In this document: positions 1 to 64,000 of the stretch, in pieces
Layout of the letters: each line of letters opens with the position of its first letter
Numbering within the stretch: position 1 is the stretch's first letter
Source: Acidobacteria bacterium RIFCSPLOWO2_12_FULL_68_19
GTDB taxonomy: Bacteria; Acidobacteriota; Vicinamibacteria; Vicinamibacterales; UBA2999
NCBI GenBank assembly: GCA_001767525.1
Contig: MELF01000047.1
Location: 1 to 64,000 of the forward strand
DNA length: 64,000 nucleotides
Direction: 5' to 3'
Notes under the pieces: generated by a model
Told to the model about the DNA's origin: nothing
Database searches by the model: none
What the model saw: only the letters and a program-made list of their open reading frames with translations
Program-made: the position numbers and the translations under genes

Positions 1-175
1 CCACCCACACCTCCGGAACGCCGGCGCGCGCGTAGCGTGGGACCTTGACCTGACGGTCGTAATCGCCGGTGGTGTCTGCCACCTCGATCACCAACAGCAC
101 GTCACCTGGCCTCGGATGCGACTGGCTGTAGAAATCGGATCGGCGGTGGAGGAGGGCAATATCCGGATACAACTC
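1..175 (-). pseudogene. Uma2-family endonuclease-like protein, 3' fragment
   Basis: Read on the minus strand, this piece gives ELYPDIALLHRR, then VIEVADTT and YDRQVKVPRYARAG, the conserved second half of Uma2 (DUF820) proteins, a PD-(D/E)xK nuclease fold often expanded in soil bacteria. It runs off the window at base 1, so the C-terminus is not seen. It is the continuation of the N-terminal fragment at 2965-3218: removing the insertion sequence and one copy of AACTC restores the in-frame join DEGTEL-YPDIALL. Function of the family is poorly known. The gene is disrupted here, so no full product is expected. Confidence 0.85.
171..175. repeat. 5-bp target site duplication, left copy
   Basis: AACTC directly flanks the left end of the insertion sequence. 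The identical AACTC flanks the right end at 2965-2969. Deleting one copy plus the element restores the Uma2 reading frame, which is independent support for these exact boundaries. Confidence 0.9.
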
Positions 176-194
176 CAGAGCTCCTGACATACCC
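176..194 (+). repeat. Left terminal inverted repeat of the IS
   Basis: CAGAGCTCCTGACATACCC matches the reverse complement of 2946-2964 (CAGACCTCCTGACATACCC) at 18 of 19 positions. It lies immediately inside the AACTC target duplication. Confidence 0.9.
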
Positions 195-216
195 CCTCGG
201 AAAACTGTCCGCTTTT

Positions 217-2568
217 TCACCTGACCGAGGGCTCGGCGACGGCAAAGGTGAGGCGCTGCCTCGTGCCTGGAAAGACGGTGTTCGTCATGTTCAGTTCCTT
301 GCACAGGCCACGAATGGCTTCCGACCGGTGCGGTGAGCTGAGGGGCGCAAGGGTGACGCGTAATTCGTCGAGCGTCGGTTCGATGGCGCCGGCACTTCGG
401 AGCGCGGTCTGGATGAGCGTGCGTCCTTCGTCGTTGTTCCTCGCGTAGTACGGGTCGAGGAGTTCCACCAACGCCCCTTCGGCTTGGAAGGCCACCATCT
501 TGAGGACGTTGGTGAGGTGTTTCCGTTCGGTCGACAGCTTGACGGCGTCAGCCGCTGCGGGAGTGTCCGACAGCGGGATGCGAGTGGGCAATGATTTCCG
601 GCGTGCGACGAGCGTCGCGATCCGATCGGTGGCGTCTTGGACCTCACGGTGAATCTGTCGTTCCTCGTGGGTGAAGGCTCTCAGCGTCGGCGTCCGGCCT
701 TCCAGATAGGCGACCGCCGTGGCGCCGTACCGTTCGAGCAGGCTGGCGAGATGGGTCCGCGCCGTGCGCACGTCGTGGTCCGCGGTCTTGCGGGCAGGAT
801 TCGACACCAGGCGAGTGGGGTCGTCGGGCTCGACCGTGTAGTCGGTGAGCGCGTCGACAAGGAATTCCTGGCGCATGTATTTGAAGAAGTTCTCCTGGCG
901 CCATCGTTCACACATGCGATAGGCCACCATGACGGGGCGCAGGTCCCAGCGAGTGGTCAGGATGGCCGTCTGGTGCCCGGTCTCCGTCAGCCGCGTCACC
1001 TGCCGCAGGCGGAACGTCCCCTTCAGGAATCGGACGGGCTGATCGTGCAGCAGGTACTCGACGCGCCGGCCATCGATCCGTGCCTCGCACGGCACGAATC
1101 GCTTTTCGGCCACGCGGCGACATCGCCCTTTGCGGTAGGTCACGAGATCGATGCCCATCGCCACGATCTGGCGAAAGAGTTTTGGACTCCAGCCAGCCCT
1201 GCGCGGCGTCAACTACTTTTGCCGATCGTGTTGCGGCAGATTTAATTGTCGCCGCGCAAGCCCGATCGAAGATGACCGTCAGCCGCCGGCGCGCACTGAA
1301 GAGCGGTCGCAGCTCCTCGAGAATCGGCACGAGCATCCGCGTCATGGCCGCGTTCGCCTCCGCCGTCACCACGAACAGCGGCTCGCCTGTCCGATCGTTG
1401 ACCCAGTAATCGGTCGTGGCCGGTCCAGCCATGCGGGCGCGCGTCATGTACGTCTTCGCGATCTGCCGTTTACCGTGGTACGCCCGGACATGTCCATCGA
1501 CATAGAGGAATCCCACCACGCGGCCGCGCGCGGCGATGCGGAGCTCGGCCAGCTGCCGCCCAATCTCGTGCCCTCGCTTCATCGCCGCCAGCCGCGCCAG
1601 TTTGCGGCGCAGCGTCTTCACCTCGGGCATGCGGTCGAGACCAATGACACGACCCAAGTTTCCCGGCGCATGCTCCTTGAGCATCTCCGGCCGCGGAATG
1701 CGCAGCAGGACCAGCAGCACGTAGGCGACCAGCGTCGTGCGCAGTCCGTAGAAGGCGGGGCCGATACTACCGTACACCGTGCGCGCCACCGAGAGCGGCC
1801 GCTCGCGACCAGCGCCGGCACCGCGAGCAGCACGCCGGCGCCGGGCAACGCATCGGTCGCGGCGAAGCGCGGCGCGGCGTCATCGAGCTGTCCCATCGCC
1901 GCGAGCAGTCGATCCATCGAGCGGTCGAGCGGATCGACGTCGTAACTGATCGGAACAGCTTCCGCGACGTCGTCTGTCGTCCGCCCGCTTGGTATACCGC
2001 CGAGTGGCAGAACCACTTGGCGACGAACGCTGGTAGCCGTTTCGACAGCGGGCACGGCCGGCATCTGCTCCGAGAACGGAAGCCGAGCATCCGGAGCAGG
2101 GCGCCAGCCGAGCCGACGCAACGTGCGCCGCACGACTCGTTCGTCGATCCCGAGTGTCCCCGCAATGGTCCGATTGCTTGCCGCACGAGTCTTCAGCGCG
2201 AGAATCGTCTGATCTCGCCGTCTCGATCGCGACGAGCGGACCGCCGCGCTCGGCGGACGTCCAGGACCGCGCACCAGGGCCTCGAGACCCGCCGCTTCAT
2301 AGTGTGCCTGATAGCGACGCAGGCTCCGTGTCGAGCAGCCGAACGCGCGTGCGACATCGTTCTGGTCGGCGTAGCCCGCGTCGATGAGCGTCACCATCGC
2401 GTACACCTCGGCCGCCCGATCGCCGACGTCGTAGTGCGCAAACACGACACCATGCACCGAGATGACCCGTGTCGTCCCTTCGGTTCGATACGACACGCGG
2501 TCGTTGACGAAGACCGTGCGGGACTGGGGTGGAGGAAACGCAAAGGATCCGCTCTGCGGCGTGCACAT
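217..2568 (-). pseudogene. IS transposase, broken by a frameshift and a nested insertion
   Basis: One protein is spread over three minus-strand frames. The N-terminal part (2568 to about 1800) has a helix-turn-helix region (DQNDVARAFGCSTRSLRRYQ). The middle part (about 1790 to 1265) starts VARTVYGSIGPAF and includes VGFLYVDGHVRAYHGK and DYWVNDRTGEP. The C-terminal part (about 1200 to 217) has GWSPKLFRQIVAMGIDLVTY, WRQENFFKYMRQEF and LSTERKHLTNVLKMVAFQ. Frame 1 passes to frame 2 near 1798, where one base is missing: restoring a T gives GLLSVARTVYG. Frame 2 passes to frame 3 at the 59-bp insertion at 1200-1258; removing it with one target copy gives FDRAGWSPKLF in frame. The gene is therefore doubly inactivated. 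Start near 2568 is uncertain. Confidence 0.85.
1200..1258. mobile_element. 59-bp MITE-like mini-element nested in the transposase
   Basis: The ends are perfect 9-bp inverted repeats, TGCGCGGCG and CGCCGCGCA, flanked by a 5-bp direct repeat AGCCC at 1195-1199 and 1259-1263. Excising the element and one repeat restores the transposase motif FDRAGWSPKLF. Inside is a second short inverted pair, TGCCG and CGGCA, separated by 8 bases, so the single strand can fold. Its ends do not match those of the host IS, so it would have been moved by a different transposase. It could instead be the scar of a larger element that lost its interior. Confidence 0.75.
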
Positions 2569-2605
2569 GGCCCGCGATCATGCCGGGCGCGACGCCACTC
2601 GAAAA

Positions 2606-2904
2606 GCGGACAGATTTCTGTCCGCACCCTTTCGCCCCTGAAACAGGCCCTGGATTCACGATCACCGCGGCCCGCGACTCTGCGAGCCGAGCCAATCACA
2701 ACAAGGCGGTGCGGCCTCATCGCCGGCACGCGATCACCAAAAAGCGGACAGATTTGTGTCCGCACCCTTTCGCCCCCAGAACACCACATCGATCGGCATT
2801 CACGCCGATGCGACTCCGACGGGCCACCAGGCGCTGACCAGGCGTCGATTCCGAGCTCCATTACCGCCAGCCCGTTCGAAAAAAGCGGACAGGTTTTTGT
2901 CCGC
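2606..2904. repeat. Three spaced hairpin repeats (GCGGACAG...CTGTCCGC) near the IS right end
   Basis: Near-palindromes occur at 2606-2625, 2744-2763 and 2885-2904, spaced 138 and 141 bp apart. Each is preceded by an A-run and the first two are followed by ACCCTTTCGCCCC. A related half-site, CTGTCCGCTTTTT, is at the other end of the IS (204-216). They occupy the 2569-2945 stretch, which otherwise holds no gene I can support. Likely roles are transposase binding or control of the transposase promoter; this is inference from position and symmetry. Confidence 0.8.
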
Positions 2905-2945
2905 ACCATGTCCGGCACAACAGCGATTCTTCCCTGATATCACGC

Positions 2946-2964
2946 GGGTATGTCAGGAGGTCTG
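2946..2964 (-). repeat. Right terminal inverted repeat of the IS
   Basis: This is the reverse complement of the left end with a single mismatch. It sits directly inside the right AACTC copy. Confidence 0.9.
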
Positions 2965-2969
2965 AACTC
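2965..2969. repeat. 5-bp target site duplication, right copy
   Basis: AACTC, identical to 171-175, immediately outside the right inverted repeat. Confidence 0.9.
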
Positions 2970-3218
2970 CGTCCCCTCATCCAGCACGAGCGGACCCTGG
3001 ACGCTGACAATCGCCACTGACCGCGCGAATTGGCTGAACCACGCGTTCAAACGCATCACGCATGCCGCGTGCGGAGGGCCAATCGGCGTCATCTGCACGA
3101 TCTCTCCGTCGAGGATCTCCAGCCGGTCGTCCTCGGCGAACACACGTGCCTCGGCCATCTGGTGGAACTCGTCCACGGTGAAGAGGCGTTTGAGCACCGG
3201 GGGTTCCATGCTGGTCAC
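2965..3218 (-). pseudogene. Uma2-family endonuclease-like protein, 5' fragment
   Basis: The ATG at 3218 begins MTSMEPPVLKRLFTVDEFHQM, then DDRLEILDGEIVQMTPIG, the usual N-terminal half of Uma2 proteins (LxxGEIxxMxPxGxxH). The fragment ends at LDEGTEF, where the IS begins; reading on into the element adds six residues and a stop. The rest of the gene lies at 1-175. The 200 bp between this start and the toxin-antitoxin pair at 3420 must hold both divergent promoters. Confidence 0.85.
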
Positions 3219-3395
3219 GATCTTGTCGCACCGCTGTTCGGAATCGGCTAGGTCGTAGCGGGGTTTCGCGATGTTGGCAATTCGAGTGAGCTCCCTGGAA
3301 ACACCCGAACATCATCTCGATCCGATAGCGCTCGGTCCGGCACAACATCGACGCCGCAGACGCTCAAATCGCTCGATCGTTCGGCCATCTCGACG

Positions 3396-3401
3396 TATAT
3401 T
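3396..3401 (+). promoter_or_regulatory. Possible -10 box of the toxin-antitoxin operon
   Basis: TATATT lies 18 bases before the ATG at 3420 in the only clearly AT-rich spot of this intergenic region. No good -35 hexamer is visible at the usual distance, so this is a weak call. Confidence 0.35.
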
Positions 3402-3419
3402 GTCAGTGAGAGCACAGAC

Positions 3420-3650
3420 ATGCAGACCATCGAGGACATTCTGAACGCTGCCCGTCGCCTTTCGGAAGACGAGCAGAGGCAACTCGTCCAGGCACTACAG
3501 GGCCAGCGGCGTGAAGAACCGATCGAAGGTCAGCGCCGTGAGGCCATGTCAAGGTGGGTGGGCTCTGCCGGCAGGTTCCACTCCGACTTCATCGACGTCT
3601 CCACCCAGAAATACAAACATCTGGCAGACGTGTACGCTGACGAGCGGTGA
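3420..3650 (+). CDS. Putative antitoxin of a VapBC-type pair
   Basis: This 76-residue protein begins MQTIEDILNAARRLSEDEQ, a short amphipathic helix common at the start of small antitoxins that partner PIN toxins, and is rich in charged residues (QGQRREEPIEGQRREA). No DNA-binding fold is certain from the sequence. Its role is inferred from context: its stop overlaps the start of the PIN-domain gene by four bases (GTGA), the normal antitoxin-first arrangement. It would bind and silence the downstream nuclease and probably repress its own promoter. Confidence 0.65.
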   Translation: MQTIEDILNAARRLSEDEQRQLVQALQGQRREEPIEGQRREAMSRWVGSAGRFHSDFIDVSTQKYKHLADVYADER

Positions 3651-4057
3651 AGGTCGTATTTGTCGACAGCGGTGGCTTCTTTGCTCATCTCGTCTCGGAA
3701 GATCCTCTACACACCAGAGCCAAGGAGCTCTTCGCGCAGGCGGAGCGAGAGAGCTGGCGGCTCGTCACGACGAATGCCGTTGTCTACGAGACGCACGCGC
3801 TGCTTACAAATCGCACCCGGGAAGGACGAGAGGCCGGACTTCGCTTCGTGGAACATATCGAGCGCGGATTCTGTGAGATCGTGCGTGTGACCCAAGATGC
3901 CGAGGCTGCTGCCATATCCATCCTCCGCGACCATCAGGACAAGACGTACTCGTTCTGCGACGCACTGAGCTTCGTGGTTATGGAGCGCCTCGGCGTCGTC
4001 GAAGCAATCGCGTTCGACCGCCACTTCCGCGAGTATGGAAGGTTTACGGTTTTGTAG
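3647..4057 (+). CDS. PIN-domain ribonuclease toxin, VapC-like
   Basis: The 136-residue protein has the acidic PIN active-site set: D7 in VFVDSGGFF, E48 in VVYETH, D105 in FCDALSF and D124 in AFDRHF. PIN toxins cleave RNA using magnesium ions. Length fits VapC. The start is GTG at 3647, overlapping the antitoxin stop. The pair sits between the IS-disrupted Uma2 gene and holB, a typical small mobile island position. Confidence 0.8.
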   Translation: MKVVFVDSGGFFAHLVSEDPLHTRAKELFAQAERESWRLVTTNAVVYETHALLTNRTREGREAGLRFVEHIERGFCEIVRVTQDAEAAAISILRDHQDKTYSFCDALSFVVMERLGVVEAIAFDRHFREYGRFTVL

Positions 4058-4064
4058 TTGCGGC

Positions 4065-4092
4065 GGGCCCTGAGGCCTGGTGGCCTGAGCCC
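4065..4092. terminator. Possible bidirectional terminator hairpin
   Basis: Between the convergent PIN toxin and holB, GGGC..AGGCC-TGGT-GGCCT..GCCC can fold into a GC hairpin with a small internal mismatch. It has no T tract, and the neighbouring GGCCTGG repeats make the folding ambiguous. Confidence 0.3.
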
Positions 4093-4106
4093 TGGGGCCT
4101 GGGGCC

Positions 4107-5177
4107 TTACAGGTTGAGGACGAGCCAGTCGGCCACGACCTTCGGGCTCGCGTGGCGGTCGAGGGCGCCGAGCGCGCGATCGACGGTCATGAACGCACGC
4201 ATGGCCCGCTCGCTGCCGTACGCCTTCGCGAGCGGCTCCAGATCACGATGCAGGTCGGGATTCGCGAGCAGCCGCGCGTCGGCGTGCGCGGCCAGGACGC
4301 CCAGGTCGCGCACGAGCGCCGCAAGCGACCGGAGGCAGACCGTCAGCTGGTCGCGTTCACCCGCCTGCCCAGAGCCTCGTCGAGGGGGCTGCCCCGCCCT
4401 GGCGCTCCTGCCGGCCGTCAGGTCCTTCGCGGCCTCGAGGCGACGGGCCGGGTCGGCCACGCGGGCGGTGTGGACGAGCAGCGCCGTCGCCCGCTCGCGG
4501 GCTTCAGTCAGATCGAGCGCGGCGGCGGCCAGGGCCCGCCAGACGCTCCCGTCTGAGTCGGCCGCGGCCGCGCGTGCGTCGGCTTCCGCATATCCGTGAT
4601 CGCGCACGAGTACTCGTGCGACGTCGGTGATGGAGAGCTGCGCGAACCGCAGGCGCGGGCACCGCGAGCGTACGGTAGGCAGCAGCACGTCTGGCAGCGA
4701 GGAGACGAGCACGAAGATCGTCGCCGGCGGCGGCTCTTCCAGCGTCTTGAGCATCGCGCTCTGCGCAGCCGGCACCATGGCCTCGGCGTTGTCGACGATC
4801 ACGACGCGGCGGCGCCCCTCGAACGGCCGGTAGGCGGCGGCGCCGATGACCTCACGAATCTGTTCGATCTTGATCGTCCCGGTGTCGCCGGGCTCGACGA
4901 CGATCACGTCCGGATGGATGCCGCGCGCGATGCGCCGGCATGAATCGCACGCGCCGCACGCATCGATCTCGAAGTCGCCGCCCTTCGAAGGCCCCGGTCC
5001 GAGGGTCGTCGAGGGCTTGAGGCAATTGACGGTCTCGGCCACGGCGATCGCCGCCCGCCGCTTGCCGACGCCTGACGGCCCGCTGAGCAGCAGCGCCGGT
5101 GGCAGCGTCTGCCGTGCGATCGCGCGTGACAGGAGCGTCAGGATGCGGCGGTGGCCCACGAGCGTCCGGAACGGCAT
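4107..5177 (-). CDS. holB: DNA polymerase III delta' subunit
   Basis: This is the clamp-loader subunit delta' (356 aa), a housekeeping replication protein. Walker A GPSGVGKR is at 33-40, the zinc-binding cysteines are C74, C77 and C80 with C52 upstream, a Walker-B-like VIVDNAE is at 126-132, followed by LKTLEEPP, and the SRC motif (S171-C173) is the sensor typical of clamp loaders. The C-terminal collar domain contains a low-complexity insertion (around AGRSARAGQPPRRGSGQAG) encoded by a near-palindromic GC segment at about 4370-4400. The gene is divergent from the sugar dehydrogenase across only 50 bp and marks the chromosomal edge of the glycan locus. Confidence 0.92.
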   Translation of the reverse strand: MPFRTLVGHRRILTLLSRAIARQTLPPALLLSGPSGVGKRRAAIAVAETVNCLKPSTTLGPGPSKGGDFEIDACGACDSCRRIARGIHPDVIVVEPGDTGTIKIEQIREVIGAAAYRPFEGRRRVVIVDNAEAMVPAAQSAMLKTLEEPPPATIFVLVSSLPDVLLPTVRSRCPRLRFAQLSITDVARVLVRDHGYAEADARAAAADSDGSVWRALAAAALDLTEARERATALLVHTARVADPARRLEAAKDLTAGRSARAGQPPRRGSGQAGERDQLTVCLRSLAALVRDLGVLAAHADARLLANPDLHRDLEPLAKAYGSERAMRAFMTVDRALGALDRHASPKVVADWLVLNL

Positions 5178-5227
5178 CGCCTCAGGATATCAGGCGCAGA
5201 AATACGATGTGGTACAGTGGAGCATCG

Positions 5228-6568
5228 ATGCGCATTTCGGTCGTTGGTCTCGGCAAGCTCGGGGTTCCCCTGGCGACTGTTCTGGCCGATCGCGGTCACC
5301 AGGTGACCGGCATCGACGTTCGCCCCGACGTGGTCGACGCCGTCAACGCCGGTCGCAGCCCCGTGGAGGAACCGGGTCTCGCCGAACTGCTGGAACGCAG
5401 TCGACCCCGCCTGCAGGCGACGACGGACGTCGCCGCCGTCGACTCGGCCGAGGCGACCTTCATCGTCGTACCGACGCCCAGCCTGGAGTCCGGTCGGTTC
5501 TCGAACCGTCTGGTGCTCGACGCGATTGCGTCGGTCGGCGCCGCGCTCGAGCGCGGCGGAGCGTACCACGTCGTGGCGGTGACGAGCACCGTCGCGCCGA
5601 TGTCGATGGAGAAGGAAATCCAGCCCGCGCTCGAGCGCGCGTCCGGGCGAACGGTCGGCGACTCGGTGGGACTCTGTTACAACCCGCTGTTCATCGCGCT
5701 CGGAAACGTGATCCACGACCTCACGCATCCCGACCTCGTGCTGATCGGCGAGTCCGACCCGCGGGCCGGCGCCGCCATCGAAGCGATTCACCGCTCGTTC
5801 ATCTCCGAGCGCAGCCAGGTGCGCCGGATGAACTGCATCAACGCGGAGATCACCAAGCTGGCGGTCAACACGTTCGTCACGACGAAGATTTCCTACGCGA
5901 ACATGCTGGCCGAGCTCTGCGAACGGCTTCCCGGCGCGGACGTCGACGTCGTGACCGGTGCGGTCGGGCTCGACCGCCGCGTCGGCGCCAGTTATCTCAA
6001 GGGCGCCCTCGGGTACGGCGGCCCCTGCTTCCCGCGCGACAACGCGGCGCTGGCGGCCGTGGCGGCCGACGTCGGGGCCAACGCGGAACTGGCGCGGGCG
6101 ACCGATGCGGTCAATCGCCATCAGCTCGCGCGGCTGGCGCAACTGGTGCGCGCGCGCCTTGTCCCGGCGGCAAACCGCGTCGGCGTGCTCGGGCTGTCGT
6201 ACAAGACCGACACACACGTCGTCGACGATAGTCCGGGGCTCATGCTGGCCAACCGGCTGGCCGGGGACGGGATTGCGGTCACCGTCTTCGATCCGGCGGC
6301 CAATCAGGCGGCCAGGCCCCTGCTGACGCGATCGATCGCCGTCGCGCCGTCGCTCGCTGCGTGCCTCGATGCCTCGGACGTCGTGGTGGTGACTGTTCCG
6401 TGGACGGCGTTCCGCGAGATTCCTCGGCTGCTCGCCGCCAGACCGCGTCGCCCGCTGGTGATCGTCGACTGCTGGCGCCTCTTCGACCGGGCGTCGCTCG
6501 ACGGCCTCGCCGAGCTCGTGCACGTCGGTCGGTCGCCGGCCGACACGACCGTCGCCCTCAGATCCTGA
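5228..6568 (+). CDS. UDP-sugar 6-dehydrogenase (UDP-glucose/UDP-ManNAc type)
   Basis: The 446-residue enzyme oxidises the C6 hydroxyl of a nucleotide sugar to a carboxylate with two NAD+. The NAD motif GLGKLG is at residues 7-12, and the catalytic cysteine is C267 in GYGGPCFPRDN. The C-terminal domain has the LGLSYKTDTHVVDDSPG signature. The start is ATG 5228, chosen because the Rossmann strand RISVVGLG follows directly; longer upstream reading gives unconserved sequence. It is the only plus-strand gene beside the big minus-strand cluster and probably supplies a uronic acid precursor for the same glycan. Exact sugar substrate cannot be told. Confidence 0.88.
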   Translation: MRISVVGLGKLGVPLATVLADRGHQVTGIDVRPDVVDAVNAGRSPVEEPGLAELLERSRPRLQATTDVAAVDSAEATFIVVPTPSLESGRFSNRLVLDAIASVGAALERGGAYHVVAVTSTVAPMSMEKEIQPALERASGRTVGDSVGLCYNPLFIALGNVIHDLTHPDLVLIGESDPRAGAAIEAIHRSFISERSQVRRMNCINAEITKLAVNTFVTTKISYANMLAELCERLPGADVDVVTGAVGLDRRVGASYLKGALGYGGPCFPRDNAALAAVAADVGANAELARATDAVNRHQLARLAQLVRARLVPAANRVGVLGLSYKTDTHVVDDSPGLMLANRLAGDGIAVTVFDPAANQAARPLLTRSIAVAPSLAACLDASDVVVVTVPWTAFREIPRLLAARPRRPLVIVDCWRLFDRASLDGLAELVHVGRSPADTTVALRS

Positions 6569-6588
6569 AACCCTGAATGCAGCCGAGC

Positions 6589-6610
6589 GCCGGGTTCCCC
6601 TGGGCCCGGC
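6589..6610. terminator. Possible terminator hairpin at convergent gene ends
   Basis: GCCGGG and CCCGGC are separated by 10 bases between the ends of the sugar dehydrogenase (plus) and the last gene of the minus-strand cluster. There is no T tract. Confidence 0.3.
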
Positions 6611-6634
6611 CGGCGTGAAGGACGGGCGGCGCCG

Positions 6635-7312
6635 CTACTCGGCGCGCGCTGTGGAGGCGTGGTTCGTTTCCGGTGGGACGCTCGTGAAGAGGTGCAGCAC
6701 GATTCCAAGGAGCAGCCAGATTGCCGCGAACGCGGCGATCACGAGATACGCTCGCCAGGGATGAGTGTCGCGCAGCGTCATGAGCCGGCCCCAGATGGAT
6801 GGCGCAGGGGCGTACGTGCGGAACGCGAGGTCCGCCCAGCGGTCGCGGCCGTTGGCGTGCATGCGGCCGGCCTCATAGCGTTCTCCCTTGGTGGCCCAGA
6901 ACGCGACTCCTTCCGCCGGCGCCGCGACGAGGTCGAACCGGTAGTCCCGGTCCTTCGAGTTCCCGATCGGCGCGAACTCGAATCGATACGACGAGCCTCG
7001 CATCACGTCTTCCGCCAGCACCTCGACGACACGCCCGAGGAACGGCTGGCCGTTGCGCAGTTCGTACAGCTCGAACCGGACGTCCCCGGCCACGCGTTCT
7101 GTCGTTCCTGCGGGGAACACCTCGATGGCGTGCAGGCCGTCGCCCGTCATCGTGAAGGTCTGCGCCAGACGGAGATCCGGACCGAGCGGCGGCGTTCGGA
7201 ACCGACGCAATCCGAGGTCGTCACCAGGCAGGCTGATGCTGGGCGTCGCGAGGAACACCACGCAAACGGCAGGGAAACCCCACCGGGCGAGGTGGACCCA
7301 CCACGCTTTCAT
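6635..7312 (-). CDS. Hypothetical membrane-anchored protein
   Basis: The 225-residue protein begins with a hydrophobic segment (LARWGFPAVCVVFLA), continues as a mostly beta-rich exported domain (LAQTFTMTGDGLHAIEVFP, VRFELYEL, RFDLVAAPAEGVAFWATKGERYE) and ends with a transmembrane helix (AYLVIAAFAAIWLLLGIVLHLF). It therefore probably presents a periplasmic domain anchored at both ends. The ATG at 7312 overlaps the stop of the methyltransferase by four bases, so it is translationally coupled and the last gene of the run. I do not recognise a family; a jelly-roll-like carbohydrate-binding fold is possible but unproven. Confidence 0.7.
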   Translation of the reverse strand: MKAWWVHLARWGFPAVCVVFLATPSISLPGDDLGLRRFRTPPLGPDLRLAQTFTMTGDGLHAIEVFPAGTTERVAGDVRFELYELRNGQPFLGRVVEVLAEDVMRGSSYRFEFAPIGNSKDRDYRFDLVAAPAEGVAFWATKGERYEAGRMHANGRDRWADLAFRTYAPAPSIWGRLMTLRDTHPWRAYLVIAAFAAIWLLLGIVLHLFTSVPPETNHASTARAE

Positions 7313-8106
7313 GTGGCGCGCTTCCGAAAGACCATTCCAACGACATCCAGGGGTTGGCCGCCGCGCACCTCCGACGGCACGGTGAACGTTGCGATGCCCT
7401 GCACCGGCAGGCCGGCCGCCTCGATGAACGCGGCCGTATGATCCTCCACTTCGTCGTAGGTCACGACGAGCCTGCCGTTCTTCTTGACGACGCGCGCCAT
7501 CTCCGTCATGCCGCGGATCTGGGCGTCCCTGGGAAGATGCTCCAGGACGCTGACGCAGGTCACCACGTCGAAGGCTTCGTCCGGATACGGCAATCGCGTG
7601 AAGTCCCCTTTCGCACCCGTCTGATAGGTGATCCCATAGCGCCGGAGGAGCCGCGGCGGAATGGGGCCCCAGAAGTCCGGACGCCATAACCGGCGCCATT
7701 GGATCCCGAGATTGCAGGCGCAGTCCCACCACGTCTCCGGCTGTTGCCACGCGTACTTTCCGAATGCCGCGACGTACCTTAGACACTGAAGGGCATAGCG
7801 GCCCTTGCTCTGGATGAGAATGTCGCGATCCACGCAGTGGACGCTGGCACCGCGCGCCGCCCAGATGAACATCAGGGGCGAGTACCCGGCGCCGCAATCG
7901 AGCACGGTCTCCCCGGGTTGCACGTCCGCCTGCAGCAGTACCCAGGGGTACTCCCAGTCACGCGAGTACTTGATGAGGCTTCCCGCCCTGTCACGCCGCA
8001 CCTGCGCGTGCATAAAGCGGCGGTGGACCTCAACGACCTGCTCCAGCAGAGAGCGAAGGACGTCATCCTCGTCCAACGCTGGCACCGAACCGTCGCGAGG
8101 CGTCAT
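7309..8106 (-). CDS. Class I SAM-dependent methyltransferase
   Basis: In this 265-residue protein motif I is VLDCGAGYSPLMF, followed by the acidic end of beta-2 (VHCVDRD), and the post-motif FDVVTCVSVLEHLP matches small-molecule and sugar methyltransferases of the Methyltransf_11 type. The N-terminal 60 residues are helical and specific to this protein. It starts at ATG 8106, overlapping the stop of the FAD gene. It likely methylates a sugar or lipid-linked intermediate; substrate unknown. Confidence 0.82.
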   Translation of the reverse strand: MTPRDGSVPALDEDDVLRSLLEQVVEVHRRFMHAQVRRDRAGSLIKYSRDWEYPWVLLQADVQPGETVLDCGAGYSPLMFIWAARGASVHCVDRDILIQSKGRYALQCLRYVAAFGKYAWQQPETWWDCACNLGIQWRRLWRPDFWGPIPPRLLRRYGITYQTGAKGDFTRLPYPDEAFDVVTCVSVLEHLPRDAQIRGMTEMARVVKKNGRLVVTYDEVEDHTAAFIEAAGLPVQGIATFTVPSEVRGGQPLDVVGMVFRKRAT

Positions 8107-9419
8107 GCGGCGTGCCGGAACGCGGTTCCGGCGACGAAGCCGGCAGCGATCGATTCCACGATGCCCTGGAACACCCAGCGGCCGTACCGCCCGGCCTGAT
8201 GGATCCCCTCACGCTCGAGTGCCGTAAGCGCCTGTTGCTTCCACGTGGAGCCCGGCCACGACCATGTGTAGGCCACGTCTATCCAAGTCGGGTCGACGAC
8301 TTCGGCCTGGTCGATGAAATTCCACGCGCGCAGTTCTCCCACTACGTCCTCACACAGCCTCGTGACCTCGGCCTCTGAAGGCCGTTGCCCCCCCGGATAC
8401 GCGCGCTCGACGTAAATGCTGACGCAATCGGTCATCTCCCTGCGATCGCGCGGCAGGAATCCGGCGTCCACGTTGCTGTAGAACCCGACTCGATGGAAGC
8501 CGCTGCGGCTCTTTGGCACGTAGATCCAGTGATCGGCCGGGCAGGCGAGGCCTTTCGTCGCCCCGATGTTGACCACCAGGACAGAGGTGTAGGGATCGCT
8601 CGGCGCGTCGAGCGAGATACCGGCGATTTCGCACATCGACGTCAGGGGCAACGTCGAGAGCACCTGCCGATACGCCACGGTGCTGCCGTCCGCGAATTCA
8701 ATGATGCGGCGCACGGTATCGATGCGGACGACGCGCTTCCCGAGTTTCAGATCGCACCGCTCGGCCATCCGGCCCGCCAGCACGTTCAGCCCCGCGTCGG
8801 GATAGACATAGGTCGTGTTGTATCCCACCGGCGGAACCCTATCGAGCGCCCCCCGAATTACCGCCGCCGTGGCAGCGGGCGATTTGTGACCGTCCTGGGG
8901 AGCAATCCGTGTCCAGAGACCGGCCGTATAGAGCTCGTGAAACGGGCCGAAGAATCGCTCCACCAGCGTCGGCCCGAAGCTCTGCTCGAGCCATGCGGCC
9001 AGAGTCGGGGTGGACCCGGTCCGTGCATGGACGATTTCGGTAATCGCCCGGACGGCCACCTCCCTGGGAAGGCACGAAAGGTGGTTCTGGAGCGGATACG
9101 GGACGTACAGGCCGTCGTCGGGAAAGAACACAGACGATCTGCGCTCGTAGCACCGCGTCGAGACGAGGGAATTGATGAAGCCCAGCACATGGGCATCGCC
9201 GCCGAACAACCAATGGCCGCCACCGTATTCGAATCGGTACGTTTCACCGTCTGGCGGCATGGATGGCAGGCGCTCGCGTGCCCCGGGCCGGATGTAATAC
9301 GACCCGCAGATGCCGCCTACGTATTCACGAGCCTCGAAGACCGGAAAGCCGGACGCGAGCCCGGCGGCAAGACCCGTCACGCCGGCGCCCAGGATGACCT
9401 TGCCGTTGGAAGACGACAT
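8103..9419 (-). CDS. FAD-dependent oxidoreductase, protoporphyrinogen-oxidase/UDP-galactopyranose-mutase-like
   Basis: The 438-residue enzyme begins with a dinucleotide-binding motif GAGVTG at 11-16, then FEAREYVGGICGSY and FRFEYGGGHWLFGG-like segments resembling the NAD(P)-binding_8 amine oxidase/UGM group. In surface polysaccharide clusters such proteins act like UDP-galactopyranose mutases or uncharacterised sugar oxidoreductases. The ATG at 9419 overlaps the upstream stop (TGATG); the longer in-frame extension to 9635 is rejected because it runs back through the 86-residue gene. Substrate is unknown. Confidence 0.75.
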   Translation of the reverse strand: MSSSNGKVILGAGVTGLAAGLASGFPVFEAREYVGGICGSYYIRPGARERLPSMPPDGETYRFEYGGGHWLFGGDAHVLGFINSLVSTRCYERRSSVFFPDDGLYVPYPLQNHLSCLPREVAVRAITEIVHARTGSTPTLAAWLEQSFGPTLVERFFGPFHELYTAGLWTRIAPQDGHKSPAATAAVIRGALDRVPPVGYNTTYVYPDAGLNVLAGRMAERCDLKLGKRVVRIDTVRRIIEFADGSTVAYRQVLSTLPLTSMCEIAGISLDAPSDPYTSVLVVNIGATKGLACPADHWIYVPKSRSGFHRVGFYSNVDAGFLPRDRREMTDCVSIYVERAYPGGQRPSEAEVTRLCEDVVGELRAWNFIDQAEVVDPTWIDVAYTWSWPGSTWKQQALTALEREGIHQAGRYGRWVFQGIVESIAAGFVAGTAFRHAA

Positions 9420-9679
9420 CAGCGCGGTGTTGTGCGGTTGACCGAGTCGAGCAGCTTCTCGAACAGTATGTCGATTTGTGCCCGGTAGACCGCGCGCTGC
9501 TCCACGTTGAAGCGGGACAGCTTTTCCGCCTTGTACAAGTACCGGCAATCGACGTTCTCGAATGCCTCCTTGCAGGCCTGGAACCGTCGATTGTCCCAGA
9601 TGCCGGTCAGCCGGTTCGCCTTCGAGAGTTGACACACGGCTTCTATGAAGGCCTCGATGATCTCCCGCGGCTCGTTCAC
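9419..9679 (-). CDS. Small hypothetical helical protein (86 aa)
   Basis: The sequence MNEPREIIEAFIEAVCQLS, then YKAEKLSRFNVEQRAVYRA, predicts an all-helical, charged protein with no signal peptide or membrane helix. It lies in tight overlap with the next small gene (ATGA at 9676-9679) and with the FAD enzyme downstream, so real translation is likely. I recognise no family. It may form a complex with the companion 88-residue protein or with the FAD enzyme. Confidence 0.65.
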   Translation of the reverse strand: MNEPREIIEAFIEAVCQLSKANRLTGIWDNRRFQACKEAFENVDCRYLYKAEKLSRFNVEQRAVYRAQIDILFEKLLDSVNRTTPR

Positions 9680-9942
9680 TGAAACGTCCTTTCTTCCTTC
9701 ATGTAGTCGTAGCGCCAGGTGACGAACGCGTCGAGCATAAATGCCGCGAGTTCCTGTTTGAGCGCCTCGATGATCTCATGCTGCACCGCCGTCTTGGCGC
9801 GCAGTCTCACGATCTCGTCGGCCCCGAGATTGTCGTGTTCGATCGCGTTTTCGAAATGGGCCAGCTTGACGTTCTCGATGCTGAGTCGATCGATGAGCGT
9901 GGACAGCGTGCTGAAGTTCGGGATCTTGTGTTCTGATGTCAT
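9676..9942 (-). CDS. Small hypothetical coiled-coil-like protein (88 aa)
   Basis: The predicted protein is one long helix with heptad-like spacing (STLIDRLSIENVKLAHFENAI, EIVRLRAKTAVQHEIIEALKQEL) and ends in a conserved-looking WRYDYMKEERTFQ tail. No export signal. It overlaps the 86-residue gene by four bases and follows the GT39-like gene after 15 bases. Probably a structural or adaptor subunit acting with its neighbour; function unknown. Confidence 0.65.
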   Translation of the reverse strand: MTSEHKIPNFSTLSTLIDRLSIENVKLAHFENAIEHDNLGADEIVRLRAKTAVQHEIIEALKQELAAFMLDAFVTWRYDYMKEERTFQ

Positions 9943-9957
9943 GAGGTTCCCACCAAT

Positions 9958-11325
9958 CTACCAAACACCGAGCGCGGCGAGCGCGCCGGCGCTGATTCGC
10001 CTCACCTGCTCGCCGTACAGTGCGGCAGCCACGTTGATGAGCAGAAACGCCGCAACGAGCGCTCTGGTAGCGGCTGGACGGCTGGCCTCTACCCCGGTGG
10101 CCACCGCCAGGCCGTAGCCGCCAAACACCAGCAGCAGCGGCTCGACGGACAGACGCAGCCGGGGACTGCCGTACAGCAGAAGCATCAGCGCCAATGCGGT
10201 GACGGCCGGCGCGGCCAGTAGCGCCAGCACACGGCCGTTGCGGCGCGCGAGCCACAGCCCGGCGACCGCGAACGGGACGGCAAACGCATAGGTGAAGTTG
10301 TACCAGCCGTCGCCGCCGAGCAACTCCCAGTCAAAAGGGCTCGCCGCGTAGAGCACCTTGAGGAGCACCAGGCGTGGGAGTTCCCCCGGATTCGCGAGCG
10401 CGTGGCGTAGCCCCTCCTGTGTCAGCGCACGGCTGGCCTCGGCTTCCGGAAGCCGCTGCGCCCGCGCGGTGAACGCATCCTCGGTGTGGACACCGAAGAT
10501 CTTACCTTGGGGCGGTAGGTACGAGGAGTACACGATGATGCCGACCTGCGTGGCGCCGGGAATGAGCTCTCCATGGACCTGGTAGTTACGCCACGTCCAC
10601 GGCACGAGCACCAGCGCGAAGGCAGCCGCGAGGGCGGCACCGGACCACAACCGACCCATTCCGTCAGTGCGTCGTCCGGCGGCCGCGACGGCCATGAGCT
10701 GCGCCGAAACCAGCGCCAAACCTGTCCCTTTGGTGAGCGTTGCCAGGCCGGACAGCACGCCCACGGAGGCGAACCAGGCGAGGCGGCCCCGCTCGATCGC
10801 CTGATCGAGCATCCAGACGCTGGCGACGATCAGGAAGGTCAGGAGGGTCTCGGTCAGCACGAGCTTCGTGGCCGAAAGCAGCCCCCACGAGAAGACCGTC
10901 AGGGCGCCGGTGAGCCACGCCGCCCGCTCGCCGAAGTACCGGCGTGCAAGGAGCGTGGCCAAGGTGCAGGTGCCGGCGTCCAGAATCGCCTGCACAATCC
11001 GCACGGGGCCGTCAACGGGACCGAACACCGCGTACAACACCGCCAGGAAGAGCGGATAGAAGGGCGGACGCATGGACGTCGGCACCCCCGTCTCCGAGAC
11101 GTACCCGTGGCCCGCCAGCAGCTCGCTCGCCAGCCTGCGGTACTCGTCCGAGTCGAGCGGAATCTCCGTCGGGATGTCCAGGGACTGAAACGCCAGTCTC
11201 GCGACCACGGCGACGCCAAAGACGGCCAGCGGCATGCGGAGGTCCGCTCGAACGAGACGCTCCCGGCCACCCGGTGTCGGCCATGCGCCGGACTCGGAAC
11301 CACGCGCGGCGAGATCGGTGCTCAC
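9958..11325 (-). CDS. Membrane glycosyltransferase, GT39/ArnT-like
   Basis: This 455-residue protein has about 10-12 hydrophobic segments. The first periplasmic loop carries the acidic pair LDSDEYRRLASELLAGHGY followed by SMRPPFYPLFLA, the hallmark of dolichyl/undecaprenyl-phosphate-sugar-using PMT_2 enzymes. It would transfer a sugar from a lipid carrier on the outer face of the inner membrane. The start is GTG at 11325, chosen because it overlaps the stop of the deacetylase (GTGA); the residues added by a start at 11361 are inside that gene. Confidence 0.8.
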   Translation of the reverse strand: MSTDLAARGSESGAWPTPGGRERLVRADLRMPLAVFGVAVVARLAFQSLDIPTEIPLDSDEYRRLASELLAGHGYVSETGVPTSMRPPFYPLFLAVLYAVFGPVDGPVRIVQAILDAGTCTLATLLARRYFGERAAWLTGALTVFSWGLLSATKLVLTETLLTFLIVASVWMLDQAIERGRLAWFASVGVLSGLATLTKGTGLALVSAQLMAVAAAGRRTDGMGRLWSGAALAAAFALVLVPWTWRNYQVHGELIPGATQVGIIVYSSYLPPQGKIFGVHTEDAFTARAQRLPEAEASRALTQEGLRHALANPGELPRLVLLKVLYAASPFDWELLGGDGWYNFTYAFAVPFAVAGLWLARRNGRVLALLAAPAVTALALMLLLYGSPRLRLSVEPLLLVFGGYGLAVATGVEASRPAATRALVAAFLLINVAAALYGEQVRRISAGALAALGVW

Positions 11326-12101
11326 GGGAGCGGCCCCAGGTCCTGCCAGTGCGCCAGCCAATCGTATTTTCCACGCAGCTTCCAGTGAAAGTCCCGAAGG
11401 CTGTCCCTGCCGGCCACCTCGGTGCGATGCACGGCGTAGCGGGATCCGGGGCTCCGATTGAGCCCGTAGCGGCTCGTGCAGGCGAGCTCGTACCCCGCGC
11501 GTTCAACGGCACGCCGGACGCGGCGGTCGTGTCGGCCGAAGGGATAGCTGAAGCTCGTGACCGCGCGGCCGATCCGTCGCTCGAGCAGCAGCTTCGCTTC
11601 CGAAATCTCCCAGGCGAGCCGCGCATCCGCGCACCTTCTCAGGTCCAGATGCGTGGTCGAATGCGCGCCCACCGCGAACTCGTGGTGGTCGGCCAGCGCA
11701 GCCAGATCTCCCCAGGTGAGGTATGCCCACTCCTCCCAGTACGCCGCTGGCGACTGCACGCCGTCGAGAAAGCGGGGCACGACAAAGAACGTGGCCGGAA
11801 ACCCGAAGTCCTTCAGCACGGCCGCCGCCCATGCCACCGTTCGATACCCATCGTCGAACGTAATCGCCACCGGGAGACGCCCATTGTCAGGCTGCGGGTG
11901 GAACACCGCGTCGAGCGGGACCACCGCGTACGCGTCGTCGCGCAGCACGGCCATCTGGTCGAGAAACTGGCGGCGCGAGACGCGGAGCGACAGACAGTCG
12001 GCCGGATGGGGATCGTCAATGGCGTGGTAGAGCAGTACTCGCACGCCACCGGAGCGTCCGGGCGCCGCGCGCCCGATCACGCGACGGAGGGCGTGTTTCA
12101 T
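11322..12101 (-). CDS. Polysaccharide deacetylase (NodB/CE4 family)
   Basis: This 259-residue protein has VLLYHAIDD near the start, the metal-binding AITFDDGY motif, the histidine pair in AVGAHSTTHLDL and the SFSYPFGRHD motif, all CE4 hallmarks. It removes N-acetyl groups from glycans or lipid-linked sugars using a divalent metal. No signal peptide is clear, so it may act in the cytoplasm or through a non-classical N-terminus. The ATG at 12101 is used. It lies between FemAB-like and GT39 genes. Confidence 0.85.
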   Translation of the reverse strand: MKHALRRVIGRAAPGRSGGVRVLLYHAIDDPHPADCLSLRVSRRQFLDQMAVLRDDAYAVVPLDAVFHPQPDNGRLPVAITFDDGYRTVAWAAAVLKDFGFPATFFVVPRFLDGVQSPAAYWEEWAYLTWGDLAALADHHEFAVGAHSTTHLDLRRCADARLAWEISEAKLLLERRIGRAVTSFSYPFGRHDRRVRRAVERAGYELACTSRYGLNRSPGSRYAVHRTEVAGRDSLRDFHWKLRGKYDWLAHWQDLGPLP

Positions 12102-12123
12102 GGGTCGGACGCTCGGCGAACGG

Positions 12124-13125
12124 TCATGGAAGTGCCGCTGTCGAGCGGTTCCGCGCCACGAGATCGATGACGTGCCGGAAGGCGGCGAACGTGCTCCACT
12201 GCCATTCGCCAAGCCACTCGACCTCCTCCGCGCCGGTCCATCGCTTGAAGTCCGCCACGCCAGGCGCGTTCGCCGGATCGATCCCCGCCAAATCGTAATG
12301 GGTGACATTCAGACGCCGGCAGTGCTGCACGAGCGTCCATAAGGCCGCGAAGGACGCACCGGTACGGCGGCCTTCGGGCGAGGTCGCGGCGAGCAGCTCC
12401 CAGGCACGCTGGCCGTGAATGCCGCAGGAATGAAATGCGACCAGCTCCCCGCGCGGATTCCTGCACCCGTAGACGAAGATCCGGTGCTCGAGCGCCTCGA
12501 ACAGCGCCGCAATCTCCGAGTTCCGGACCGGCGCAGGCACGCCTTTCGAGGCGTTCATCGCGCGACAGAGGGCCGCCAGCTCGTCGATCGGCGGATCGAC
12601 GAGCTGCTCGACACGCAGGTCGCTCTTCTGCGCCTGCCGAAGACTGTACCGCCAGTTGCGATTCAACCCGGCGAGCAGCTGATCCTCCGACTGGTTGAGA
12701 TTCCACACCGCGGTCACGTTCGCCCCAAGCGTGCGCACCGGCCGCGACCACCCGTTCGACTCCAGGTACCGGCCCTCCTCGGCCGTCTTCGCGCGAAAGA
12801 AACTGGAGCGGCAGTAGACCGCGCGCGCCCTCAACAGCGACGTGAGCTGGCGCATCGACTGACGGCTACACAGCTCCAGCGCTCCGACAGGGCCGCCCGG
12901 GCACCAGACCACGGCGGCGCCGAGTGGATACGCACGGACGAGCGCCTGCAACATGCCCGCGACGGTGCCGTTGGCAATGGCCTGGAAGTAATGAGGATTC
13001 CAGCCACGGGCGCGCTTGTACTGTCCCCACGGGAACGACTGATACAGGCTGTGGCCGGCGAAACGCAGGAGCTGCGCGTCCCACGTCGCCTCCGCCTGCT
13101 CGGCCGACAGTCTGGCCCACGTCAC
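12124..13125 (-). CDS. FemAB/GNAT-like aminoacyl- or acyltransferase
   Basis: The 333-residue protein resembles the FemAB-like GNAT fold (Acetyltransf_6): LYQSFPWGQYKRARGW near the start, LNRNWRYSLRQAQKS in the middle and VAFHSCGIHGQRAWELLAATSP plus HYDLAGIDPANAPGVADFKRWTG near the end, the last matching the Fem tail YDfxG...gvyrFKxgFg. FemAB proteins add amino acids from aminoacyl-tRNA to muropeptides; relatives in polysaccharide loci decorate glycans. The start is GTG 13125, overlapping the aminotransferase stop (GTGA). Confidence 0.75.
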   Translation of the reverse strand: MTWARLSAEQAEATWDAQLLRFAGHSLYQSFPWGQYKRARGWNPHYFQAIANGTVAGMLQALVRAYPLGAAVVWCPGGPVGALELCSRQSMRQLTSLLRARAVYCRSSFFRAKTAEEGRYLESNGWSRPVRTLGANVTAVWNLNQSEDQLLAGLNRNWRYSLRQAQKSDLRVEQLVDPPIDELAALCRAMNASKGVPAPVRNSEIAALFEALEHRIFVYGCRNPRGELVAFHSCGIHGQRAWELLAATSPEGRRTGASFAALWTLVQHCRRLNVTHYDLAGIDPANAPGVADFKRWTGAEEVEWLGEWQWSTFAAFRHVIDLVARNRSTAALP

Positions 13126-14195
13126 CACAGGAACGGCACGACCATGAGGTGACGATAGTGCTCGGGCGCGGCGGATGCGACGGCCTCCGGAAGGTCCGGC
13201 CACCGCAGGAGCGGCAGGCCGTGCCGCGCCAGGCGCGCCGTGATGTCGGGCACCCGCGACGGAGCCGCGAACACCGGGTACCCGTAGGGCACGACATGCG
13301 GCGGGAGGCGTGGATACACTGGAACGGCGTCAGCGGCCTCGAGAATTCGACTGGCCAGCCCGTACAGCGCGCGCCGCCGCTCGGACTCGAGCGCCGGATC
13401 GGCAGCCGTGATGTGGCGCGATACGAACGCGGGAGGATCCGGCGCGATCGGAATTCGTGTTTCGTCGTCGCGATGACTGGAGCCGGTCGATTCGGGGACG
13501 AACGACTGCCGCACGCGCCGGATGGCCGAAATCGCGGCGGCCGCCCGAACGGGGCCGAGACGGCCCGCCACCCGCCGGCACGCCTGCTTCGTGTGATGCC
13601 GGAGAAGGACGCGGCGAACCGGCCGAACAGGTGCGGCAGGCGGCATCTCCTGCCGGCGGCGCAGCACGAGCGCGCCTCCACCGGGCACGGCGATGGTCTT
13701 TCGGAAGCTGAACACACCCGCATCGCCCCGACTGCCAAGCCACTGGCCGCTCTCATCCCGGCTCAACAGGCCGTGGGCGTTATCTTCGATGAGCGCAGCC
13801 CCCGTGCGGGCACAGTATTGGCGGAATGTGTCGAGTTCCTGGGGGAAGCCGAAGTAGTTCACGGCCACAACCGCCTTTGCCGAACGGCCGCCGTCGGCCG
13901 CCAGCACCGCGCCCAACTGAGAGGTGACGTGGTAGAAGGCGGGGCTCGCACCCAGCACGCTGATCGCCGCCAGCACCTCTCTGCACACCAGCCCGGGCAC
14001 CAGTACCGGGTCACCGGGCCCCACGCCAGACGCGCGGAGCGCATCGACCAGAGCCCAGCGGGCCAGCGAGTAGTACCGCGTGGCGCCTTCGGGAAGCACC
14101 TCGCTCAACATCCATGCCCGGCGGGCTCGAGGCGGATCGTAGATTGTGCAGACGAGCGCCGCGTCAGCGGCGGGCAGCAATGCGTCGCCGATCAT
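13122..14195 (-). CDS. DegT/DnrJ/EryC1-family aminotransferase-like protein
   Basis: In this 357-residue protein the PLP-lysine segment GVFSFRKTIAVPGGGALVL matches the DegT family, preceded by the PLP-aspartate-like ALIEDNAHGLLS. The family transaminates keto-sugars on nucleotide carriers. The middle (about 190-270) is unusually arginine-rich and unconserved, so the substrate may differ from standard sugar aminotransferases. The ATG at 14195 overlaps the upstream methyltransferase stop (ATGA). Confidence 0.78.
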   Translation of the reverse strand: MIGDALLPAADAALVCTIYDPPRARRAWMLSEVLPEGATRYYSLARWALVDALRASGVGPGDPVLVPGLVCREVLAAISVLGASPAFYHVTSQLGAVLAADGGRSAKAVVAVNYFGFPQELDTFRQYCARTGAALIEDNAHGLLSRDESGQWLGSRGDAGVFSFRKTIAVPGGGALVLRRRQEMPPAAPVRPVRRVLLRHHTKQACRRVAGRLGPVRAAAAISAIRRVRQSFVPESTGSSHRDDETRIPIAPDPPAFVSRHITAADPALESERRRALYGLASRILEAADAVPVYPRLPPHVVPYGYPVFAAPSRVPDITARLARHGLPLLRWPDLPEAVASAAPEHYRHLMVVPFLW

Positions 14196-15073
14196 GACTG
14201 CTTGCGCGTGTGGTACGAGCGCTGGCGCGCCACCCACGACAGCAGGGGCATCGACCCGGATAGGCGTGCGTCGAGCGCCCCGATTCGAGAGCGCGCACTG
14301 CCGGTATACGCTCGGAGATCCGGATGAAACAGAATTTCCGTATATCGGCTGACCACGGGCGACCCAAACACGCGAGCGACGGTCGCCGCCATGTCCGCGG
14401 ATGCACGCGCGAGATAGAAGCTCCCGGCAATCCGGCCCTGCCGATGGTACCGACGGCGCATCAATCGGTACGCCGCCTCGACCATCGGAGCCCGGTTCAG
14501 CCAGTACGCCGCGAACTCCCCGCCAGGCTTCAGGACGCGATCCGCTTCCGTCAGCGCCGCCTGGAGGCCGGGGATGTGCTGAAGCGCCTGTACAGACCAG
14601 TACCCGTCGAAGCTGGACGGAGGAAAAGGCAACGTCGTCGCCTCGGCATGAACCAGGAAGACCCGCGCGTCCACGACGGAGCCGAGGAGACGCGCAGCGA
14701 CCGCCAGGTTCGCGCGCACGAAATCCACGAGCACGACGCCGACGTCTGGCCGCTCGACCCCGAGATGCCGCCAGTGCCACCCCCATCCGCCGCCGACGTC
14801 CACGATAACGCCGTGCCTGGGGATGCGCGCGAGGAACCATCGCACCTCGGCGTCCATCACCGGGATGGAATGATGGCGGCCGACCTGCTCCAGCAGGTGT
14901 CCACCGCTGCGCTCGGCCACGGCCTCGCGGAGCCGAATTTCGTCGGCTTGGGCGACCGCGGTTGTCATCCGGCCGGAGTAGATTCCGTCCGTCGCCCGTT
15001 CCAGTTCACTGAGAATGGTCGCGATCCGAGGGCGAACGTCAACGGTTGTTGTCACCTCAGGGACTTGCTTCAC
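14192..15073 (-). CDS. Class I SAM-dependent methyltransferase
   Basis: Motif I VIVDVGGGWGWHW is followed by VVLVDFVRANL, SFDGYWSVQALQHIP and LKPGGEFAAYWLN, a complete Methyltransf_11 set in a 293-residue protein. The C-terminal 80 residues are basic. GTG 15073 is chosen as start because it overlaps the GT2 stop (GTGA). A sugar O- or C-methylation is likely; the substrate cannot be read. Confidence 0.82.
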   Translation of the reverse strand: MKQVPEVTTTVDVRPRIATILSELERATDGIYSGRMTTAVAQADEIRLREAVAERSGGHLLEQVGRHHSIPVMDAEVRWFLARIPRHGVIVDVGGGWGWHWRHLGVERPDVGVVLVDFVRANLAVAARLLGSVVDARVFLVHAEATTLPFPPSSFDGYWSVQALQHIPGLQAALTEADRVLKPGGEFAAYWLNRAPMVEAAYRLMRRRYHRQGRIAGSFYLARASADMAATVARVFGSPVVSRYTEILFHPDLRAYTGSARSRIGALDARLSGSMPLLSWVARQRSYHTRKQS

Positions 15074-16008
15074 CGACGAAGCACCGCGGCGCACAGCCGG
15101 CGGGTGGCGACGGTCACCCACATCAGCGCCACGGCCACATTGCGCGGCTCAAGTGCATAGGTCCGCAGCATGCGGCCGACGAACGCCCGCTGATCGCGCG
15201 GAACCTCGCGGTACGCGATCAGCTGCCGCGCCGCGGAACGATAGACGCGCGCGAGCCGGCGCCGCGCCCGCAGTCGGGCTGCCAGGGTGGAATTCGACGC
15301 ACAGTACGCGTTCAGATGCGTCCGCAGCATGCTCTCGAGCGCCACATGGTGAAACACGACACGGCGTGACGCGGACTGCTCCGTCAGCACGTACTCCCCG
15401 AGCACACGATCGAGAAAGCGGATCCGCCCATGGCGGCTGAACCGGATCCAGAAATCGTAGTCCTCGACGGTGAGGTACTCGGGCCGCTCGTCGAACCCGC
15501 CGATTTCCAGCGCCTTGCCTCGCTTCAGTGTGGTCGCGGAGGGAGAAAGCAGATTGCCTTCGAACAGCAGCGCGTCATAGAGAATCCCGCGTGGCAGCCG
15601 TCGATGCGATACTCGCAGCACCCGGCCGTCGCGTGTGATGTTCTCGTCGTGACAGACGAGATCGGCCTCGGGGTGCTGGCGGAATTCAGCCATGACAGTG
15701 GCCAGCTTGGCCGGATACCAGAGATCGTCCGCGTCCAGAAGCGCAACGTATTCACCGCCGGCCTCCCGCATGCCGGCGTTGCGCGCTGCCGCCATTCCCC
15801 GATTGTCCTGCCGGAGAATGCGTCCTCGCATCCCATGCTGTGCGAAGCAGCTCCTGACCACCTCGCTCGTGGCGTCCGCAGAGCCGTCGTCGACGACGAT
15901 GGTCTCGTAGGCAGTGAAAGTCTGGGAGCGGACGCTCTCGAGCGTTCGAGCGATGATGGCCGCGGCGTTGTACGCCGGAATGACGACGGAGACGACGACG
16001 TCGGTCAT
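15070..16008 (-). CDS. Glycosyltransferase family 2
   Basis: This 312-residue protein starts VSVVIPAYNAAAIIARTLESVRSQ, has IVVDDGSAD, the DXD-type LLDADDLW and the GT-A tail motif EDYDFWIRFSRHG. It has no membrane helices except a weak hydrophobic C-terminus. GT-A GT2 enzymes add one sugar from a nucleotide donor to a growing lipid-linked oligosaccharide at the cytoplasmic face. The start is ATG 16008, overlapping the 2-hydroxyacid dehydrogenase stop. Confidence 0.88.
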   Translation of the reverse strand: MTDVVVSVVIPAYNAAAIIARTLESVRSQTFTAYETIVVDDGSADATSEVVRSCFAQHGMRGRILRQDNRGMAAARNAGMREAGGEYVALLDADDLWYPAKLATVMAEFRQHPEADLVCHDENITRDGRVLRVSHRRLPRGILYDALLFEGNLLSPSATTLKRGKALEIGGFDERPEYLTVEDYDFWIRFSRHGRIRFLDRVLGEYVLTEQSASRRVVFHHVALESMLRTHLNAYCASNSTLAARLRARRRLARVYRSAARQLIAYREVPRDQRAFVGRMLRTYALEPRNVAVALMWVTVATRRLCAAVLRR

Positions 16009-16937
16009 CCTCGGCTGCGGGCTCTCATCGCGTCTGCGCGCTCGAGCGCGTCGAGCAGGTTCTCGACGGCTTCCATCTCCATCCGGCGCCGGCACTCGAC
16101 GGTAAACGACCCGACATGCGGCGTGAGCAGCACCTGGGGATATCGCGTCAGCGGGCCGGAGTAGGGCTCCTCGTCGAACGTGTCGATCCACGCTCCCGCG
16201 ACGTGCTCCGAGTCCAGAGCCTCACAGAGCGCCCCTTCATCCAGCAGACCGCCGCGACCACAGTTCAGCACGAGAACCCCCGGCTTCAGACGGAGCAACT
16301 CGGTTCTGCCAAGAATGGTGTCGTCTCCCGAGGTGTGCAGCGTGACGATGTCCGCGCACAGAAGGGCGTCGGGAAGGCTCGCGAGTTCGATCGGCGAATC
16401 GACCCTGTCGACGTGCGGATCCACCGCGATGACTCGCGCGCCGAACGCCAGCAGCAACCTCGCAACTCGCCGGCCGACCCGACCGAAGCCGACGATGGCG
16501 ACGACCCGACCCTCGATCTGCGCACCGGGGACGCGGGTCCACCGGCCGTCGTGCAGATCGGCGTTCATCGGCACAATCCGGCGAAGCAGTGCCAGCATCG
16601 CCGCGATCGTCAGCTCGGCCACGGCGGCGGTGGGCGCATCGGGCGTGTTCCGCACGACGATGCCCAGTCGCTGCGCGGCGTCGAGATCCACGTTGGACAT
16701 TCCGACGCCGCAGCGTGAAATCGCGCGCAGCTCCGACCGCTCCAGCACCGTGCGGCCCAGTGGCTCGAGGCCGGCGACCAGTCCTATGACGCCGGGCAGG
16801 AGCTCGACAAGCTCTCGCTCCGCGAGCTTTCGCCCGAACGGATTCTGGCGAACGTCGTAGCCGGCGTCCCGGAGCCGCTCGAGCGGCGCTGCGTCGACGA
16901 CGCCGAACGACGATGGCCCGATGAGAATCTGCGGCAT
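16005..16937 (-). CDS. D-isomer-specific 2-hydroxyacid dehydrogenase
   Basis: The 310-residue protein has the family's NAD motif GFGRVGRRVARLL, the catalytic Arg in LNCGRGGLLDEG, Glu in DTFDEEPY and His in LTPHVGSF. Such enzymes reduce 2-keto acids or oxidise 2-hydroxy acids such as phosphoglycerate. In this locus it may feed or remove a 2-keto acid used by the HpcH aldolase two genes upstream, which is inference. ATG 16937 is used; four bases separate it from the methyltransferase stop. Confidence 0.85.
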   Translation of the reverse strand: MPQILIGPSSFGVVDAAPLERLRDAGYDVRQNPFGRKLAERELVELLPGVIGLVAGLEPLGRTVLERSELRAISRCGVGMSNVDLDAAQRLGIVVRNTPDAPTAAVAELTIAAMLALLRRIVPMNADLHDGRWTRVPGAQIEGRVVAIVGFGRVGRRVARLLLAFGARVIAVDPHVDRVDSPIELASLPDALLCADIVTLHTSGDDTILGRTELLRLKPGVLVLNCGRGGLLDEGALCEALDSEHVAGAWIDTFDEEPYSGPLTRYPQVLLTPHVGSFTVECRRRMEMEAVENLLDALERADAMRARSRG

Positions 16938-16940
16938 GGA

Positions 16941-17948
16941 TCAACGCGAACGCGCCCGCCGGCCGAGCACCCACGCGTGGGAGCTCAGCCTGCTCGCGGA
17001 CAGAAACTCCTGAAACCGCGCCGCCGTGCCGTCGGCCTCCAGTACCGCCTGCAGGAAGCGATGGCCCGCCAGGACGCCGGGATTGCGGGCCGCCGCGTTG
17101 CGCACGATATCGACGTCGAGCTGCCCAGGCGTCGCCACGGTGACCTCTTCCAGCCCGGCTCGTGCAAAGAGCGTCTCGAAGCCGCAAACCGACAGAAAGT
17201 TGATGTGATGCGGCGGGGAGATCTGGGTCGACTTGTCCCACAGCATCTGAAGGTCGAACCCGTCGATACAGAGCGCGCTGATGCACACGTATCCGCCGGG
17301 TCGGGCCAGGCGCGCCAGCGCGCGCACGAAGTTCAGCGGGGTATGCACGTGCTCCAGCACCTCGAAGCAGGTCACCAGATCGGCTGAACCGTCATGGCCG
17401 ACGACGTGCTCGACGATCTCCTCGACGACCGCCAGCCCTTTCGATCGGCAGACGCTGGCCAGTGACGCCGAGGGCTCCACGGCGAGCAGATCGGTTGCGG
17501 GACAGTGAGCGCGCCATTCGTCGAGGAAGATGCCGTAGCCGGCTCCGACGTCCACGAGACGTTCCACGTGGATGCCTCGCTCCCGGCAGAGTGTGGCAAG
17601 GCGGCGCACGCGCGGGCGAAACATCTTCTCACGCCGGATCTCGGCCACTGCGGGCATGAACACGTCGGACCAGTAGCGGGAGGATTTCGAGTTTCTGTAG
17701 AACGTCTCGAAGGCCGCGAGGGGCGGCCTGGGGTTCTGGAACAGCGTGCCGCAGTCCGCGCACCGGACGTAGGCAAACCCGTTCTTGTCAAACTGACAGC
17801 TGCCGTTGGATCCGCCGCACGCGACACACGCCACGGCGGACCGCGGCTCGGCGCCGAAGCACTCTCGCGCATCCTCAGCGCTCAGCTCCAGGTACCGCTG
17901 CAGGAGCACCTCAGGCCGGATGTCCTGTTCCTTCACCTCTGGATTCAT
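16941..17948 (-). CDS. Zinc-finger-type SAM methyltransferase
   Basis: In this 335-residue protein an N-terminal CVACGG...CADCGTLFQNPRP zinc-like pair is followed by motif I LVDVGAGYGIFLDEW and LVTCFEVLEHVHTP. The C-terminal part contains TPGQLDVDIVRNAAA, a segment shared with the paralogue at 21412-22368. This layout recalls NovU/TylCIII-type sugar C-methyltransferases, which methylate a keto-sugar on its nucleotide carrier. The start overlaps the IMPase-like gene's neighbour by four bases (17945-17948). Confidence 0.8.
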   Translation of the reverse strand: MNPEVKEQDIRPEVLLQRYLELSAEDARECFGAEPRSAVACVACGGSNGSCQFDKNGFAYVRCADCGTLFQNPRPPLAAFETFYRNSKSSRYWSDVFMPAVAEIRREKMFRPRVRRLATLCRERGIHVERLVDVGAGYGIFLDEWRAHCPATDLLAVEPSASLASVCRSKGLAVVEEIVEHVVGHDGSADLVTCFEVLEHVHTPLNFVRALARLARPGGYVCISALCIDGFDLQMLWDKSTQISPPHHINFLSVCGFETLFARAGLEEVTVATPGQLDVDIVRNAAARNPGVLAGHRFLQAVLEADGTAARFQEFLSASRLSSHAWVLGRRARSR

Positions 17949-18709
17949 TCCAATCGGGCGTCAGACCAGGGGCATGCGCCGTTGTGCGCATACACGGTCA
18001 ACGCGTGACTCACCGGCGACGGCGCGGACAGGAATTCGCCGCCGGCGGCGCGCACGAGTGCGAGCCCCGCCGCGACATCCCAGACTCGAATGTCACGTTC
18101 GAAGTACGCATCCCCGCGGCCCGCTGCCACGTAGGCGAGCGACAGCGCCGCGGATCCGAGCAGCCGCACCTTTCGAAACGCACCGACCTGCGCGGCAAAG
18201 CGCGTCACCGCAGCCGGCGACAGATCGGTTCCTGCCGGAAAGCCCGTGAACAGCACGCCTCGCTCGGGCGGCGCCGACCGTACGCGCAGAGGCAGCCCGT
18301 TCAACCACGCGCCCGACCCCACGATCGCCGAAAACATTTCGTCGCGATCGAAATCGTAGACGACACCGGCGATCGGTCGATCGTCGTTCCACAGCGCAAC
18401 CGACACGCAGCAGAATGGAATGCCCTGCAGGTAGTTCAGGGTGCCGTCGAGAGGATCGACGATCCAGCGAAGTCCGGCCGCGGACCGTGCTGACTCGGCG
18501 CTGCTTCGCTCTTCGGCAACGATCGGAATGCCCGAGTCGGCCGTGAGCACGTCCACGATACGGTCTTCGGAATCGCGGTCGGCCTGAAGCTTGACATCGC
18601 GGGGCGTCTCCGAGACCAGCGCCGCATGCCGTCTCGGGCCGGCCGCGAGAAACTGCCCGGCTTCTCGGGCGGCCTTCGTGGCAAGCACAAGCGACTCGCC
18701 GTCGGTCAC
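17945..18709 (-). CDS. Inositol-monophosphatase/CysQ-family phosphatase
   Basis: The 254-residue enzyme has the two-metal phosphatase motifs of the family: the glutamate loop VAEERSS, the core WIVDPLDGTLNY and the late IRVWDVAAGLALVRAAGG. Members hydrolyse inositol phosphates, PAP or sugar phosphates. In the midst of sugar genes, directly downstream of the aldolase, it could remove a phosphate from a newly formed phospho-ulosonic acid, the job KdsC does for Kdo; this is inference. ATG at 18709. Confidence 0.87.
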   Translation of the reverse strand: MTDGESLVLATKAAREAGQFLAAGPRRHAALVSETPRDVKLQADRDSEDRIVDVLTADSGIPIVAEERSSAESARSAAGLRWIVDPLDGTLNYLQGIPFCCVSVALWNDDRPIAGVVYDFDRDEMFSAIVGSGAWLNGLPLRVRSAPPERGVLFTGFPAGTDLSPAAVTRFAAQVGAFRKVRLLGSAALSLAYVAAGRGDAYFERDIRVWDVAAGLALVRAAGGEFLSAPSPVSHALTVYAHNGACPWSDARLE

Positions 18710-19479
18710 GACACCTCGAGGCTGCGCAACTGTTCCACCGCCTCGAGCGCCGCAGGCGTCAGGAACAGCATGTCCCCCCTGTAGGCGATCAGCCGGAATC
18801 CCTCTGCCAGACGTTCCGCCACCTGCGTGACGGGAGGATGCACGACGTGTATGCCCGCCGCCTTGCCTGTGGCACGCGCCGCATCCACCACCTGCCGCAT
18901 GGCCTGGCCGACGAGAGGATGGTGCAGTTCGCCGGCGACGCCGTAGGAAGCGGACAGATCGTACGGCCCGATGAACACGCCGTCCACGCCGGCGACATGC
19001 AGGATCTCCTCGATGCGCTCGACGCCCTCCCGCTGCTCGATCATCGGGATGACGATGGAGCCTTCGGCGTTCTCCGCGAGGTACTCGGCGAATCGCGCGC
19101 CATAGCCGTGCGCGCGGCCCAGGCCCACCCCTCGCGTGCCCTGGGGACGATACTTGACCGCGTCAACCGCCCTTCGGGCCTCGGCGGCCGACTGCACCGC
19201 GGGCACGATGACCCCACACGCGCCGAGGTCCATGACGCGCGCCGCCTGAACCGGGTCGTTCGCCGACAACCGCACCAGCGGCGCGCACCCGGCCAGATCG
19301 ACGATCTGGATCAACGTGGCGGCGGCACCGAGGTCGATGGCGCTGTGCTCGAGGTCGATCCCGAGCCAGTCGAAGCCTGCGCACGCCATCACTTCGGCGG
19401 TGGCGGGATCGGCAAACTGAATCCAGGAGCCGAACGCGGGGCGTCCCTCCCGCAGCGTCAGTCGCAGTGTGTTCCTCAT
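18706..19479 (-). CDS. HpcH/HpaI-family class II pyruvate aldolase
   Basis: The 257-residue enzyme carries family motifs FGSWIQFADPATAEVMACAG, WLGIDLEHSAID, MIEQREGVERIEEI and GVDGVFIGPYDLSAS. The family joins or splits pyruvate and an aldehyde using a divalent metal, giving 2-keto-3-deoxy acids. Start ATG 19479 overlaps the upstream stop (ATGA). Neighbours are a phosphatase, a KdsB-like CMP-transferase and two putative glycosyltransferases, suggesting it may make a 3-deoxy-ulosonic acid rather than degrade aromatics. Confidence 0.87.
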   Translation of the reverse strand: MRNTLRLTLREGRPAFGSWIQFADPATAEVMACAGFDWLGIDLEHSAIDLGAAATLIQIVDLAGCAPLVRLSANDPVQAARVMDLGACGVIVPAVQSAAEARRAVDAVKYRPQGTRGVGLGRAHGYGARFAEYLAENAEGSIVIPMIEQREGVERIEEILHVAGVDGVFIGPYDLSASYGVAGELHHPLVGQAMRQVVDAARATGKAAGIHVVHPPVTQVAERLAEGFRLIAYRGDMLFLTPAALEAVEQLRSLEVS

Positions 19480-21395
19480 ATCTGGGCCTGGGCGTCCGTC
19501 GCAATCATGTGCCGAACCGCATCCGCGATGCGGGTGGACGCGCCGGCGGGGTCCGGCCCGAAGCACTCGTGGAGCACGCGGCGCTGCGTGTCGGGAGTGG
19601 GCACGTAATCCGCCGGATTGCAGAGAAACGCCTCAAACGCTCGCCGCAGCGTGCGCACCGACGTGAACGACGGGATCACCGGCAGGTCGAGAAACGGAGA
19701 CGTATTGAAGCCGGGCCACAGCCACTGCCACGCGGGGATCCCACGGAGCAGCGCCTCCTCCGCGAGGCCGGTCTGCGAGAAGAGCACGAGATCGGCGGCC
19801 TGCAGGTCTTCATCGACCGTTCCGGAGGTCACCGTGATCGAGCCGCGGAAGCGACGAAACGACCGGCGCTTGCTGAATCGGTACAGCGGGTGGTCGCGCC
19901 AGAGCAGACGCACGGACGGGAGATCGGAAGTCGCCGCAAGAACAGCGTCGCAGAGGTCCACGTGGGCGGCCTCGCACATGCCACCCGCCAGCAGGACGGT
20001 CACGCCTCCATCATTAGCGGCCGCCCTGCGTGATTGTATGCGGACTGTCTGGTACCGAAGCCCTCCGGTGACGACGACGTTCGCGCGGTCGATTCCGTTC
20101 GCCTCCCAAATCCGCCGTGACAGGTCGCTGAGTACGAAGAATCCGTCCGCTGTCGGCAGCGCGCATCCATCCGGTTTGCCATGCACCTCGACGTCAGGAT
20201 CGAAGACGCCAAGCGTCTTGTCGGTCGAGTACCCGGCGTGCTGCGCCGCCCACAGGCGAACCCCGGGCGCGCACGTGCGAAGCCCGGCATACAGCGCCCT
20301 GGCGCGCAGGAGCCATTCAAAGGCCGTCAGCACCACTTTGGGCCGGAGGCGCCCACATGCGCGGCTGGTCGCCAGGGCGACCAGCTGCAGCCGGCACATG
20401 GTGGAGCCCCACGCGGCACGAAGCAACCGTTGCCTGACGAGGAAATACACGTTGAATCTGCCGACCGCGCACAGCCGGCGAAACGCGCGGCTCGTCACCG
20501 CCCGCGTGACCTGGACCGGATAGCGGAGGTTCCAGGTCGTGGTCACGATGTCCATGGGCGTGAGATATCGCTCGAGTGGCGTGATGCCGGGATAGTCCGA
20601 CAGGGCGCCGATGACCTCACGCCTGCTGCGACCGCGCTGCCACGGCTCCAAATCCGTCTCGCACGACACCAGCCACCCGACGCTGAGCCCTCGGCATGCC
20701 AGCTGCGCCGGAAGGTCCGTGAAGTACCGATCACGCAGAGTACCGTCACCATCGGGCCGAACGGTCCAGTCCCAGTAGCCCTGCAGCAGCACATCCCGTG
20801 GCTGCTCGGCCGAACGCTCCAGCTGGCGCATGGCCGCCCACACGCCACCGTATTCGCCGAGCAGTCTGGCCCGGCCGAGGAACCCTAGGAAGAGAGCGCG
20901 CGCGAGGTCGCCGACGCCGCCCCACGGCACGGCACGATGGCCAAGCGCCGCAGCGAAACCGGGCGGCCCGCCGTGCAACCGCACCTGTTCGATTCCGTGC
21001 CTCTCCATCAGCGTCTGGACAGCCACGAGCTGGAGCACGGTCACGTAGATCGTGTCCCCGTCCCACAGACAATCCTTCTCGGTGATGTCGAGAAACCACC
21101 AGCGGCTGTAATTGCCCGGACCCTGAAGCGTCTGTCGCAGCGTTCGACCGCGCAGCAACGGCGTGGCCCCGATCCGCGCGATCAGCTTGACGTACTCGGC
21201 GCGGGCGCGAGAGCGCACCTCCTCGACCAGGGCTCGGCCGCTGACCATGCGGGAACCGATCCGCCCCTCCATCTCCGCTTCGGCCGCGGGGAGTATGAAG
21301 CTCAGTACGAGTGCCTCTGTCGGCGGATTCGACGGAGGTCGGTCGAAGCACACCCATAGCTCCGAGAATCCCGCCGGAGAACCACCGGTGCTCAT
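19476..21395 (-). CDS. Surface carbohydrate biosynthesis protein, TIGR04326-like putative glycosyltransferase
   Basis: This 639-residue protein looks, from memory of the family, like the Leptospira-type proteins of TIGR04326: it begins LWVCFDRPPSNPPTEALVLSF, has GNYSRWWFLDITEKD, and the C-terminal half is GT-B-like with LWAAQHAGYSTDKTLGV, VLLAGGMCEAAHVDL, LLWRDHPLYRFSKRR and LVLFSQTGLAEEALLRGIPAW, reminiscent of capsule/polysialyl transferases. It probably transfers a CMP-ulosonic sugar. ATG 21395 is preferred over GTG 21398. No biochemical function is known to me. Confidence 0.7.
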   Translation of the reverse strand: MSTGGSPAGFSELWVCFDRPPSNPPTEALVLSFILPAAEAEMEGRIGSRMVSGRALVEEVRSRARAEYVKLIARIGATPLLRGRTLRQTLQGPGNYSRWWFLDITEKDCLWDGDTIYVTVLQLVAVQTLMERHGIEQVRLHGGPPGFAAALGHRAVPWGGVGDLARALFLGFLGRARLLGEYGGVWAAMRQLERSAEQPRDVLLQGYWDWTVRPDGDGTLRDRYFTDLPAQLACRGLSVGWLVSCETDLEPWQRGRSRREVIGALSDYPGITPLERYLTPMDIVTTTWNLRYPVQVTRAVTSRAFRRLCAVGRFNVYFLVRQRLLRAAWGSTMCRLQLVALATSRACGRLRPKVVLTAFEWLLRARALYAGLRTCAPGVRLWAAQHAGYSTDKTLGVFDPDVEVHGKPDGCALPTADGFFVLSDLSRRIWEANGIDRANVVVTGGLRYQTVRIQSRRAAANDGGVTVLLAGGMCEAAHVDLCDAVLAATSDLPSVRLLWRDHPLYRFSKRRSFRRFRGSITVTSGTVDEDLQAADLVLFSQTGLAEEALLRGIPAWQWLWPGFNTSPFLDLPVIPSFTSVRTLRRAFEAFLCNPADYVPTPDTQRRVLHECFGPDPAGASTRIADAVRHMIATDAQAQI

Positions 21396-21411
21396 CACCG
21401 ATCTGACGCAC

Positions 21412-22368
21412 TCACGAATCGATGCCGGCTTCCGCGATCAGCTGGACATGCGAGCTCAGACACGCCTGCTGCAGGAGCTCCTGAAGCGCGCGTCCGACCT
21501 GAGGATCCTTGTGGCGGACGAGCTCGTCGATGATCGGCGGGAGAACGAGGTCCGACTCCTGCCGACAGACGTCCGCGACGGCCTGCACATCCAATTCGCC
21601 CGGAGTGCTGTACTCCACGAGGGTGAAGCCCTCCCGGGTGAGCGCAGCGACCCACCCCGCGCGCGAGAGGAGCTGGAGGTGGACCGGCGGCACGAGCGCC
21701 GCGGTGCGCCGACCGAGCATACGGACCTCGAACCCCTCGCCCGACATCGTCGTCACGAAGAGAAGGCCGCGGGGGTGGAGTGCGAGCCGGCAGCCGTGCA
21801 ACGCACGGGAGAAATCCGTCGAGCGTTCGAGCACGTCGAACGCGATGGCCCCGTGAATGCGCGGACGAGCCGGATCGCCCGTCAGGGTGTCGGGCCACTG
21901 GACGACCGAGACCGATGCATGAAGGAACTCGAGCAGCCGCGGCGACTCCACCCCGAACTGGGCCATGGTGAGACCGGGACCGAGATGGGCCACGGCCGCG
22001 GCCATTACCCAGCGAGCCCGGGGTTCCACGGCATGGCGCACGCGAACGTCCGCCGTCGCGGGCAGCAGTTGCTCGAGCCGGAATCGCTCGGCGGCGCCCT
22101 CGGCGTGGTATCGAGCCAGGCGGTGTTCTTCCGGCATCGGTGACACGAACACCGACCGGCACGCCGCGCAGCGGTGGTACGGGAACCCGAACCGCTCGAA
22201 CTCTGGAGCTCCCGTCCCGCCGCAGGCCGGACAGCCGCGGGTGCGCGCGCCCTGCAACAGGTCAAAGCGCACGATGTCCTCCTGCACGTGCGCCAGATAG
22301 GTCTCGACCAAGCCCGCAGGACGCATCGCGCGCTGCGTCAGGTCCCCGCTCGTCACCACGCGCTTCAT
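21412..22368 (-). CDS. Degenerate methyltransferase-like protein with zinc-finger N-terminus
   Basis: The 318-residue protein has CPACGG and CAACRSVFVSPMP zinc-like pairs and a C-terminal STPGELDVQAVADVCRQ segment, as in the methyltransferase at 16941. The SAM-binding glycine motif is absent: the equivalent stretch reads LTMAQFGVESPRLLEFL. AIAFDVLERSTDFSRALHGCRLALHPRGLLFVTT keeps the later part of the fold. It is probably catalytically different or a non-catalytic partner of the active paralogue. ATG 22368 overlaps the oxidoreductase stop. Confidence 0.7.
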   Translation of the reverse strand: MKRVVTSGDLTQRAMRPAGLVETYLAHVQEDIVRFDLLQGARTRGCPACGGTGAPEFERFGFPYHRCAACRSVFVSPMPEEHRLARYHAEGAAERFRLEQLLPATADVRVRHAVEPRARWVMAAAVAHLGPGLTMAQFGVESPRLLEFLHASVSVVQWPDTLTGDPARPRIHGAIAFDVLERSTDFSRALHGCRLALHPRGLLFVTTMSGEGFEVRMLGRRTAALVPPVHLQLLSRAGWVAALTREGFTLVEYSTPGELDVQAVADVCRQESDLVLPPIIDELVRHKDPQVGRALQELLQQACLSSHVQLIAEAGIDS

Positions 22369-23447
22369 CGGGCCGCCTGCCATCCGTCGTCGGCGTACAC
22401 GCGCCTTACCAGCTCCATCGCCCGCTGGGCGTCGAGCGAACTGCCGTTCACTACAGGCGATCCCGTCGAGAGGCAGCGAACGAAGTCGTCCACCTCGCGC
22501 TCCCACGACCGATCCTCGTCGAAGTAGTACTGCTCCTCGCGAGGCCGTCCCCGCGCCGCGTCGACATCGGTCCAGTCCCGGCGCCCGATCACGAGCGTTT
22601 CCCGCCCGTAGGTCTGGCTGCCCGTCAGGAATCCGGCAAGCACGAGATAGCCTTCGGTCAGATAGATCTCCAGCCTGAACGTGTGGTTCCAGTGCGTCGC
22701 CGAAGAGTGCAGCATCGCGACGCACCCCTCCTGTGATCGCAGGAGTGCAAACGCATTGTCCTCCAGGCCGACATGCCAGAAGGTCTGCCCCACGAAGCTC
22801 TTCACCTCGGAAAAGTCGCCCGCGAACAATCGGAACAGGTCCAGCATGTGGATGCCCTGATCCAGGAGGATGCCGCCACCGGCCATGGCCGGGTCGGCGC
22901 GCCAATCGCCTTCGTAGCCCAGGCCGCCGGCCTTGCCGTAGGCGCCACGCATCCACATGAGCCGCCCCAGCTCGCCCGATGATAGAAGCGACTGCGACAG
23001 ACGCACGCTCTCGTGCTCGCGGTGGTTGAACCCGAACTTCACGCGGAGGCCGGGATGCCGCGCCTCGACCTCGCGGATCCGCTCGATGTCGGCGACGGAC
23101 CGCCCGGGCGGCTTTTCCGCAAAGACATGCTTGCCCGCCTCGAGCGACTCGACGATCAGATCAGGGGTCATCGCGGCAGGCGTACAGACGAACACCGCGT
23201 CCAGATCCTGCCGCAGGAGATCGCTTCCGGTGCGGTGCCACGCACAGGACGGATACTGCGGCAGGTCCTGAACACATGGATCCGCCACGGCCGCGAGCTC
23301 AAGCCTGGGGTGCCCGCGCACGAGCTCCGCGCGGCGGCGGCCGATGCGGCCGAAGCCGATGATGCCGACTCGGTAGGAGGCGGGGACGTCAGCCGTCGTC
23401 CGACCCGTCCCGGTGACGCCCGTGACGGCTCGCGTGGCGTTCGTCAC
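22365..23447 (-). CDS. Gfo/Idh/MocA-family oxidoreductase
   Basis: This 360-residue protein has the NAD(P) motif GIIGFGRIGRRRAEL, the EKPPGRS signature and GGGILLDQGIHMLDLFR with the conserved catalytic histidine. The family oxidises or reduces hydroxyls on sugars, often on nucleotide or acid forms. GTG 23447 overlaps the KdsB-like gene's stop (GTGA), so the two are co-translated. It may act on the same ulosonic acid or its precursor. The first 25 residues are Thr/Ala-rich and unconserved. Confidence 0.85.
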   Translation of the reverse strand: MTNATRAVTGVTGTGRTTADVPASYRVGIIGFGRIGRRRAELVRGHPRLELAAVADPCVQDLPQYPSCAWHRTGSDLLRQDLDAVFVCTPAAMTPDLIVESLEAGKHVFAEKPPGRSVADIERIREVEARHPGLRVKFGFNHREHESVRLSQSLLSSGELGRLMWMRGAYGKAGGLGYEGDWRADPAMAGGGILLDQGIHMLDLFRLFAGDFSEVKSFVGQTFWHVGLEDNAFALLRSQEGCVAMLHSSATHWNHTFRLEIYLTEGYLVLAGFLTGSQTYGRETLVIGRRDWTDVDAARGRPREEQYYFDEDRSWEREVDDFVRCLSTGSPVVNGSSLDAQRAMELVRRVYADDGWQAAR

Positions 23448-24208
23448 CCCTTCTTCACCTCGGGCGCCCTGAGCAGAGCCGCCGTGAGCGGATCGCCGGC
23501 AAGCCTGGTTTCGGCGGCACGAAGGTCCTCGACCGTGTCCACGCCGAACGATTCGTACGGGCTGAACACCGCGCGAACCTTGAAGCCATGTTCAAGGGCA
23601 CGCAGGATGTCGATCGATTCAGCCACCTCGAGCGGTGTAGGCGGCAGCGCCGCAAACGTCGCCAGGAAGTCGCGTCGAAACCCGATGAGACCCATCTGCC
23701 GCAGCCGCGCGTCCGGCTTCGGCGCTGACGGAATCGGCTGGCGCGACATGTACAGGACGTCGCCCTGGCCGTCGCAGACGACCTTGATTTGGTTCGGGTT
23801 CCTGAAATCCTCGTCCCGGCTGATCGGGTTGACCAGGTTTGCGCACGCGATCGCGGAGTGCGCCGTCATGGCGTCGCCGAGTAGATCCAGGGAGGCTGGA
23901 TGAATCAGCGGCTCGTCACCCTGAATGTTGATGACGATGTCGGCCTGCAAACCGCGCGCGGCTTCGGCGACGCGATCGACCGCACGCTTGTGGGCCGTCG
24001 AGGTCATGATGACCGGCGCGTCGAAGTGGCTGGCCGCTTCGTGGATCTCGCGATCAGGGGTCGCGATGTAGACCCTGGCGAGGCAGCGCGCACGGGTCGT
24101 CCGCCAGTAGACGTGCTCGAGCATCGGTCGCCCGCACAGAAGCGCCAGCGGCTTGCCTGGAAACCTCGACGCGGCCATGCGCGCCGGGATGATGCCGATG
24201 ATCGTCAT
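23444..24208 (-). CDS. KdsB-like CMP-ulosonic acid cytidylyltransferase
   Basis: The 254-residue protein matches 3-deoxy-manno-octulosonate cytidylyltransferase over its whole length: GIIPARMAASRFPGKPLA, INIQGDEPLI, YMSRQPIP and the tail FGVDTVEDLRAAE. KdsB transfers CMP from CTP to Kdo. It sits in an accessory glycan locus and no kdsA or kdsD is seen in the window, so it may activate a Kdo-like sugar made by the HpcH aldolase module. The start is ATG 24208, with 40 bases to the methyltransferase stop. Confidence 0.85.
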   Translation of the reverse strand: MTIIGIIPARMAASRFPGKPLALLCGRPMLEHVYWRTTRARCLARVYIATPDREIHEAASHFDAPVIMTSTAHKRAVDRVAEAARGLQADIVINIQGDEPLIHPASLDLLGDAMTAHSAIACANLVNPISRDEDFRNPNQIKVVCDGQGDVLYMSRQPIPSAPKPDARLRQMGLIGFRRDFLATFAALPPTPLEVAESIDILRALEHGFKVRAVFSPYESFGVDTVEDLRAAETRLAGDPLTAALLRAPEVKKG

Positions 24209-24247
24209 TGATGTTCTGTGCCCAGCAAATCGCGCTCGGCACAGCGC

Positions 24248-25135
24248 TCAGAGCACGCGATGGCACGTCCGGCGGAAGGTACGCCGGAGCCGCCGTTTCA
24301 CCCGGCGGCACAAGCGAACCGGGAACAGCGGGGATGCCAGCGGGTCGACGGGGATCTTCTGCAGATAGCGCTCCGCCGCACGATCAACGCGGCTGAGCGC
24401 ACAGTCAACCGATCTAGGCTGGTCGCGCTGCGCCACCGCACTCAGCTGGTCGAACGTTCGGGTGCCGCCCGGCGCACACTCGCTCATGGCCAGCACACGG
24501 AAACCGGTTCTCTCGAGGACCTGCCGTAGCGTGTGCGCGGTGTACAGCACCACGTGCCCCGGCCTCAGCTGTCGCGCCTCGACGAAGCGGAGATTCGGTG
24601 TCTCGATGTACACGTGTCCGTCCGGTTTCAAAGCCTCGCGAATCTCCGACAGCCACGGCACCGGCTCCGGAATGTGTTCCAGCACATGGAACGCCGTGAC
24701 GAGATCCAGCGAACCTCGCCCCGCAGCGTCAGCCGAAAACCACCGTCGAATGTCAATGCCGTACGTCTGCTTGGCGAATCCATGAAATCGGCTGTCCGGG
24801 TCGTAACCTGACGCGTCCCATCCCATGTCGGCAAGCACCTTCACGGCCGACCCGTCTTTCGTCCCGATGTCGGCGGCGCGGCCTCGCCGGACGGCCGCAT
24901 GGCGGATCAACCAGTGTAGCCGCTCACGGTTCGTAGGAAGCTTCGACGTCGTGCCGCGGACGTACGACTCCAGCGTGAGTGGAGGTGGATCGCGTTCAGG
25001 AATCGGCCCCTCGTGGAACACGAGGCCACAACGCTGGCATTGAATGTAGGCTGGCGCATTCCCGACCCACAGGGGCACACCGAGCGCGCGCCTCGGTTCA
25101 ACGGCGGTGCACAGCGGACATTCCCGCCGGGTCAG
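24248..25135 (-). CDS. Zinc-finger-type SAM methyltransferase, probable CTG start
   Basis: The protein has CPLC and CQRCGLVFHEGP zinc-like pairs, then ADIGTKDGSAVKVLADMGW (motif I with G-T-K), LVTAFHVLEHIPEP and LKPDGHVYIETPN. An ATG/GTG/TTG start is available only at 25078, which would delete the first CPLC pair. Reading upstream in frame reaches a CTG at 25135 that overlaps the preceding stop (CTGA) and is preceded, at 7 bases, by GGAGG (25143-25147). The longer 295-residue form is therefore favoured. The C-terminus is strongly basic. Substrate unknown. Confidence 0.75.
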   Translation of the reverse strand: MTRRECPLCTAVEPRRALGVPLWVGNAPAYIQCQRCGLVFHEGPIPERDPPPLTLESYVRGTTSKLPTNRERLHWLIRHAAVRRGRAADIGTKDGSAVKVLADMGWDASGYDPDSRFHGFAKQTYGIDIRRWFSADAAGRGSLDLVTAFHVLEHIPEPVPWLSEIREALKPDGHVYIETPNLRFVEARQLRPGHVVLYTAHTLRQVLERTGFRVLAMSECAPGGTRTFDQLSAVAQRDQPRSVDCALSRVDRAAERYLQKIPVDPLASPLFPVRLCRRVKRRLRRTFRRTCHRVL

Positions 25136-26928
25136 GATACGGCCTCCTGCACGTCGGCTCTCGCCGGGGCAGTAAGGAGCGCGTCTTTGAGGACGCGAAG
25201 CGGATTCGCAGGCATCCGGGCGTACTGCTCGCAGAATGCGCGGCGTGCACGCTGGACCACAGGCTCATTCCACCATCCGGCGACATCGTTCCAGATCGCG
25301 GTCACATGTTGCGCGGCCAATTCCGGCGTCTCGTGGTAGATGCGGGCCTGCGCGAGCAGATCGAAATACGGTTGGGCACTCGGGCGCAGTTCAAAATACC
25401 AGGGGTTCCAGAACATGATGGTTGGAATATTTCGGCCCAACGTTTCGAGGAACCCCGTCGAGTTGTAGGTGTAGACGAACAGACGGCATTGACGCAGGCT
25501 GCGCTCGAGTGGCTCGACGGAGGGATCGACCTGGACGTCTGGCAACGCGTCCTTCCACCTGTCGACAAAGAACGTCTGCAGCTTCTTGTCGAGCGCCTCG
25601 TCTATCCGCACGGTCAGTCTCGCGCGAACTGACTCGTCAAGCGTCGCGGCAAATCTGATCTGGTCTTCGACAAAACAGGCTGACTGATTCGACCCGACGG
25701 GCCAGCTCATGCCCCTGAACGTCAGCAGCCTTACCGGGACCGTCACCAGGAGCAGATTGCCGGCTGGATTCCACGTCGCATGTCGCTTGTTGACGTTCGT
25801 GAGAATGACCGCGGCGTGCGTTTGAGGACGGTGATCGCGCCATCCCCATGTGAGATAGCGGTCGGATATCGCCACCTGATGGTCCTCTCCAGAAACGTGC
25901 TTGCCAACGCCAAGCAGCCCGCCGTGCTGACCTATGACCAGAAGAGAACCCTGCTCCACTTTCGCCGCCGCCCACGCCTGAAAGACCTCGCAATACTGAA
26001 ACAGATTCGATGTGAAGATCGCTTTCGGCCTGGACGGCCACGCAAGCCGCTCGGCTGCTCTCGTCAGCGCGCGATACCCCTCCAGGAACACCGTCGGAAT
26101 CTGCTCGGACACCATCGCGGCGGCGAATCGGAAGAACGCGTCCGTGCTGTCGCTCGGGACCTCGAAGTCTCGGCGCCTGGCCAGATCCGGCGCCACGGCA
26201 TCCAGCTGCGGGGCCCTCCATCTCTTCGGGACCTGGCCGAGCATGAGCTGGAGCTTCAGTTCCTCAAGCGGCGGAAGGTAGCTGTGAATGATCATTACCT
26301 CGCTGCGCCACCTGAACTGCGCGAGAAACGAAGCGGCGAACCCACGTAGTGCCGCTGAGGTCGACCCTCTGGCCGGCCTGCGCGGGGAATACGCCGGCAT
26401 CATCGACTCCCCCGCCGCTGCCGGAATCCGTTCCCGCGGAATTCTGTCCTGCCACTCGATGGCCCTCCCGAACAGATGCTGGCTCCACGCGACGTCGTCG
26501 TAGGTCGCAGCGCGCAAGTCTGCCGGAATCGTACGCGCCGCTGGATACTCGCAGATGCGGGTGCCGTCGATCTCGTAGTAATCCGATGCTAACTGCACCA
26601 TCGTCCAGCGATCGAAAAGGACGTGCGTGAACATGTACAGCCAGGGCCCCACCAGAATCCGCCAGTACCGCGTGGAGCGGTCAGTGCCGTGATAGGCATT
26701 CAGGGTGGCGACTGTTCTGCACAGGAGCTCTTCGTAGAGCGATCGAAGACGATCGCAATCGGCGTGATATCGCGCTCGGTCGTCCCAGTGATACGGAACC
26801 ACCTCCGCGTCAAGGTGTTCCCATGCCGCCCGCCTGTTGTACAGACGACACCATTCGCCGAGGAACAGCACAGGGCGATCGCGACGCCAGGTACGTTCGT
26901 TCGCGGTGGTGATCAGAAATCGTTTCAC
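25132..26928 (-). CDS. LIC12162-family putative transferase
   Basis: From the GTG at 26928 the 598-residue protein starts KRFLITTANERTW, followed by RPVLFLGEWCRLYNRR, the characteristic opening of the Leptospira LIC12162 family. Later segments IFTSNLFQYCEVFQAWAA, LLVIGQHGGLLGVGKH, LFVYTYNSTGFLETLGRNIPT and IMFWNPWYFELRPSA look like a GT-B sugar transferase C-terminal domain. A GTG at 26952 would add eight unconserved residues. Members accompany ulosonic-acid and LPS genes; the acceptor and donor are unknown. Confidence 0.75.
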   Translation of the reverse strand: MKRFLITTANERTWRRDRPVLFLGEWCRLYNRRAAWEHLDAEVVPYHWDDRARYHADCDRLRSLYEELLCRTVATLNAYHGTDRSTRYWRILVGPWLYMFTHVLFDRWTMVQLASDYYEIDGTRICEYPAARTIPADLRAATYDDVAWSQHLFGRAIEWQDRIPRERIPAAAGESMMPAYSPRRPARGSTSAALRGFAASFLAQFRWRSEVMIIHSYLPPLEELKLQLMLGQVPKRWRAPQLDAVAPDLARRRDFEVPSDSTDAFFRFAAAMVSEQIPTVFLEGYRALTRAAERLAWPSRPKAIFTSNLFQYCEVFQAWAAAKVEQGSLLVIGQHGGLLGVGKHVSGEDHQVAISDRYLTWGWRDHRPQTHAAVILTNVNKRHATWNPAGNLLLVTVPVRLLTFRGMSWPVGSNQSACFVEDQIRFAATLDESVRARLTVRIDEALDKKLQTFFVDRWKDALPDVQVDPSVEPLERSLRQCRLFVYTYNSTGFLETLGRNIPTIMFWNPWYFELRPSAQPYFDLLAQARIYHETPELAAQHVTAIWNDVAGWWNEPVVQRARRAFCEQYARMPANPLRVLKDALLTAPARADVQEAVS

Positions 26929-27024
26929 GATGTCGCGATCGACACGGCCCACTGGGCGACCGCGTCGTCTTTAGGCACGGGATGAGAGATGCCGCGCCGA
27001 ATGCGGAGTCTTGGCGAGACGTTC

Positions 27025-28839
27025 TTATCGCGCCAACTGAAGAGGAATCACCTTCCGATCGATACCGTCTGGACCATCCGCGCCGGATTCCGCCTCGAGG
27101 GGGACCGGAGCGACGTCGGAGGCCGGTGCGCCGGCAGCACGACCGTACGCACGAAGCGCGTCGGTGACGATCCCTACGTGCGCGTCGCTGAGCGGCAGCG
27201 AAAACACCTCACACAGAATGGCCGGAACACGAACCTGGTCCTTCAGGCCATCCAGGTATCCACGGGCGGCAAGCACGCTCTCGAGTGAGGTCGTGGCAAT
27301 CGCCGTCTTCGAGAGATAAGAGACGACGTACTGATGCAGGATGCGGCGCAGGGCCATGCCACGCTCGTCGTGACGTTCGGCCAACTCGACGATCGGCCAG
27401 AGCTCCTCCGGCAGATGCAGGTAGTAGTTGAACGTATGTTGCAACCCCTCCAGCTCATCAGGGCTCATCTTGGACAGCCGCAGTTCTTTCGCCATCGAGA
27501 CAGGCAGAATGCGACCATCGGCGCCGCGGATCGGAATTTGCTGCTCGATCTGAATCGGCGTGCCTGGATAGGGGAACAGGATGTACACGTTGCATGCGGA
27601 CGTCCCGATCCGGCGGTTTAGCCGGATCGTTTCAAACACGTTGTCACGGGTCTCGCCCGGAAACCCGATGATGTTGAACGTCGAAAGGCGGATGCCGTAC
27701 TCCTGCACGATTTTCAGTCGCTCGACGAGCTGATCATCCCTGTAATTGCGTCGTACTTGGCGGCGGATGCCTTCGTTGCCGCTTTCCACGCCCACGCTCA
27801 TAGCAACGCAGCCCATCTCGCGCGCCAGCTTGACTTTCTCTTCCGTGATCGTGTTCGGCATGACCGAGCAGCCGAACTTGATGCCGAGCCGCTTCAAGCC
27901 ATCCCCGAGCTCCTCCAGGCGGTCGACGCGGGGAAGCAGGAATGAGTCGTCGGCGAACTTGACCCAGGACACACCGAACTCTTCCTTCAGGTGCGTGAGA
28001 TGACTGATCGTGACCGACACCTTCTGCTGCCGGAAGTAGCCTGCGCTACCGCCGGTGCTCTCCGCCACGGTCGGATCGACGCAGTACGTGCACTTCATCG
28101 GGCAACCGCGCGACTGCGCATAAAAAGAGCCCTGGTAGACCTGGCCTTCGAACGGGCGATAGAGATGCCGGCGGTCGAAGAGTCCCCAGTCGGGACAGGG
28201 CAGCTCGTCGTTGTCCACGCGGAGTGCTGGCGGATTGTGCTTGATCGTGCCATCGGCCAGCTTGAAGACTATTCCTCGCACGTTCGCGTAGTCCTTCCCA
28301 GCCTCCATGAGGTCGCACAACTCGACGAACGTCTCGTCCGACTCGCCGATAGCGGCCATGTCGATTTCCTTCTGAGCGAGACAGTCGCCGACGGCGATCG
28401 TGGGGTGAATGCCGCCCACGATCACCTTGCAGTCGTATCTTGCCACCCGCAGCAGATCCAGACAGAAGTCAAAGGTCGACGTCATCGTCGAGATTGCGAT
28501 GAGATCGGGGTTGAACGAATCGATGGCTTTCTGAAACTCCTCCTCGTAGGAGACGACCGGATCGTCCTTCACGAGATCTTCTATCGTGTAGCTCGTGCGC
28601 ATCATCGGACTGACGCCAGAGCGATCGGCCTCTTTCTCACCCAAGCCGCCGTGCACCTTCTGATGAAGGGCTCTCGAGTCGAAGGTGCGGCTGTCGAACT
28701 CCGGATCGGTCTTCATGAACGTGGTATCGACGAGCGCTGTCCTGTGACCATGGCGCTTCAGGTTGGCGGACAACGCCGTGATCCCACCGGGAATCCCGAT
28801 ATTCAGGTAGTGCTCCGGGTACACAAAAAGTACGTTCAT
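27025..28839 (-). CDS. B12-binding-domain radical SAM enzyme
   Basis: The 604-residue protein has an N-terminal cobalamin-type domain (NVLFVYPEHYLNIGIPGGITALSANLK; IVGGIHPTIAVG), a radical SAM CxxxCxxC cluster motif in SRGCPMKCTYC, and a long C-terminal helical region. The class includes methylases and methylthiolases acting on unreactive carbons. In a glycan cluster it could carry out C-methylation or skeletal change of a sugar. It is separated by about 70 bases from the LIC12162-like gene and by 177 bases from the SDR gene upstream. Confidence 0.8.
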   Translation of the reverse strand: MNVLFVYPEHYLNIGIPGGITALSANLKRHGHRTALVDTTFMKTDPEFDSRTFDSRALHQKVHGGLGEKEADRSGVSPMMRTSYTIEDLVKDDPVVSYEEEFQKAIDSFNPDLIAISTMTSTFDFCLDLLRVARYDCKVIVGGIHPTIAVGDCLAQKEIDMAAIGESDETFVELCDLMEAGKDYANVRGIVFKLADGTIKHNPPALRVDNDELPCPDWGLFDRRHLYRPFEGQVYQGSFYAQSRGCPMKCTYCVDPTVAESTGGSAGYFRQQKVSVTISHLTHLKEEFGVSWVKFADDSFLLPRVDRLEELGDGLKRLGIKFGCSVMPNTITEEKVKLAREMGCVAMSVGVESGNEGIRRQVRRNYRDDQLVERLKIVQEYGIRLSTFNIIGFPGETRDNVFETIRLNRRIGTSACNVYILFPYPGTPIQIEQQIPIRGADGRILPVSMAKELRLSKMSPDELEGLQHTFNYYLHLPEELWPIVELAERHDERGMALRRILHQYVVSYLSKTAIATTSLESVLAARGYLDGLKDQVRVPAILCEVFSLPLSDAHVGIVTDALRAYGRAAGAPASDVAPVPLEAESGADGPDGIDRKVIPLQLAR

Positions 28840-29016
28840 ACATCGATCCTCAGCAGCATCGTGACCACGCTCGAGATCTGCTCGCGGAATCTACGGGTTC
28901 CCGCACTTTCGCGACCATCGTCGTGCTGGCCCCGCAGCATGCGGCTCTCTCATGAGGAATGCAAGACTCCATAGTCTGTACGGCCTCATGACAAACAACC
29001 CACAGACCGGACGCGC

Positions 29017-29709
29017 TCATCGGCCTCCGGTCATGAAGAGCGTTTCGCCGGACACGAAGGACGCGAGATCTGACGCAAGGAATAGAACGGCGCCCGCGAT
29101 TTCCTCTGCCTTGCCGATCCGTCCGAGCGGCGTTGCGTCAACAATCCTCGCCAGGCGTTCGGCGGACGAGTGCCGCCGCCGGAACGCGGTGTCAACGGCG
29201 CTCGGCGCCACCCCGACGATCCGGATCCGCCGGAGCTCGCGCACCAGCCGCTGCGCGAAGCTCACGACTCCGGCCTTCGCGACTACGTAGTGGAGAGAGT
29301 CGCCCACGCGCGTCATGCGCACTGTCGAGAGTGGGTTCATCTTAATCGATCTGGTCCAAAGCGCGTCGTCGGAGGCGGCGAACGACGACCGGCCGACGGT
29401 GTCACCCACGTTATTCACGGGGACGTCGAGCCTGTCGATCGTACCCGCCGTCGACCGCGCGAACTCGTCGATTGCCGCTGCGTTCGAGGCGTCGCTCCGC
29501 ACGCCCCTGACATGCGCACGCTCGGCCGCGGACCACTGCTCGAGCTCGGTCGCCGCTTCGTCGTCGGCGCGATACGTGAACCAGACGTTCGCGCGCGACC
29601 TCGCAAAGCCACCCACGATCGCGCGCCCGATGCCCTTGCTCCCGCCGATCACAACAACGTTCCTGCCCGACAAGTCGAAGCCCTGGGTCCGCCAGTCCGG
29701 TTCGGTCAT
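29017..29709 (-). CDS. SDR-family oxidoreductase with internal deletion
   Basis: This 230-residue Rossmann protein has VVVIGGSKGIGRAI, the VNNVG segment, YVVAKAG (catalytic Tyr and Lys) and SGETLFMTGGR. Between NPLSTVRMTRV and GDSLHYVVAK about 25 residues that normally contain the strand and catalytic serine are missing; the gap is in frame. A few residues also appear lost in VRELRRIRIVGVAPS. The gene may encode an inactive or altered protein. Start ATG 29709 overlaps the kinase-like gene by four bases. Confidence 0.75.
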   Translation of the reverse strand: MTEPDWRTQGFDLSGRNVVVIGGSKGIGRAIVGGFARSRANVWFTYRADDEAATELEQWSAAERAHVRGVRSDASNAAAIDEFARSTAGTIDRLDVPVNNVGDTVGRSSFAASDDALWTRSIKMNPLSTVRMTRVGDSLHYVVAKAGVVSFAQRLVRELRRIRIVGVAPSAVDTAFRRRHSSAERLARIVDATPLGRIGKAEEIAGAVLFLASDLASFVSGETLFMTGGR

Positions 29710-30818
29710 ACAGCCGCGCCCTCGAGCGATGTCGCGAGAACACTCGCAAACTCCGTCGCTCTCAGGAACAGGAAGATCGATTTGTTTCGGAAGGCGTTGA
29801 TGCGCCGATCGAAGAACTCAATCTCGTCCTCGTAGTTCGCGTTGACGCCCCGCAGCAGGCACAACAACAGCGCCAGACGCAGGCGAAACCTCTGCTCGGT
29901 GGTGAGCATCGCATCCGCATGACTCCCACCCGTGTCGTCGGCGCATTCGAAAAAGGGGCCAAACAGCCGCCCATAGGTCTGCGCGATAACCTCGGGCCAG
30001 AGCAGCGTCACCTGCACCTCCGGCAGCGCGTCGTCGAGTCCGGTCAGGACATCCGTCTGCAACACGTACTGTCGGTAGTCCGCCGTGTCGTGTGGAAACG
30101 TGTACAGGAACCGAGCAACGCTAAGCAGCGGATCCGCAACGTGCCACGTGGCGTCGGGATCGATCAGGCAGAACTCGGGGCTGCCACTGTTTGTCAACAG
30201 AATGTTGTCTCCGTGGAAATTCCAGTGTCCGAGGGTGGTGAGAAACGGCGCCGTCGCGTCGAGGGCACGAAACGCCGATGACGCGAGGATCCCGTCCACC
30301 GAGGCACGGAGCGACGGGTGGTGCCGCCCGTTGACGATAATCCCCTCCTCGCGCGACAGGCCTGCGATGTGCGGTCGTCGCGACAGCTGCGCGTACTCGT
30401 CGAGCAGCACACGCCGCAGGGTGTTCGTCGGGCGCTCGGACCACCGCGTCCCGACGTCGTCGAGCACGATCTCGACAAGCGCGTGCATCAGGCGTGGGAA
30501 CAGTGCGTCCACGGTCGCGTCGTCCGTCAGCGCGTGCTGGATACACTGCGAAAAGGTCCGCCCCTCGACGTGAGCCTGCTTGTAGTAGGCCCGCCCGCGG
30601 TACGCACCGCGCAGAAAGGTGCCGTACTCGTAGACTGCCGGCAGGTGCGGGGCGATCCTGGCGCTGCGTTCCTTCAAGGCCAGCAGTGTGGCGACTTCCT
30701 TGTGCAGGACGTCGTTCTCCCGTTGCGCGATCTTGTAGACGCATCGGCCGTGTGCCTCGTCGTCACACGCGAACACGAGGTACTTGTCCGAGCTCTTGAG
30801 AATTGTGACGCCCTTCAT
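29706..30818 (-). CDS. Aminoglycoside-phosphotransferase/choline-kinase-like protein
   Basis: In the 370-residue protein the catalytic loop LGHWNFHGDNILL and the following CLIDPDATWH give the kinase HxDxxxxN and DxD pattern. The ATP-binding lobe lies at the start (MKGVTILKSSDKYLVFAC, VYKIAQRENDVLHKE). Family members phosphorylate sugars, choline or antibiotics. It likely phosphorylates a sugar or aminosugar here. ATG 30818 overlaps the GAPDH-like stop (ATGA); the upstream extension to 30890 is rejected. Confidence 0.72.
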   Translation of the reverse strand: MKGVTILKSSDKYLVFACDDEAHGRCVYKIAQRENDVLHKEVATLLALKERSARIAPHLPAVYEYGTFLRGAYRGRAYYKQAHVEGRTFSQCIQHALTDDATVDALFPRLMHALVEIVLDDVGTRWSERPTNTLRRVLLDEYAQLSRRPHIAGLSREEGIIVNGRHHPSLRASVDGILASSAFRALDATAPFLTTLGHWNFHGDNILLTNSGSPEFCLIDPDATWHVADPLLSVARFLYTFPHDTADYRQYVLQTDVLTGLDDALPEVQVTLLWPEVIAQTYGRLFGPFFECADDTGGSHADAMLTTEQRFRLRLALLLCLLRGVNANYEDEIEFFDRRINAFRNKSIFLFLRATEFASVLATSLEGAAV

Positions 30819-32017
30819 GCAGCTGGAAAGAACGCCTTCGGGGCCGTAGTCGTAACGAGGTGCCGGATCACGTTCAGGACGGAGCGGCAATATCCGCGCG
30901 TGTTGTGGACGTACGCCTGCGTGATCAATTCGGCCACGCGCGCGGACGGCGGTCCGGCCATCGCGAACGGGTTGTCCGAGTATCGAAGGTAGCGCTTCCC
31001 CGCAAGGACGACGGCCGCCGATTCGACCATCTCGTAGGCGCGACTGCCGAGCGGCGTATCGGTGACTCGCAGCGTCGATGGCATGGCGCGGGCGGTGTCC
31101 GCGAACGACTCCGCGAACTCCTGCGTCGTGAAACGCCTGGTGTCCGGCCGCTCATACCGAAAGAAGAACCGCGCGATCTGGTAACCGGGCGGCATCGTCA
31201 GGGTTCGCAGCGAAATCGTGTTGATACCGTGGCGGCCAGGAAACAGGCGCCGCATCGCCGTCTCGACCTGCGAGAAGCTCGGCCGGAGGTTGTTGCGCGG
31301 GTCCTGGCTGCGTGGATCGATCGACTTGGTCCCGAGCCGCCCCTGGGGCGTATCGGGATGCACGATATCGAGCTCCGCGCCGACGATGTCGAACGATGCG
31401 CAGCCCCCGCGAACGGCCGCCTCGAGCAGGCCCCTGAGCTGCGCCTGCCAGCCGTTGGTCTGGCACGAGCCAAATGCGACGACGCGTGCGTCGCCCAGCG
31501 GGCGGGACGGATTTCCGAGCAGTCGATCAGGCGCGCCGACGAGGCTCGGATAGAGAGCCGGCAGGTTCGACGCCTCCGCAACTCCCGCCACGAATCGTGA
31601 CACCGACAGAAACCGCTCCATGAAGGCGCGGTTGGCGATATGCGCCTTCGACGTGGCGACGACGCAGGCGGCGAACGACCGCCCGAGCGTGTCAAGGCTG
31701 ACGGTCGCGGCATCTCCCCAGAGCACGTCGATCGGTCGACCCCGGATCACGAGCCTGCCGTGCGCCAGGTCGACCGACACCTCGTCCACGAGGCGCGGGT
31801 CGGCGAGCACGAGGCGCGCGTACAGGGAGTGCAGGGGATGGAGGTGCGGATGCCTCGACTGGTCGGCTATGGGGTTCGTGACCACGGCGCTGATGGCGAT
31901 GCCGTCCCGGGCGGGGTCGTTCATGCCCAACAGCAGCGAGCCGATCTCCGCGCCGCAGCCCACGAGCAACACGTCATGCGCCCGGCCGGCCAAGGCGCGT
32001 TCCGGGGAGGGTCCCAT
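30815..32017 (-). CDS. Divergent GAPDH-like dehydrogenase
   Basis: The 400-residue protein has the GAPDH layout: NAD-binding start VLLVGCGAEIGSLLL in place of the canonical GFGRIG, PIDVLWGDAATVSLDTLGRSF, the catalytic cysteine C185 in FGSCQTNGW where GAPDH has SCTTN, a probable general base H220 in DIVHPDTPQG, and LFPGRHGINTISLRTLTMPP matching the GAPDH substrate segment. It is strongly divergent, so its substrate may be a sugar aldehyde or acyl phosphate other than glyceraldehyde 3-phosphate. A 2-base gap separates it from the ATP-grasp gene. Confidence 0.65.
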   Translation of the reverse strand: MGPSPERALAGRAHDVLLVGCGAEIGSLLLGMNDPARDGIAISAVVTNPIADQSRHPHLHPLHSLYARLVLADPRLVDEVSVDLAHGRLVIRGRPIDVLWGDAATVSLDTLGRSFAACVVATSKAHIANRAFMERFLSVSRFVAGVAEASNLPALYPSLVGAPDRLLGNPSRPLGDARVVAFGSCQTNGWQAQLRGLLEAAVRGGCASFDIVGAELDIVHPDTPQGRLGTKSIDPRSQDPRNNLRPSFSQVETAMRRLFPGRHGINTISLRTLTMPPGYQIARFFFRYERPDTRRFTTQEFAESFADTARAMPSTLRVTDTPLGSRAYEMVESAAVVLAGKRYLRYSDNPFAMAGPPSARVAELITQAYVHNTRGYCRSVLNVIRHLVTTTAPKAFFPAA

Positions 32018-32019
32018 TG

Positions 32020-33078
32020 CTATCTCACGCGCACGAACCGGGGCACGGGGCGCACCTGAATCGGCGCGGCGGGCGGCTGCGATTCCAGGAGCGGCCTCTT
32101 CGTCAAGAGGCGCACGAGCTCGGCCGGCACATTAACGCCTGCGGCGACGGCGGCCCCGACGGATCCGCTGAGCCGGCAGCTCGCATCGAGCAGCCGTGGC
32201 CTGCCGTCGTCGCTGAGCGCCACATCGAAATCACAGACGCCGTCCACGCTGAACGCCTGCGTCAGCGTCGACGCGTACCGTTCGATGGCATCGTTCCGGG
32301 TCACGCAGCACCCTTCGTTCACCGGCGAGAGCGGATTGATGTACTGCCTCAGCCGCGGTACCACCAGCATGGGCGATCCCTCACGCGCCAGGCAGTCGAC
32401 GTCGAACACGTGGCTCCCGTAGTACGGCATCGCCAGATAGGCGTCGAGCAGGCAGCCGCGCCTGTGGAGCTCATCGCGGACAGCCGTCCAGGCGCCCCGC
32501 CCGCAGAAACGGTCCGGCAAGAGCGGCGTGAACTCCTCGACCGCCGCGTCCACGATGATGATGCCGCGCGAGCCACTGCCACGGCGCTGTTTCAGCACGA
32601 CCGGCCGCGCCGGATACCCCAACGCCTCCAGCGCCTTCCCTGCCTCTCTGATCGAGCCCACGAGCCGCCAGGGACCGACGTCCACCTCGTTCGCTTCGAG
32701 ATGTTCGAACATCGTGCCCTTGTCCGTCATCCGGAAGACGACCTCGGCGGCGCTGACCGAAGCGACAATGCCCCGCTCCTCGAAGCGGCGGCGGGCGCCC
32801 GCCACGGCCCTCGATTCGGCCTCGGAGAGCGGAATGACGACCTCCACGCGGAGCTGATCGCAGATCTCGAGCAGGCGCGTCAGATAGGCATCCTCGGAGG
32901 CATCCGGGTGTGGCACGTGCGCGAACGCGTCGACATGCCAGGCGCGCGCGTGCGGGTCTGCGTCCACGCCGACGACAAACGCCGAGAAGTCAGGCGCACG
33001 GCGCAGCGCGTCCACGACCTCATAGCAGAAATGGCCGCCAATCGAGGTCACGAGGACGCGAACGTGTCCCGCCGTCAT
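32020..33078 (-). CDS. ATP-grasp ligase (CarB-like)
   Basis: In the 352-residue protein the N-terminal domain starts VRVLVTSIGGHFCYEVV and has PLSEAESRAVAG; the ATP-grasp domain contains VVLKQRRGSGSRGIIIV and the metal-binding region CDFDVALSDDGRPRLLDASCRLSGS. Such enzymes activate a carboxylate as acyl phosphate and join it to an amine or thiol. It is next to a nonulosonic acid synthase, so it may amidate or aminoacylate a sugar. ATG 33078 overlaps the NeuB-family gene stop. Confidence 0.8.
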   Translation of the reverse strand: MTAGHVRVLVTSIGGHFCYEVVDALRRAPDFSAFVVGVDADPHARAWHVDAFAHVPHPDASEDAYLTRLLEICDQLRVEVVIPLSEAESRAVAGARRRFEERGIVASVSAAEVVFRMTDKGTMFEHLEANEVDVGPWRLVGSIREAGKALEALGYPARPVVLKQRRGSGSRGIIIVDAAVEEFTPLLPDRFCGRGAWTAVRDELHRRGCLLDAYLAMPYYGSHVFDVDCLAREGSPMLVVPRLRQYINPLSPVNEGCCVTRNDAIERYASTLTQAFSVDGVCDFDVALSDDGRPRLLDASCRLSGSVGAAVAAGVNVPAELVRLLTKRPLLESQPPAAPIQVRPVPRFVRVR

Positions 33079-34097
33079 GTGGAGACGTGGTCCGCCGTAA
33101 TCACGTCGTTCTTCGAGAGCGGCAGGCGCGCGACCTTGCCGAGTACGGCGTCGAGCTGGGCGGGCGCCAGGCCCACCTGCCCCGGTCGCGGGCGCTTCAA
33201 GGCGACATTCTGCGCCGACAACACCTCGCCAGGCGCAATGTCGCAACGAGCCACCAGGCACCGGTGGCGTTCGGCGCGCACAGCCTGCTCGCCGGAGGTC
33301 GGCACGAGCGCGCCGCTGCCGCGCATCGTCTCGACGCGACGGATGCTTCCGACCATTCGGAGAAAGTCGGCCGGCTCCATGGAGAGGACATGGTCAGCGC
33401 CCGGCAGCGTTCTATCGAGCGTGAAATGCTTCTCGATGACCGACGCTCCCAGGGCGACGGCCGCCGCGCACGCGAGTCCGTCGACCGTATGGTCCGAATA
33501 GCCGACCGCGACGTCGAACCGATCGACCAGTCTGGTGACGGCCGACAGGTTGAGGCTCTCGTCCGGAGCCGGGTAGAGGGCGGTGCATTTCAGCAATGCC
33601 ACCCCCGGCGCGCCGTGCGCGCGTGCCGTCGCGACAGCCGTCTCGATTTCAGTCTCGAACGCCAGGCCGGTCGACATGATCACTGGTACGCGATGACGCG
33701 CGGCTTCGGCAATCAGCGGGAGATTGGTCATCAGACCCGACGAGATCTTCACGGCCGGCATGCCGAGGCGCATGATTCGCGCCAGGCTTCCGAAGTCGCC
33801 TGGCGTGGAGAACAGCACCACGCCCGCCCGCTCCGCCACGCGCATCAGGCCAGCGAGCGACTCGTCGCTCAACTCGGTTCCGCAGAACGCCCGGTACGAG
33901 TCGGTGCCTTCGACGTAACTTTCGTCGACGTCGAGCGTCTGCAGCTTGACCGCGTCGGCGCCGGCGCGTGCCGCTGCTTCGATCATCTGCGCGCAGCGCT
34001 CGGGATCGCCTCCATGGTTGATGCCGATCTCGGCGACCACGAAGACGCGCGCGCCCCGGCCGATCCGGTGCGCGCCGATGGTGAAGAAATGGTCCAC
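33075..34097 (-). CDS. NeuB/PseI-family nonulosonic acid synthase
   Basis: This 340-residue synthase condenses phosphoenolpyruvate with an aminosugar to make a nine-carbon acid. It has VFVVAEIGINHGGD, DAVKLQTLD, the core EKHFTLDRTLPGADH and a complete C-terminal SAF/antifreeze-like domain (RCLVARCDIAPGEVLSAQNVALKRPRPG). It is the most canonical of the three NeuB paralogues here and is next to PIG-L and PseG-like genes, so it is the best candidate for pseudaminic acid synthase. GTG 34097 overlaps the PIG-L stop (TAGTG). Confidence 0.88.
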   Translation of the reverse strand: MDHFFTIGAHRIGRGARVFVVAEIGINHGGDPERCAQMIEAAARAGADAVKLQTLDVDESYVEGTDSYRAFCGTELSDESLAGLMRVAERAGVVLFSTPGDFGSLARIMRLGMPAVKISSGLMTNLPLIAEAARHRVPVIMSTGLAFETEIETAVATARAHGAPGVALLKCTALYPAPDESLNLSAVTRLVDRFDVAVGYSDHTVDGLACAAAVALGASVIEKHFTLDRTLPGADHVLSMEPADFLRMVGSIRRVETMRGSGALVPTSGEQAVRAERHRCLVARCDIAPGEVLSAQNVALKRPRPGQVGLAPAQLDAVLGKVARLPLSKNDVITADHVST

Positions 34098-34777
34098 TAC
34101 CGGGCGATCAGGCGGCCGAGTTCGAACGCTTCGGCGGCGGCCACGCCGGCGCTCGCCCCGCGCCACCGCGCCAGGTGTTCGATCGCGGCGAGCGACCGCG
34201 GATGAGGAAAGTCGTGGAGCTCGCCGGCGTAGGCGGTCGCCGCCCGCAACTTGGCCTCGAGCGTATCGGACACGTCGGTGAACCAGTTCGGAGCGAACAT
34301 CGCGACCGATCCTGGCGGGCGCCATTCCGTGCTCGACGGCGTCTCGAAGAACAGGAGCTGGTGCACGGCGTTCCCGGGCTGCGGGCGGCACGCTGTGATG
34401 ACGGCATGGTGGGTGCGCGCGTGGTCGATGTTCACGTCTCCCGCGTGATGGGTGTAGACGACCGTGGGCCTGCACCGCGCCATCACGCGCTCGATATCCT
34501 GGACGACGTCGAGCAGCGCCAGAGCGTCCATCCGGTTGTCGGGATATGAGAGCAGCGTCAGATCCGTGACGCCTAGGATTGCATTCGCGCGCCGTGCCCA
34601 CTCCCGCCGTTCGTCGATGGCCGTCGCGACAGCCCCGCCGCGGCTCGCCACGCCGTCGGCCAGAATAAGCACTGCGACGCTGTCGCCCGCTCTCCGGTGC
34701 CATGCCATCGTCCCGCCGCAGCCGAGCACTTCGTCATCCGGATGGGCCGCCACGACGAGAACCGATTCGGCGGTCAT
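34097..34777 (-). CDS. PIG-L/LmbE-family N-deacetylase
   Basis: The 226-residue protein has VVAAHPDDEVLGCGG, the zinc motif, and the histidine in YTHHAGDVNIDHARTHH. The family removes N-acetyl groups from GlcNAc-containing molecules. Lying between PseG- and NeuB-type genes, it could deacetylate a nonulosonic acid or its precursor so that another acyl group can be installed, which is inference. ATG 34777 overlaps the upstream stop. Confidence 0.85.
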   Translation of the reverse strand: MTAESVLVVAAHPDDEVLGCGGTMAWHRRAGDSVAVLILADGVASRGGAVATAIDERREWARRANAILGVTDLTLLSYPDNRMDALALLDVVQDIERVMARCRPTVVYTHHAGDVNIDHARTHHAVITACRPQPGNAVHQLLFFETPSSTEWRPPGSVAMFAPNWFTDVSDTLEAKLRAATAYAGELHDFPHPRSLAAIEHLARWRGASAGVAAAEAFELGRLIAR

Positions 34778-36759
34778 CCGGCGGCCTTCTCCTTGCGGAT
34801 GCTGATCACGTAGCGTGCGCCCCCGAGCCGAAAGAATGCCGGATAACGCTCGTTGTCGACGACGCGGAGCAGCGCGAACTGGTCGCGTAGCGGTCGGTTC
34901 GGATCGATTTCGCTGTCGGCAGGCGTACGCCGGCGGTACGTAGTGGGCTCGCCGGACTGCGGCACGGCCTCCCGTGCGATCGACGGGTACCTCTCGATCC
35001 AGTCGCGGCCCAACCGGACCGTGGCCTCAGCCTGCCGCGCGCGGAGCTCATCAACGAGCTCGGTGCCGTCCAGCGTGATCCACGTCTGGAGGTAGATCGG
35101 GCCTGCATCGGTCGCCAGCGTCACCTCGAACAGTGTCACCGCGATCCGCTTCGCCCCCTCGAGAATCTGCCAGGTCAACGGCGACCAGCCGCGGCCTCGA
35201 GGCAGGTCACTCTCGTGCACGACGAGGGTGTGCCGATTTCGACGAATCTGGTCTGCCGTCAGCACCATAGAGCAGCCCAGGAGGAAACAGACATCGCCCG
35301 TGAGAAGGTCGGCGGGATCGTGCACCCAACGCACGGCGTGTCCCTGCATGAACCAGTCGGAGAACAGGGGCTCCAGATGATCGTTGAGCCAGCTCGTCCG
35401 GTCGGTCAGGACCGTCAGGCGCAACGACCGGCAGCCCTCGCCGTCACCACGTAGCCGGCCATGCCGTATCGAGCGCAGGAAACCGGGACGCACCATGCCC
35501 ACGGTCTGCCGTAACAGCGCCGCGCGCACACCGTCGTCGACGAGCGCCGCATCGACATTGATGTCAACGATCGTGTCCCCCTGCGCGTGAGGGACCGCAC
35601 ACACCGTCCCGAGCGGAGCACCATACTGGTCTTCGGCAGTCAGCCAGAGCGCGTCAGCGGCTTCGACCTCGTCGGAGAATCGGCCGTCGTCGCGGTCGGC
35701 GCGCCGCAGTCGCGGCCGGATCGGAGCCGGCCACAGCGCCATGGCCACGCGCTGGACGCCGAGACCGTCGGTCATCGCGCGCGCCGCGACCGCGCACGCC
35801 CTGACCCGCTCCGGCGAACGCTGAAAATCGCGCAAGGCAGCCGCCCACTCGGCCGCGGTCAGCGTGCTCGCATCTCCGAGTGAGTGCTGGACGCCAGCGG
35901 CGGCAACGGCAGCGGTGAATGGCTCCTGATTCGCGGCCGTGGCGGCGACGACCGCGGGTAGCCCAAGGCAGCAGCGCTCCCACGTGGTCGCCCCGCCCGC
36001 TCCGGCCATCACGTCTGCCCTCGCCATAACGCCCGCGAGCGTCGGCAGCTTGCGATGCAGTGCACCGCCGGCGAGGTCGCGGACCATCGCCTCGATTGCC
36101 GCACCGTGCACATTGGCGTGTCCGACGACCACGTCGACGGCGAGGCCGGCGAATGCCGGCGCGCGAAGGGCCTCGAGCACCGCCGTGGTCTGATTCCACG
36201 AATCGACGGCGCCAAAGAAGACCAGGACGCGGCGGATGAGGCCGTCGCGCGGCGGCAGGATCCGGCGGAGCTGCGCAAAAAGGGGATGCAGCAGCGCGTA
36301 ACGGGGGCCGAGCAGACGCCGGCACGAGCGCGGCACAAGGCTGTCATAGCGGTGCGGCGTCGTCGCGCCGAACCAGTTCGGGTCGAGGAGTGCATCGCAG
36401 GCGTGCGGCCGGTTCGCGAGGTCGTCAATGACAAAGATGCGGCTCACGTGCGCCCGGAGCCGCGACTCCCACTCTTCGCCAAGCCCGTAATGATCCACGA
36501 CCAGCCAGTCGGGCGCGAACCCGCCGAGCACTGACGTCGTGGCGTCGGCGTCAGCGGACTCCGCAGCATCGGCTGCCGGCAGTACGGCCACGCGGTATCC
36601 CTCGCTCGTCAATAGCGCTATCAGATGACCAGGGTCGTCGCGGCACACGAACTGGACCTCCGCACCTCGCCGGCGCAGTTCGTCCGCCAGCGTCTTGCAG
36701 CGCATCACATGGCCGCTGCCGACGCGCGACGAGGCGTCCGCCCTGATGACCACTTTCAT
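34774..36759 (-). CDS. PseG-type UDP-sugar hydrolase fused to a formyltransferase-like domain
   Basis: Residues 1-340 match PseG: RADASSRVGSGHVMRC near the start and AGAGGATTWERCCLGLP near 270; this enzyme frees 2,4-diacetamido-2,4,6-trideoxy-altrose from UDP. Residues about 341-440 form an unassigned linker domain. Residues about 455-661 resemble methionyl-tRNA/PseJ-type formyltransferases: TLVVHESDLPRGRGWSPLTW and DAGPIYLQ. The Asn that normally precedes the catalytic His by two is Val here. A single 661-residue chain could couple hydrolysis to N-formylation. ATG 36759, 3 bases from the PLP gene. Confidence 0.8.
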   Translation of the reverse strand: MKVVIRADASSRVGSGHVMRCKTLADELRRRGAEVQFVCRDDPGHLIALLTSEGYRVAVLPAADAAESADADATTSVLGGFAPDWLVVDHYGLGEEWESRLRAHVSRIFVIDDLANRPHACDALLDPNWFGATTPHRYDSLVPRSCRRLLGPRYALLHPLFAQLRRILPPRDGLIRRVLVFFGAVDSWNQTTAVLEALRAPAFAGLAVDVVVGHANVHGAAIEAMVRDLAGGALHRKLPTLAGVMARADVMAGAGGATTWERCCLGLPAVVAATAANQEPFTAAVAAAGVQHSLGDASTLTAAEWAAALRDFQRSPERVRACAVAARAMTDGLGVQRVAMALWPAPIRPRLRRADRDDGRFSDEVEAADALWLTAEDQYGAPLGTVCAVPHAQGDTIVDINVDAALVDDGVRAALLRQTVGMVRPGFLRSIRHGRLRGDGEGCRSLRLTVLTDRTSWLNDHLEPLFSDWFMQGHAVRWVHDPADLLTGDVCFLLGCSMVLTADQIRRNRHTLVVHESDLPRGRGWSPLTWQILEGAKRIAVTLFEVTLATDAGPIYLQTWITLDGTELVDELRARQAEATVRLGRDWIERYPSIAREAVPQSGEPTTYRRRTPADSEIDPNRPLRDQFALLRVVDNERYPAFFRLGGARYVISIRKEKAAG

Positions 36760-36762
36760 GTG

Positions 36763-38052
36763 CTATCGCGGCGTGAACAACGGAACCAGCGGCTGACACT
36801 CCAGCCGATCGTCGAGACTGCCGTCGTCGACGGCTTCCCCGATCAGCGGAAATACCTGTCGATAACAAGCAAGAAGGGCCTCCACATCCTGATCCGTGTG
36901 GGCGTAGCTGAGGTTGTGCGTGCCGAGCGTGTAGATGCCGCGCCTGAACACCTCCTGTAGAAAAAACGTCTTGATCTGCCACCGCGAAAAGCCTGCCGCA
37001 TCCCGGAAATGCAGAAACGACCACGACGGATGGCCGCTGATTGCGATGATGCGATCGACTCCGGCGTCGGAGATGATGCCGCCGACACCGTCAAGAATCG
37101 TCTGTCCGCGCGTCTTCAGCGTCTCGATCACGGGCTCCGTACGCAGTTTCGTCAGCACGGCCTTGGCGGCCGCGAGCGAGAGGGTCTCTCCCCCGAACGT
37201 GCCCGAGAAGAACACCTGCTCGACGGCATCCATGTGCCGGGCGAGGCCGACGAGCGCCGACAGCGGATAGCCGTTGGCGATGCCCTTTCCGAACGTCGCC
37301 AGATCGGGAATGACACCGAACTCCTGCTGGGCGCCCCCCGGACCGAACCGAAAGCCGGTGATGGTCTCGTCGAAGACGAGCACCGCCCCGTGCCGGCGCG
37401 CCGATTCCTGTACCTGCTGCAGGAACCCGTCACGCGGATACTCGGAGGTCATCGGTTCCAGAATCACCGCGGCGAATTCGCCGGGGTGGTCGTCGAGGAT
37501 GCGTTGGAGCGACGCGATGTCGTTGTACCGAAACGGGTGCGTGAGCGCCTTGACCGCGGTCGGCACGCCCAGATGACGCGACGTGCTGCCGATGTACCAG
37601 TCCTGCCATCCGTGATAGCCGCACACGGCCACGCGCTCGCGGCCGGTACACGCGCGCGCGACGCGGATCGCGCCCGAGGTCGCGTCGGTGCCGTTCTTGG
37701 CAAAACGCACCTTCTCGGCGCAGGGAACCATCTCGACGAGCAGTTCCGCGACCTCCGTCTCGAGCTGGTGCGGCAGTGAGAACGTGACGCCGCAGTCCAG
37801 CTGTCTCCGGACCGCATCGTCCACGTTCGAGTCGCAGTAGCCCAGCGTCACACATGCCAGGCCGTTGACGAAATCGATGTACTCGTTGCCGTCGACGTCC
37901 CACAGCCGACTCCCCTTCGCGCGCTGGACGAAGTAGGGCGAGACACCGAACGGAAGCGCGGTGATGCTCTTGCTGAACGTCTGCGAGCCGAGCGGAATCA
38001 CCCGGAGCGCCCGCTCGAGCATCTGTTCCGACCGGCGATATCGCAGCGACAT
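36763..38052 (-). CDS. Glutamate-1-semialdehyde aminomutase-like class III aminotransferase
   Basis: This 429-residue PLP enzyme has LVFDETITGFRFGPGGAQQ and the PLP lysine in ATFGKGIANGYPLSALVG, both classical for class III. Its position among nonulosonic acid genes, and not in haem genes, suggests it aminates a sugar acid or amino sugar intermediate. Close relatives are found in polysaccharide loci annotated as HemL-like. Two bases separate it from the SpsF-like gene. Substrate not determinable. Confidence 0.82.
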   Translation of the reverse strand: MSLRYRRSEQMLERALRVIPLGSQTFSKSITALPFGVSPYFVQRAKGSRLWDVDGNEYIDFVNGLACVTLGYCDSNVDDAVRRQLDCGVTFSLPHQLETEVAELLVEMVPCAEKVRFAKNGTDATSGAIRVARACTGRERVAVCGYHGWQDWYIGSTSRHLGVPTAVKALTHPFRYNDIASLQRILDDHPGEFAAVILEPMTSEYPRDGFLQQVQESARRHGAVLVFDETITGFRFGPGGAQQEFGVIPDLATFGKGIANGYPLSALVGLARHMDAVEQVFFSGTFGGETLSLAAAKAVLTKLRTEPVIETLKTRGQTILDGVGGIISDAGVDRIIAISGHPSWSFLHFRDAAGFSRWQIKTFFLQEVFRRGIYTLGTHNLSYAHTDQDVEALLACYRQVFPLIGEAVDDGSLDDRLECQPLVPLFTPR

Positions 38053-38054
38053 CT

Positions 38055-38831
38055 CTATGCGTTCCGACTCAGGTACTCGGCATCCGCCTGGCGCGACGCG
38101 TGGCTCCCCTCGTTACGCGTGAATCGTGCATTGATCGCCTGCAGCGCGGGCTCCCTGGCGAGCAGGTCGAGGATGTCCGGGGTGTCGAACTCCGGCGTCG
38201 TGGGGTACAGCCGTTCGTATACCTGCCGCACGAACTCGAAGTCTTCCGGCTCATCCACGGTCCACCGCATCGCGGATCGATCGACCGATCCGCTGATGTG
38301 GCCGATCCTGTAGCGCTCGAGGTGGGCGCGCAGGAACGGCGTCACGTGTTCGCGGTGCGACGGCAGAACGGCCTCGCGATAAGCTTCCTCGAGAGATGAG
38401 AACCGCACGACCTCCGCGTCGAGGCCGTCGGGAAAGGTCGGCGGAAAACAGTTCGAGGCGTAGTCGTACGAGCCGGCGCGGAAGTACCGGATCAGATCGT
38501 CGACGAGTGCCGGATCCGCCAGCGGGCAGTCCCCCGTTAGCCGCACGACCGCGTCCGGCCGGTACGGCCGGGCGGCGTCGACCACGCGCCGCAGCACGTC
38601 GTGGAGATCACCGCGGAAACAGGGAACGTCGCGCTGCCGGCAGGCGGCGGCGAGCGGATCGTCCGACGGATCCGTGCTCGTCGCGACCACGACGCGGTCC
38701 ATCTCCGTGGACCGGCGCAGACGTTCGAGGTGACGGAAGAGCATCGGCTCGCCGAGAATCGGCAGCAGCACCTTGCCCGGCAAGCGCGACGACGAGAGGC
38801 GCGCCTGAAGAATGCCTACGACCGACGCCAT
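38055..38831 (-). CDS. SpsF/PseF-like cytidylyltransferase
   Basis: The 258-residue protein begins VGILQARLSSSRLPGKVLLPILGEPML and contains VVRLTGDCPLADPALVDDLI and MRWTVDEPEDFEFVRQVY, typical for SpsF and CMP-pseudaminic acid synthetase PseF. It transfers CMP from CTP to the ulosonic acid made by a NeuB-type enzyme. Its order next to PseG, GNAT and PseC genes is that of pseudaminic acid operons. Confidence 0.8.
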   Translation of the reverse strand: MASVVGILQARLSSSRLPGKVLLPILGEPMLFRHLERLRRSTEMDRVVVATSTDPSDDPLAAACRQRDVPCFRGDLHDVLRRVVDAARPYRPDAVVRLTGDCPLADPALVDDLIRYFRAGSYDYASNCFPPTFPDGLDAEVVRFSSLEEAYREAVLPSHREHVTPFLRAHLERYRIGHISGSVDRSAMRWTVDEPEDFEFVRQVYERLYPTTPEFDTPDILDLLAREPALQAINARFTRNEGSHASRQADAEYLSRNA

Positions 38832-38834
38832 TCG

Positions 38835-39413
38835 TCACGCATGCTGTTCGGCACCCGCGGACAGGTCGTTCCGCGCCATCCACTGAGGCCGGCTGAGCGC
38901 GGCGATCACGTTGTCGACGTATCGCCCGCGATCCCAAAAGAGCTGCTCGATCCGGCCCACCTCCTTGAACCCGAAGATCTCGTGGATCGCCTTCGACGCA
39001 TCATTGTCGGCGGCGAACGAGCTCTTGACGATCCGCAGATTGAGGCGCATGAACGCGATGCGCAGGAGCAGCGACATGGCTTCGAGCACGTACGGCCCGG
39101 TGCGGTACTCCGGTTCGCCAATCACGACGGCTACGTCACAGAACCGATGGACCCAGTTGATCGCGCTCAGGTTGCAGACGCCGATGTGCCGGTCGGTTTC
39201 TCTGTCGACCGCGGCCAGCACGAGCCGGTCGCGGCTGCGGCGACTCGCCTCGAAGAACTCCCGCTGCGCTTCAACCGAGTTCGGCCAGTGATGGAGCGCG
39301 AGCCACCGCGTCGTTTCCTCGTCGCTCAGCCACTCGTGCCACCGGCCCTCCACGTCTTCAGCCGTGGGCTGCCGCAGATAGACGCGCTCGCCAACGGCGT
39401 ACGGGTTCTTCAC
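38835..39413 (-). CDS. GNAT N-acyltransferase, PseH-like
   Basis: The 192-residue protein has the RimJ/RimL layout: GERVYLRQPTAEDVEGRWHEWLSDEE, IGEPEYRTGPYVLEAMSLLLRIAF with the acyl-CoA loop, and NDASKAIHEIFGFKEVGRIEQLFWDRG. PseH acetylates the 4-amino group of a UDP-altrose intermediate. Here the gene is followed upstream by an acyl carrier protein, overlapping by four bases (39410-39413), so it may use an acyl-ACP donor, giving a longer or hydroxylated N-acyl group; that part is inference. Confidence 0.78.
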   Translation of the reverse strand: MKNPYAVGERVYLRQPTAEDVEGRWHEWLSDEETTRWLALHHWPNSVEAQREFFEASRRSRDRLVLAAVDRETDRHIGVCNLSAINWVHRFCDVAVVIGEPEYRTGPYVLEAMSLLLRIAFMRLNLRIVKSSFAADNDASKAIHEIFGFKEVGRIEQLFWDRGRYVDNVIAALSRPQWMARNDLSAGAEQHA

Positions 39414-39673
39414 GCCCCACCTCCGCGCTTGCGGCGGACCAGCGTGACGAGGCTCTGGAGATCCGTAATCGACACGATTTCCGAATCGGTCAGCCGAAGG
39501 CCGAACGCCTCCTCGACCGCCAGAATGAGCTTCATGTGTCTGAGCGAATCCCAGGCAGCGAGCGTCTCCGGAGACGCGTCTTCCGCCACCTCAGCCGGCC
39601 CCACACCCATGATGGCCGCGACGATTCCTCGCACCTGATCGGGCAGACCCGGCGCCGCAGCATCGAGAGCCAT
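39410..39673 (-). CDS. Acyl carrier protein
   Basis: The 87-residue protein has the phosphopantetheine attachment site in AAWDSLRHMKLIL (DSL) and an acidic helical core, AVEEAFGLRLTDSEI. The start ATG 39673 is chosen because the domain begins right after it; the longer reading to 39808 lies in FkbH sequence. Next to FkbH it probably carries a short acyl unit for N-acylation by the overlapping GNAT gene. Confidence 0.88.
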   Translation of the reverse strand: MALDAAAPGLPDQVRGIVAAIMGVGPAEVAEDASPETLAAWDSLRHMKLILAVEEAFGLRLTDSEIVSITDLQSLVTLVRRKRGGGA

Positions 39674-39680
39674 GGATATC

Positions 39681-41504
39681 CTACCCGACGGGAATCGCGA
39701 GCGGACTCGAAACGCCCGCGAAGTGCCCGAGCTCTCTGGGCGGCACGCGCTCGAGCTGCAACTCGAACGTGCGCACGTCAGCGCCGGCGGCGCGTTCGAC
39801 TTCCGCAAAGCCGTTGTCGAGGAAGAACGTCTCGGTCTGCGCGTTCTTCGCCGTTCTGATGTACTCGCCCTGCACGACCTCCGCTCCCCGTGCTCGGCTC
39901 AGGTGCAGCGCTTCCACGAGGAATCTCCGTTCGACGCCGCGGCCGAGGGCGCGGCACGACAGCAGGAACGTATCGATCGACGCCCGCCGGCCGGCGTACG
40001 CGAGGACACATGCTCCGACGATGCCGAGATCGCCGATTCGATCGGTCACCCGCACCCAGAGCACCTCGTGGTCCGCCGACCGCACGAACCTGAGGATGTC
40101 GGCCTCTCCATAGCGCCGAGTCGTGAGATTGAACTGATTGGTCTTCTGCGTCAGCTGGGCGATCCGCGGGATCGAAAACTCGTCGGCGCGGCCGATTTCG
40201 AGCGTCATGCCCAACGACCGATAGTAGCTGCCGAGATCGACGACATCGGATCGGGCCCTCCGCCTCGCGGCCTCGGCCGCGTACATCGTACTGCGCGTCC
40301 GGTCCTCGTCCGTGATCGCCAGCACGTCAAAGTGCCCGCAGGCAGCGAGGGACCTCCTGTACTCGACCGGTTCGCCGGCCGGCAGTTGCAGGATCGCCAC
40401 GTCCGGCAGCTGATCGCGAACGAGCCCGGCCTCGAACTCGCTGTCGTCGGCGAGGACCATGCTCTCGAGACCGATGTTCAGCTCCTCCGAGAGCTCGCGC
40501 AAGTTCGTCGCCTTGTCGCGCCAGTTGATGCGCCATGCGGCGATGTGCTCGCGACGCAGCACCATGTCCGGATGGTGATCGAACACCTCCCACACGTCGG
40601 CGTCGTTGTTCCGGCTGCAGAGCGCGATGAGGACACCGCGATGGAAGAGCGACACGACCTCTTGCTGGAACTCGACGAAAGCCGAGCCGGGGTACGCACC
40701 GCCGAGCCGGATGCCGCTCAAGCCCTCCTCGCCGATCACGCCACCCCACAGCGTCTGGTCCGCGTCGAGGACGAGGCATTTCTTGGCCTTTCCCCTGAGT
40801 GCCCGGATGAACCTGAAGTCCTCCGCGGCGATTTCGGCGAGCGCCCGCGGCGTGTACGGCGCCCGCGCCAGGTGCCAGTAGCGCGGATCGTAGAAGTGCG
40901 CGCCGCCCACGCGCGCCAGGCAGGCCGCCATGTCGACGACGTAGGCGCCCGCGACGGCGCCGGCCGCGGCGCGCAGCGCAGCATTGAGCGCGGCGACGGC
41001 GGCCGTCTGTCCATCCGGCCTCTGGACGTCGAGAATGCCAAACGTCGGATAGAGCGGCGGCTCCAGCCCGTGCCACAGAATCATGGCGTCGGTCTGGCGG
41101 CGAATGCCGGCCAGCACGGAGTGGAAGAGCGTCTCGATCCGGTCGAGCTCCGTCCGCAGATCGTGCCGCCCCATCCCCGCGAGTCCGCACGACAGTACAG
41201 GTGAGAGCGCCGCCAGTGGCGCGAAGACCAGCACCGCGTCGAGATCGCCGGTCAGGTACGCTGCCCCGCCGACGGTCTCCTCCACCAGCCGGGAGACGCC
41301 GCCAAACGCGACGCTCGCCTCCATATGGGACCGGCGCGCCAGGCAGCGAAGATACGTGTCGATCGGCTCGACGGTGATCTCGCGGAGCACGGCGAGACGG
41401 AGCGGCTCCAGCTGAACTGATCCCGGCGCCGCCAGTGCCGCCTCGATGTCGGCGAGCGGCGGGAAGACTGTCAACGTCATCGGAGTCGTGAGGCTGCTGC
41501 TCAT
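39681..41504 (-). CDS. FkbH-like HAD-family protein
   Basis: The 607-residue protein has an N-terminal SGNH-like region (AMILWHGLEPPLYPTFGIL), a HAD domain with LVLDADQTLWGGVIGEEG (DxDxT) and VLADDSEFEAGLVRDQLP, and a C-terminal GNAT-like part (FNLTTRRYGEADILRFV). FkbH proteins load a glyceryl group from 1,3-bisphosphoglycerate onto an acyl carrier protein, and one is the next gene. ATG 41504 overlaps the MaoC-SDR stop. Confidence 0.88.
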   Translation of the reverse strand: MSSSLTTPMTLTVFPPLADIEAALAAPGSVQLEPLRLAVLREITVEPIDTYLRCLARRSHMEASVAFGGVSRLVEETVGGAAYLTGDLDAVLVFAPLAALSPVLSCGLAGMGRHDLRTELDRIETLFHSVLAGIRRQTDAMILWHGLEPPLYPTFGILDVQRPDGQTAAVAALNAALRAAAGAVAGAYVVDMAACLARVGGAHFYDPRYWHLARAPYTPRALAEIAAEDFRFIRALRGKAKKCLVLDADQTLWGGVIGEEGLSGIRLGGAYPGSAFVEFQQEVVSLFHRGVLIALCSRNNDADVWEVFDHHPDMVLRREHIAAWRINWRDKATNLRELSEELNIGLESMVLADDSEFEAGLVRDQLPDVAILQLPAGEPVEYRRSLAACGHFDVLAITDEDRTRSTMYAAEAARRRARSDVVDLGSYYRSLGMTLEIGRADEFSIPRIAQLTQKTNQFNLTTRRYGEADILRFVRSADHEVLWVRVTDRIGDLGIVGACVLAYAGRRASIDTFLLSCRALGRGVERRFLVEALHLSRARGAEVVQGEYIRTAKNAQTETFFLDNGFAEVERAAGADVRTFELQLERVPPRELGHFAGVSSPLAIPVG

Positions 41505-42925
41505 CGCACGCCGCCGTGACACGCGCGGAGCACGTCTACCATCACCGGCAGCGGGTCGGCGGCTCTGACGGGCAGCTGAGTGGCCGTCTGGTCCGTCGCC
41601 ATCCGCGGCAGCCGCGGCCGGAACACGTGCAGGCCTCGAAACCGCTTTTCCAGCACCACGGCGAGCGCCTCACCCGCCGCCTTTGCGACGACGTACTCGC
41701 CCATATCCGTCGGCACGTCGTCGATGGCCACCGACGACGGGTACAAGACGCGCGTGAGCCCGCGGGCGGCGAACGCTTCGACCACTCGCCAGAATCCGGT
41801 TACGTAATACCTGCAGAACTGCATCAGCAGCTCGGCAGAAAAGCCTCCCTTCGTACCGGAAAAGATGAATGGGGACGCGAAGTAGTACAGCGCGTCCGGC
41901 CGCAGCCAGTCCGGCGATTGCTGCGCCTCGTCCAGGACATCGAAGCGAATCGATCGCGCCGTTCCGCCGTTTTCCCGAATTTCGCTGACGACGCGCGCGC
42001 CGTCCTGTTCACCGCGATAGTAGGTAAGCGTGACCTCCGCGCCGCCGGCGGCGAGGATTTTCGCCGTCAACTCTCCGAGGCCGCGCGAGCCCCCCACGAC
42101 GAGCGCCGCCTCTCCAGCAAATTCGCCCGGCCGGACTGCCTGCCGCACGGCCACAACGGTCGCCTGCGCGGTGGGCTTCGGCCTCAGAAACGCTTCCACG
42201 TGCCCCGTAAACCCTGGCGTCTCAATCTGCAGGCGCACCAGGCCGAAGCGACTGTCCACGCGGTCGACGCGATAGGCGACCTCCGGCGCGAATGGGACCG
42301 GCTGATCGAGGAGGTCGATTTCGGCCAGCAGCGAATGGAGGCCCGGACACTCGACGCCTACAACGCGGCTGGCGGCCACCAGCGACGCGAGCTGCTCGAC
42401 GGGGACGGCGGACGCCAGCGAGGGGAACAGCGCGGCCGCCGCTCGCACGTCGAGCTGCAGCGGGACACGTCCTTTACACACGGCGATGTCAGCCACCGAA
42501 CGATCGATCGGCTCCGTGCGCGCCGGCACGCCGCCCTCAACAGGCGCCGCTTCGGGGCAGCCGCTGTCGGCACCCCATGCGATGTCGAGCTGCAAGGCCA
42601 GTGAAGGGCCGCAGAAGATCTGCACCGCGGCCCGGTACTGCTCCTCGTGTGACACGGCCGTCCTCAGCCTCGTCTGGACCGGCATCGGTCTGATGAACGA
42701 CGCCTTGAAGGAACGGAGTCGAACACGGCCGTCGCGGTCGCTCAGGCAAGCGTCCAGGGCCCAGAGGGCCGCGTGCACGCCGTGCACGATAACGTCGCCG
42801 GCGCGCGTGCGCCGCGCGAACACGTGGTCCAGGTGAATGGGATTCCAGTCACCCGACAGCCGCGCGAACGCGAACTGGTCTTCGAGCGAAAAAGTCCGCT
42901 CGGCAGCGCGCTTCAGCGTCAGCAC
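41501..42925 (-). CDS. MaoC-like dehydratase fused to an SDR reductase
   Basis: This 474-residue fusion has an N-terminal hot-dog domain (FARLSGDWNPIHLDHVFA, with the catalytic Asp and His, and GDVIVHGVHAALW) and a C-terminal SDR (ALVVGGSRGLGELTAKIL, YPSS and EYVVAKAAGE, with Ser, Tyr and Lys kept). Together these could dehydrate and reduce a hydroxyacyl group held on the acyl carrier protein, fatty-acid style. The start GTG 42925 overlaps the aldo-keto reductase stop by seven bases; the longer reading to 42961 is rejected. Confidence 0.8.
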   Translation of the reverse strand: MLTLKRAAERTFSLEDQFAFARLSGDWNPIHLDHVFARRTRAGDVIVHGVHAALWALDACLSDRDGRVRLRSFKASFIRPMPVQTRLRTAVSHEEQYRAAVQIFCGPSLALQLDIAWGADSGCPEAAPVEGGVPARTEPIDRSVADIAVCKGRVPLQLDVRAAAALFPSLASAVPVEQLASLVAASRVVGVECPGLHSLLAEIDLLDQPVPFAPEVAYRVDRVDSRFGLVRLQIETPGFTGHVEAFLRPKPTAQATVVAVRQAVRPGEFAGEAALVVGGSRGLGELTAKILAAGGAEVTLTYYRGEQDGARVVSEIRENGGTARSIRFDVLDEAQQSPDWLRPDALYYFASPFIFSGTKGGFSAELLMQFCRYYVTGFWRVVEAFAARGLTRVLYPSSVAIDDVPTDMGEYVVAKAAGEALAVVLEKRFRGLHVFRPRLPRMATDQTATQLPVRAADPLPVMVDVLRACHGGVR

Positions 42926-43841
42926 CTCGGAACGACGGCGGCGGACTCGCCTTGCGGCCATCGCGAAGGATCGAGAAACTGCGCGTCGTCCAGGCTGTCG
43001 ACGTCGAGCGGCAAGTCCGGCGATCCGGCCGCCTCCGCCGCCGCAATGATTTCGGCGAGCTGCTCGAGCGCCTCACAGCCGACGATCACCCTGTCGACGG
43101 AGGCCTGCGCGAGACAGAACCCCAGGCAGGCCGCGAGCGGCGATACCCCGAGCGCCCGGACGTGCGCGTGAAATGAGGCATGGTGCGCGCGGATAGGCGC
43201 GAAGTAAAGCGGCAGTTCGTCTGCGCCGAGGAGGAGCAACCCCTGCAGGAACGCGCTGCGCGCGTGCACTTCGATGTCGGCGCGCTTCAGGGCCGCGAGC
43301 AGTCCCGTCCGCTCGAAACGCCGATCGTACACGCTGAGCGGCAACTGGACGAGGGTGGGCGCGTATCGCTGGACGATGGCCTCCAGCTGTTCCGGGTCGT
43401 AGACGGAGACGCCGATCTTCGCCACCTTGCCTTCGCTGCGCAGATCCTCCATGGCGGCCCAGAGGCGGTCGCCGCCCTGGGCCAGTAGGTCGTTCGAATG
43501 ATGCACGAGAAGTCCGTACACGCGTTGACGCCGCAGGCGCGTCAACGATCCTGCGAACGCCGCCACCACGGCCGTCACGGCCTCGATGGAAATCCGGGGC
43601 GCTCGCACGGCCATCGTCTTCGTCACGATGCGCAGTTCGTCTCCGACACAGGACTGGACGCCGCCAATCACGGCTTCGGCGTCGCCGTACGCGTGAGCCG
43701 TGTCGAGAAGATCGATCCCGTGTGTACGGCCCAGACGCAGCATTTCCGCGACAGTCTCGGCGGTTGGCCTTCCACTCCCGGCCACTCCGTATCGTGGAAC
43801 GCCCCACTGCGCCGTACCCAGCCCGAGCCGGGATGAGACGC

Positions 43842-43845
<4 letters not shown>
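42919..43845 (-). CDS. Aldo/keto reductase
   Basis: In the 308-residue protein the catalytic set is D and Y in LLDTAHAYGDAEAVIGG, K in VTKTMAV and H in LLVHHSNDLL, with a late NAD(P)-binding DRVIVGCEALEQLAEII. It reduces an aldehyde or ketone, here probably on a sugar intermediate. GTG 43845 overlaps the PseC-like stop (GTGA), placing it directly after the aminotransferase in the pathway order. Confidence 0.87.
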
Positions 43846-46311
<2,466 letters not shown>

Positions 46312-47529
46312 CCCTCGTGACTCTGTCCGTCGGCCGACGGTTCCGCGGCGCCGCGGACAGCATCCGCGATGACTCGCTGAAGAAAGACGTGCGTCGGCTG
46401 GTTGTCGTCGTACCCGATCAGATACGACGGCAGATCTCCGCACGCGCGAGCGTACTCTTCCTCGGATGCATTGAGCAGCCACAGCAGCCGCTCCTCGAAT
46501 GCCTCGTACGCAGGGTCCGTCAGTGCCCAGGGACCCGGCACTGGAAACGTGTACACGGAGTTCCCGCTGTAGTTGCACGACAGGACCCGGTTTCCGCGTC
46601 CGAATCCTTCTCTGAGGACCGTCGTGTGCATCCCGAGGGAGACACGGCTGCGATCGACCAGACCGTAGGTCGTGAACTCACCGGGCATGTTGGGAAAGAG
46701 TCGCGCATATCGACCAAGCCGCATCTCGAAGAATTGGTGTTCCCATTCGTACCCAGCCCGATTCGGATGGTCAGGATGGTACCGGAGGGGAACGCACAGC
46801 GAGACGCCATGCGTCTCGCAGAAGCGCCTGACGTGCTGGGTCAACACCTCGAAGCTGTCGAAACGCTCCGAATGAATCAGTCGCACGTTGGGCTTGAACT
46901 GCGACGGCAGACAGAGATCGAACTCCTTGATGGCGGGAGCCGCGCCGGCTCGGTACGCCCGATAGTAGGAGTCTTTGAGCGAACCAATCGGGTAATACCG
47001 CTCGACGCGGGCCCCGTGCCGTGTGAACTGATCGATCTCGAAGCGGCCGAGACAGGCAAATTCCCGAAAATAGATTTCTGGCGTTCCTGGCGGATTGTCG
47101 CGCGCGGGCAGGCGGTTGCCGTTCTGGATCGCGAGAAACCTCGCCGCGCGATACTGCCGCGCCGCCATGTAGAACAGCAGGGTGTTGTCCACGAACGTGA
47201 CAACGATCGATGGCTTCATCCACTCCAGCACGGCGAGGACATATCCGAGCGTCAGATGGCGGGTCGCGATGACATGCCATAGTGCGCGCAGCAGGACTCG
47301 CGGATGAACGTAGATCGCTTCGCCGCCCACGTAGATGACTTCGTACCTGTGCGCGCCGAACAACGGAATCAGCAGCTGGAGATTCGTACCGTCCAGGACG
47401 GCGATGTCGACCTGACGTGGAACCGCCCGGAGCCTTCGTATGCGTGGAAGCGCGCGTATGGCGTCCCGGATTCGCCTGACGTGACGAGACAGCTTCGATG
47501 AAGCCATGACCTGGCGGTCTACCGCGACC

Positions 47530-49302
47530 TCACAACAGCCGGCGCCAATCCAGACTCGTCGATATGCAGTCGGGTCGCGCGCCGTGCTGGCGCATCCGCA
47601 CGAGTTCGGGCCGCTCGCTCATGAACGTCACGATGTCGTCCATCGAATAGTCGATGGCCTTGCCCCGCTCTTGCATCGCCCCCAGCAACGCCCGCAGGAT
47701 CTCGAGATCCTCTGCGGTGTCGAGCGACAAGGCATAGGACCGCCGGTGCTCGGGTGGAACGGGCACTTCCGTGCACCGGAACTGGTCTGCGTGGTCTCGA
47801 ACGTACAGCGTCAGGTACTCGGTGCCCTCGGGCGCCTGTGCCAGCGCGGCAATCGTTCGAAGCACGGAGACATTGAAGACCTCGACCTCCGTTCCGCCGG
47901 GAAGCGCCTTGGCCGATGTGTACTCGGCGCCGGTCTCCAAGTGATGCTGCACCGACCTGTCCAGATACGTCGGATCGACGAGAATGTCATCTCCCGTGAC
48001 GCGCAGAACCACATCTGCAGCATACTGGTCGCACGCGGCGACCATACGCCCAAGCACGTTCTCGGTTTCACCGCGAACGACGACCACGCCGTGTTGGCGT
48101 GCGAGCTCGACGAGCACGTCGTCCTCGGCGCTGACCGTGGTACACAGCACGACGCTCGCGGGCGATTTCGCCAGGGCCAGACGCTGGAACAGGTGCGCCA
48201 GGGCCGGAACACCATTGACCGATGCCATCGCCTTGCCCGGCAGTCGCCTCGAATCCATTCGCGCGATCACGAGCGCCACGACGATCTGGCGCACGTCGGC
48301 GGCGCGTACCGGCTCCTCACCCGAGATGGCGCGCAGCAGGGGACGATCCAACAGCTGGTCGAGCGCAGGACAGAACCCCGGACCGGGCACGCGCTTGATC
48401 TGCAGTTCGGACGGCTGCAGCCGGTGGCCTGCCGGAAGGGGGTGCGCCGCGACCCATCGTTTGACCACGTCGACGCTGTACTGGCGCTCCGCCGGCGAGA
48501 ACGCCCGCGCAGCGCGCCGGGTGGCGACGTCCGCCTCCCGGATGAAGCCAACGAAGCGCTCGAACTCGTTCGGATTGAAAGCCGAGTAGTAATCGGTGCC
48601 TTTGAGTCGTCGATCGAGCGTCACGTGCTTTTCAATGACCGTGGCGCCGAGCGCGACCGCCATCGCCGGCAATGTCCATGCCCACAGCGTCTCGGCATCC
48701 GCATGATCCATGTAGCCGATGCGGCACGTGTCACCGAACACGTCCTGCAGGATGCGCAGGCGGCCAAGCCCGGCGTCTTCGACCGCGGTCGGATAGGCCT
48801 GAAAACCGTGCAGCAGCGTGATTGAACCCGACCCGTCCCGCAGGAGCCGTACAGCGGCTGCGAGGTCCCGCATGCCTGCCCCTCCAGCGCCGATCAGGAT
48901 CGGCGCGCCAGCGCAAGACACCCGCTCGAGCAGCGCCCGGTTGCGGAGATCGGACGCATGAATCTTGAATCCATCAGCGCCGGCCGCCCTAGCCATTTCG
49001 AACGCATCGATACCGAACACGTCGCAGTACGCCTTGCATCCTACGCGTCTGACTGACCCGATCGCCTCCGGCCAGAAATCGCGCGGGAACTCGAACGCCG
49101 CGAAATGGCCGAACCGCGGATGATTGGCGGCCATCAGCTCCGCCGCCGTGTAAACCTGAAACTTGACGGCATCCGCGCCGGCAGCGACGGCCTCTCGCGC
49201 GAGGTCGAGCGCTCTCGCGGGATCGCCGTCATGCGCGTTCGCGATCTCGGCGACGACTTCTATGCCGTGGGTTGCATCTCGGCGTCCGGGATGCGCATCC
49301 AC
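47530..49302 (-). CDS. NeuB-type synthase fused to SpsF-type cytidylyltransferase
   Basis: Residues 1-330 of this 590-residue protein are NeuB-like (VVAEIANAHDGDP, DAVKFQVYTAAEL, IEKHVTLDRRLKGTDY) and include the SAF-like segment RLQPSELQIKRVPGPG. Residues about 350-590 are SpsF-like (VVALVIARMDSRRLPGKAM, VVLRVTGDDILVDPTYLD, YALSLDTAEDLEIL). One chain would thus make a nonulosonic acid and attach CMP. The start is GTG 49302, with AAGGAG (49311-49316) 8 bases upstream, inside the radical SAM gene; an ATG at 49326 is possible. Confidence 0.8.
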   Translation of the reverse strand: MDAHPGRRDATHGIEVVAEIANAHDGDPARALDLAREAVAAGADAVKFQVYTAAELMAANHPRFGHFAAFEFPRDFWPEAIGSVRRVGCKAYCDVFGIDAFEMARAAGADGFKIHASDLRNRALLERVSCAGAPILIGAGGAGMRDLAAAVRLLRDGSGSITLLHGFQAYPTAVEDAGLGRLRILQDVFGDTCRIGYMDHADAETLWAWTLPAMAVALGATVIEKHVTLDRRLKGTDYYSAFNPNEFERFVGFIREADVATRRAARAFSPAERQYSVDVVKRWVAAHPLPAGHRLQPSELQIKRVPGPGFCPALDQLLDRPLLRAISGEEPVRAADVRQIVVALVIARMDSRRLPGKAMASVNGVPALAHLFQRLALAKSPASVVLCTTVSAEDDVLVELARQHGVVVVRGETENVLGRMVAACDQYAADVVLRVTGDDILVDPTYLDRSVQHHLETGAEYTSAKALPGGTEVEVFNVSVLRTIAALAQAPEGTEYLTLYVRDHADQFRCTEVPVPPEHRRSYALSLDTAEDLEILRALLGAMQERGKAIDYSMDDIVTFMSERPELVRMRQHGARPDCISTSLDWRRLL

Positions 49303-50621
49303 TCGTAGGTCTCCTTGAACATGCATTTCCGACAGATCGGCACCGCGTCGAGGTTGCGGTCGAGGTGCACGCGGCGCGCCTCGTTCAGAATCGTCCCGTC
49401 CCAGATCTCCCGAAGCGTCTGCACCCGTCGCGGCGGCTCGACGTAGCGTGCCGGCATTCGGATGAGCGTGAGGCGCTCAAATCCACGAGCGCCGGTGCGC
49501 GATTTGGTCAGCGCCTCCTCATAGTCGGCGTCTCCCTCGCGGAAGGCCGCCTCATCCACGTAGCCGATGGGATACTCGACACCCCAGTCGTAGCAGCACA
49601 TGCTGACGCGGCCGTCGTAGGTCACTGTGAGGCGCTGATAGAGCTGTTCGCACGGGAGCCTCCCGGTGCCGACGTACACAGCGCCCCTCATGTCCCGCCA
49701 GTACGCCGTCGTCGGGGGGAGATCGTGTGCCCGCAGGAAGGCGTGCACGCGCGCCAGGGTGGTGACGTCGAGCTCGGGTAGCTCACCGCCACGTTCGGTG
49801 TAGGCCTTGACCGACACGTCGTCCACGCAATCGGTGAACAGATCGAAGAACTGCTCCTGCTCGCCGAACGTGTCCGCCGTCAGGACCATCTGCACCTTAG
49901 TGCGCGGCAGGCGCGCCCCTGTGCAAGCCCTGATCTCGGCGAATCGCCGGATGTTGGCGTACACGTTCTCGAAATGGTTCGTCTTGAACCGCCCGGGCCG
50001 CATCCGCTCATATGTCTCCTTCGTCCCCCCGTCGAAGGAATAGATCATCAGGTCGAGACCGGCGTCGATCAGCGCTTCGCTCTTCCCGGCGGTCAACGTG
50101 ACAGCGTCCGTATTGATGATCGTCTCGAGGACGGCCCTGCGCTTGGCGTCGTCGATGAGGGTCGGAAGCTGCGGGTGCAGCAGCGGCTCACCGCGCCAGT
50201 TGAACTTCACCGACGACACGCCGAGCTCCGCGCCCTGGTCCATCACGCGGCGAAACAGTTCCGCGCTCATGATCCGGTCCGGGGTCGCGATCGCCTGGCG
50301 GTAACAGAAGGGACAGGCCAGATCGCAGACCGCCGCAACCTCGATGTCGAGCGATAGCGGACCCCACCCCGTGCGTGCGTAGTACTCGTCGTGCAGCCGG
50401 TTCTCCACCGCGAATCGAGCGTTGCCGCGCCAACCCCTGCGGTACTCGATGAACCGATCGTGGAACATCCGAAGGAGAGCGCCGTCCGCGTCGCCACCAG
50501 CCGCCTCGACGGCGTACCGGTAGGCCTTGTTGTGGGTCATGTGCTCGAGGGCGTACGAGAGCCGGCTCGCCTCGAGGTCCTTCTTGCCCTGGATTGCAGG
50601 CCTTCGGCCGTCCACGGTCAT
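49260..50621 (-). CDS. Radical SAM enzyme with SPASM-like C-terminus
   Basis: In this 453-residue protein the cluster motif CDLACPFCYRQ (CxxxCxxC) follows LSLDIEVAAVCD, then FNWRGEPLLHP and later CCYDWGVEYPIGYV and ICRKCMFKETYEW supply extra cysteines of a SPASM domain for auxiliary clusters. Related enzymes modify peptides or oxidise sugar alcohols. Between two NeuB genes it probably alters a sugar precursor. ATG 50621 overlaps the NeuB gene upstream by four bases. Confidence 0.82.
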   Translation of the reverse strand: MTVDGRRPAIQGKKDLEASRLSYALEHMTHNKAYRYAVEAAGGDADGALLRMFHDRFIEYRRGWRGNARFAVENRLHDEYYARTGWGPLSLDIEVAAVCDLACPFCYRQAIATPDRIMSAELFRRVMDQGAELGVSSVKFNWRGEPLLHPQLPTLIDDAKRRAVLETIINTDAVTLTAGKSEALIDAGLDLMIYSFDGGTKETYERMRPGRFKTNHFENVYANIRRFAEIRACTGARLPRTKVQMVLTADTFGEQEQFFDLFTDCVDDVSVKAYTERGGELPELDVTTLARVHAFLRAHDLPPTTAYWRDMRGAVYVGTGRLPCEQLYQRLTVTYDGRVSMCCYDWGVEYPIGYVDEAAFREGDADYEEALTKSRTGARGFERLTLIRMPARYVEPPRRVQTLREIWDGTILNEARRVHLDRNLDAVPICRKCMFKETYEWMRIPDAEMQPTA

Positions 50622-51346
50622 CCCTGCACGCTTCTCGGGTTCCGCGTCCCCTCCGGATCACAGAGCGCCGCGAATCGAGCCATCGGCCTGCCAAGCTCGA
50701 CGAGCTGACGGAACTCGTCTGGAGTGGCGCTCAACACGTGATCGCGAATGACCTGCGACGCCTTGTTGAGCGTGAAATGTTTCTCGACGTAGCGCGCACC
50801 GCGGGCTACGGCTGTCAGGCACATGGCGATGCCGAGCGAGTGATCGCTGTACCCGGAGAACCCCTCGTCACCAAATCTCGCAGGCATCGAGGCGAGATCC
50901 GCGGGTCCGGTGGGATACTTCGACCTGCAATACACGTACTGCAGGAGACGCCCGTCGGACGGACCGAACGGAAAGCCGCTCTCCTCCCACATCCCGAGCG
51001 ACACATATGTGGGTCGACGGCGTGCCAGAATTTTCTCGCAGAGGGCAGGCTGATCGACCACCGTGCGGGACGCGATCTTGTAGGTGGTCAGACCGAGGGT
51101 CTCGGCGAGATCGAGCGCCTCCTCCGTAAAAATAGAGGCCAGCATCTCAATTCCGACGTAGTCGCACCACTGCTTCAACGCGATCCACCGGTCTCGCTCA
51201 AAGGCATTGATCTCACCGGGCCTGCTCCGCCAGCCGAACTGAAACTTCGCGAAGTCGGCGTCGGCCAGCCTGGCCTGCCGGACCAGCTCGCATGCCAGAT
51301 CGAAGTTGCCATCGTGATTGAGCCCGATCTCAGCCGCGAATTTCAG
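50618..51346 (-). CDS. Short NeuB-type nonulosonic acid synthase, probable CTG start
   Basis: Read from a CTG at 51346 this is a 242-residue protein starting KFAAEIGLNHDGN, then DADFAKFQFGWRSRPGEINAF, KIASRTV and the NeuB core EKHFTLNKASQVIRDHVLS. A stop lies four codons upstream in the same frame and no ATG/GTG/TTG precedes the conserved block, whereas GAGAGG (51352-51357) sits 5 bases before the CTG. A TTG at 51178 would remove the first third of the barrel. It lacks a SAF domain. It overlaps the upstream deacetylase by 17 bases. Confidence 0.72.
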   Translation of the reverse strand: MKFAAEIGLNHDGNFDLACELVRQARLADADFAKFQFGWRSRPGEINAFERDRWIALKQWCDYVGIEMLASIFTEEALDLAETLGLTTYKIASRTVVDQPALCEKILARRRPTYVSLGMWEESGFPFGPSDGRLLQYVYCRSKYPTGPADLASMPARFGDEGFSGYSDHSLGIAMCLTAVARGARYVEKHFTLNKASQVIRDHVLSATPDEFRQLVELGRPMARFAALCDPEGTRNPRSVQG

Positions 51347-52256
51347 ACAGCCCTCTCACGCAGTTGTCGAACGGTGCCACGAACTCGACCATGTTACGGT
51401 GCAGGTGATACCTGGATGTCGCTGACGTATTGCAGCCGAAGATGGCCGCGACAGCCGCCACGAAACCTGCCTGCCGTACCACTTCCACGACCTCGTCGTC
51501 GAAGTGGTCCGCCTGGCCCTCCGGATAGGCGAACAACGTTACGGGGGTGCCGAGCTCCCCCTCCAGGGTCGCCTTCGATTGACGAACCTGCAGCACTTTC
51601 TCGGCGTGCGGCACGTGACTCAAAATCGTATGGTCAATCGTATGCGCGCCGAATTCACAGAGGCCGGATCGGTGCATCTCGCGCACCTGATGCCAGTCCA
51701 TCATCCTGTAATCCGGATAGTCATAACGCAGCGGGGCTTCGGCCAGCGCTTCTAGTTCCGCGATCGTGTCGTCGACCAGCGCCGGTTGCCGCTTCAATGC
51801 ACCCTTGATTTCGCGGAGCGCCGCCGCGCGCCGCTCCAGAGAGGCGAGCAAAAACTCGCGTCCGAGGACGGCCGACTCGAAGGCATTCACCGCGGCTTCG
51901 TTCAGGAGGTACTCGAGCTTGTCGACCCAAAAGACACGCGACGACCCAATGAAGCCTGTCGACAGAAAGAACGTCGCGGGCACACCGTGTCTTCGGAGAA
52001 TCGGAAACGCCACGGAATAGTTATTCTCGAATCCGTCGTCAAACGTAACGGCAACGCGGCCGCCCGCCGGTAATCCTTTCTCACAATCGGCGAGCAGGTC
52101 GCCCAGCGCCGCCACCCGACCCATGGTGGCCAGAAATCGCATCTGCGCCTCGAAATGCTCTGCGGAGACATGTTTCCGGCTGCAATTCTCGATGCCGCGG
52201 TGCACCGACCGCGAGACCCCGTGGTAGAGCAGAATCGTGAACTCTTCTGTCACCAT
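51330..52256 (-). CDS. Polysaccharide deacetylase (CE4)
   Basis: This 308-residue protein has ILLYHGVSR, AVTFDDGFENNY (metal-binding Asp pair), CEFGAHTIDHTIL (histidines) and LFAYPEGQADHF, all CE4 motifs. No signal peptide. It would deacetylate an N-acetylated sugar in the glycan pathway; the other CE4 gene here is at 11322. ATG 52256; an in-frame GTG at 52253 overlaps the formyltransferase-like stop and is an alternative start. Confidence 0.85.
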   Translation of the reverse strand: MVTEEFTILLYHGVSRSVHRGIENCSRKHVSAEHFEAQMRFLATMGRVAALGDLLADCEKGLPAGGRVAVTFDDGFENNYSVAFPILRRHGVPATFFLSTGFIGSSRVFWVDKLEYLLNEAAVNAFESAVLGREFLLASLERRAAALREIKGALKRQPALVDDTIAELEALAEAPLRYDYPDYRMMDWHQVREMHRSGLCEFGAHTIDHTILSHVPHAEKVLQVRQSKATLEGELGTPVTLFAYPEGQADHFDDEVVEVVRQAGFVAAVAAIFGCNTSATSRYHLHRNMVEFVAPFDNCVRGLSEIRG

Positions 52257-53077
52257 GCCTGCGGCCCGGAACGCCGTTCACGAAATGCGGGCCGCGGCGA
52301 CGCCTCGAGCCCTCGCACGTGCTTGTTGAAGCGGCGGATAGCCAAAGCTCGACGGATCGGGGGGATGTAGGAATAGTAACTGCCGCGGGAGGCGTCCTGG
52401 GGCGTCGTTTCGATATGACTGGAGTGACCCAGCGTCCCAATGACACGCTCCACGATGTCGGCGGCGAGCAGGGTCGTGTGATGGCGCAGGTGGTGAATCC
52501 TCATCCCGGCGGTCAGCGCCAAGCGCTGCTGTTCCACCACGGCCCCGGTATCGAGTGCCGCGTCCAGGAGGTGAATGCTCGTGCCGATTCGCGAAAAATC
52601 CCGGAACCAGCACGCCCACAGGTCTGAATCGAGCCCCCGATATCTCGGCAGGATCCCGCGGTGCACGTTGATCTTCAGCCCGGGCCGGCCCAACAGCTCG
52701 CGGCCGATCAGGCCGGTCCCGAACGAGACGATTAGTGACGGCCTGGCTGAATCAACCAGCTGCAGGCAGGCGGTCGAGTTCACGGTGTCCGTATGGATCA
52801 AGTCCGCGGCGCCAGTGAAATCGGCGGGAACGCCACGAAAGAATGCATCGCGCTCGAACTCGTCTTGCAGCCGATGGAATCGTCTATAGGCGCGATAGAG
52901 GTACGGATTCTCGACGAGTGCGGCGAGGCTGATCTCACGTCTGAACGCGCGCCAGTAGGCTTTCCATTGCGGGGTTGTTCGCCGCTCGAGCACCACGATC
53001 GGGGGCACTGTGCGCGCGATCCGGTTGACGAAGTACCGGTGATGCAGTGTGTCCGTCGTGAGGATCACGCACGTCAC
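52250..53077 (-). CDS. Formyltransferase-family protein
   Basis: The 275-residue protein has INVHRGILPRYRG (Asn-x-His catalytic pair), IGTSIHLLDAALDTGAVV with the conserved Asp and the preceding SLIVSFGTGLIG, matching the folate-dependent formyltransferase fold. It is not methionyl-tRNA formyltransferase because it lacks the C-terminal tRNA-binding domain and lies in a glycan operon. It probably N-formylates an amino sugar. GTG 53077 overlaps the methyltransferase-like gene. Confidence 0.8.
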   Translation of the reverse strand: MTCVILTTDTLHHRYFVNRIARTVPPIVVLERRTTPQWKAYWRAFRREISLAALVENPYLYRAYRRFHRLQDEFERDAFFRGVPADFTGAADLIHTDTVNSTACLQLVDSARPSLIVSFGTGLIGRELLGRPGLKINVHRGILPRYRGLDSDLWACWFRDFSRIGTSIHLLDAALDTGAVVEQQRLALTAGMRIHHLRHHTTLLAADIVERVIGTLGHSSHIETTPQDASRGSYYSYIPPIRRALAIRRFNKHVRGLEASPRPAFRERRSGPQAW

Positions 53078-54219
53078 GGCGTGCGCCTCCCTGGGCCGAT
53101 CCCGCTCGCTTCCATCCGCCTCTGGTCATCGGTGAGGGGCCGTGCGATGACCGACGTCTTGGTGAGCAGAAGATAACTGTAGTCGGAGGCCCCCCCTACA
53201 TCGACCTCGTCCCGCAGGTCCTCGACGCAGACACCGGTGATCGACTCGCGGAGCCATTCGGCAAAATCATCGCCCAGCGCGAACATATGCTGCTTGCCTG
53301 CCCGTCGCGCGTCGTGACTCACCACGAGCACGTGCCTGGACACGTCCAACAGCGTTCGCAGCACTTCCGAGGGAAAGGTCGTGTGATCGAGAATGTTGAA
53401 GACGCCGACGAGGTCGAACGTCAGCCCCTGACCACGTGCCTCGTCCATCGGAATCACATGCGCATCGAGAATCGTACGGGCGAAGTACTTGCAACTGGCG
53501 CCATAACGCGTGCAGTTGCTGCTCCAGGCTCTGGTGGTGTCATGCGTGAGCAAGTAGAGGCTTTCCGGCCGTGAGGATATTTGCTCCGGCGAGGCGTCGG
53601 CTCTTCGCCGATCGATGATCCTGTCCAGGATCGCCCGGATCCGCAGCGCGAGGACGAGGGCACCGCGCAAGAACCCCTCCAGAGCGTTGTAGAGGCGCGT
53701 GAACCGTGTCCAGCGAACGTCTGGAGCGCGACGCAGCGCCCGGGCAAACAGCCGGATGCGCGCTTCCGGATCGGCCTCGTGAGCCTTCAATGGGAGAAGG
53801 AATCCTTGAAAGGGACAGCCAAACTCCGCATAGGACCGCAATGGCCCGGTCCTGCGTGTGACGGCAGCATACACTCTCTGGTTGTGGAGCTCGAAGCGGC
53901 CTTTGCGATTCCGCACCCAGAACTCGAATTCTTCCCAGCCGACGATGTGGTCCGGCGTCGCCGCGCAGAACAGCCAGGACGCGAACTCGGGACTGAGCCA
54001 GGGATCGCAGAAGTAACTGCGGCACGTGACGCACTTGAAGACCTGCGCGCGCTCGATCAGATCCCCGACCGACACCCCGAGCCGGTCGGCCGCTCGCTGG
54101 AGATACTGCACGCCGCTCTTCGACATCGCGTGCGCAGGTTCACGTTCGGTTCCTCCGCACACCGGGCACTGCTGCGTGCGCATCAACCCCATGCGGCGCT
54201 GGGCGTCTTCGGAAGACAT
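53074..54219 (-). CDS. Methyltransferase-like protein with zinc-finger N-terminus, SAM motif weak
   Basis: The 381-residue protein has CPVCGG...CVTCRSYFCDPWLSP zinc-like cysteines, as in the other zinc-finger methyltransferases here. Where motif I is expected it reads YAEFGCPFQGFLLPLK, lacking the normal glycine-rich loop; FDLVGVFNILDHTTFPSEVLRTL retains the later motif. A long basic helical insert lies in the middle. It is probably a divergent member. ATG at 54219, 15 bases after the ABC transporter stop. Confidence 0.7.
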   Translation of the reverse strand: MSSEDAQRRMGLMRTQQCPVCGGTEREPAHAMSKSGVQYLQRAADRLGVSVGDLIERAQVFKCVTCRSYFCDPWLSPEFASWLFCAATPDHIVGWEEFEFWVRNRKGRFELHNQRVYAAVTRRTGPLRSYAEFGCPFQGFLLPLKAHEADPEARIRLFARALRRAPDVRWTRFTRLYNALEGFLRGALVLALRIRAILDRIIDRRRADASPEQISSRPESLYLLTHDTTRAWSSNCTRYGASCKYFARTILDAHVIPMDEARGQGLTFDLVGVFNILDHTTFPSEVLRTLLDVSRHVLVVSHDARRAGKQHMFALGDDFAEWLRESITGVCVEDLRDEVDVGGASDYSYLLLTKTSVIARPLTDDQRRMEASGIGPGRRTP

Positions 54220-54234
54220 AGGGGCAACGGGACG

Positions 54235-56046
54235 TCAGCTGACGGCGGCGATCTTCCGCGCGCAGGCGCTCGTCTCGATCATCTCCTGATACGATTGGTA
54301 CGCCACTGCCCGTCCGCCAACCAGCTCGATGAGACGGTCGCAACGCCGGAGGCTCGTGAGGCGGTGAGCGATCACGATGATCGTCAGCTCCTCGTCGAGC
54401 GCCTCGAGCGTCTCCATGACCGCCAGTTCCGTCGCGTCATCGAGCGCGCTAGTGGCCTCGTCGAGGACCAGCACCGGCGCCCGCCGATAGAGCGCGCGGG
54501 CGATGCCGATCCGCTGACGCTGGCCACCGGACAGCCGGACGCCCCGTTCGCCGACGGTGGTTCGGTACCCATCCGGCAGATCCTCGACGAACGCGCTGAT
54601 CTGCGCCTGTCGGGCCGCCTGTTCGACGCGGTCCATGTCGACATCCCGTGGGTGGATCCCAAACGCGATGTTTTCGGCAACCGACGAATCGGACAGAAAA
54701 ATGCTTTGCGGCACGTGCGCGATGCTGCGCTGCCACCGTCGAAGCCGGTCACGTGTCAGTGGCTGACCATCCACGAGAATCGCTCCCTCCGTCGGCTCCA
54801 GCAGGCCCATGAGCAGGTCCGACAACGTGCTCTTCCCGCTGCCGGTCTCGCCGGTCACGCCCATCCGAACGCCTTTCGAAATCGACAGCGTCAGGCCGTC
54901 GAGCACCCAGGGTGCCCCGTTCGCATAGCGAAAGCGGACAGACTCGACACGAATGCCCTCGTGCAGGCCCAGCGGTGCGGGGGGTGGCTGGTTGGCCTCG
55001 GGAGGAAGCGGCTGGTCGAGCAGATCCAGGACCTCAGACACGCCTGCGACGTTCGCCGTCATCGAGGACCAGCTCGCGTACGCCATCTGAACGAGGGGGA
55101 GCATCCGCTGCGCGCCCAGCGCCAGCACTCCCAACACCGGCAGGGCAGCGCCCAGGCCGCCGGAGCCGCGGCTCATCCAGTAGGCCAGCGCCGCCACAAG
55201 CGCGATGCCGAGCGCCTCCAGGACAAACCGGGGACCATTCATGATGAAGTTGTTGATGCTCTGCGCCCGGCGCACCGCATAGTTGGCCCGACGATACTTG
55301 TCCGCATACAACTGCTGCGCGCTCTCGAGCAGCACGTCCCGGATGCCGCCCAACCCTTCTTGAACGACCCTGATGAGGCTGGTCTGTTCGCGTGCGATGA
55401 GCTGGCTGTTGCGGCGCAGGCGCCGCCGCGACGCCCACGTCAGCGCCCCGTAGCCGGAGCCCAGGACACCGCTGGCGACGCCCGCCACCACCGGATTCAC
55501 CGCTACGAGCGCCGACGTGAGTGCGAGCATCTGTACCGCTGATGCCACCAGCGTCAGCTGCGCCATGAGCATCTTGAGTGCGCCTTCGATTTTTTGCGTC
55601 ACGCCGCTGAGCACGACGCTGCTGTGGCGCCGTACGTGAATGGTGTACGGCTGGTACATCGTGCGGCGATAGATCTCGGCGGCGAAATCGCCGCTGATGG
55701 CATAGGCCAGACGATCGTTCACCCACAGCAGCCACAACCGGACACCACCGGCCAACATCGCGGCGACTGCGAAGAGGACAGCCAGCGGGAAGACCAGTTG
55801 ATCCGCCGTGGTCGCCCCCCAGATCGCAGCCACACGGGCACCAATGGGATGGCGGATCGCCTGCTCTGGCGCCGCCAGAACCCCGAGAAATGGAAGCACT
55901 GCACCCAGCGTCAGGATTTCGCAGAAGCCACTGACCAGGATCAGCACGCACAACGCGCCTATCTGGCGGCGGCGGCGGGCGTCGAGGTGACGCCACAGCC
56001 GCCGGAGGAGCACGCGCAGGCTCGACGGCAGCGTCTCCGAGTTCAT
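54235..56046 (-). CDS. ABC transporter, fused permease-ATPase (MsbA/PglK-like flippase)
   Basis: The 603-residue protein has an N-terminal six-helix membrane domain and a C-terminal ATPase with Walker A GETGSGKST, signature LSGGQRQRIGIARAL and Walker B VLVLDEATSALDD followed by the H-loop IVIAHRL. It resembles flippases that move lipid-linked glycans such as PglK. As the only lipid-oligosaccharide transporter in the window it probably flips the finished glycan. ATG 56046 overlaps the fusion gene upstream by four bases. Confidence 0.85.
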   Translation of the reverse strand: MNSETLPSSLRVLLRRLWRHLDARRRRQIGALCVLILVSGFCEILTLGAVLPFLGVLAAPEQAIRHPIGARVAAIWGATTADQLVFPLAVLFAVAAMLAGGVRLWLLWVNDRLAYAISGDFAAEIYRRTMYQPYTIHVRRHSSVVLSGVTQKIEGALKMLMAQLTLVASAVQMLALTSALVAVNPVVAGVASGVLGSGYGALTWASRRRLRRNSQLIAREQTSLIRVVQEGLGGIRDVLLESAQQLYADKYRRANYAVRRAQSINNFIMNGPRFVLEALGIALVAALAYWMSRGSGGLGAALPVLGVLALGAQRMLPLVQMAYASWSSMTANVAGVSEVLDLLDQPLPPEANQPPPAPLGLHEGIRVESVRFRYANGAPWVLDGLTLSISKGVRMGVTGETGSGKSTLSDLLMGLLEPTEGAILVDGQPLTRDRLRRWQRSIAHVPQSIFLSDSSVAENIAFGIHPRDVDMDRVEQAARQAQISAFVEDLPDGYRTTVGERGVRLSGGQRQRIGIARALYRRAPVLVLDEATSALDDATELAVMETLEALDEELTIIVIAHRLTSLRRCDRLIELVGGRAVAYQSYQEMIETSACARKIAAVS

Positions 56047-57446
56047 ACATCCTCGGCGAACGCCGAATGAGGAGCCCTCGCCTCTGCCCGCGCCGCGAGC
56101 CGCTGCGCGAGCTCCATATCGAATTCGCTCCGGATCACGATTCCGGCCTTCGCATCCACGACGATGTGGCCGATTTGCCCGCCCACGACACGGCCATGTT
56201 CCCTGAAGAATGCGGTTCGCACCAGGTGCATCCCGGCCGTTTCGCGGTACAGGCTCTCGCGCTCGAGGCGCAACGTGCGGCTCTTCTGGATCGCGACCAT
56301 TCCCGCGCCGTTGTGCTGGTAGAACACTTCCTGGTGGGGACGGACCGCCACGACACAGTCGGTCGAGAAGAGCTGCAAGGCGTGGATGGCCATGTCGACG
56401 TGGTGTGCATTCCGGAACGGCGCCTCGGCGTACAGCATCAACAGCGCCTCGGGCTCACGGCCCCGCTGCGCCGTCCACTCGCGCAGCCCGTATTCGACGG
56501 TCGCCTCGAGGGGTGTGTTCATGCGGCTCAGGTGCACGGGCCGCTCAATGACCATCACCCGGTCGCCAAACCCGTTCCGGACGTACTCGATGGCGCCGGT
56601 GTCGCTGGTGATGACAACCGTCTCGGACACGCCCTGGGCGTCGAGCGCGGCCTCGATCGTGAAATCGATCACCGGCCGCCCGCCAAGCTGTCGAAAGATG
56701 ACCGAATCCGGATCCAATTGGGTTCCGCGCACTGGAATGAGACACACCACGTCGAGCGGCTTCTCGGCGCGCAGCGTGTGCGCCATGATCTGCCCGCGAG
56801 TTTCGAGGAGCCCGGCTTCATCGCGGGTCAGGCTGGTCGGGTGGCGCCGGTAGCAGAACAGCGGAAGATTGACGTTCGCGACCTGGTACTGCTGAATGAA
56901 CCGGAGCCACAGCTCGTACCCGTCCTGCCGCGAAAACTGCTCGTTGTAGCCGCCCAGCGCCAGCAGACATTCGCGCCTGATCATCGTCCCGGCGCCGTGA
57001 GCCGGCTGGTCGTACAACGTCACGTCCTGCTGGAAATCGTGACGGCGTTGCAGCGCGATGATCTCGCCGGCGGCGTCCACGGTGTAGTAGTCGGGAAATA
57101 CGAGGCCCACGTCCGGGTGCCGCTCGAGATAGTTGGACATCACCAGCAGCGCGTTCTCGTCGAAATAATCGTCCGCATCGAGGCGCACGATGTATCGACC
57201 GCGGGCCATGCGCAGCGCGATGTTGTTGGCGACCGTCAACCCGTGATTCTCCTGGCTGACGATGCGCACCTGCGGATGCCGCTCATACTCGGTGAGGATC
57301 TCCAGCGAGCCATCCGTCGAACCGTCGTCGATGATGATCAGTTCGAAGTCGGTGAACTTCTGACCCAGAACGCTCTCGATCGACTGCCGGAGGTACCGGG
57401 CGTAGTTGTGGTTGGTGATGTAGACGGTGACGAGCGGTTCCGACAT
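56043..57446 (-). CDS. GT2 glycosyltransferase fused to a NeuA-like CMP-sugar synthetase
   Basis: Residues 1-230 of this 467-residue protein are GT2: VTVYITNHNYARYLRQSIESVL, IIIDDGSTDGS and the DXD-type RLDADDYF. Residues about 235-467 are NeuA-like: DVVCLIPVRG, QLGGRPVIDFTIEAALDA, VVITSDTGAIEYV and LLMLYAEAPFRN, but the usual GGSK motif after IPxRG is replaced by TQLDPD. A chain that both activates and transfers the sugar is suggested. It is the first gene of the minus-strand run; ATG 57446. Confidence 0.8.
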   Translation of the reverse strand: MSEPLVTVYITNHNYARYLRQSIESVLGQKFTDFELIIIDDGSTDGSLEILTEYERHPQVRIVSQENHGLTVANNIALRMARGRYIVRLDADDYFDENALLVMSNYLERHPDVGLVFPDYYTVDAAGEIIALQRRHDFQQDVTLYDQPAHGAGTMIRRECLLALGGYNEQFSRQDGYELWLRFIQQYQVANVNLPLFCYRRHPTSLTRDEAGLLETRGQIMAHTLRAEKPLDVVCLIPVRGTQLDPDSVIFRQLGGRPVIDFTIEAALDAQGVSETVVITSDTGAIEYVRNGFGDRVMVIERPVHLSRMNTPLEATVEYGLREWTAQRGREPEALLMLYAEAPFRNAHHVDMAIHALQLFSTDCVVAVRPHQEVFYQHNGAGMVAIQKSRTLRLERESLYRETAGMHLVRTAFFREHGRVVGGQIGHIVVDAKAGIVIRSEFDMELAQRLAARAEARAPHSAFAEDV

Positions 57447-57456
57447 CAGCCGATTA

Positions 57457-57478
57457 CACGCGGCGCCGCCGCCGCGTG
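57457..57478 (-). promoter_or_regulatory. Leader RNA hairpin just before the first gene of the run
   Basis: CACGCGGCG and CGCCGCGTG form a perfect 9-bp GC stem with a 4-base loop. It ends 10 bases before the ATG at 57446, where a Shine-Dalgarno would lie; none is seen. It may reduce or control translation of the fusion gene. Confidence 0.5.
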
Positions 57479-57571
57479 GATTTCAACGTGGATCCGGGAT
57501 CGCATGAGACACTCCGTGCCCCTCGCTCACAGGCGAGAAATGGTGTAGCTGTCGCGGGATACGCGGGGACC

Positions 57572-57586
57572 GTTCAAAAAATGAAC
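57572..57586. promoter_or_regulatory. Possible operator palindrome
   Basis: GTTCA-AAAAA-TGAAC is a perfect 5-bp inverted pair. It covers the expected transcription start of the minus-strand promoter, an ideal position for a repressor. No regulator gene is seen nearby. Confidence 0.45.
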
Positions 57587-57591
57587 AATGC

Positions 57592-57621
57592 ATTAGAGTC
57601 GGTCCACAACGGCGTTGTCAA
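57592..57621 (-). promoter_or_regulatory. Sigma70-like promoter of the glycan operon
   Basis: On the minus strand a consensus -35 TTGACA (57616-57621) is followed after 18 bases by TCTAAT (57592-57597), five of six consensus. The start site would be near 57585, giving a 140-base leader before the ATG at 57446. It is the clearest promoter in the window and lies at the head of about 50 kb of same-strand genes. Confidence 0.7.
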
Positions 57622-57657
57622 GCGATTGAAGTTCTGAGAACCGTCGCGTCGAGCACG

Positions 57658-58941
57658 TCATGCATCCCGCAACCCGGCAAACGCCACCCAGAGAAACCGA
57701 AAGTTCATGATGTCGACATTGACGCTGTTCACGACGAGGCCCAACACCGCCGCCCGGCTGGCCACGACGAACCAGCGCTCGGGCCGTCGGGCCGGCGCCT
57801 GAAGCAAGGCGACCACAAGCAGGAACGCCGTGCCCAGCGCGCCGGCGATTCCCGTCTCGGCCAGCGCCCCAAGCAGTGTCGAATGCGGATCAGCGGTGCG
57901 ATACGGTTCGTGCAGGAGGCCATCTGCATACGCGCGCTCGGCGACCGCCGGGAATCGACCGAGCCCCACACCGGTCCAGGGCCGTTCGAGGAACGCGTCC
58001 CACGCCGCTCGCTTCAGGACGTAATAGCTCATGAAATTGTACGACACCTGGACGGTGAGACGCTTCGCTCCCTCATCTCCCAGGAAGGCGTACGCGTACT
58101 CGGGAGGAGGAACCGAGTCGTCGAAATCGTGTCGCCATTCGACTCCGCGAATCGTCACGATCAACATTGCGTTGATCAGAACAAACAACATCAAGACGCC
58201 CGCCACAGCCACGCCGCGAATCGCCGTGGCGCGAGGGCGCGGCAGGAAGGGCCATGCGATCGCGATTCCGGCCACGACGAAACCGACGATGGCATGCGTG
58301 AGCGAGAACACGATGCCGGCCCCGACGAGTGCCGCCGCCACGATCCATTCCATCCGCCGCACCGCGTCGAACACCGCGGCTGCCCCGATGAACGGCAGGA
58401 CGAATGTCAGGTAGTTCGCGAACATGGCCGGGCTCTCGCTGCCGCCTGTGAGGCGCAGGACACGCCCGAGGTACGGGAGCGTGCTGGCACCCCCGAGGAT
58501 TCCGGCATCGACGCCCCAGACGGCATGGAAACCGACGGCAGCGAGCCCGACACCACAGATGGCCGCAGGCGCGCGCAGGAGCGTCTTGCCCGCCGCCGAC
58601 CATCCGGTCGTTCTGAAATACAGCACGAACACGACGTACACACAGCCGAGATAGAGGCGCTTCACCAGCTCCACGATCGAACTGCGAACGTCGTCGGTGC
58701 CCCACAACGATGGAGCGAGCGAGAGCAGGTATGCGGCGACACAGTAATCGAGAGGACGCCATTCCCACCGGCCGGGCGAGGGAACGAGGATGAACACCGC
58801 CATGACTGGAAACATCAGATCGATGAGCCGGGCGTTGAGCGCCAGCGGCGGCCAGGCGACGGAAATGAGCGCGAGGTAGACCAGCGGCAGGGCGGCGGTG
58901 ACACGATCCTGCCACGAAGGCGCCGACGGCGGTCTCATCAT
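57658..58941 (-). CDS. O-antigen polymerase/ligase-family membrane protein
   Basis: The 427-residue protein has about 10-12 hydrophobic helices and, near the end, the Wzy_C/ligase loop VGLGRFPAVAERAY...DPHSTLLGALAETGIAGALG with the conserved His and Glu. It polymerises repeat units or ligates glycan to the lipid core in the periplasm. ATG 58941 overlaps the GT2 stop (ATGA). It is divided from the big cluster by the 57447-57657 intergenic region. Confidence 0.83.
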   Translation of the reverse strand: MMRPPSAPSWQDRVTAALPLVYLALISVAWPPLALNARLIDLMFPVMAVFILVPSPGRWEWRPLDYCVAAYLLSLAPSLWGTDDVRSSIVELVKRLYLGCVYVVFVLYFRTTGWSAAGKTLLRAPAAICGVGLAAVGFHAVWGVDAGILGGASTLPYLGRVLRLTGGSESPAMFANYLTFVLPFIGAAAVFDAVRRMEWIVAAALVGAGIVFSLTHAIVGFVVAGIAIAWPFLPRPRATAIRGVAVAGVLMLFVLINAMLIVTIRGVEWRHDFDDSVPPPEYAYAFLGDEGAKRLTVQVSYNFMSYYVLKRAAWDAFLERPWTGVGLGRFPAVAERAYADGLLHEPYRTADPHSTLLGALAETGIAGALGTAFLLVVALLQAPARRPERWFVVASRAAVLGLVVNSVNVDIMNFRFLWVAFAGLRDA

Positions 58942-59699
58942 CTCGCGGCGCCCTCGGGCGCCTGTCGGAGCGTGACCCACAGCTTGACCAGACCCACGAT
59001 CACGCCTGGAAACCGCCTGGCGATCGATGTGTAACTGTGCGGGCGGATCTCCCGCACCGTGACGGGAATCTCATGGATACGGAAGCCGGCCCGCTGTGCC
59101 CGCAGCACGAACTCGGTATCGAACAGCCAGTCGCGGGAGACGCACGACGTCAACAGGGGCAGAGCCTGCCGGCGCCGGAGCGCCTTCATGCCATGGGTAT
59201 CAGTCCCACGGAAGCCGAAGGCGAGCCGCAAGAAGATATTGAAACTGCGGGTGATGACCTTCCGGATGGTGGGACGCCGGTCAGAGGCGCCCGGCATCAC
59301 CTTCGATCCAAGCACGATATCGGCTGAGCGCAACGCCTCGAGCGCGGTACGCGCGAATGCCGCGCTCCAGAAATCAAGGTTGTAGATGACGACCAGCTCA
59401 TGATGGCACATGGCGATCGCATGCTTCAGCGCGAGACCGTAGTCGCCGACGGCCAGTTGTTCGACCTTCACCTCAGGGGCACGCGCCGCGATGTTCAACG
59501 CGATGTCGTGACTGTGGTCCGTGCTCCCGTTCTCGCAGAGCACGAGCTCGAACGGCCGGCCGAGCTGCCTGAGTTCGGCCAGCATGCGCGTCACCGTCGT
59601 CTCTAACAGCTCCTCCTCATTGTGAACGGGAACGACGACGGAGACCAGCGGATCCGGCTCGGTCGCTGCTTGAAGAGGGACATGCGTCAAGACTGCCAT
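58938..59699 (-). CDS. Glycosyltransferase family 2, dolichyl-phosphate-mannose-synthase-like
   Basis: In the 253-residue protein VSVVVPVHNEEELLETTVTRML, LVLCENGSTDHSHDIA and FGFRGTDTHGMKALRRRQAL match DPM1-like GT2 enzymes, which make lipid-linked sugars or initiate chains. A C-terminal hydrophobic patch (GVIVGLVKLWVTL) may touch the membrane. ATG 59699 overlaps the upstream stop by 13 bases; a TTG at 59690 is a rival start with a TTGA overlap. Confidence 0.83.
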   Translation of the reverse strand: MAVLTHVPLQAATEPDPLVSVVVPVHNEEELLETTVTRMLAELRQLGRPFELVLCENGSTDHSHDIALNIAARAPEVKVEQLAVGDYGLALKHAIAMCHHELVVIYNLDFWSAAFARTALEALRSADIVLGSKVMPGASDRRPTIRKVITRSFNIFLRLAFGFRGTDTHGMKALRRRQALPLLTSCVSRDWLFDTEFVLRAQRAGFRIHEIPVTVREIRPHSYTSIARRFPGVIVGLVKLWVTLRQAPEGAAR

Positions 59700-60406
59700 T
59701 CCCTCCGACCCAGGCCGATCAAGCGCATCACCGGGTAGGACAGCCGTGGCCACAGCATCTGTAACTCTCCGCGCAGGACATCGGGGGCCACCGGAGGCCG
59801 GAACCCCTCGAAATAGGCTTCGTACGGCTGGGACCGGTACGACCTGCCGCCCGCAGCCGCCGTACTCAGCGACGGATCATGCGCCAGTTCATCCGCAGAT
59901 GCGAGGTCCCCGCGGCGGTTGCGGAACACGATTCCGTTGTCGACGTCGAACACCCTCCATCGCCGCTCTACCCACACGAACGACAGCGTCAGGCGAGGCG
60001 CAATCTGTCGGCTGCTCGCCACGAACGCGGGCACACCCGCGTACGTCGTCAACGTCGTGAAGACTTCCGCTTTCTGCCAGGCTGGGCCGTATCCGCGGAT
60101 GATGATGTTCAGGACATGATCGTCAACGACCGGAAATCCGTCTGGCGTATCGCGAATGTTGCGACGGGTCCACTCGAGCAGCGTCAATGCGCGTGCTTCG
60201 GGTGCCGCTTCTTCGTCAACGATCCCGGACACCAGGCGGGCATAGCCCAGATCGCGCTGCACGAAATCCAGAGCCTTGGCGTACAGCGGGATCGTGTGGA
60301 CGTACAGCGTGCTGTCCACCGCCTGTCGCGTCTCGGTCGGGATGACCGCAACGCCAGCGAGCGCCGCAACGGTGACGGGGAGGAGCAGCCAGCGCCGGGA
60401 AGGCAC
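59687..60406 (-). CDS. Transglutaminase-like exported protein lacking the catalytic Cys
   Basis: This 239-residue protein begins with a signal-anchor (RRWLLLPVTVAALAGVAVIP). The central region TLLEWTRRNIRDTPDG, IRGYGPAWQKAEVFTTLTTYAGVPAFVAS resembles the bacterial transglutaminase-like core, in which the conserved cysteine is expected at the GPAWQKAEV site but is absent; VWVERRWRVFDVDNG supplies the usual WVEVW...D-like segment. It is probably a non-catalytic periplasmic protein. GTG 60406 is the start. Confidence 0.65.
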   Translation of the reverse strand: MPSRRWLLLPVTVAALAGVAVIPTETRQAVDSTLYVHTIPLYAKALDFVQRDLGYARLVSGIVDEEAAPEARALTLLEWTRRNIRDTPDGFPVVDDHVLNIIIRGYGPAWQKAEVFTTLTTYAGVPAFVASSRQIAPRLTLSFVWVERRWRVFDVDNGIVFRNRRGDLASADELAHDPSLSTAAAGGRSYRSQPYEAYFEGFRPPVAPDVLRGELQMLWPRLSYPVMRLIGLGRREWQS

Positions 60407-60430
60407 GAAAAGCGTGTGTAACTCCGCGCT

Positions 60431-60436
60431 TATAAT
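60431..60436 (+). promoter_or_regulatory. Possible -10 box before the SGNH hydrolase gene
   Basis: A perfect TATAAT lies 15 bases before the ATG at 60452 in the 45-base divergent gap. No -35 is visible, so the transcript could be nearly leaderless. Confidence 0.4.
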
Positions 60437-60451
60437 GAGGCGCGTCCCGGC

Positions 60452-61870
60452 ATGCGCGAGCCACTCCGTCGGATCGTCACTCGCATCGTCTTCCGTCTCA
60501 CAGCAGTGTGCCTCGGCCTGGCAATGGCGTTCCTCATCGCGGAAGTGAGCTATCGCTTCTATCTGTTTGGCTGGAGGCTCAGCTACGCCCAGACCCAGTT
60601 CGTGGATCCGTCCGCGTTCGAGGCGGACAAGCCGCTCGTCGCGTTCCTCGGCGATTCGTTCACTCGAGGCTATCCGTTTCCGATCGATCAGTCCTACCCG
60701 CTGTTGCTCGCGGGGAGCCTCGCGGACGACCGCATCCGCGTCGGCAACTTCGGGCGGACCGGCAGCTCACTGCGCGACGTGATTCTCACCGCCCGTCAGG
60801 TTGCCGCGCTCGATCCGGACCTCGTCGTCTGGGGCCTCTCGACCAACGACGCAATCGCCTCGGCCGAAGCACTGCGGGAGTCCCGGTACTGGAACGAAGC
60901 GACGGGGGAGCCGCAGCCCCTTGGAGACCCCCCGCGCAGCGCCTGGTACTACCTCGTCCACGCGCTGTGGATCCTGCCGTACGACTCGCTCGTCAACGCG
61001 AAGATGAGCCTGTTCTCGACGGTCAAGGAGGTTCTCCAGACCTACTCCTACGTCTACGTCGTGGTGAAGTCGGCGCTGGACGAGCATCGCCTGCTCGGCG
61101 GGTTCCGGGCGCCGATGGACGAGTTTCCGGAGCGTCGGGAGATGGTCGAGGAGAGCCTGCATGCCTATCGGAGGGGCAATACGCCGGCGAGCGCGAGCGA
61201 GGCGATCGGGACCATCCACGAGGGATTGCACGCGCAGGGCATCGCGTTCATCGTGCTCTACCTGCCGCAGGAATCCGAGCTCAACGCGTCGATGTTTCGC
61301 GGCAATCTCGAGTCGCTGGGCGTCGCCCCCGACGACTACGATCGCAGCAATCCCCGCGTTCAACTGCGGCGGTTCTGCGAATCCCGGGGCATTCCCTTCA
61401 TCGATCCGTCCGAGGCCATGGAACAGGAGGTGCGCCAGGGACGCCGCCTGTTCCTGACGTTCGACCGCCATTACAACCGCACCGGCAACGCGTGGCTCGC
61501 CGATTTCCTGTCCCGGAACCGACTACTGACAGAGGAGATCGGCCGCCTCACGCGGGATGGAGCGCGGCGGCCCCGCGACGGTTCCACTGCGGCAGATTCC
61601 GCAGCCACAGCTCGAAACAGAGGACAGTCCAGAGCTGCAGTCCCGCATTCGCTTCGCCGGCCTGATGGCGCCTCACGAGCTCACGCACGTACGGCGCGGA
61701 GAGAAACGTGTTGTAACGCGCTGAAGAATCAAGCAGGAGATCCCTCACATAGTCCTTCAGCCCACCGCGGAACCAGGTTCCAAGCGGGACGCCGAATCCC
61801 ATCTTTCCGCGCCGCGCGACAGCCGGCGGCAGCAGATCCCGAAACGCCTGCCGTAGAACGACCTTCGTAG
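60452..61870 (+). CDS. SGNH/GDSL-family hydrolase with antisense-overlapping tail
   Basis: The protein begins with an uncleaved-looking membrane anchor (VFRLTAVCLGLAMAFLIAEVSYRFYLF). SGNH blocks follow: AFLGDSFTRGYPF (nucleophile Ser), VGNFGRTGSSLRD (Gly), VWGLSTNDAI (Asn) and FDRHYNRTGNAWLADFL (Asp and His). It may deacylate or acylate a surface glycan in the periplasm. The conserved domain ends near 61540, yet no stop appears until 61870, so about 110 low-complexity residues overlap asnB on the other strand; a lost stop or readthrough tail is likely. Confidence 0.8.
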   Translation: MREPLRRIVTRIVFRLTAVCLGLAMAFLIAEVSYRFYLFGWRLSYAQTQFVDPSAFEADKPLVAFLGDSFTRGYPFPIDQSYPLLLAGSLADDRIRVGNFGRTGSSLRDVILTARQVAALDPDLVVWGLSTNDAIASAEALRESRYWNEATGEPQPLGDPPRSAWYYLVHALWILPYDSLVNAKMSLFSTVKEVLQTYSYVYVVVKSALDEHRLLGGFRAPMDEFPERREMVEESLHAYRRGNTPASASEAIGTIHEGLHAQGIAFIVLYLPQESELNASMFRGNLESLGVAPDDYDRSNPRVQLRRFCESRGIPFIDPSEAMEQEVRQGRRLFLTFDRHYNRTGNAWLADFLSRNRLLTEEIGRLTRDGARRPRDGSTAADSAATARNRGQSRAAVPHSLRRPDGASRAHARTARRETCCNALKNQAGDPSHSPSAHRGTRFQAGRRIPSFRAARQPAAADPETPAVERPS

Positions 61871-63479
61871 TCATCCCTCGCAGCTTCATCCAGTCGGGCA
61901 GGCCGGCCACATACTGGATGAGCTCCGTGTCGAGGAACGGCGAACGCGCTTCGAGGGAATTCGCCATCGTCGTCCGATCCACCTTGACCAGCAGATCGTC
62001 GAGCAGATACGAGCGGAAATTGGTGTGCAGCAGCACGCCGAGCGTGGACAGGCCCGCCAGCCGGTCACGTTCCTGCTCGAGGTACTGCAGACGGTCGATT
62101 GGCGACACTCTCGCCGCCAGATCCGGATCGAGCAACTGCTCAATATCGTCGAAGAACAACCCGCTCCATCTCGTCATGCGATCCAGGAGAGGGTCGTTCA
62201 TGGCACGGGCGAAGCGACGAGCCCTCGCGAGCCAATGGCGATCGTTGGCCACCCGAGGCAGCCGTTCCATGAGCGCACGCAACGGACGCCGGAGAGCGGC
62301 GGGCACGCGCTCGGCCGCGACCGCCGCCGCGAACCGCAGATACCCGGCAAACAGTTCATCGCCGCCGTCGCCAGTCAGCACGACGGTGACATGCTGCCGC
62401 GTCAGGCGCGACACGATGTACGTGGGGATGGCCGAAGCGTCCCCGAACGGCCCGTCATGGTGCCAGATCAGCGTGTCGACCAGATCGACGGCCGACGGCG
62501 CCACCCTGAATTCCGTGTGATCCGTTCGGAACCGCTGCGCAACGGCGCGGGCGAACGCAGTCTCGTCGTACGACGGGTCCCCTTCGAAGCCGATGCTGAA
62601 CGTGCGCACCGAGGACCCGGTCAACTGACTCATCAGTCCGACGACGATCGTCGAATCGAGCCCGCCGCTGAGAAAGGCCCCGAGCGGCACGTCACTGATC
62701 AGTCGGCGCTCGACGGCGGCAGTTGTCAGCCGCCGGACGTTCGCTATGGCGTCGCGAGCGGAGTCCGTCGCCGCTCCGGCCGCCTCACGGGGCTGGAGTC
62801 GCAGCTGCCAGTACACCGTCCGCGCCGTACGGCCGTCGGCATCGACCGTCATGATCGTCGCCGGCTCGACCTGCCGCACGTTGCGATAGAACGTGCCCGG
62901 CGAAGGCACAAACCCGTGGATGAAATACTGTGGGATCGCCTCCGGCGCGATCTCGAGCGGCTCCTCGTCATGGCCGAAGAACGCCTTGATCTCGGACGCG
63001 AACGCCAGCGCACCGGCGATGCGCCTGTAGAACAGCGGCTTCTTGCCGGCACGATCGCGGGCGAGCACCAGCTGCCTGGTGCGCTCGTTCCAGATTGCGA
63101 GGGCGAACATGCCGTCGAGTTTCGCGAGGCCCTCTGCGCCCTCCTCCTCGTACAGGTGGACGATCACCTCTGAGTCGGACTTCGAGCGGAACGCGTGTCC
63201 CTTCGTCTCGAGCTCGGCACGCAGCTCTCGAAAGTTGTAGATCTCGCCATTGAAGACGAGCTGGAGCGAGCCGTCTTCGTTGGCCATCGGCTGGTCCGCT
63301 TCATGGCTGAGGTCGATGATGCGCAGACGGCGGAAACCAAGGCCGACGCGGCAGTCCGGCGAGAGGTACAGGCCGGCGCTGTCCGGGCCGCGATGCGCGA
63401 GCGTCTCCCGCATCCCGACGATGCGATCGGCGGACGTTCGTCTGCCGTCGAACCGCAGCTCACCGCAGATGCCGCACAT
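61548..63479 (-). CDS. asnB: Asparagine synthetase, glutamine-hydrolysing
   Basis: The 643-residue enzyme opens MCGICGELRFDG, with the N-terminal nucleophile C2, and has FNGEIYNFRELRAELE and SDSEVIVHLYEEEG of the glutaminase half. The synthetase half has the PP-loop AFLSGGLDSTIVVGLMS, DGGDELFAGYLRF and FLDTELIQYVAGLP. AsnB-like enzymes in glycan loci often amidate sugar acids rather than aspartate. ATG 63479; it overlaps the upstream truncated gene by 20 bases. Confidence 0.9.
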   Translation of the reverse strand: MCGICGELRFDGRRTSADRIVGMRETLAHRGPDSAGLYLSPDCRVGLGFRRLRIIDLSHEADQPMANEDGSLQLVFNGEIYNFRELRAELETKGHAFRSKSDSEVIVHLYEEEGAEGLAKLDGMFALAIWNERTRQLVLARDRAGKKPLFYRRIAGALAFASEIKAFFGHDEEPLEIAPEAIPQYFIHGFVPSPGTFYRNVRQVEPATIMTVDADGRTARTVYWQLRLQPREAAGAATDSARDAIANVRRLTTAAVERRLISDVPLGAFLSGGLDSTIVVGLMSQLTGSSVRTFSIGFEGDPSYDETAFARAVAQRFRTDHTEFRVAPSAVDLVDTLIWHHDGPFGDASAIPTYIVSRLTRQHVTVVLTGDGGDELFAGYLRFAAAVAAERVPAALRRPLRALMERLPRVANDRHWLARARRFARAMNDPLLDRMTRWSGLFFDDIEQLLDPDLAARVSPIDRLQYLEQERDRLAGLSTLGVLLHTNFRSYLLDDLLVKVDRTTMANSLEARSPFLDTELIQYVAGLPDWMKLRGMTTKVVLRQAFRDLLPPAVARRGKMGFGVPLGTWFRGGLKDYVRDLLLDSSARYNTFLSAPYVRELVRRHQAGEANAGLQLWTVLCFELWLRNLPQWNRRGAAALHPA

Positions 63480-64000
63480 CCGGGGTGCCGTCCTGTGTGT
63501 GTTCGAGGAGCTCGCGAATCTCGTATACCTCGAGCTGCTCGGGCGAGCTCAGGATCGCCCGCTGGACCTCACGATCGAAGTATTCGTAGGCCTGAAGACG
63601 GAAGGAATGATGCGTTCGAAACACTGGATCCACATCTTCGAGCATCGCCATCAGTCCCTTATCCGAGGTGAACCTGCCGCCCGATGCGACCAGATATCTG
63701 TAGTCCTCTGTTTCAAACGTCCGCAGCACCTGCGCGGTGTCCTTGCCCTGGAAGCTCACGGTGGCGTCGATCGCGTTCGCGCGTCCGACCAGCAGGCGGG
63801 ACAGCGGAAACTCCGTGCTGATGTGCTTCACCGAGCCGTGCTCCTGCATGAAGGCGAGCGCCGCCGGCATTCCGGACCGGACGTCCCAGATCGGCCTCGC
63901 GCGCCACGTCCCTGCGGCGGCGATCACGATCAGGCCGCATGCCGCGCAGACGCGCGCCAGACGCCGGTTGCGCGCGACGAGATGGTCGTACGCGCGACAG
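63460..64000 (-). CDS. C-terminal part of a hypothetical membrane protein (runs off the window)
   Basis: The frame is open from the right edge of the window: CRAYDHLVARNRRLARVCAACGL, then a hydrophobic stretch IVIAAAGTW and a soluble domain with MPAALAFMQEHGSVKHISTEF, RYLVASGGRFTSDKG and SFRLQAYEYFDREV. It looks like the last helix and the periplasmic C-terminal domain of a GT39-type or related membrane protein. The start is outside the window. Stop at 63460 overlaps asnB. Confidence 0.6.
   Translation of the reverse strand, partial: CRAYDHLVARNRRLARVCAACGLIVIAAAGTWRARPIWDVRSGMPAALAFMQEHGSVKHISTEFPLSRLLVGRANAIDATVSFQGKDTAQVLRTFETEDYRYLVASGGRFTSDKGLMAMLEDVDPVFRTHHSFRLQAYEYFDREVQRAILSSPEQLEVYEIRELLEHTQDGTPDVRHLR

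Follow-up and report, generated by a model that had tools for sequence, protein, structure and literature searches.

A recurrent gene module with an HpcH/HpaI aldolase points to formation and CMP activation of an acidic sugar without KdsA

Background

The window analyzed here, a stretch of 64,000 nucleotides from the genome of Acidobacteria bacterium RIFCSPLOWO2_12_FULL_68_19, contains a gene for a KdsB-like CMP-transferase in one cluster with a gene for an HpcH/HpaI aldolase; as originally predicted, no KdsA was found in the cluster or elsewhere in the window. This raises the question which enzyme supplies the keto-acid that the CMP-transferase activates. To our knowledge, the carbon-carbon bond is formed by a PEP-dependent synthase in all characterized microbial routes to CMP-ulosonic acids, i.e. 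those for Kdo and for sialic, legionaminic and pseudaminic acid. The gene module described here, unlike these routes, appears to form this bond by an aldolase. It is well supported that the HpcH/HpaI aldolase, not KdsA, supplies the keto-acid for the KdsB-like enzyme, and we consider it likely that this aldolase route leads to a CMP-activated 2-ulosonic acid destined for a surface glycan. The pathway is based on gene content, co-occurrence, catalytic residues, the KdsB subfamily and the absence of KdsA, from which we infer every reaction, the sequence in which the reactions follow and what they yield. We found no earlier account of the module in the open-licence literature, although one may exist elsewhere.

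Gene content of the cluster

Open reading frame calls and profile searches of the window revealed ten genes in the same direction on the minus strand, from position 26952 to 16005. They encode, in the direction of transcription, a 606 amino acid transferase of the LIC12162 family (25132..26952; TIGR04331, 458 bits at a cut-off of 225), a class I SAM methyltransferase (24248..25078; PF13489, E=1.5e-21), the KdsB-like CMP-transferase (23444..24208; CTP_transf_3, E=2e-41), a Gfo/Idh/MocA oxidoreductase (22365..23447; PF01408, PF22725), a divergent methyltransferase (21412..22368; PF13489, E=3.5e-5), a GT-B glycosyltransferase-like protein (19476..21398), the HpcH/HpaI class II aldolase (18706..19479; PF03328, E=5e-35), an inositol-monophosphatase-like phosphatase (IMPase) with the motifs DPLDGT and WDVAAG (17945..18709; PF00459, E=2.3e-49), a methyltransferase with an N-terminal Cys motif (16941..17948; PF13489, E=9e-21) and a D-2-hydroxyacid dehydrogenase of the PGDH/hydroxypyruvate reductase type (16005..16937; PF02826, E=5e-43), whose catalytic R, E and H lie in the motifs NCGRG, DTFDEEP and TPHVG. 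Several neighbors are probably translated together, because the start of one gene overlaps the stop of the gene upstream by 4 bases at the junctions KdsB/Gfo, Gfo/methyltransferase, transferase/aldolase (where the start is an ATG), aldolase/IMPase and IMPase/methyltransferase.

The genes named in the original prediction are thus all present on the minus strand. Its gene list had omitted the three methyltransferases and the D-2-hydroxyacid dehydrogenase. Of the two Leptospira-type transferases that it had proposed, the LIC12162-family protein is clear, but the product of 19476..21398 is only weakly TIGR04326-like (71 bits at a cut-off of 250). An AF2 model of the former (pLDDT 72) has weak likeness to GT-B glycosyltransferases (WaaG, E=6e-5), and this transferase occurs only in L089, L091, L093 and L113 among the module loci that we fetched. 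In the AF2 model of the latter (pLDDT 80), residues 200-638 match GT-B folds with a Z-score of about 14; homologs are found in L089, L091, L093 and L116, adjoining the aldolase in L089 and L116. The protein is a candidate for the transferase of the sugar. Fold searches with both models gave generic GT-B matches, with no Kdo or sialic acid transferase prominent among them. As for the remaining genes, Gfo/Idh homologs are present in several module loci, the methyltransferases encoded at 21412..22368 and 16941..17948 are related to each other (25.5% identity over 329 amino acids), and the latter has relatives at 31-65% in the module loci L090, L091, L092, L100, L108 and L111.

A separate subfamily of KdsB

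The CMP-transferase of the cluster scores barely above the cut-off of the NCBIfam kdsB model TIGR00466 (158.1 against 155.2 bits), and its counterpart in the module of Nitrosomonas falls below it (144.5 bits). In an alignment of 29 KdsB proteins from aldolase modules with 32 ordinary ones, the latter including those of Pseudomonas aeruginosa and Haemophilus influenzae and KpsU, 16 positions divide the two groups with almost no overlap. The module proteins have HxRA or HxRC in place of HxSGT, ATCD in place of ATDD (ATPD in the window) and VDM or IDM forms in place of LEQLR (IDI in the window); the respective stretches of the window protein read HKRAVDR, RQMGLIGFR and ESIDILR. The second of these corresponds to the sugar-binding motif RHIG[V/I]YAYR described for KdsB of P. 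aeruginosa (PMC7717453) and departs from its pattern [RK]H.G.Y..R: the histidine is replaced by Q and the tyrosine by I or M in 29/29 module proteins, whereas H and Y are present in 32/32 ordinary ones. Both magnesium-binding aspartates, whose roles are known from previous work (PMC3149649), are kept in the window protein and the other module proteins (QGDEP, GVDT). The two groups remain split in a tree calculated without the 16 diagnostic columns, with one change each (SH-aLRT 87). Judged from these sequences, the module proteins are a separate subfamily of KdsB. As the Kdo-binding residues are replaced, the product of the pathway is probably not Kdo.

The aldolase

The aldolase of the window reaches the gathering score of PF03328 with the catalytic set H45, R70, E149 and D175 in place, and keeps the catalytic residues D42, E44, H45, R70, D84, E148 and D174. 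It thus looks like an active class II aldolase. With scores about half of the respective cut-offs (193 against 369 for the HpaI and 178.5 against 407 for the GarL equivalog model of NCBIfam), it is not an equivalog of HpaI or GarL. Like HpaI, GarL and SwHKA, enzymes which accept pyruvate and hydroxypyruvate, it belongs to the class II pyruvate aldolase fold family and has all catalytic residues; in contrast to them, the module copies are found in biosynthetic clusters and have H211 at the substrate site, in most cases together with Y233. The catalytic site is intact and H211 is present in every module copy; the residues at the equivalent position, F210 in SwHKA and L214 in AbHpaI, contact the substrates and line the site where these bind. 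Class II HpcH aldolases have been reported to accept pyruvate and hydroxypyruvate together with small hydroxyaldehydes (glycolaldehyde, glyceraldehyde, erythrose) up to C4-C5 sugars (PMC7610986).

The combination of H211 with Y or F at position 233 was found at 35/35 aldolase loci with a CMP-transferase and at 0/45 of the others among the 80 loci listed (Fisher 1.7e-23, or 1e-16 if the Nitrosomonadaceae are counted once; these values are descriptive, because the mark was defined from the very loci to which it is applied). Both residues together were also absent from all 28 further aldolases of the same phylum that lack a CMP-transferase in flanks of about 1.5 kb on each side. Six aldolases from contigs labelled as viral, situated beside a CMP-transferase, have H211 and lack Y233, and we therefore rejected Y233 as a strict mark of the module. 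H211 alone also occurs in aldolases that have no CMP-transferase nearby.

Distribution of the module

A scan of a genome collection comprising 84,980 species, with an alignment of three aldolases as query, detected at least 80 loci. A CMP-transferase, either KdsB-like or NeuA/PseF-like, was found in the flanks of 35 of the 80 aldolase loci listed, often less than 100 bases away, and in none of the other 45, a proportion which is not an unbiased rate because the three seed aldolases had all been seen near CMP-transferases. Stronger evidence than this proportion is the breadth of the distribution, as the module extends over at least ten phyla and varies among them in gene order and in the family of its CMP-transferase. 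The 35 loci belong to Acidobacteriota, Actinomycetota, Omnitrophota, Thermodesulfobacteriota, Pseudomonadota, Chloroflexota, Bacillota, Sumerlaeota, Verrucomicrobiota, Aminicenantes and one haloarchaeon. A reduced form is found on contigs labelled as viral. The use of NeuA/PseF-like CMP-transferases (PF02348) at some loci resembles the pathways for sialic, legionaminic and pseudaminic acid (NeuB with NeuA/PseF), although these CMP-transferases score below the cut-off of the PseF model, and the module has an HpcH aldolase where NeuB would be, with no NeuB directly beside the module aldolases.

The D-2-hydroxyacid dehydrogenase proved to belong to the core of the module. A PGDH-type dehydrogenase lies near the aldolase at 33 of the 35 listed loci with a CMP-transferase (it was not seen at L097 and L128) and within about 300 bp of it at eight listed loci without one. 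The phosphatase is more variable, with HAD phosphatases replacing the IMPase at other module loci, so that the role as the phosphatase of the pathway that had been predicted for the IMPase is not fixed to this family.

Close to the organism studied here, a syntenic cluster is present in another genome of the same family (G445). The Candidatus Sulfopaludibacter cluster (L089), probably the same one, matches that of the window at 60-81%, apart from its KdsB, which is located at another position and falls on another branch of the variant subfamily in the tree; this suggests that the gene was exchanged or moved while its function was kept. No CMP-transferase lies within about 9 kb of three close aldolases from the same phylum (G072, G170, G216).

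KdsA in the source genome and in the Nitrosomonadaceae

The source genome (4.2 Mb in 52 contigs, the cluster being located on a contig of 131 kb) does encode the canonical enzymes. On contig C36, an ordinary kdsB (146063-146764, 223 bits), pyrG, kdsA (143428-144195, 372 bits) and a gene for a KpsF/KdsD-type isomerase are grouped together. As this canonical kdsA-kdsD-kdsB set sits on another contig, the KdsB of the cluster, which is 43% identical to the ordinary one, is a paralog. A KdsA-like match at C47:90814 was considered as a second KdsA and rejected, since it is a DAHP synthase. A canonical kdsA elsewhere in the genome had been named beforehand as a finding that would speak against the aldolase route. 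It is indeed present, but next to a KdsB of its own, and some of the genomes that carry the module lack KdsA. Most other genomes tested that have a module of the KdsB type combine the variant with the ordinary set; a Sphingomonas MAG and Desulfopertinax have the variant KdsB only, with no KdsA above the cut-off.

The Nitrosomonadaceae are particularly informative in this regard. Profile searches detected KdsA in 0/61 genomes of this family, while the variant KdsB and the aldolase are each present in 59/61 and adjoin each other; at the loci that we read, KdsB is followed by the aldolase, the dehydrogenase, an SDR and a HAD phosphatase. Without KdsA in these bacteria, it cannot feed the variant KdsB there, which leaves the aldolase as the best candidate. 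We had expected a role in LPS for the module of Nitrosomonas. However, WaaA and LpxC were likewise found in 0/61 genomes, in agreement with the lack of nearly all lipid A genes in N. europaea (PMC3087551); thus, the module of the Nitrosomonadaceae does not serve LPS, and we rejected this role.

Proposed pathway and alternative explanations

In the proposed pathway, the aldolase would join a sugar aldehyde and a small 2-oxo acid, either pyruvate or hydroxypyruvate, to give a 2-ulosonic acid, with the phosphatase (the IMPase here, HAD phosphatases elsewhere) and the D-2-hydroxyacid dehydrogenase preparing the donor or the acceptor. The KdsB variant would then couple the free ulosonic acid to CMP, and since aldol addition is reversible, we assume that CMP transfer pulls the reaction. 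The Gfo/Idh protein and the methyltransferases may modify the ulosonic acid, which transferases of the GT-B type would attach to a surface glycan. As in the Kdo pathway (KdsD-KdsA-KdsC-KdsB), a CMP-transferase of the KdsB type would activate an acidic sugar for surface glycans, but the module has an aldolase and a dehydrogenase, no KdsA in the cluster or in the Nitrosomonadaceae, and a KdsB with replaced Kdo-binding residues. Of the original idea that the aldolase stands in for KdsA, the substitution itself is well supported by the recurrence in many phyla and by the KdsB-aldolase pair of the KdsA-less Nitrosomonadaceae; the product is probably not Kdo, pyruvate is one of two candidates for the donor, and the dehydrogenase had been overlooked. 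The constant presence of this dehydrogenase in the module, and at eight aldolases without a CMP-transferase, makes hydroxypyruvate a serious candidate for the donor. We tentatively propose that the dehydrogenase might oxidize 3-phosphoglycerate or glycerate and the phosphatase might free hydroxypyruvate, in which case the resulting 2-ulosonic acid would keep its 3-hydroxyl.

Alternatively, the KdsB of the cluster could activate ordinary Kdo made by KdsA, for capsule or O-antigen, with the aldolase being unrelated. The canonical kdsA, kdsD and kdsB of the source genome and the 3 bits by which the cluster protein clears the kdsB cut-off are compatible with this, and a duplicate CMP-Kdo synthetase for capsules is known in KpsU (PMC3149649), the second such enzyme of Escherichia coli K5 and likewise a KdsB paralog in a surface polysaccharide cluster. 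KpsU, however, retains SGTDR, the Kdo-binding H and Y, and LEQLR, i.e. it is ordinary at the diagnostic positions that are replaced in the cluster protein. In addition, the Nitrosomonadaceae, as well as two or more further genomes with the module, have the variant as their sole KdsB and no KdsA over the cut-off, and its association with the aldolase is seen repeatedly in different phyla. The residues and the genomes lacking KdsA thus weaken the ordinary Kdo pathway as an explanation, which we regard as unlikely.

It is highly improbable that the substrate of the CMP-transferase is a 2-hydroxy acid or another acid produced by the dehydrogenase, rather than an ulosonic acid, with the aldolase only supplying its 2-oxo precursor. 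Pairs of dehydrogenase and CMP-transferase without the aldolase do exist, namely a second pair in L127 and that in L048, where a KdsB variant adjoins the dehydrogenase with no such aldolase nearby; the latter genome (G075) is absent from those with an aldolase match at E<=1e-20. Yet the two-metal aspartate pair and the overall membership in the KdsB family speak for a 2-keto sugar acid as the compound that is activated, and the KdsB and NeuA/PseF enzymes characterized so far use ulosonic acids. Very unlikely, too, is a function of the aldolase in recycling or degrading an ulosonic acid from a separate PEP-dependent synthase, a reading for which the catabolic roles of HpaI and GarL relatives, an equilibrium that can favor cleavage, and a NeuB-like gene about 70 kb from the module on the same contig could be invoked. 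Against it, the module is embedded in biosynthetic clusters, in many cases adjoining CMP-transferases, with no such synthase near; KdsA is missing in the Nitrosomonadaceae; and AbHpaI has been reported to favor condensation about 40-fold (PMC8560999).

Conclusions

The gene set, for which the aldolase route remains our preferred reading, points to a so far unstudied route by which an acidic sugar is formed and activated with no need for KdsA. As the variant KdsB matches models named CMP-Kdo synthetase, Kdo is probably mispredicted in many genomes. If hydroxypyruvate is indeed the donor, the product would represent a class of CMP-sugars outside the 3-deoxy ulosonic acids and, in the LPS-less Nitrosomonadaceae, a core sugar of the envelope. 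The near-universal presence of the module in these ammonia-oxidizing bacteria, which lack lipid A genes, provides a concrete handle on their outer surface.

The module's gene pair also occurs on six IMG/VR contigs labelled viral (L184-L189), where a CMP-transferase and an HpcH aldolase are encoded close together, with 31-35% identity to the Acuticoccus pair. Beside this pair, five of the six contigs share a common neighbour protein, which has no Pfam match and reads like a SIS isomerase joined to a HAD domain; L188 additionally encodes a family B DNA polymerase. Halovenus salina has another CMP-transferase gene next to one of PGDH type, this time with no aldolase (L127, 19089-20739), and these two genes therefore also travel as a twosome. 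The Nitrosomonas oligotropha module is followed on the same strand by a 6-phosphogluconolactonase-family gene (L104, 13295-13972), a possible link to supply of the acceptor from the pentose phosphate pathway.

KdsB genes are also present on plasmids of the Gram-positive Streptomyces (NZ_CP109451 and NZ_CP108746; L087 and L088). On L088, KdsB, kdsA and a SIS isomerase form one operon, with a terpene synthase and a P450 nearby, and its product is possibly a natural product containing Kdo.

Within the window, two further KdsB/CMP-transferase-like matches (38487-38825 and 47947-48276; 25-39 bits) indicate that its glycan region holds several nucleotide-sugar genes. About 23 kb past the window's end, the same contig carries an operon (87.3-92.7 kb; L014, 3330-8703) encoding a CTP_transf_3 enzyme, a NeuB+SAF protein, a shikimate-dehydrogenase-like protein, a DAHP synthase and a Gfo/Idh protein. 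This looks like a second unusual pathway, for an acidic sugar or a cyclitol, within the glycan region of the window module.
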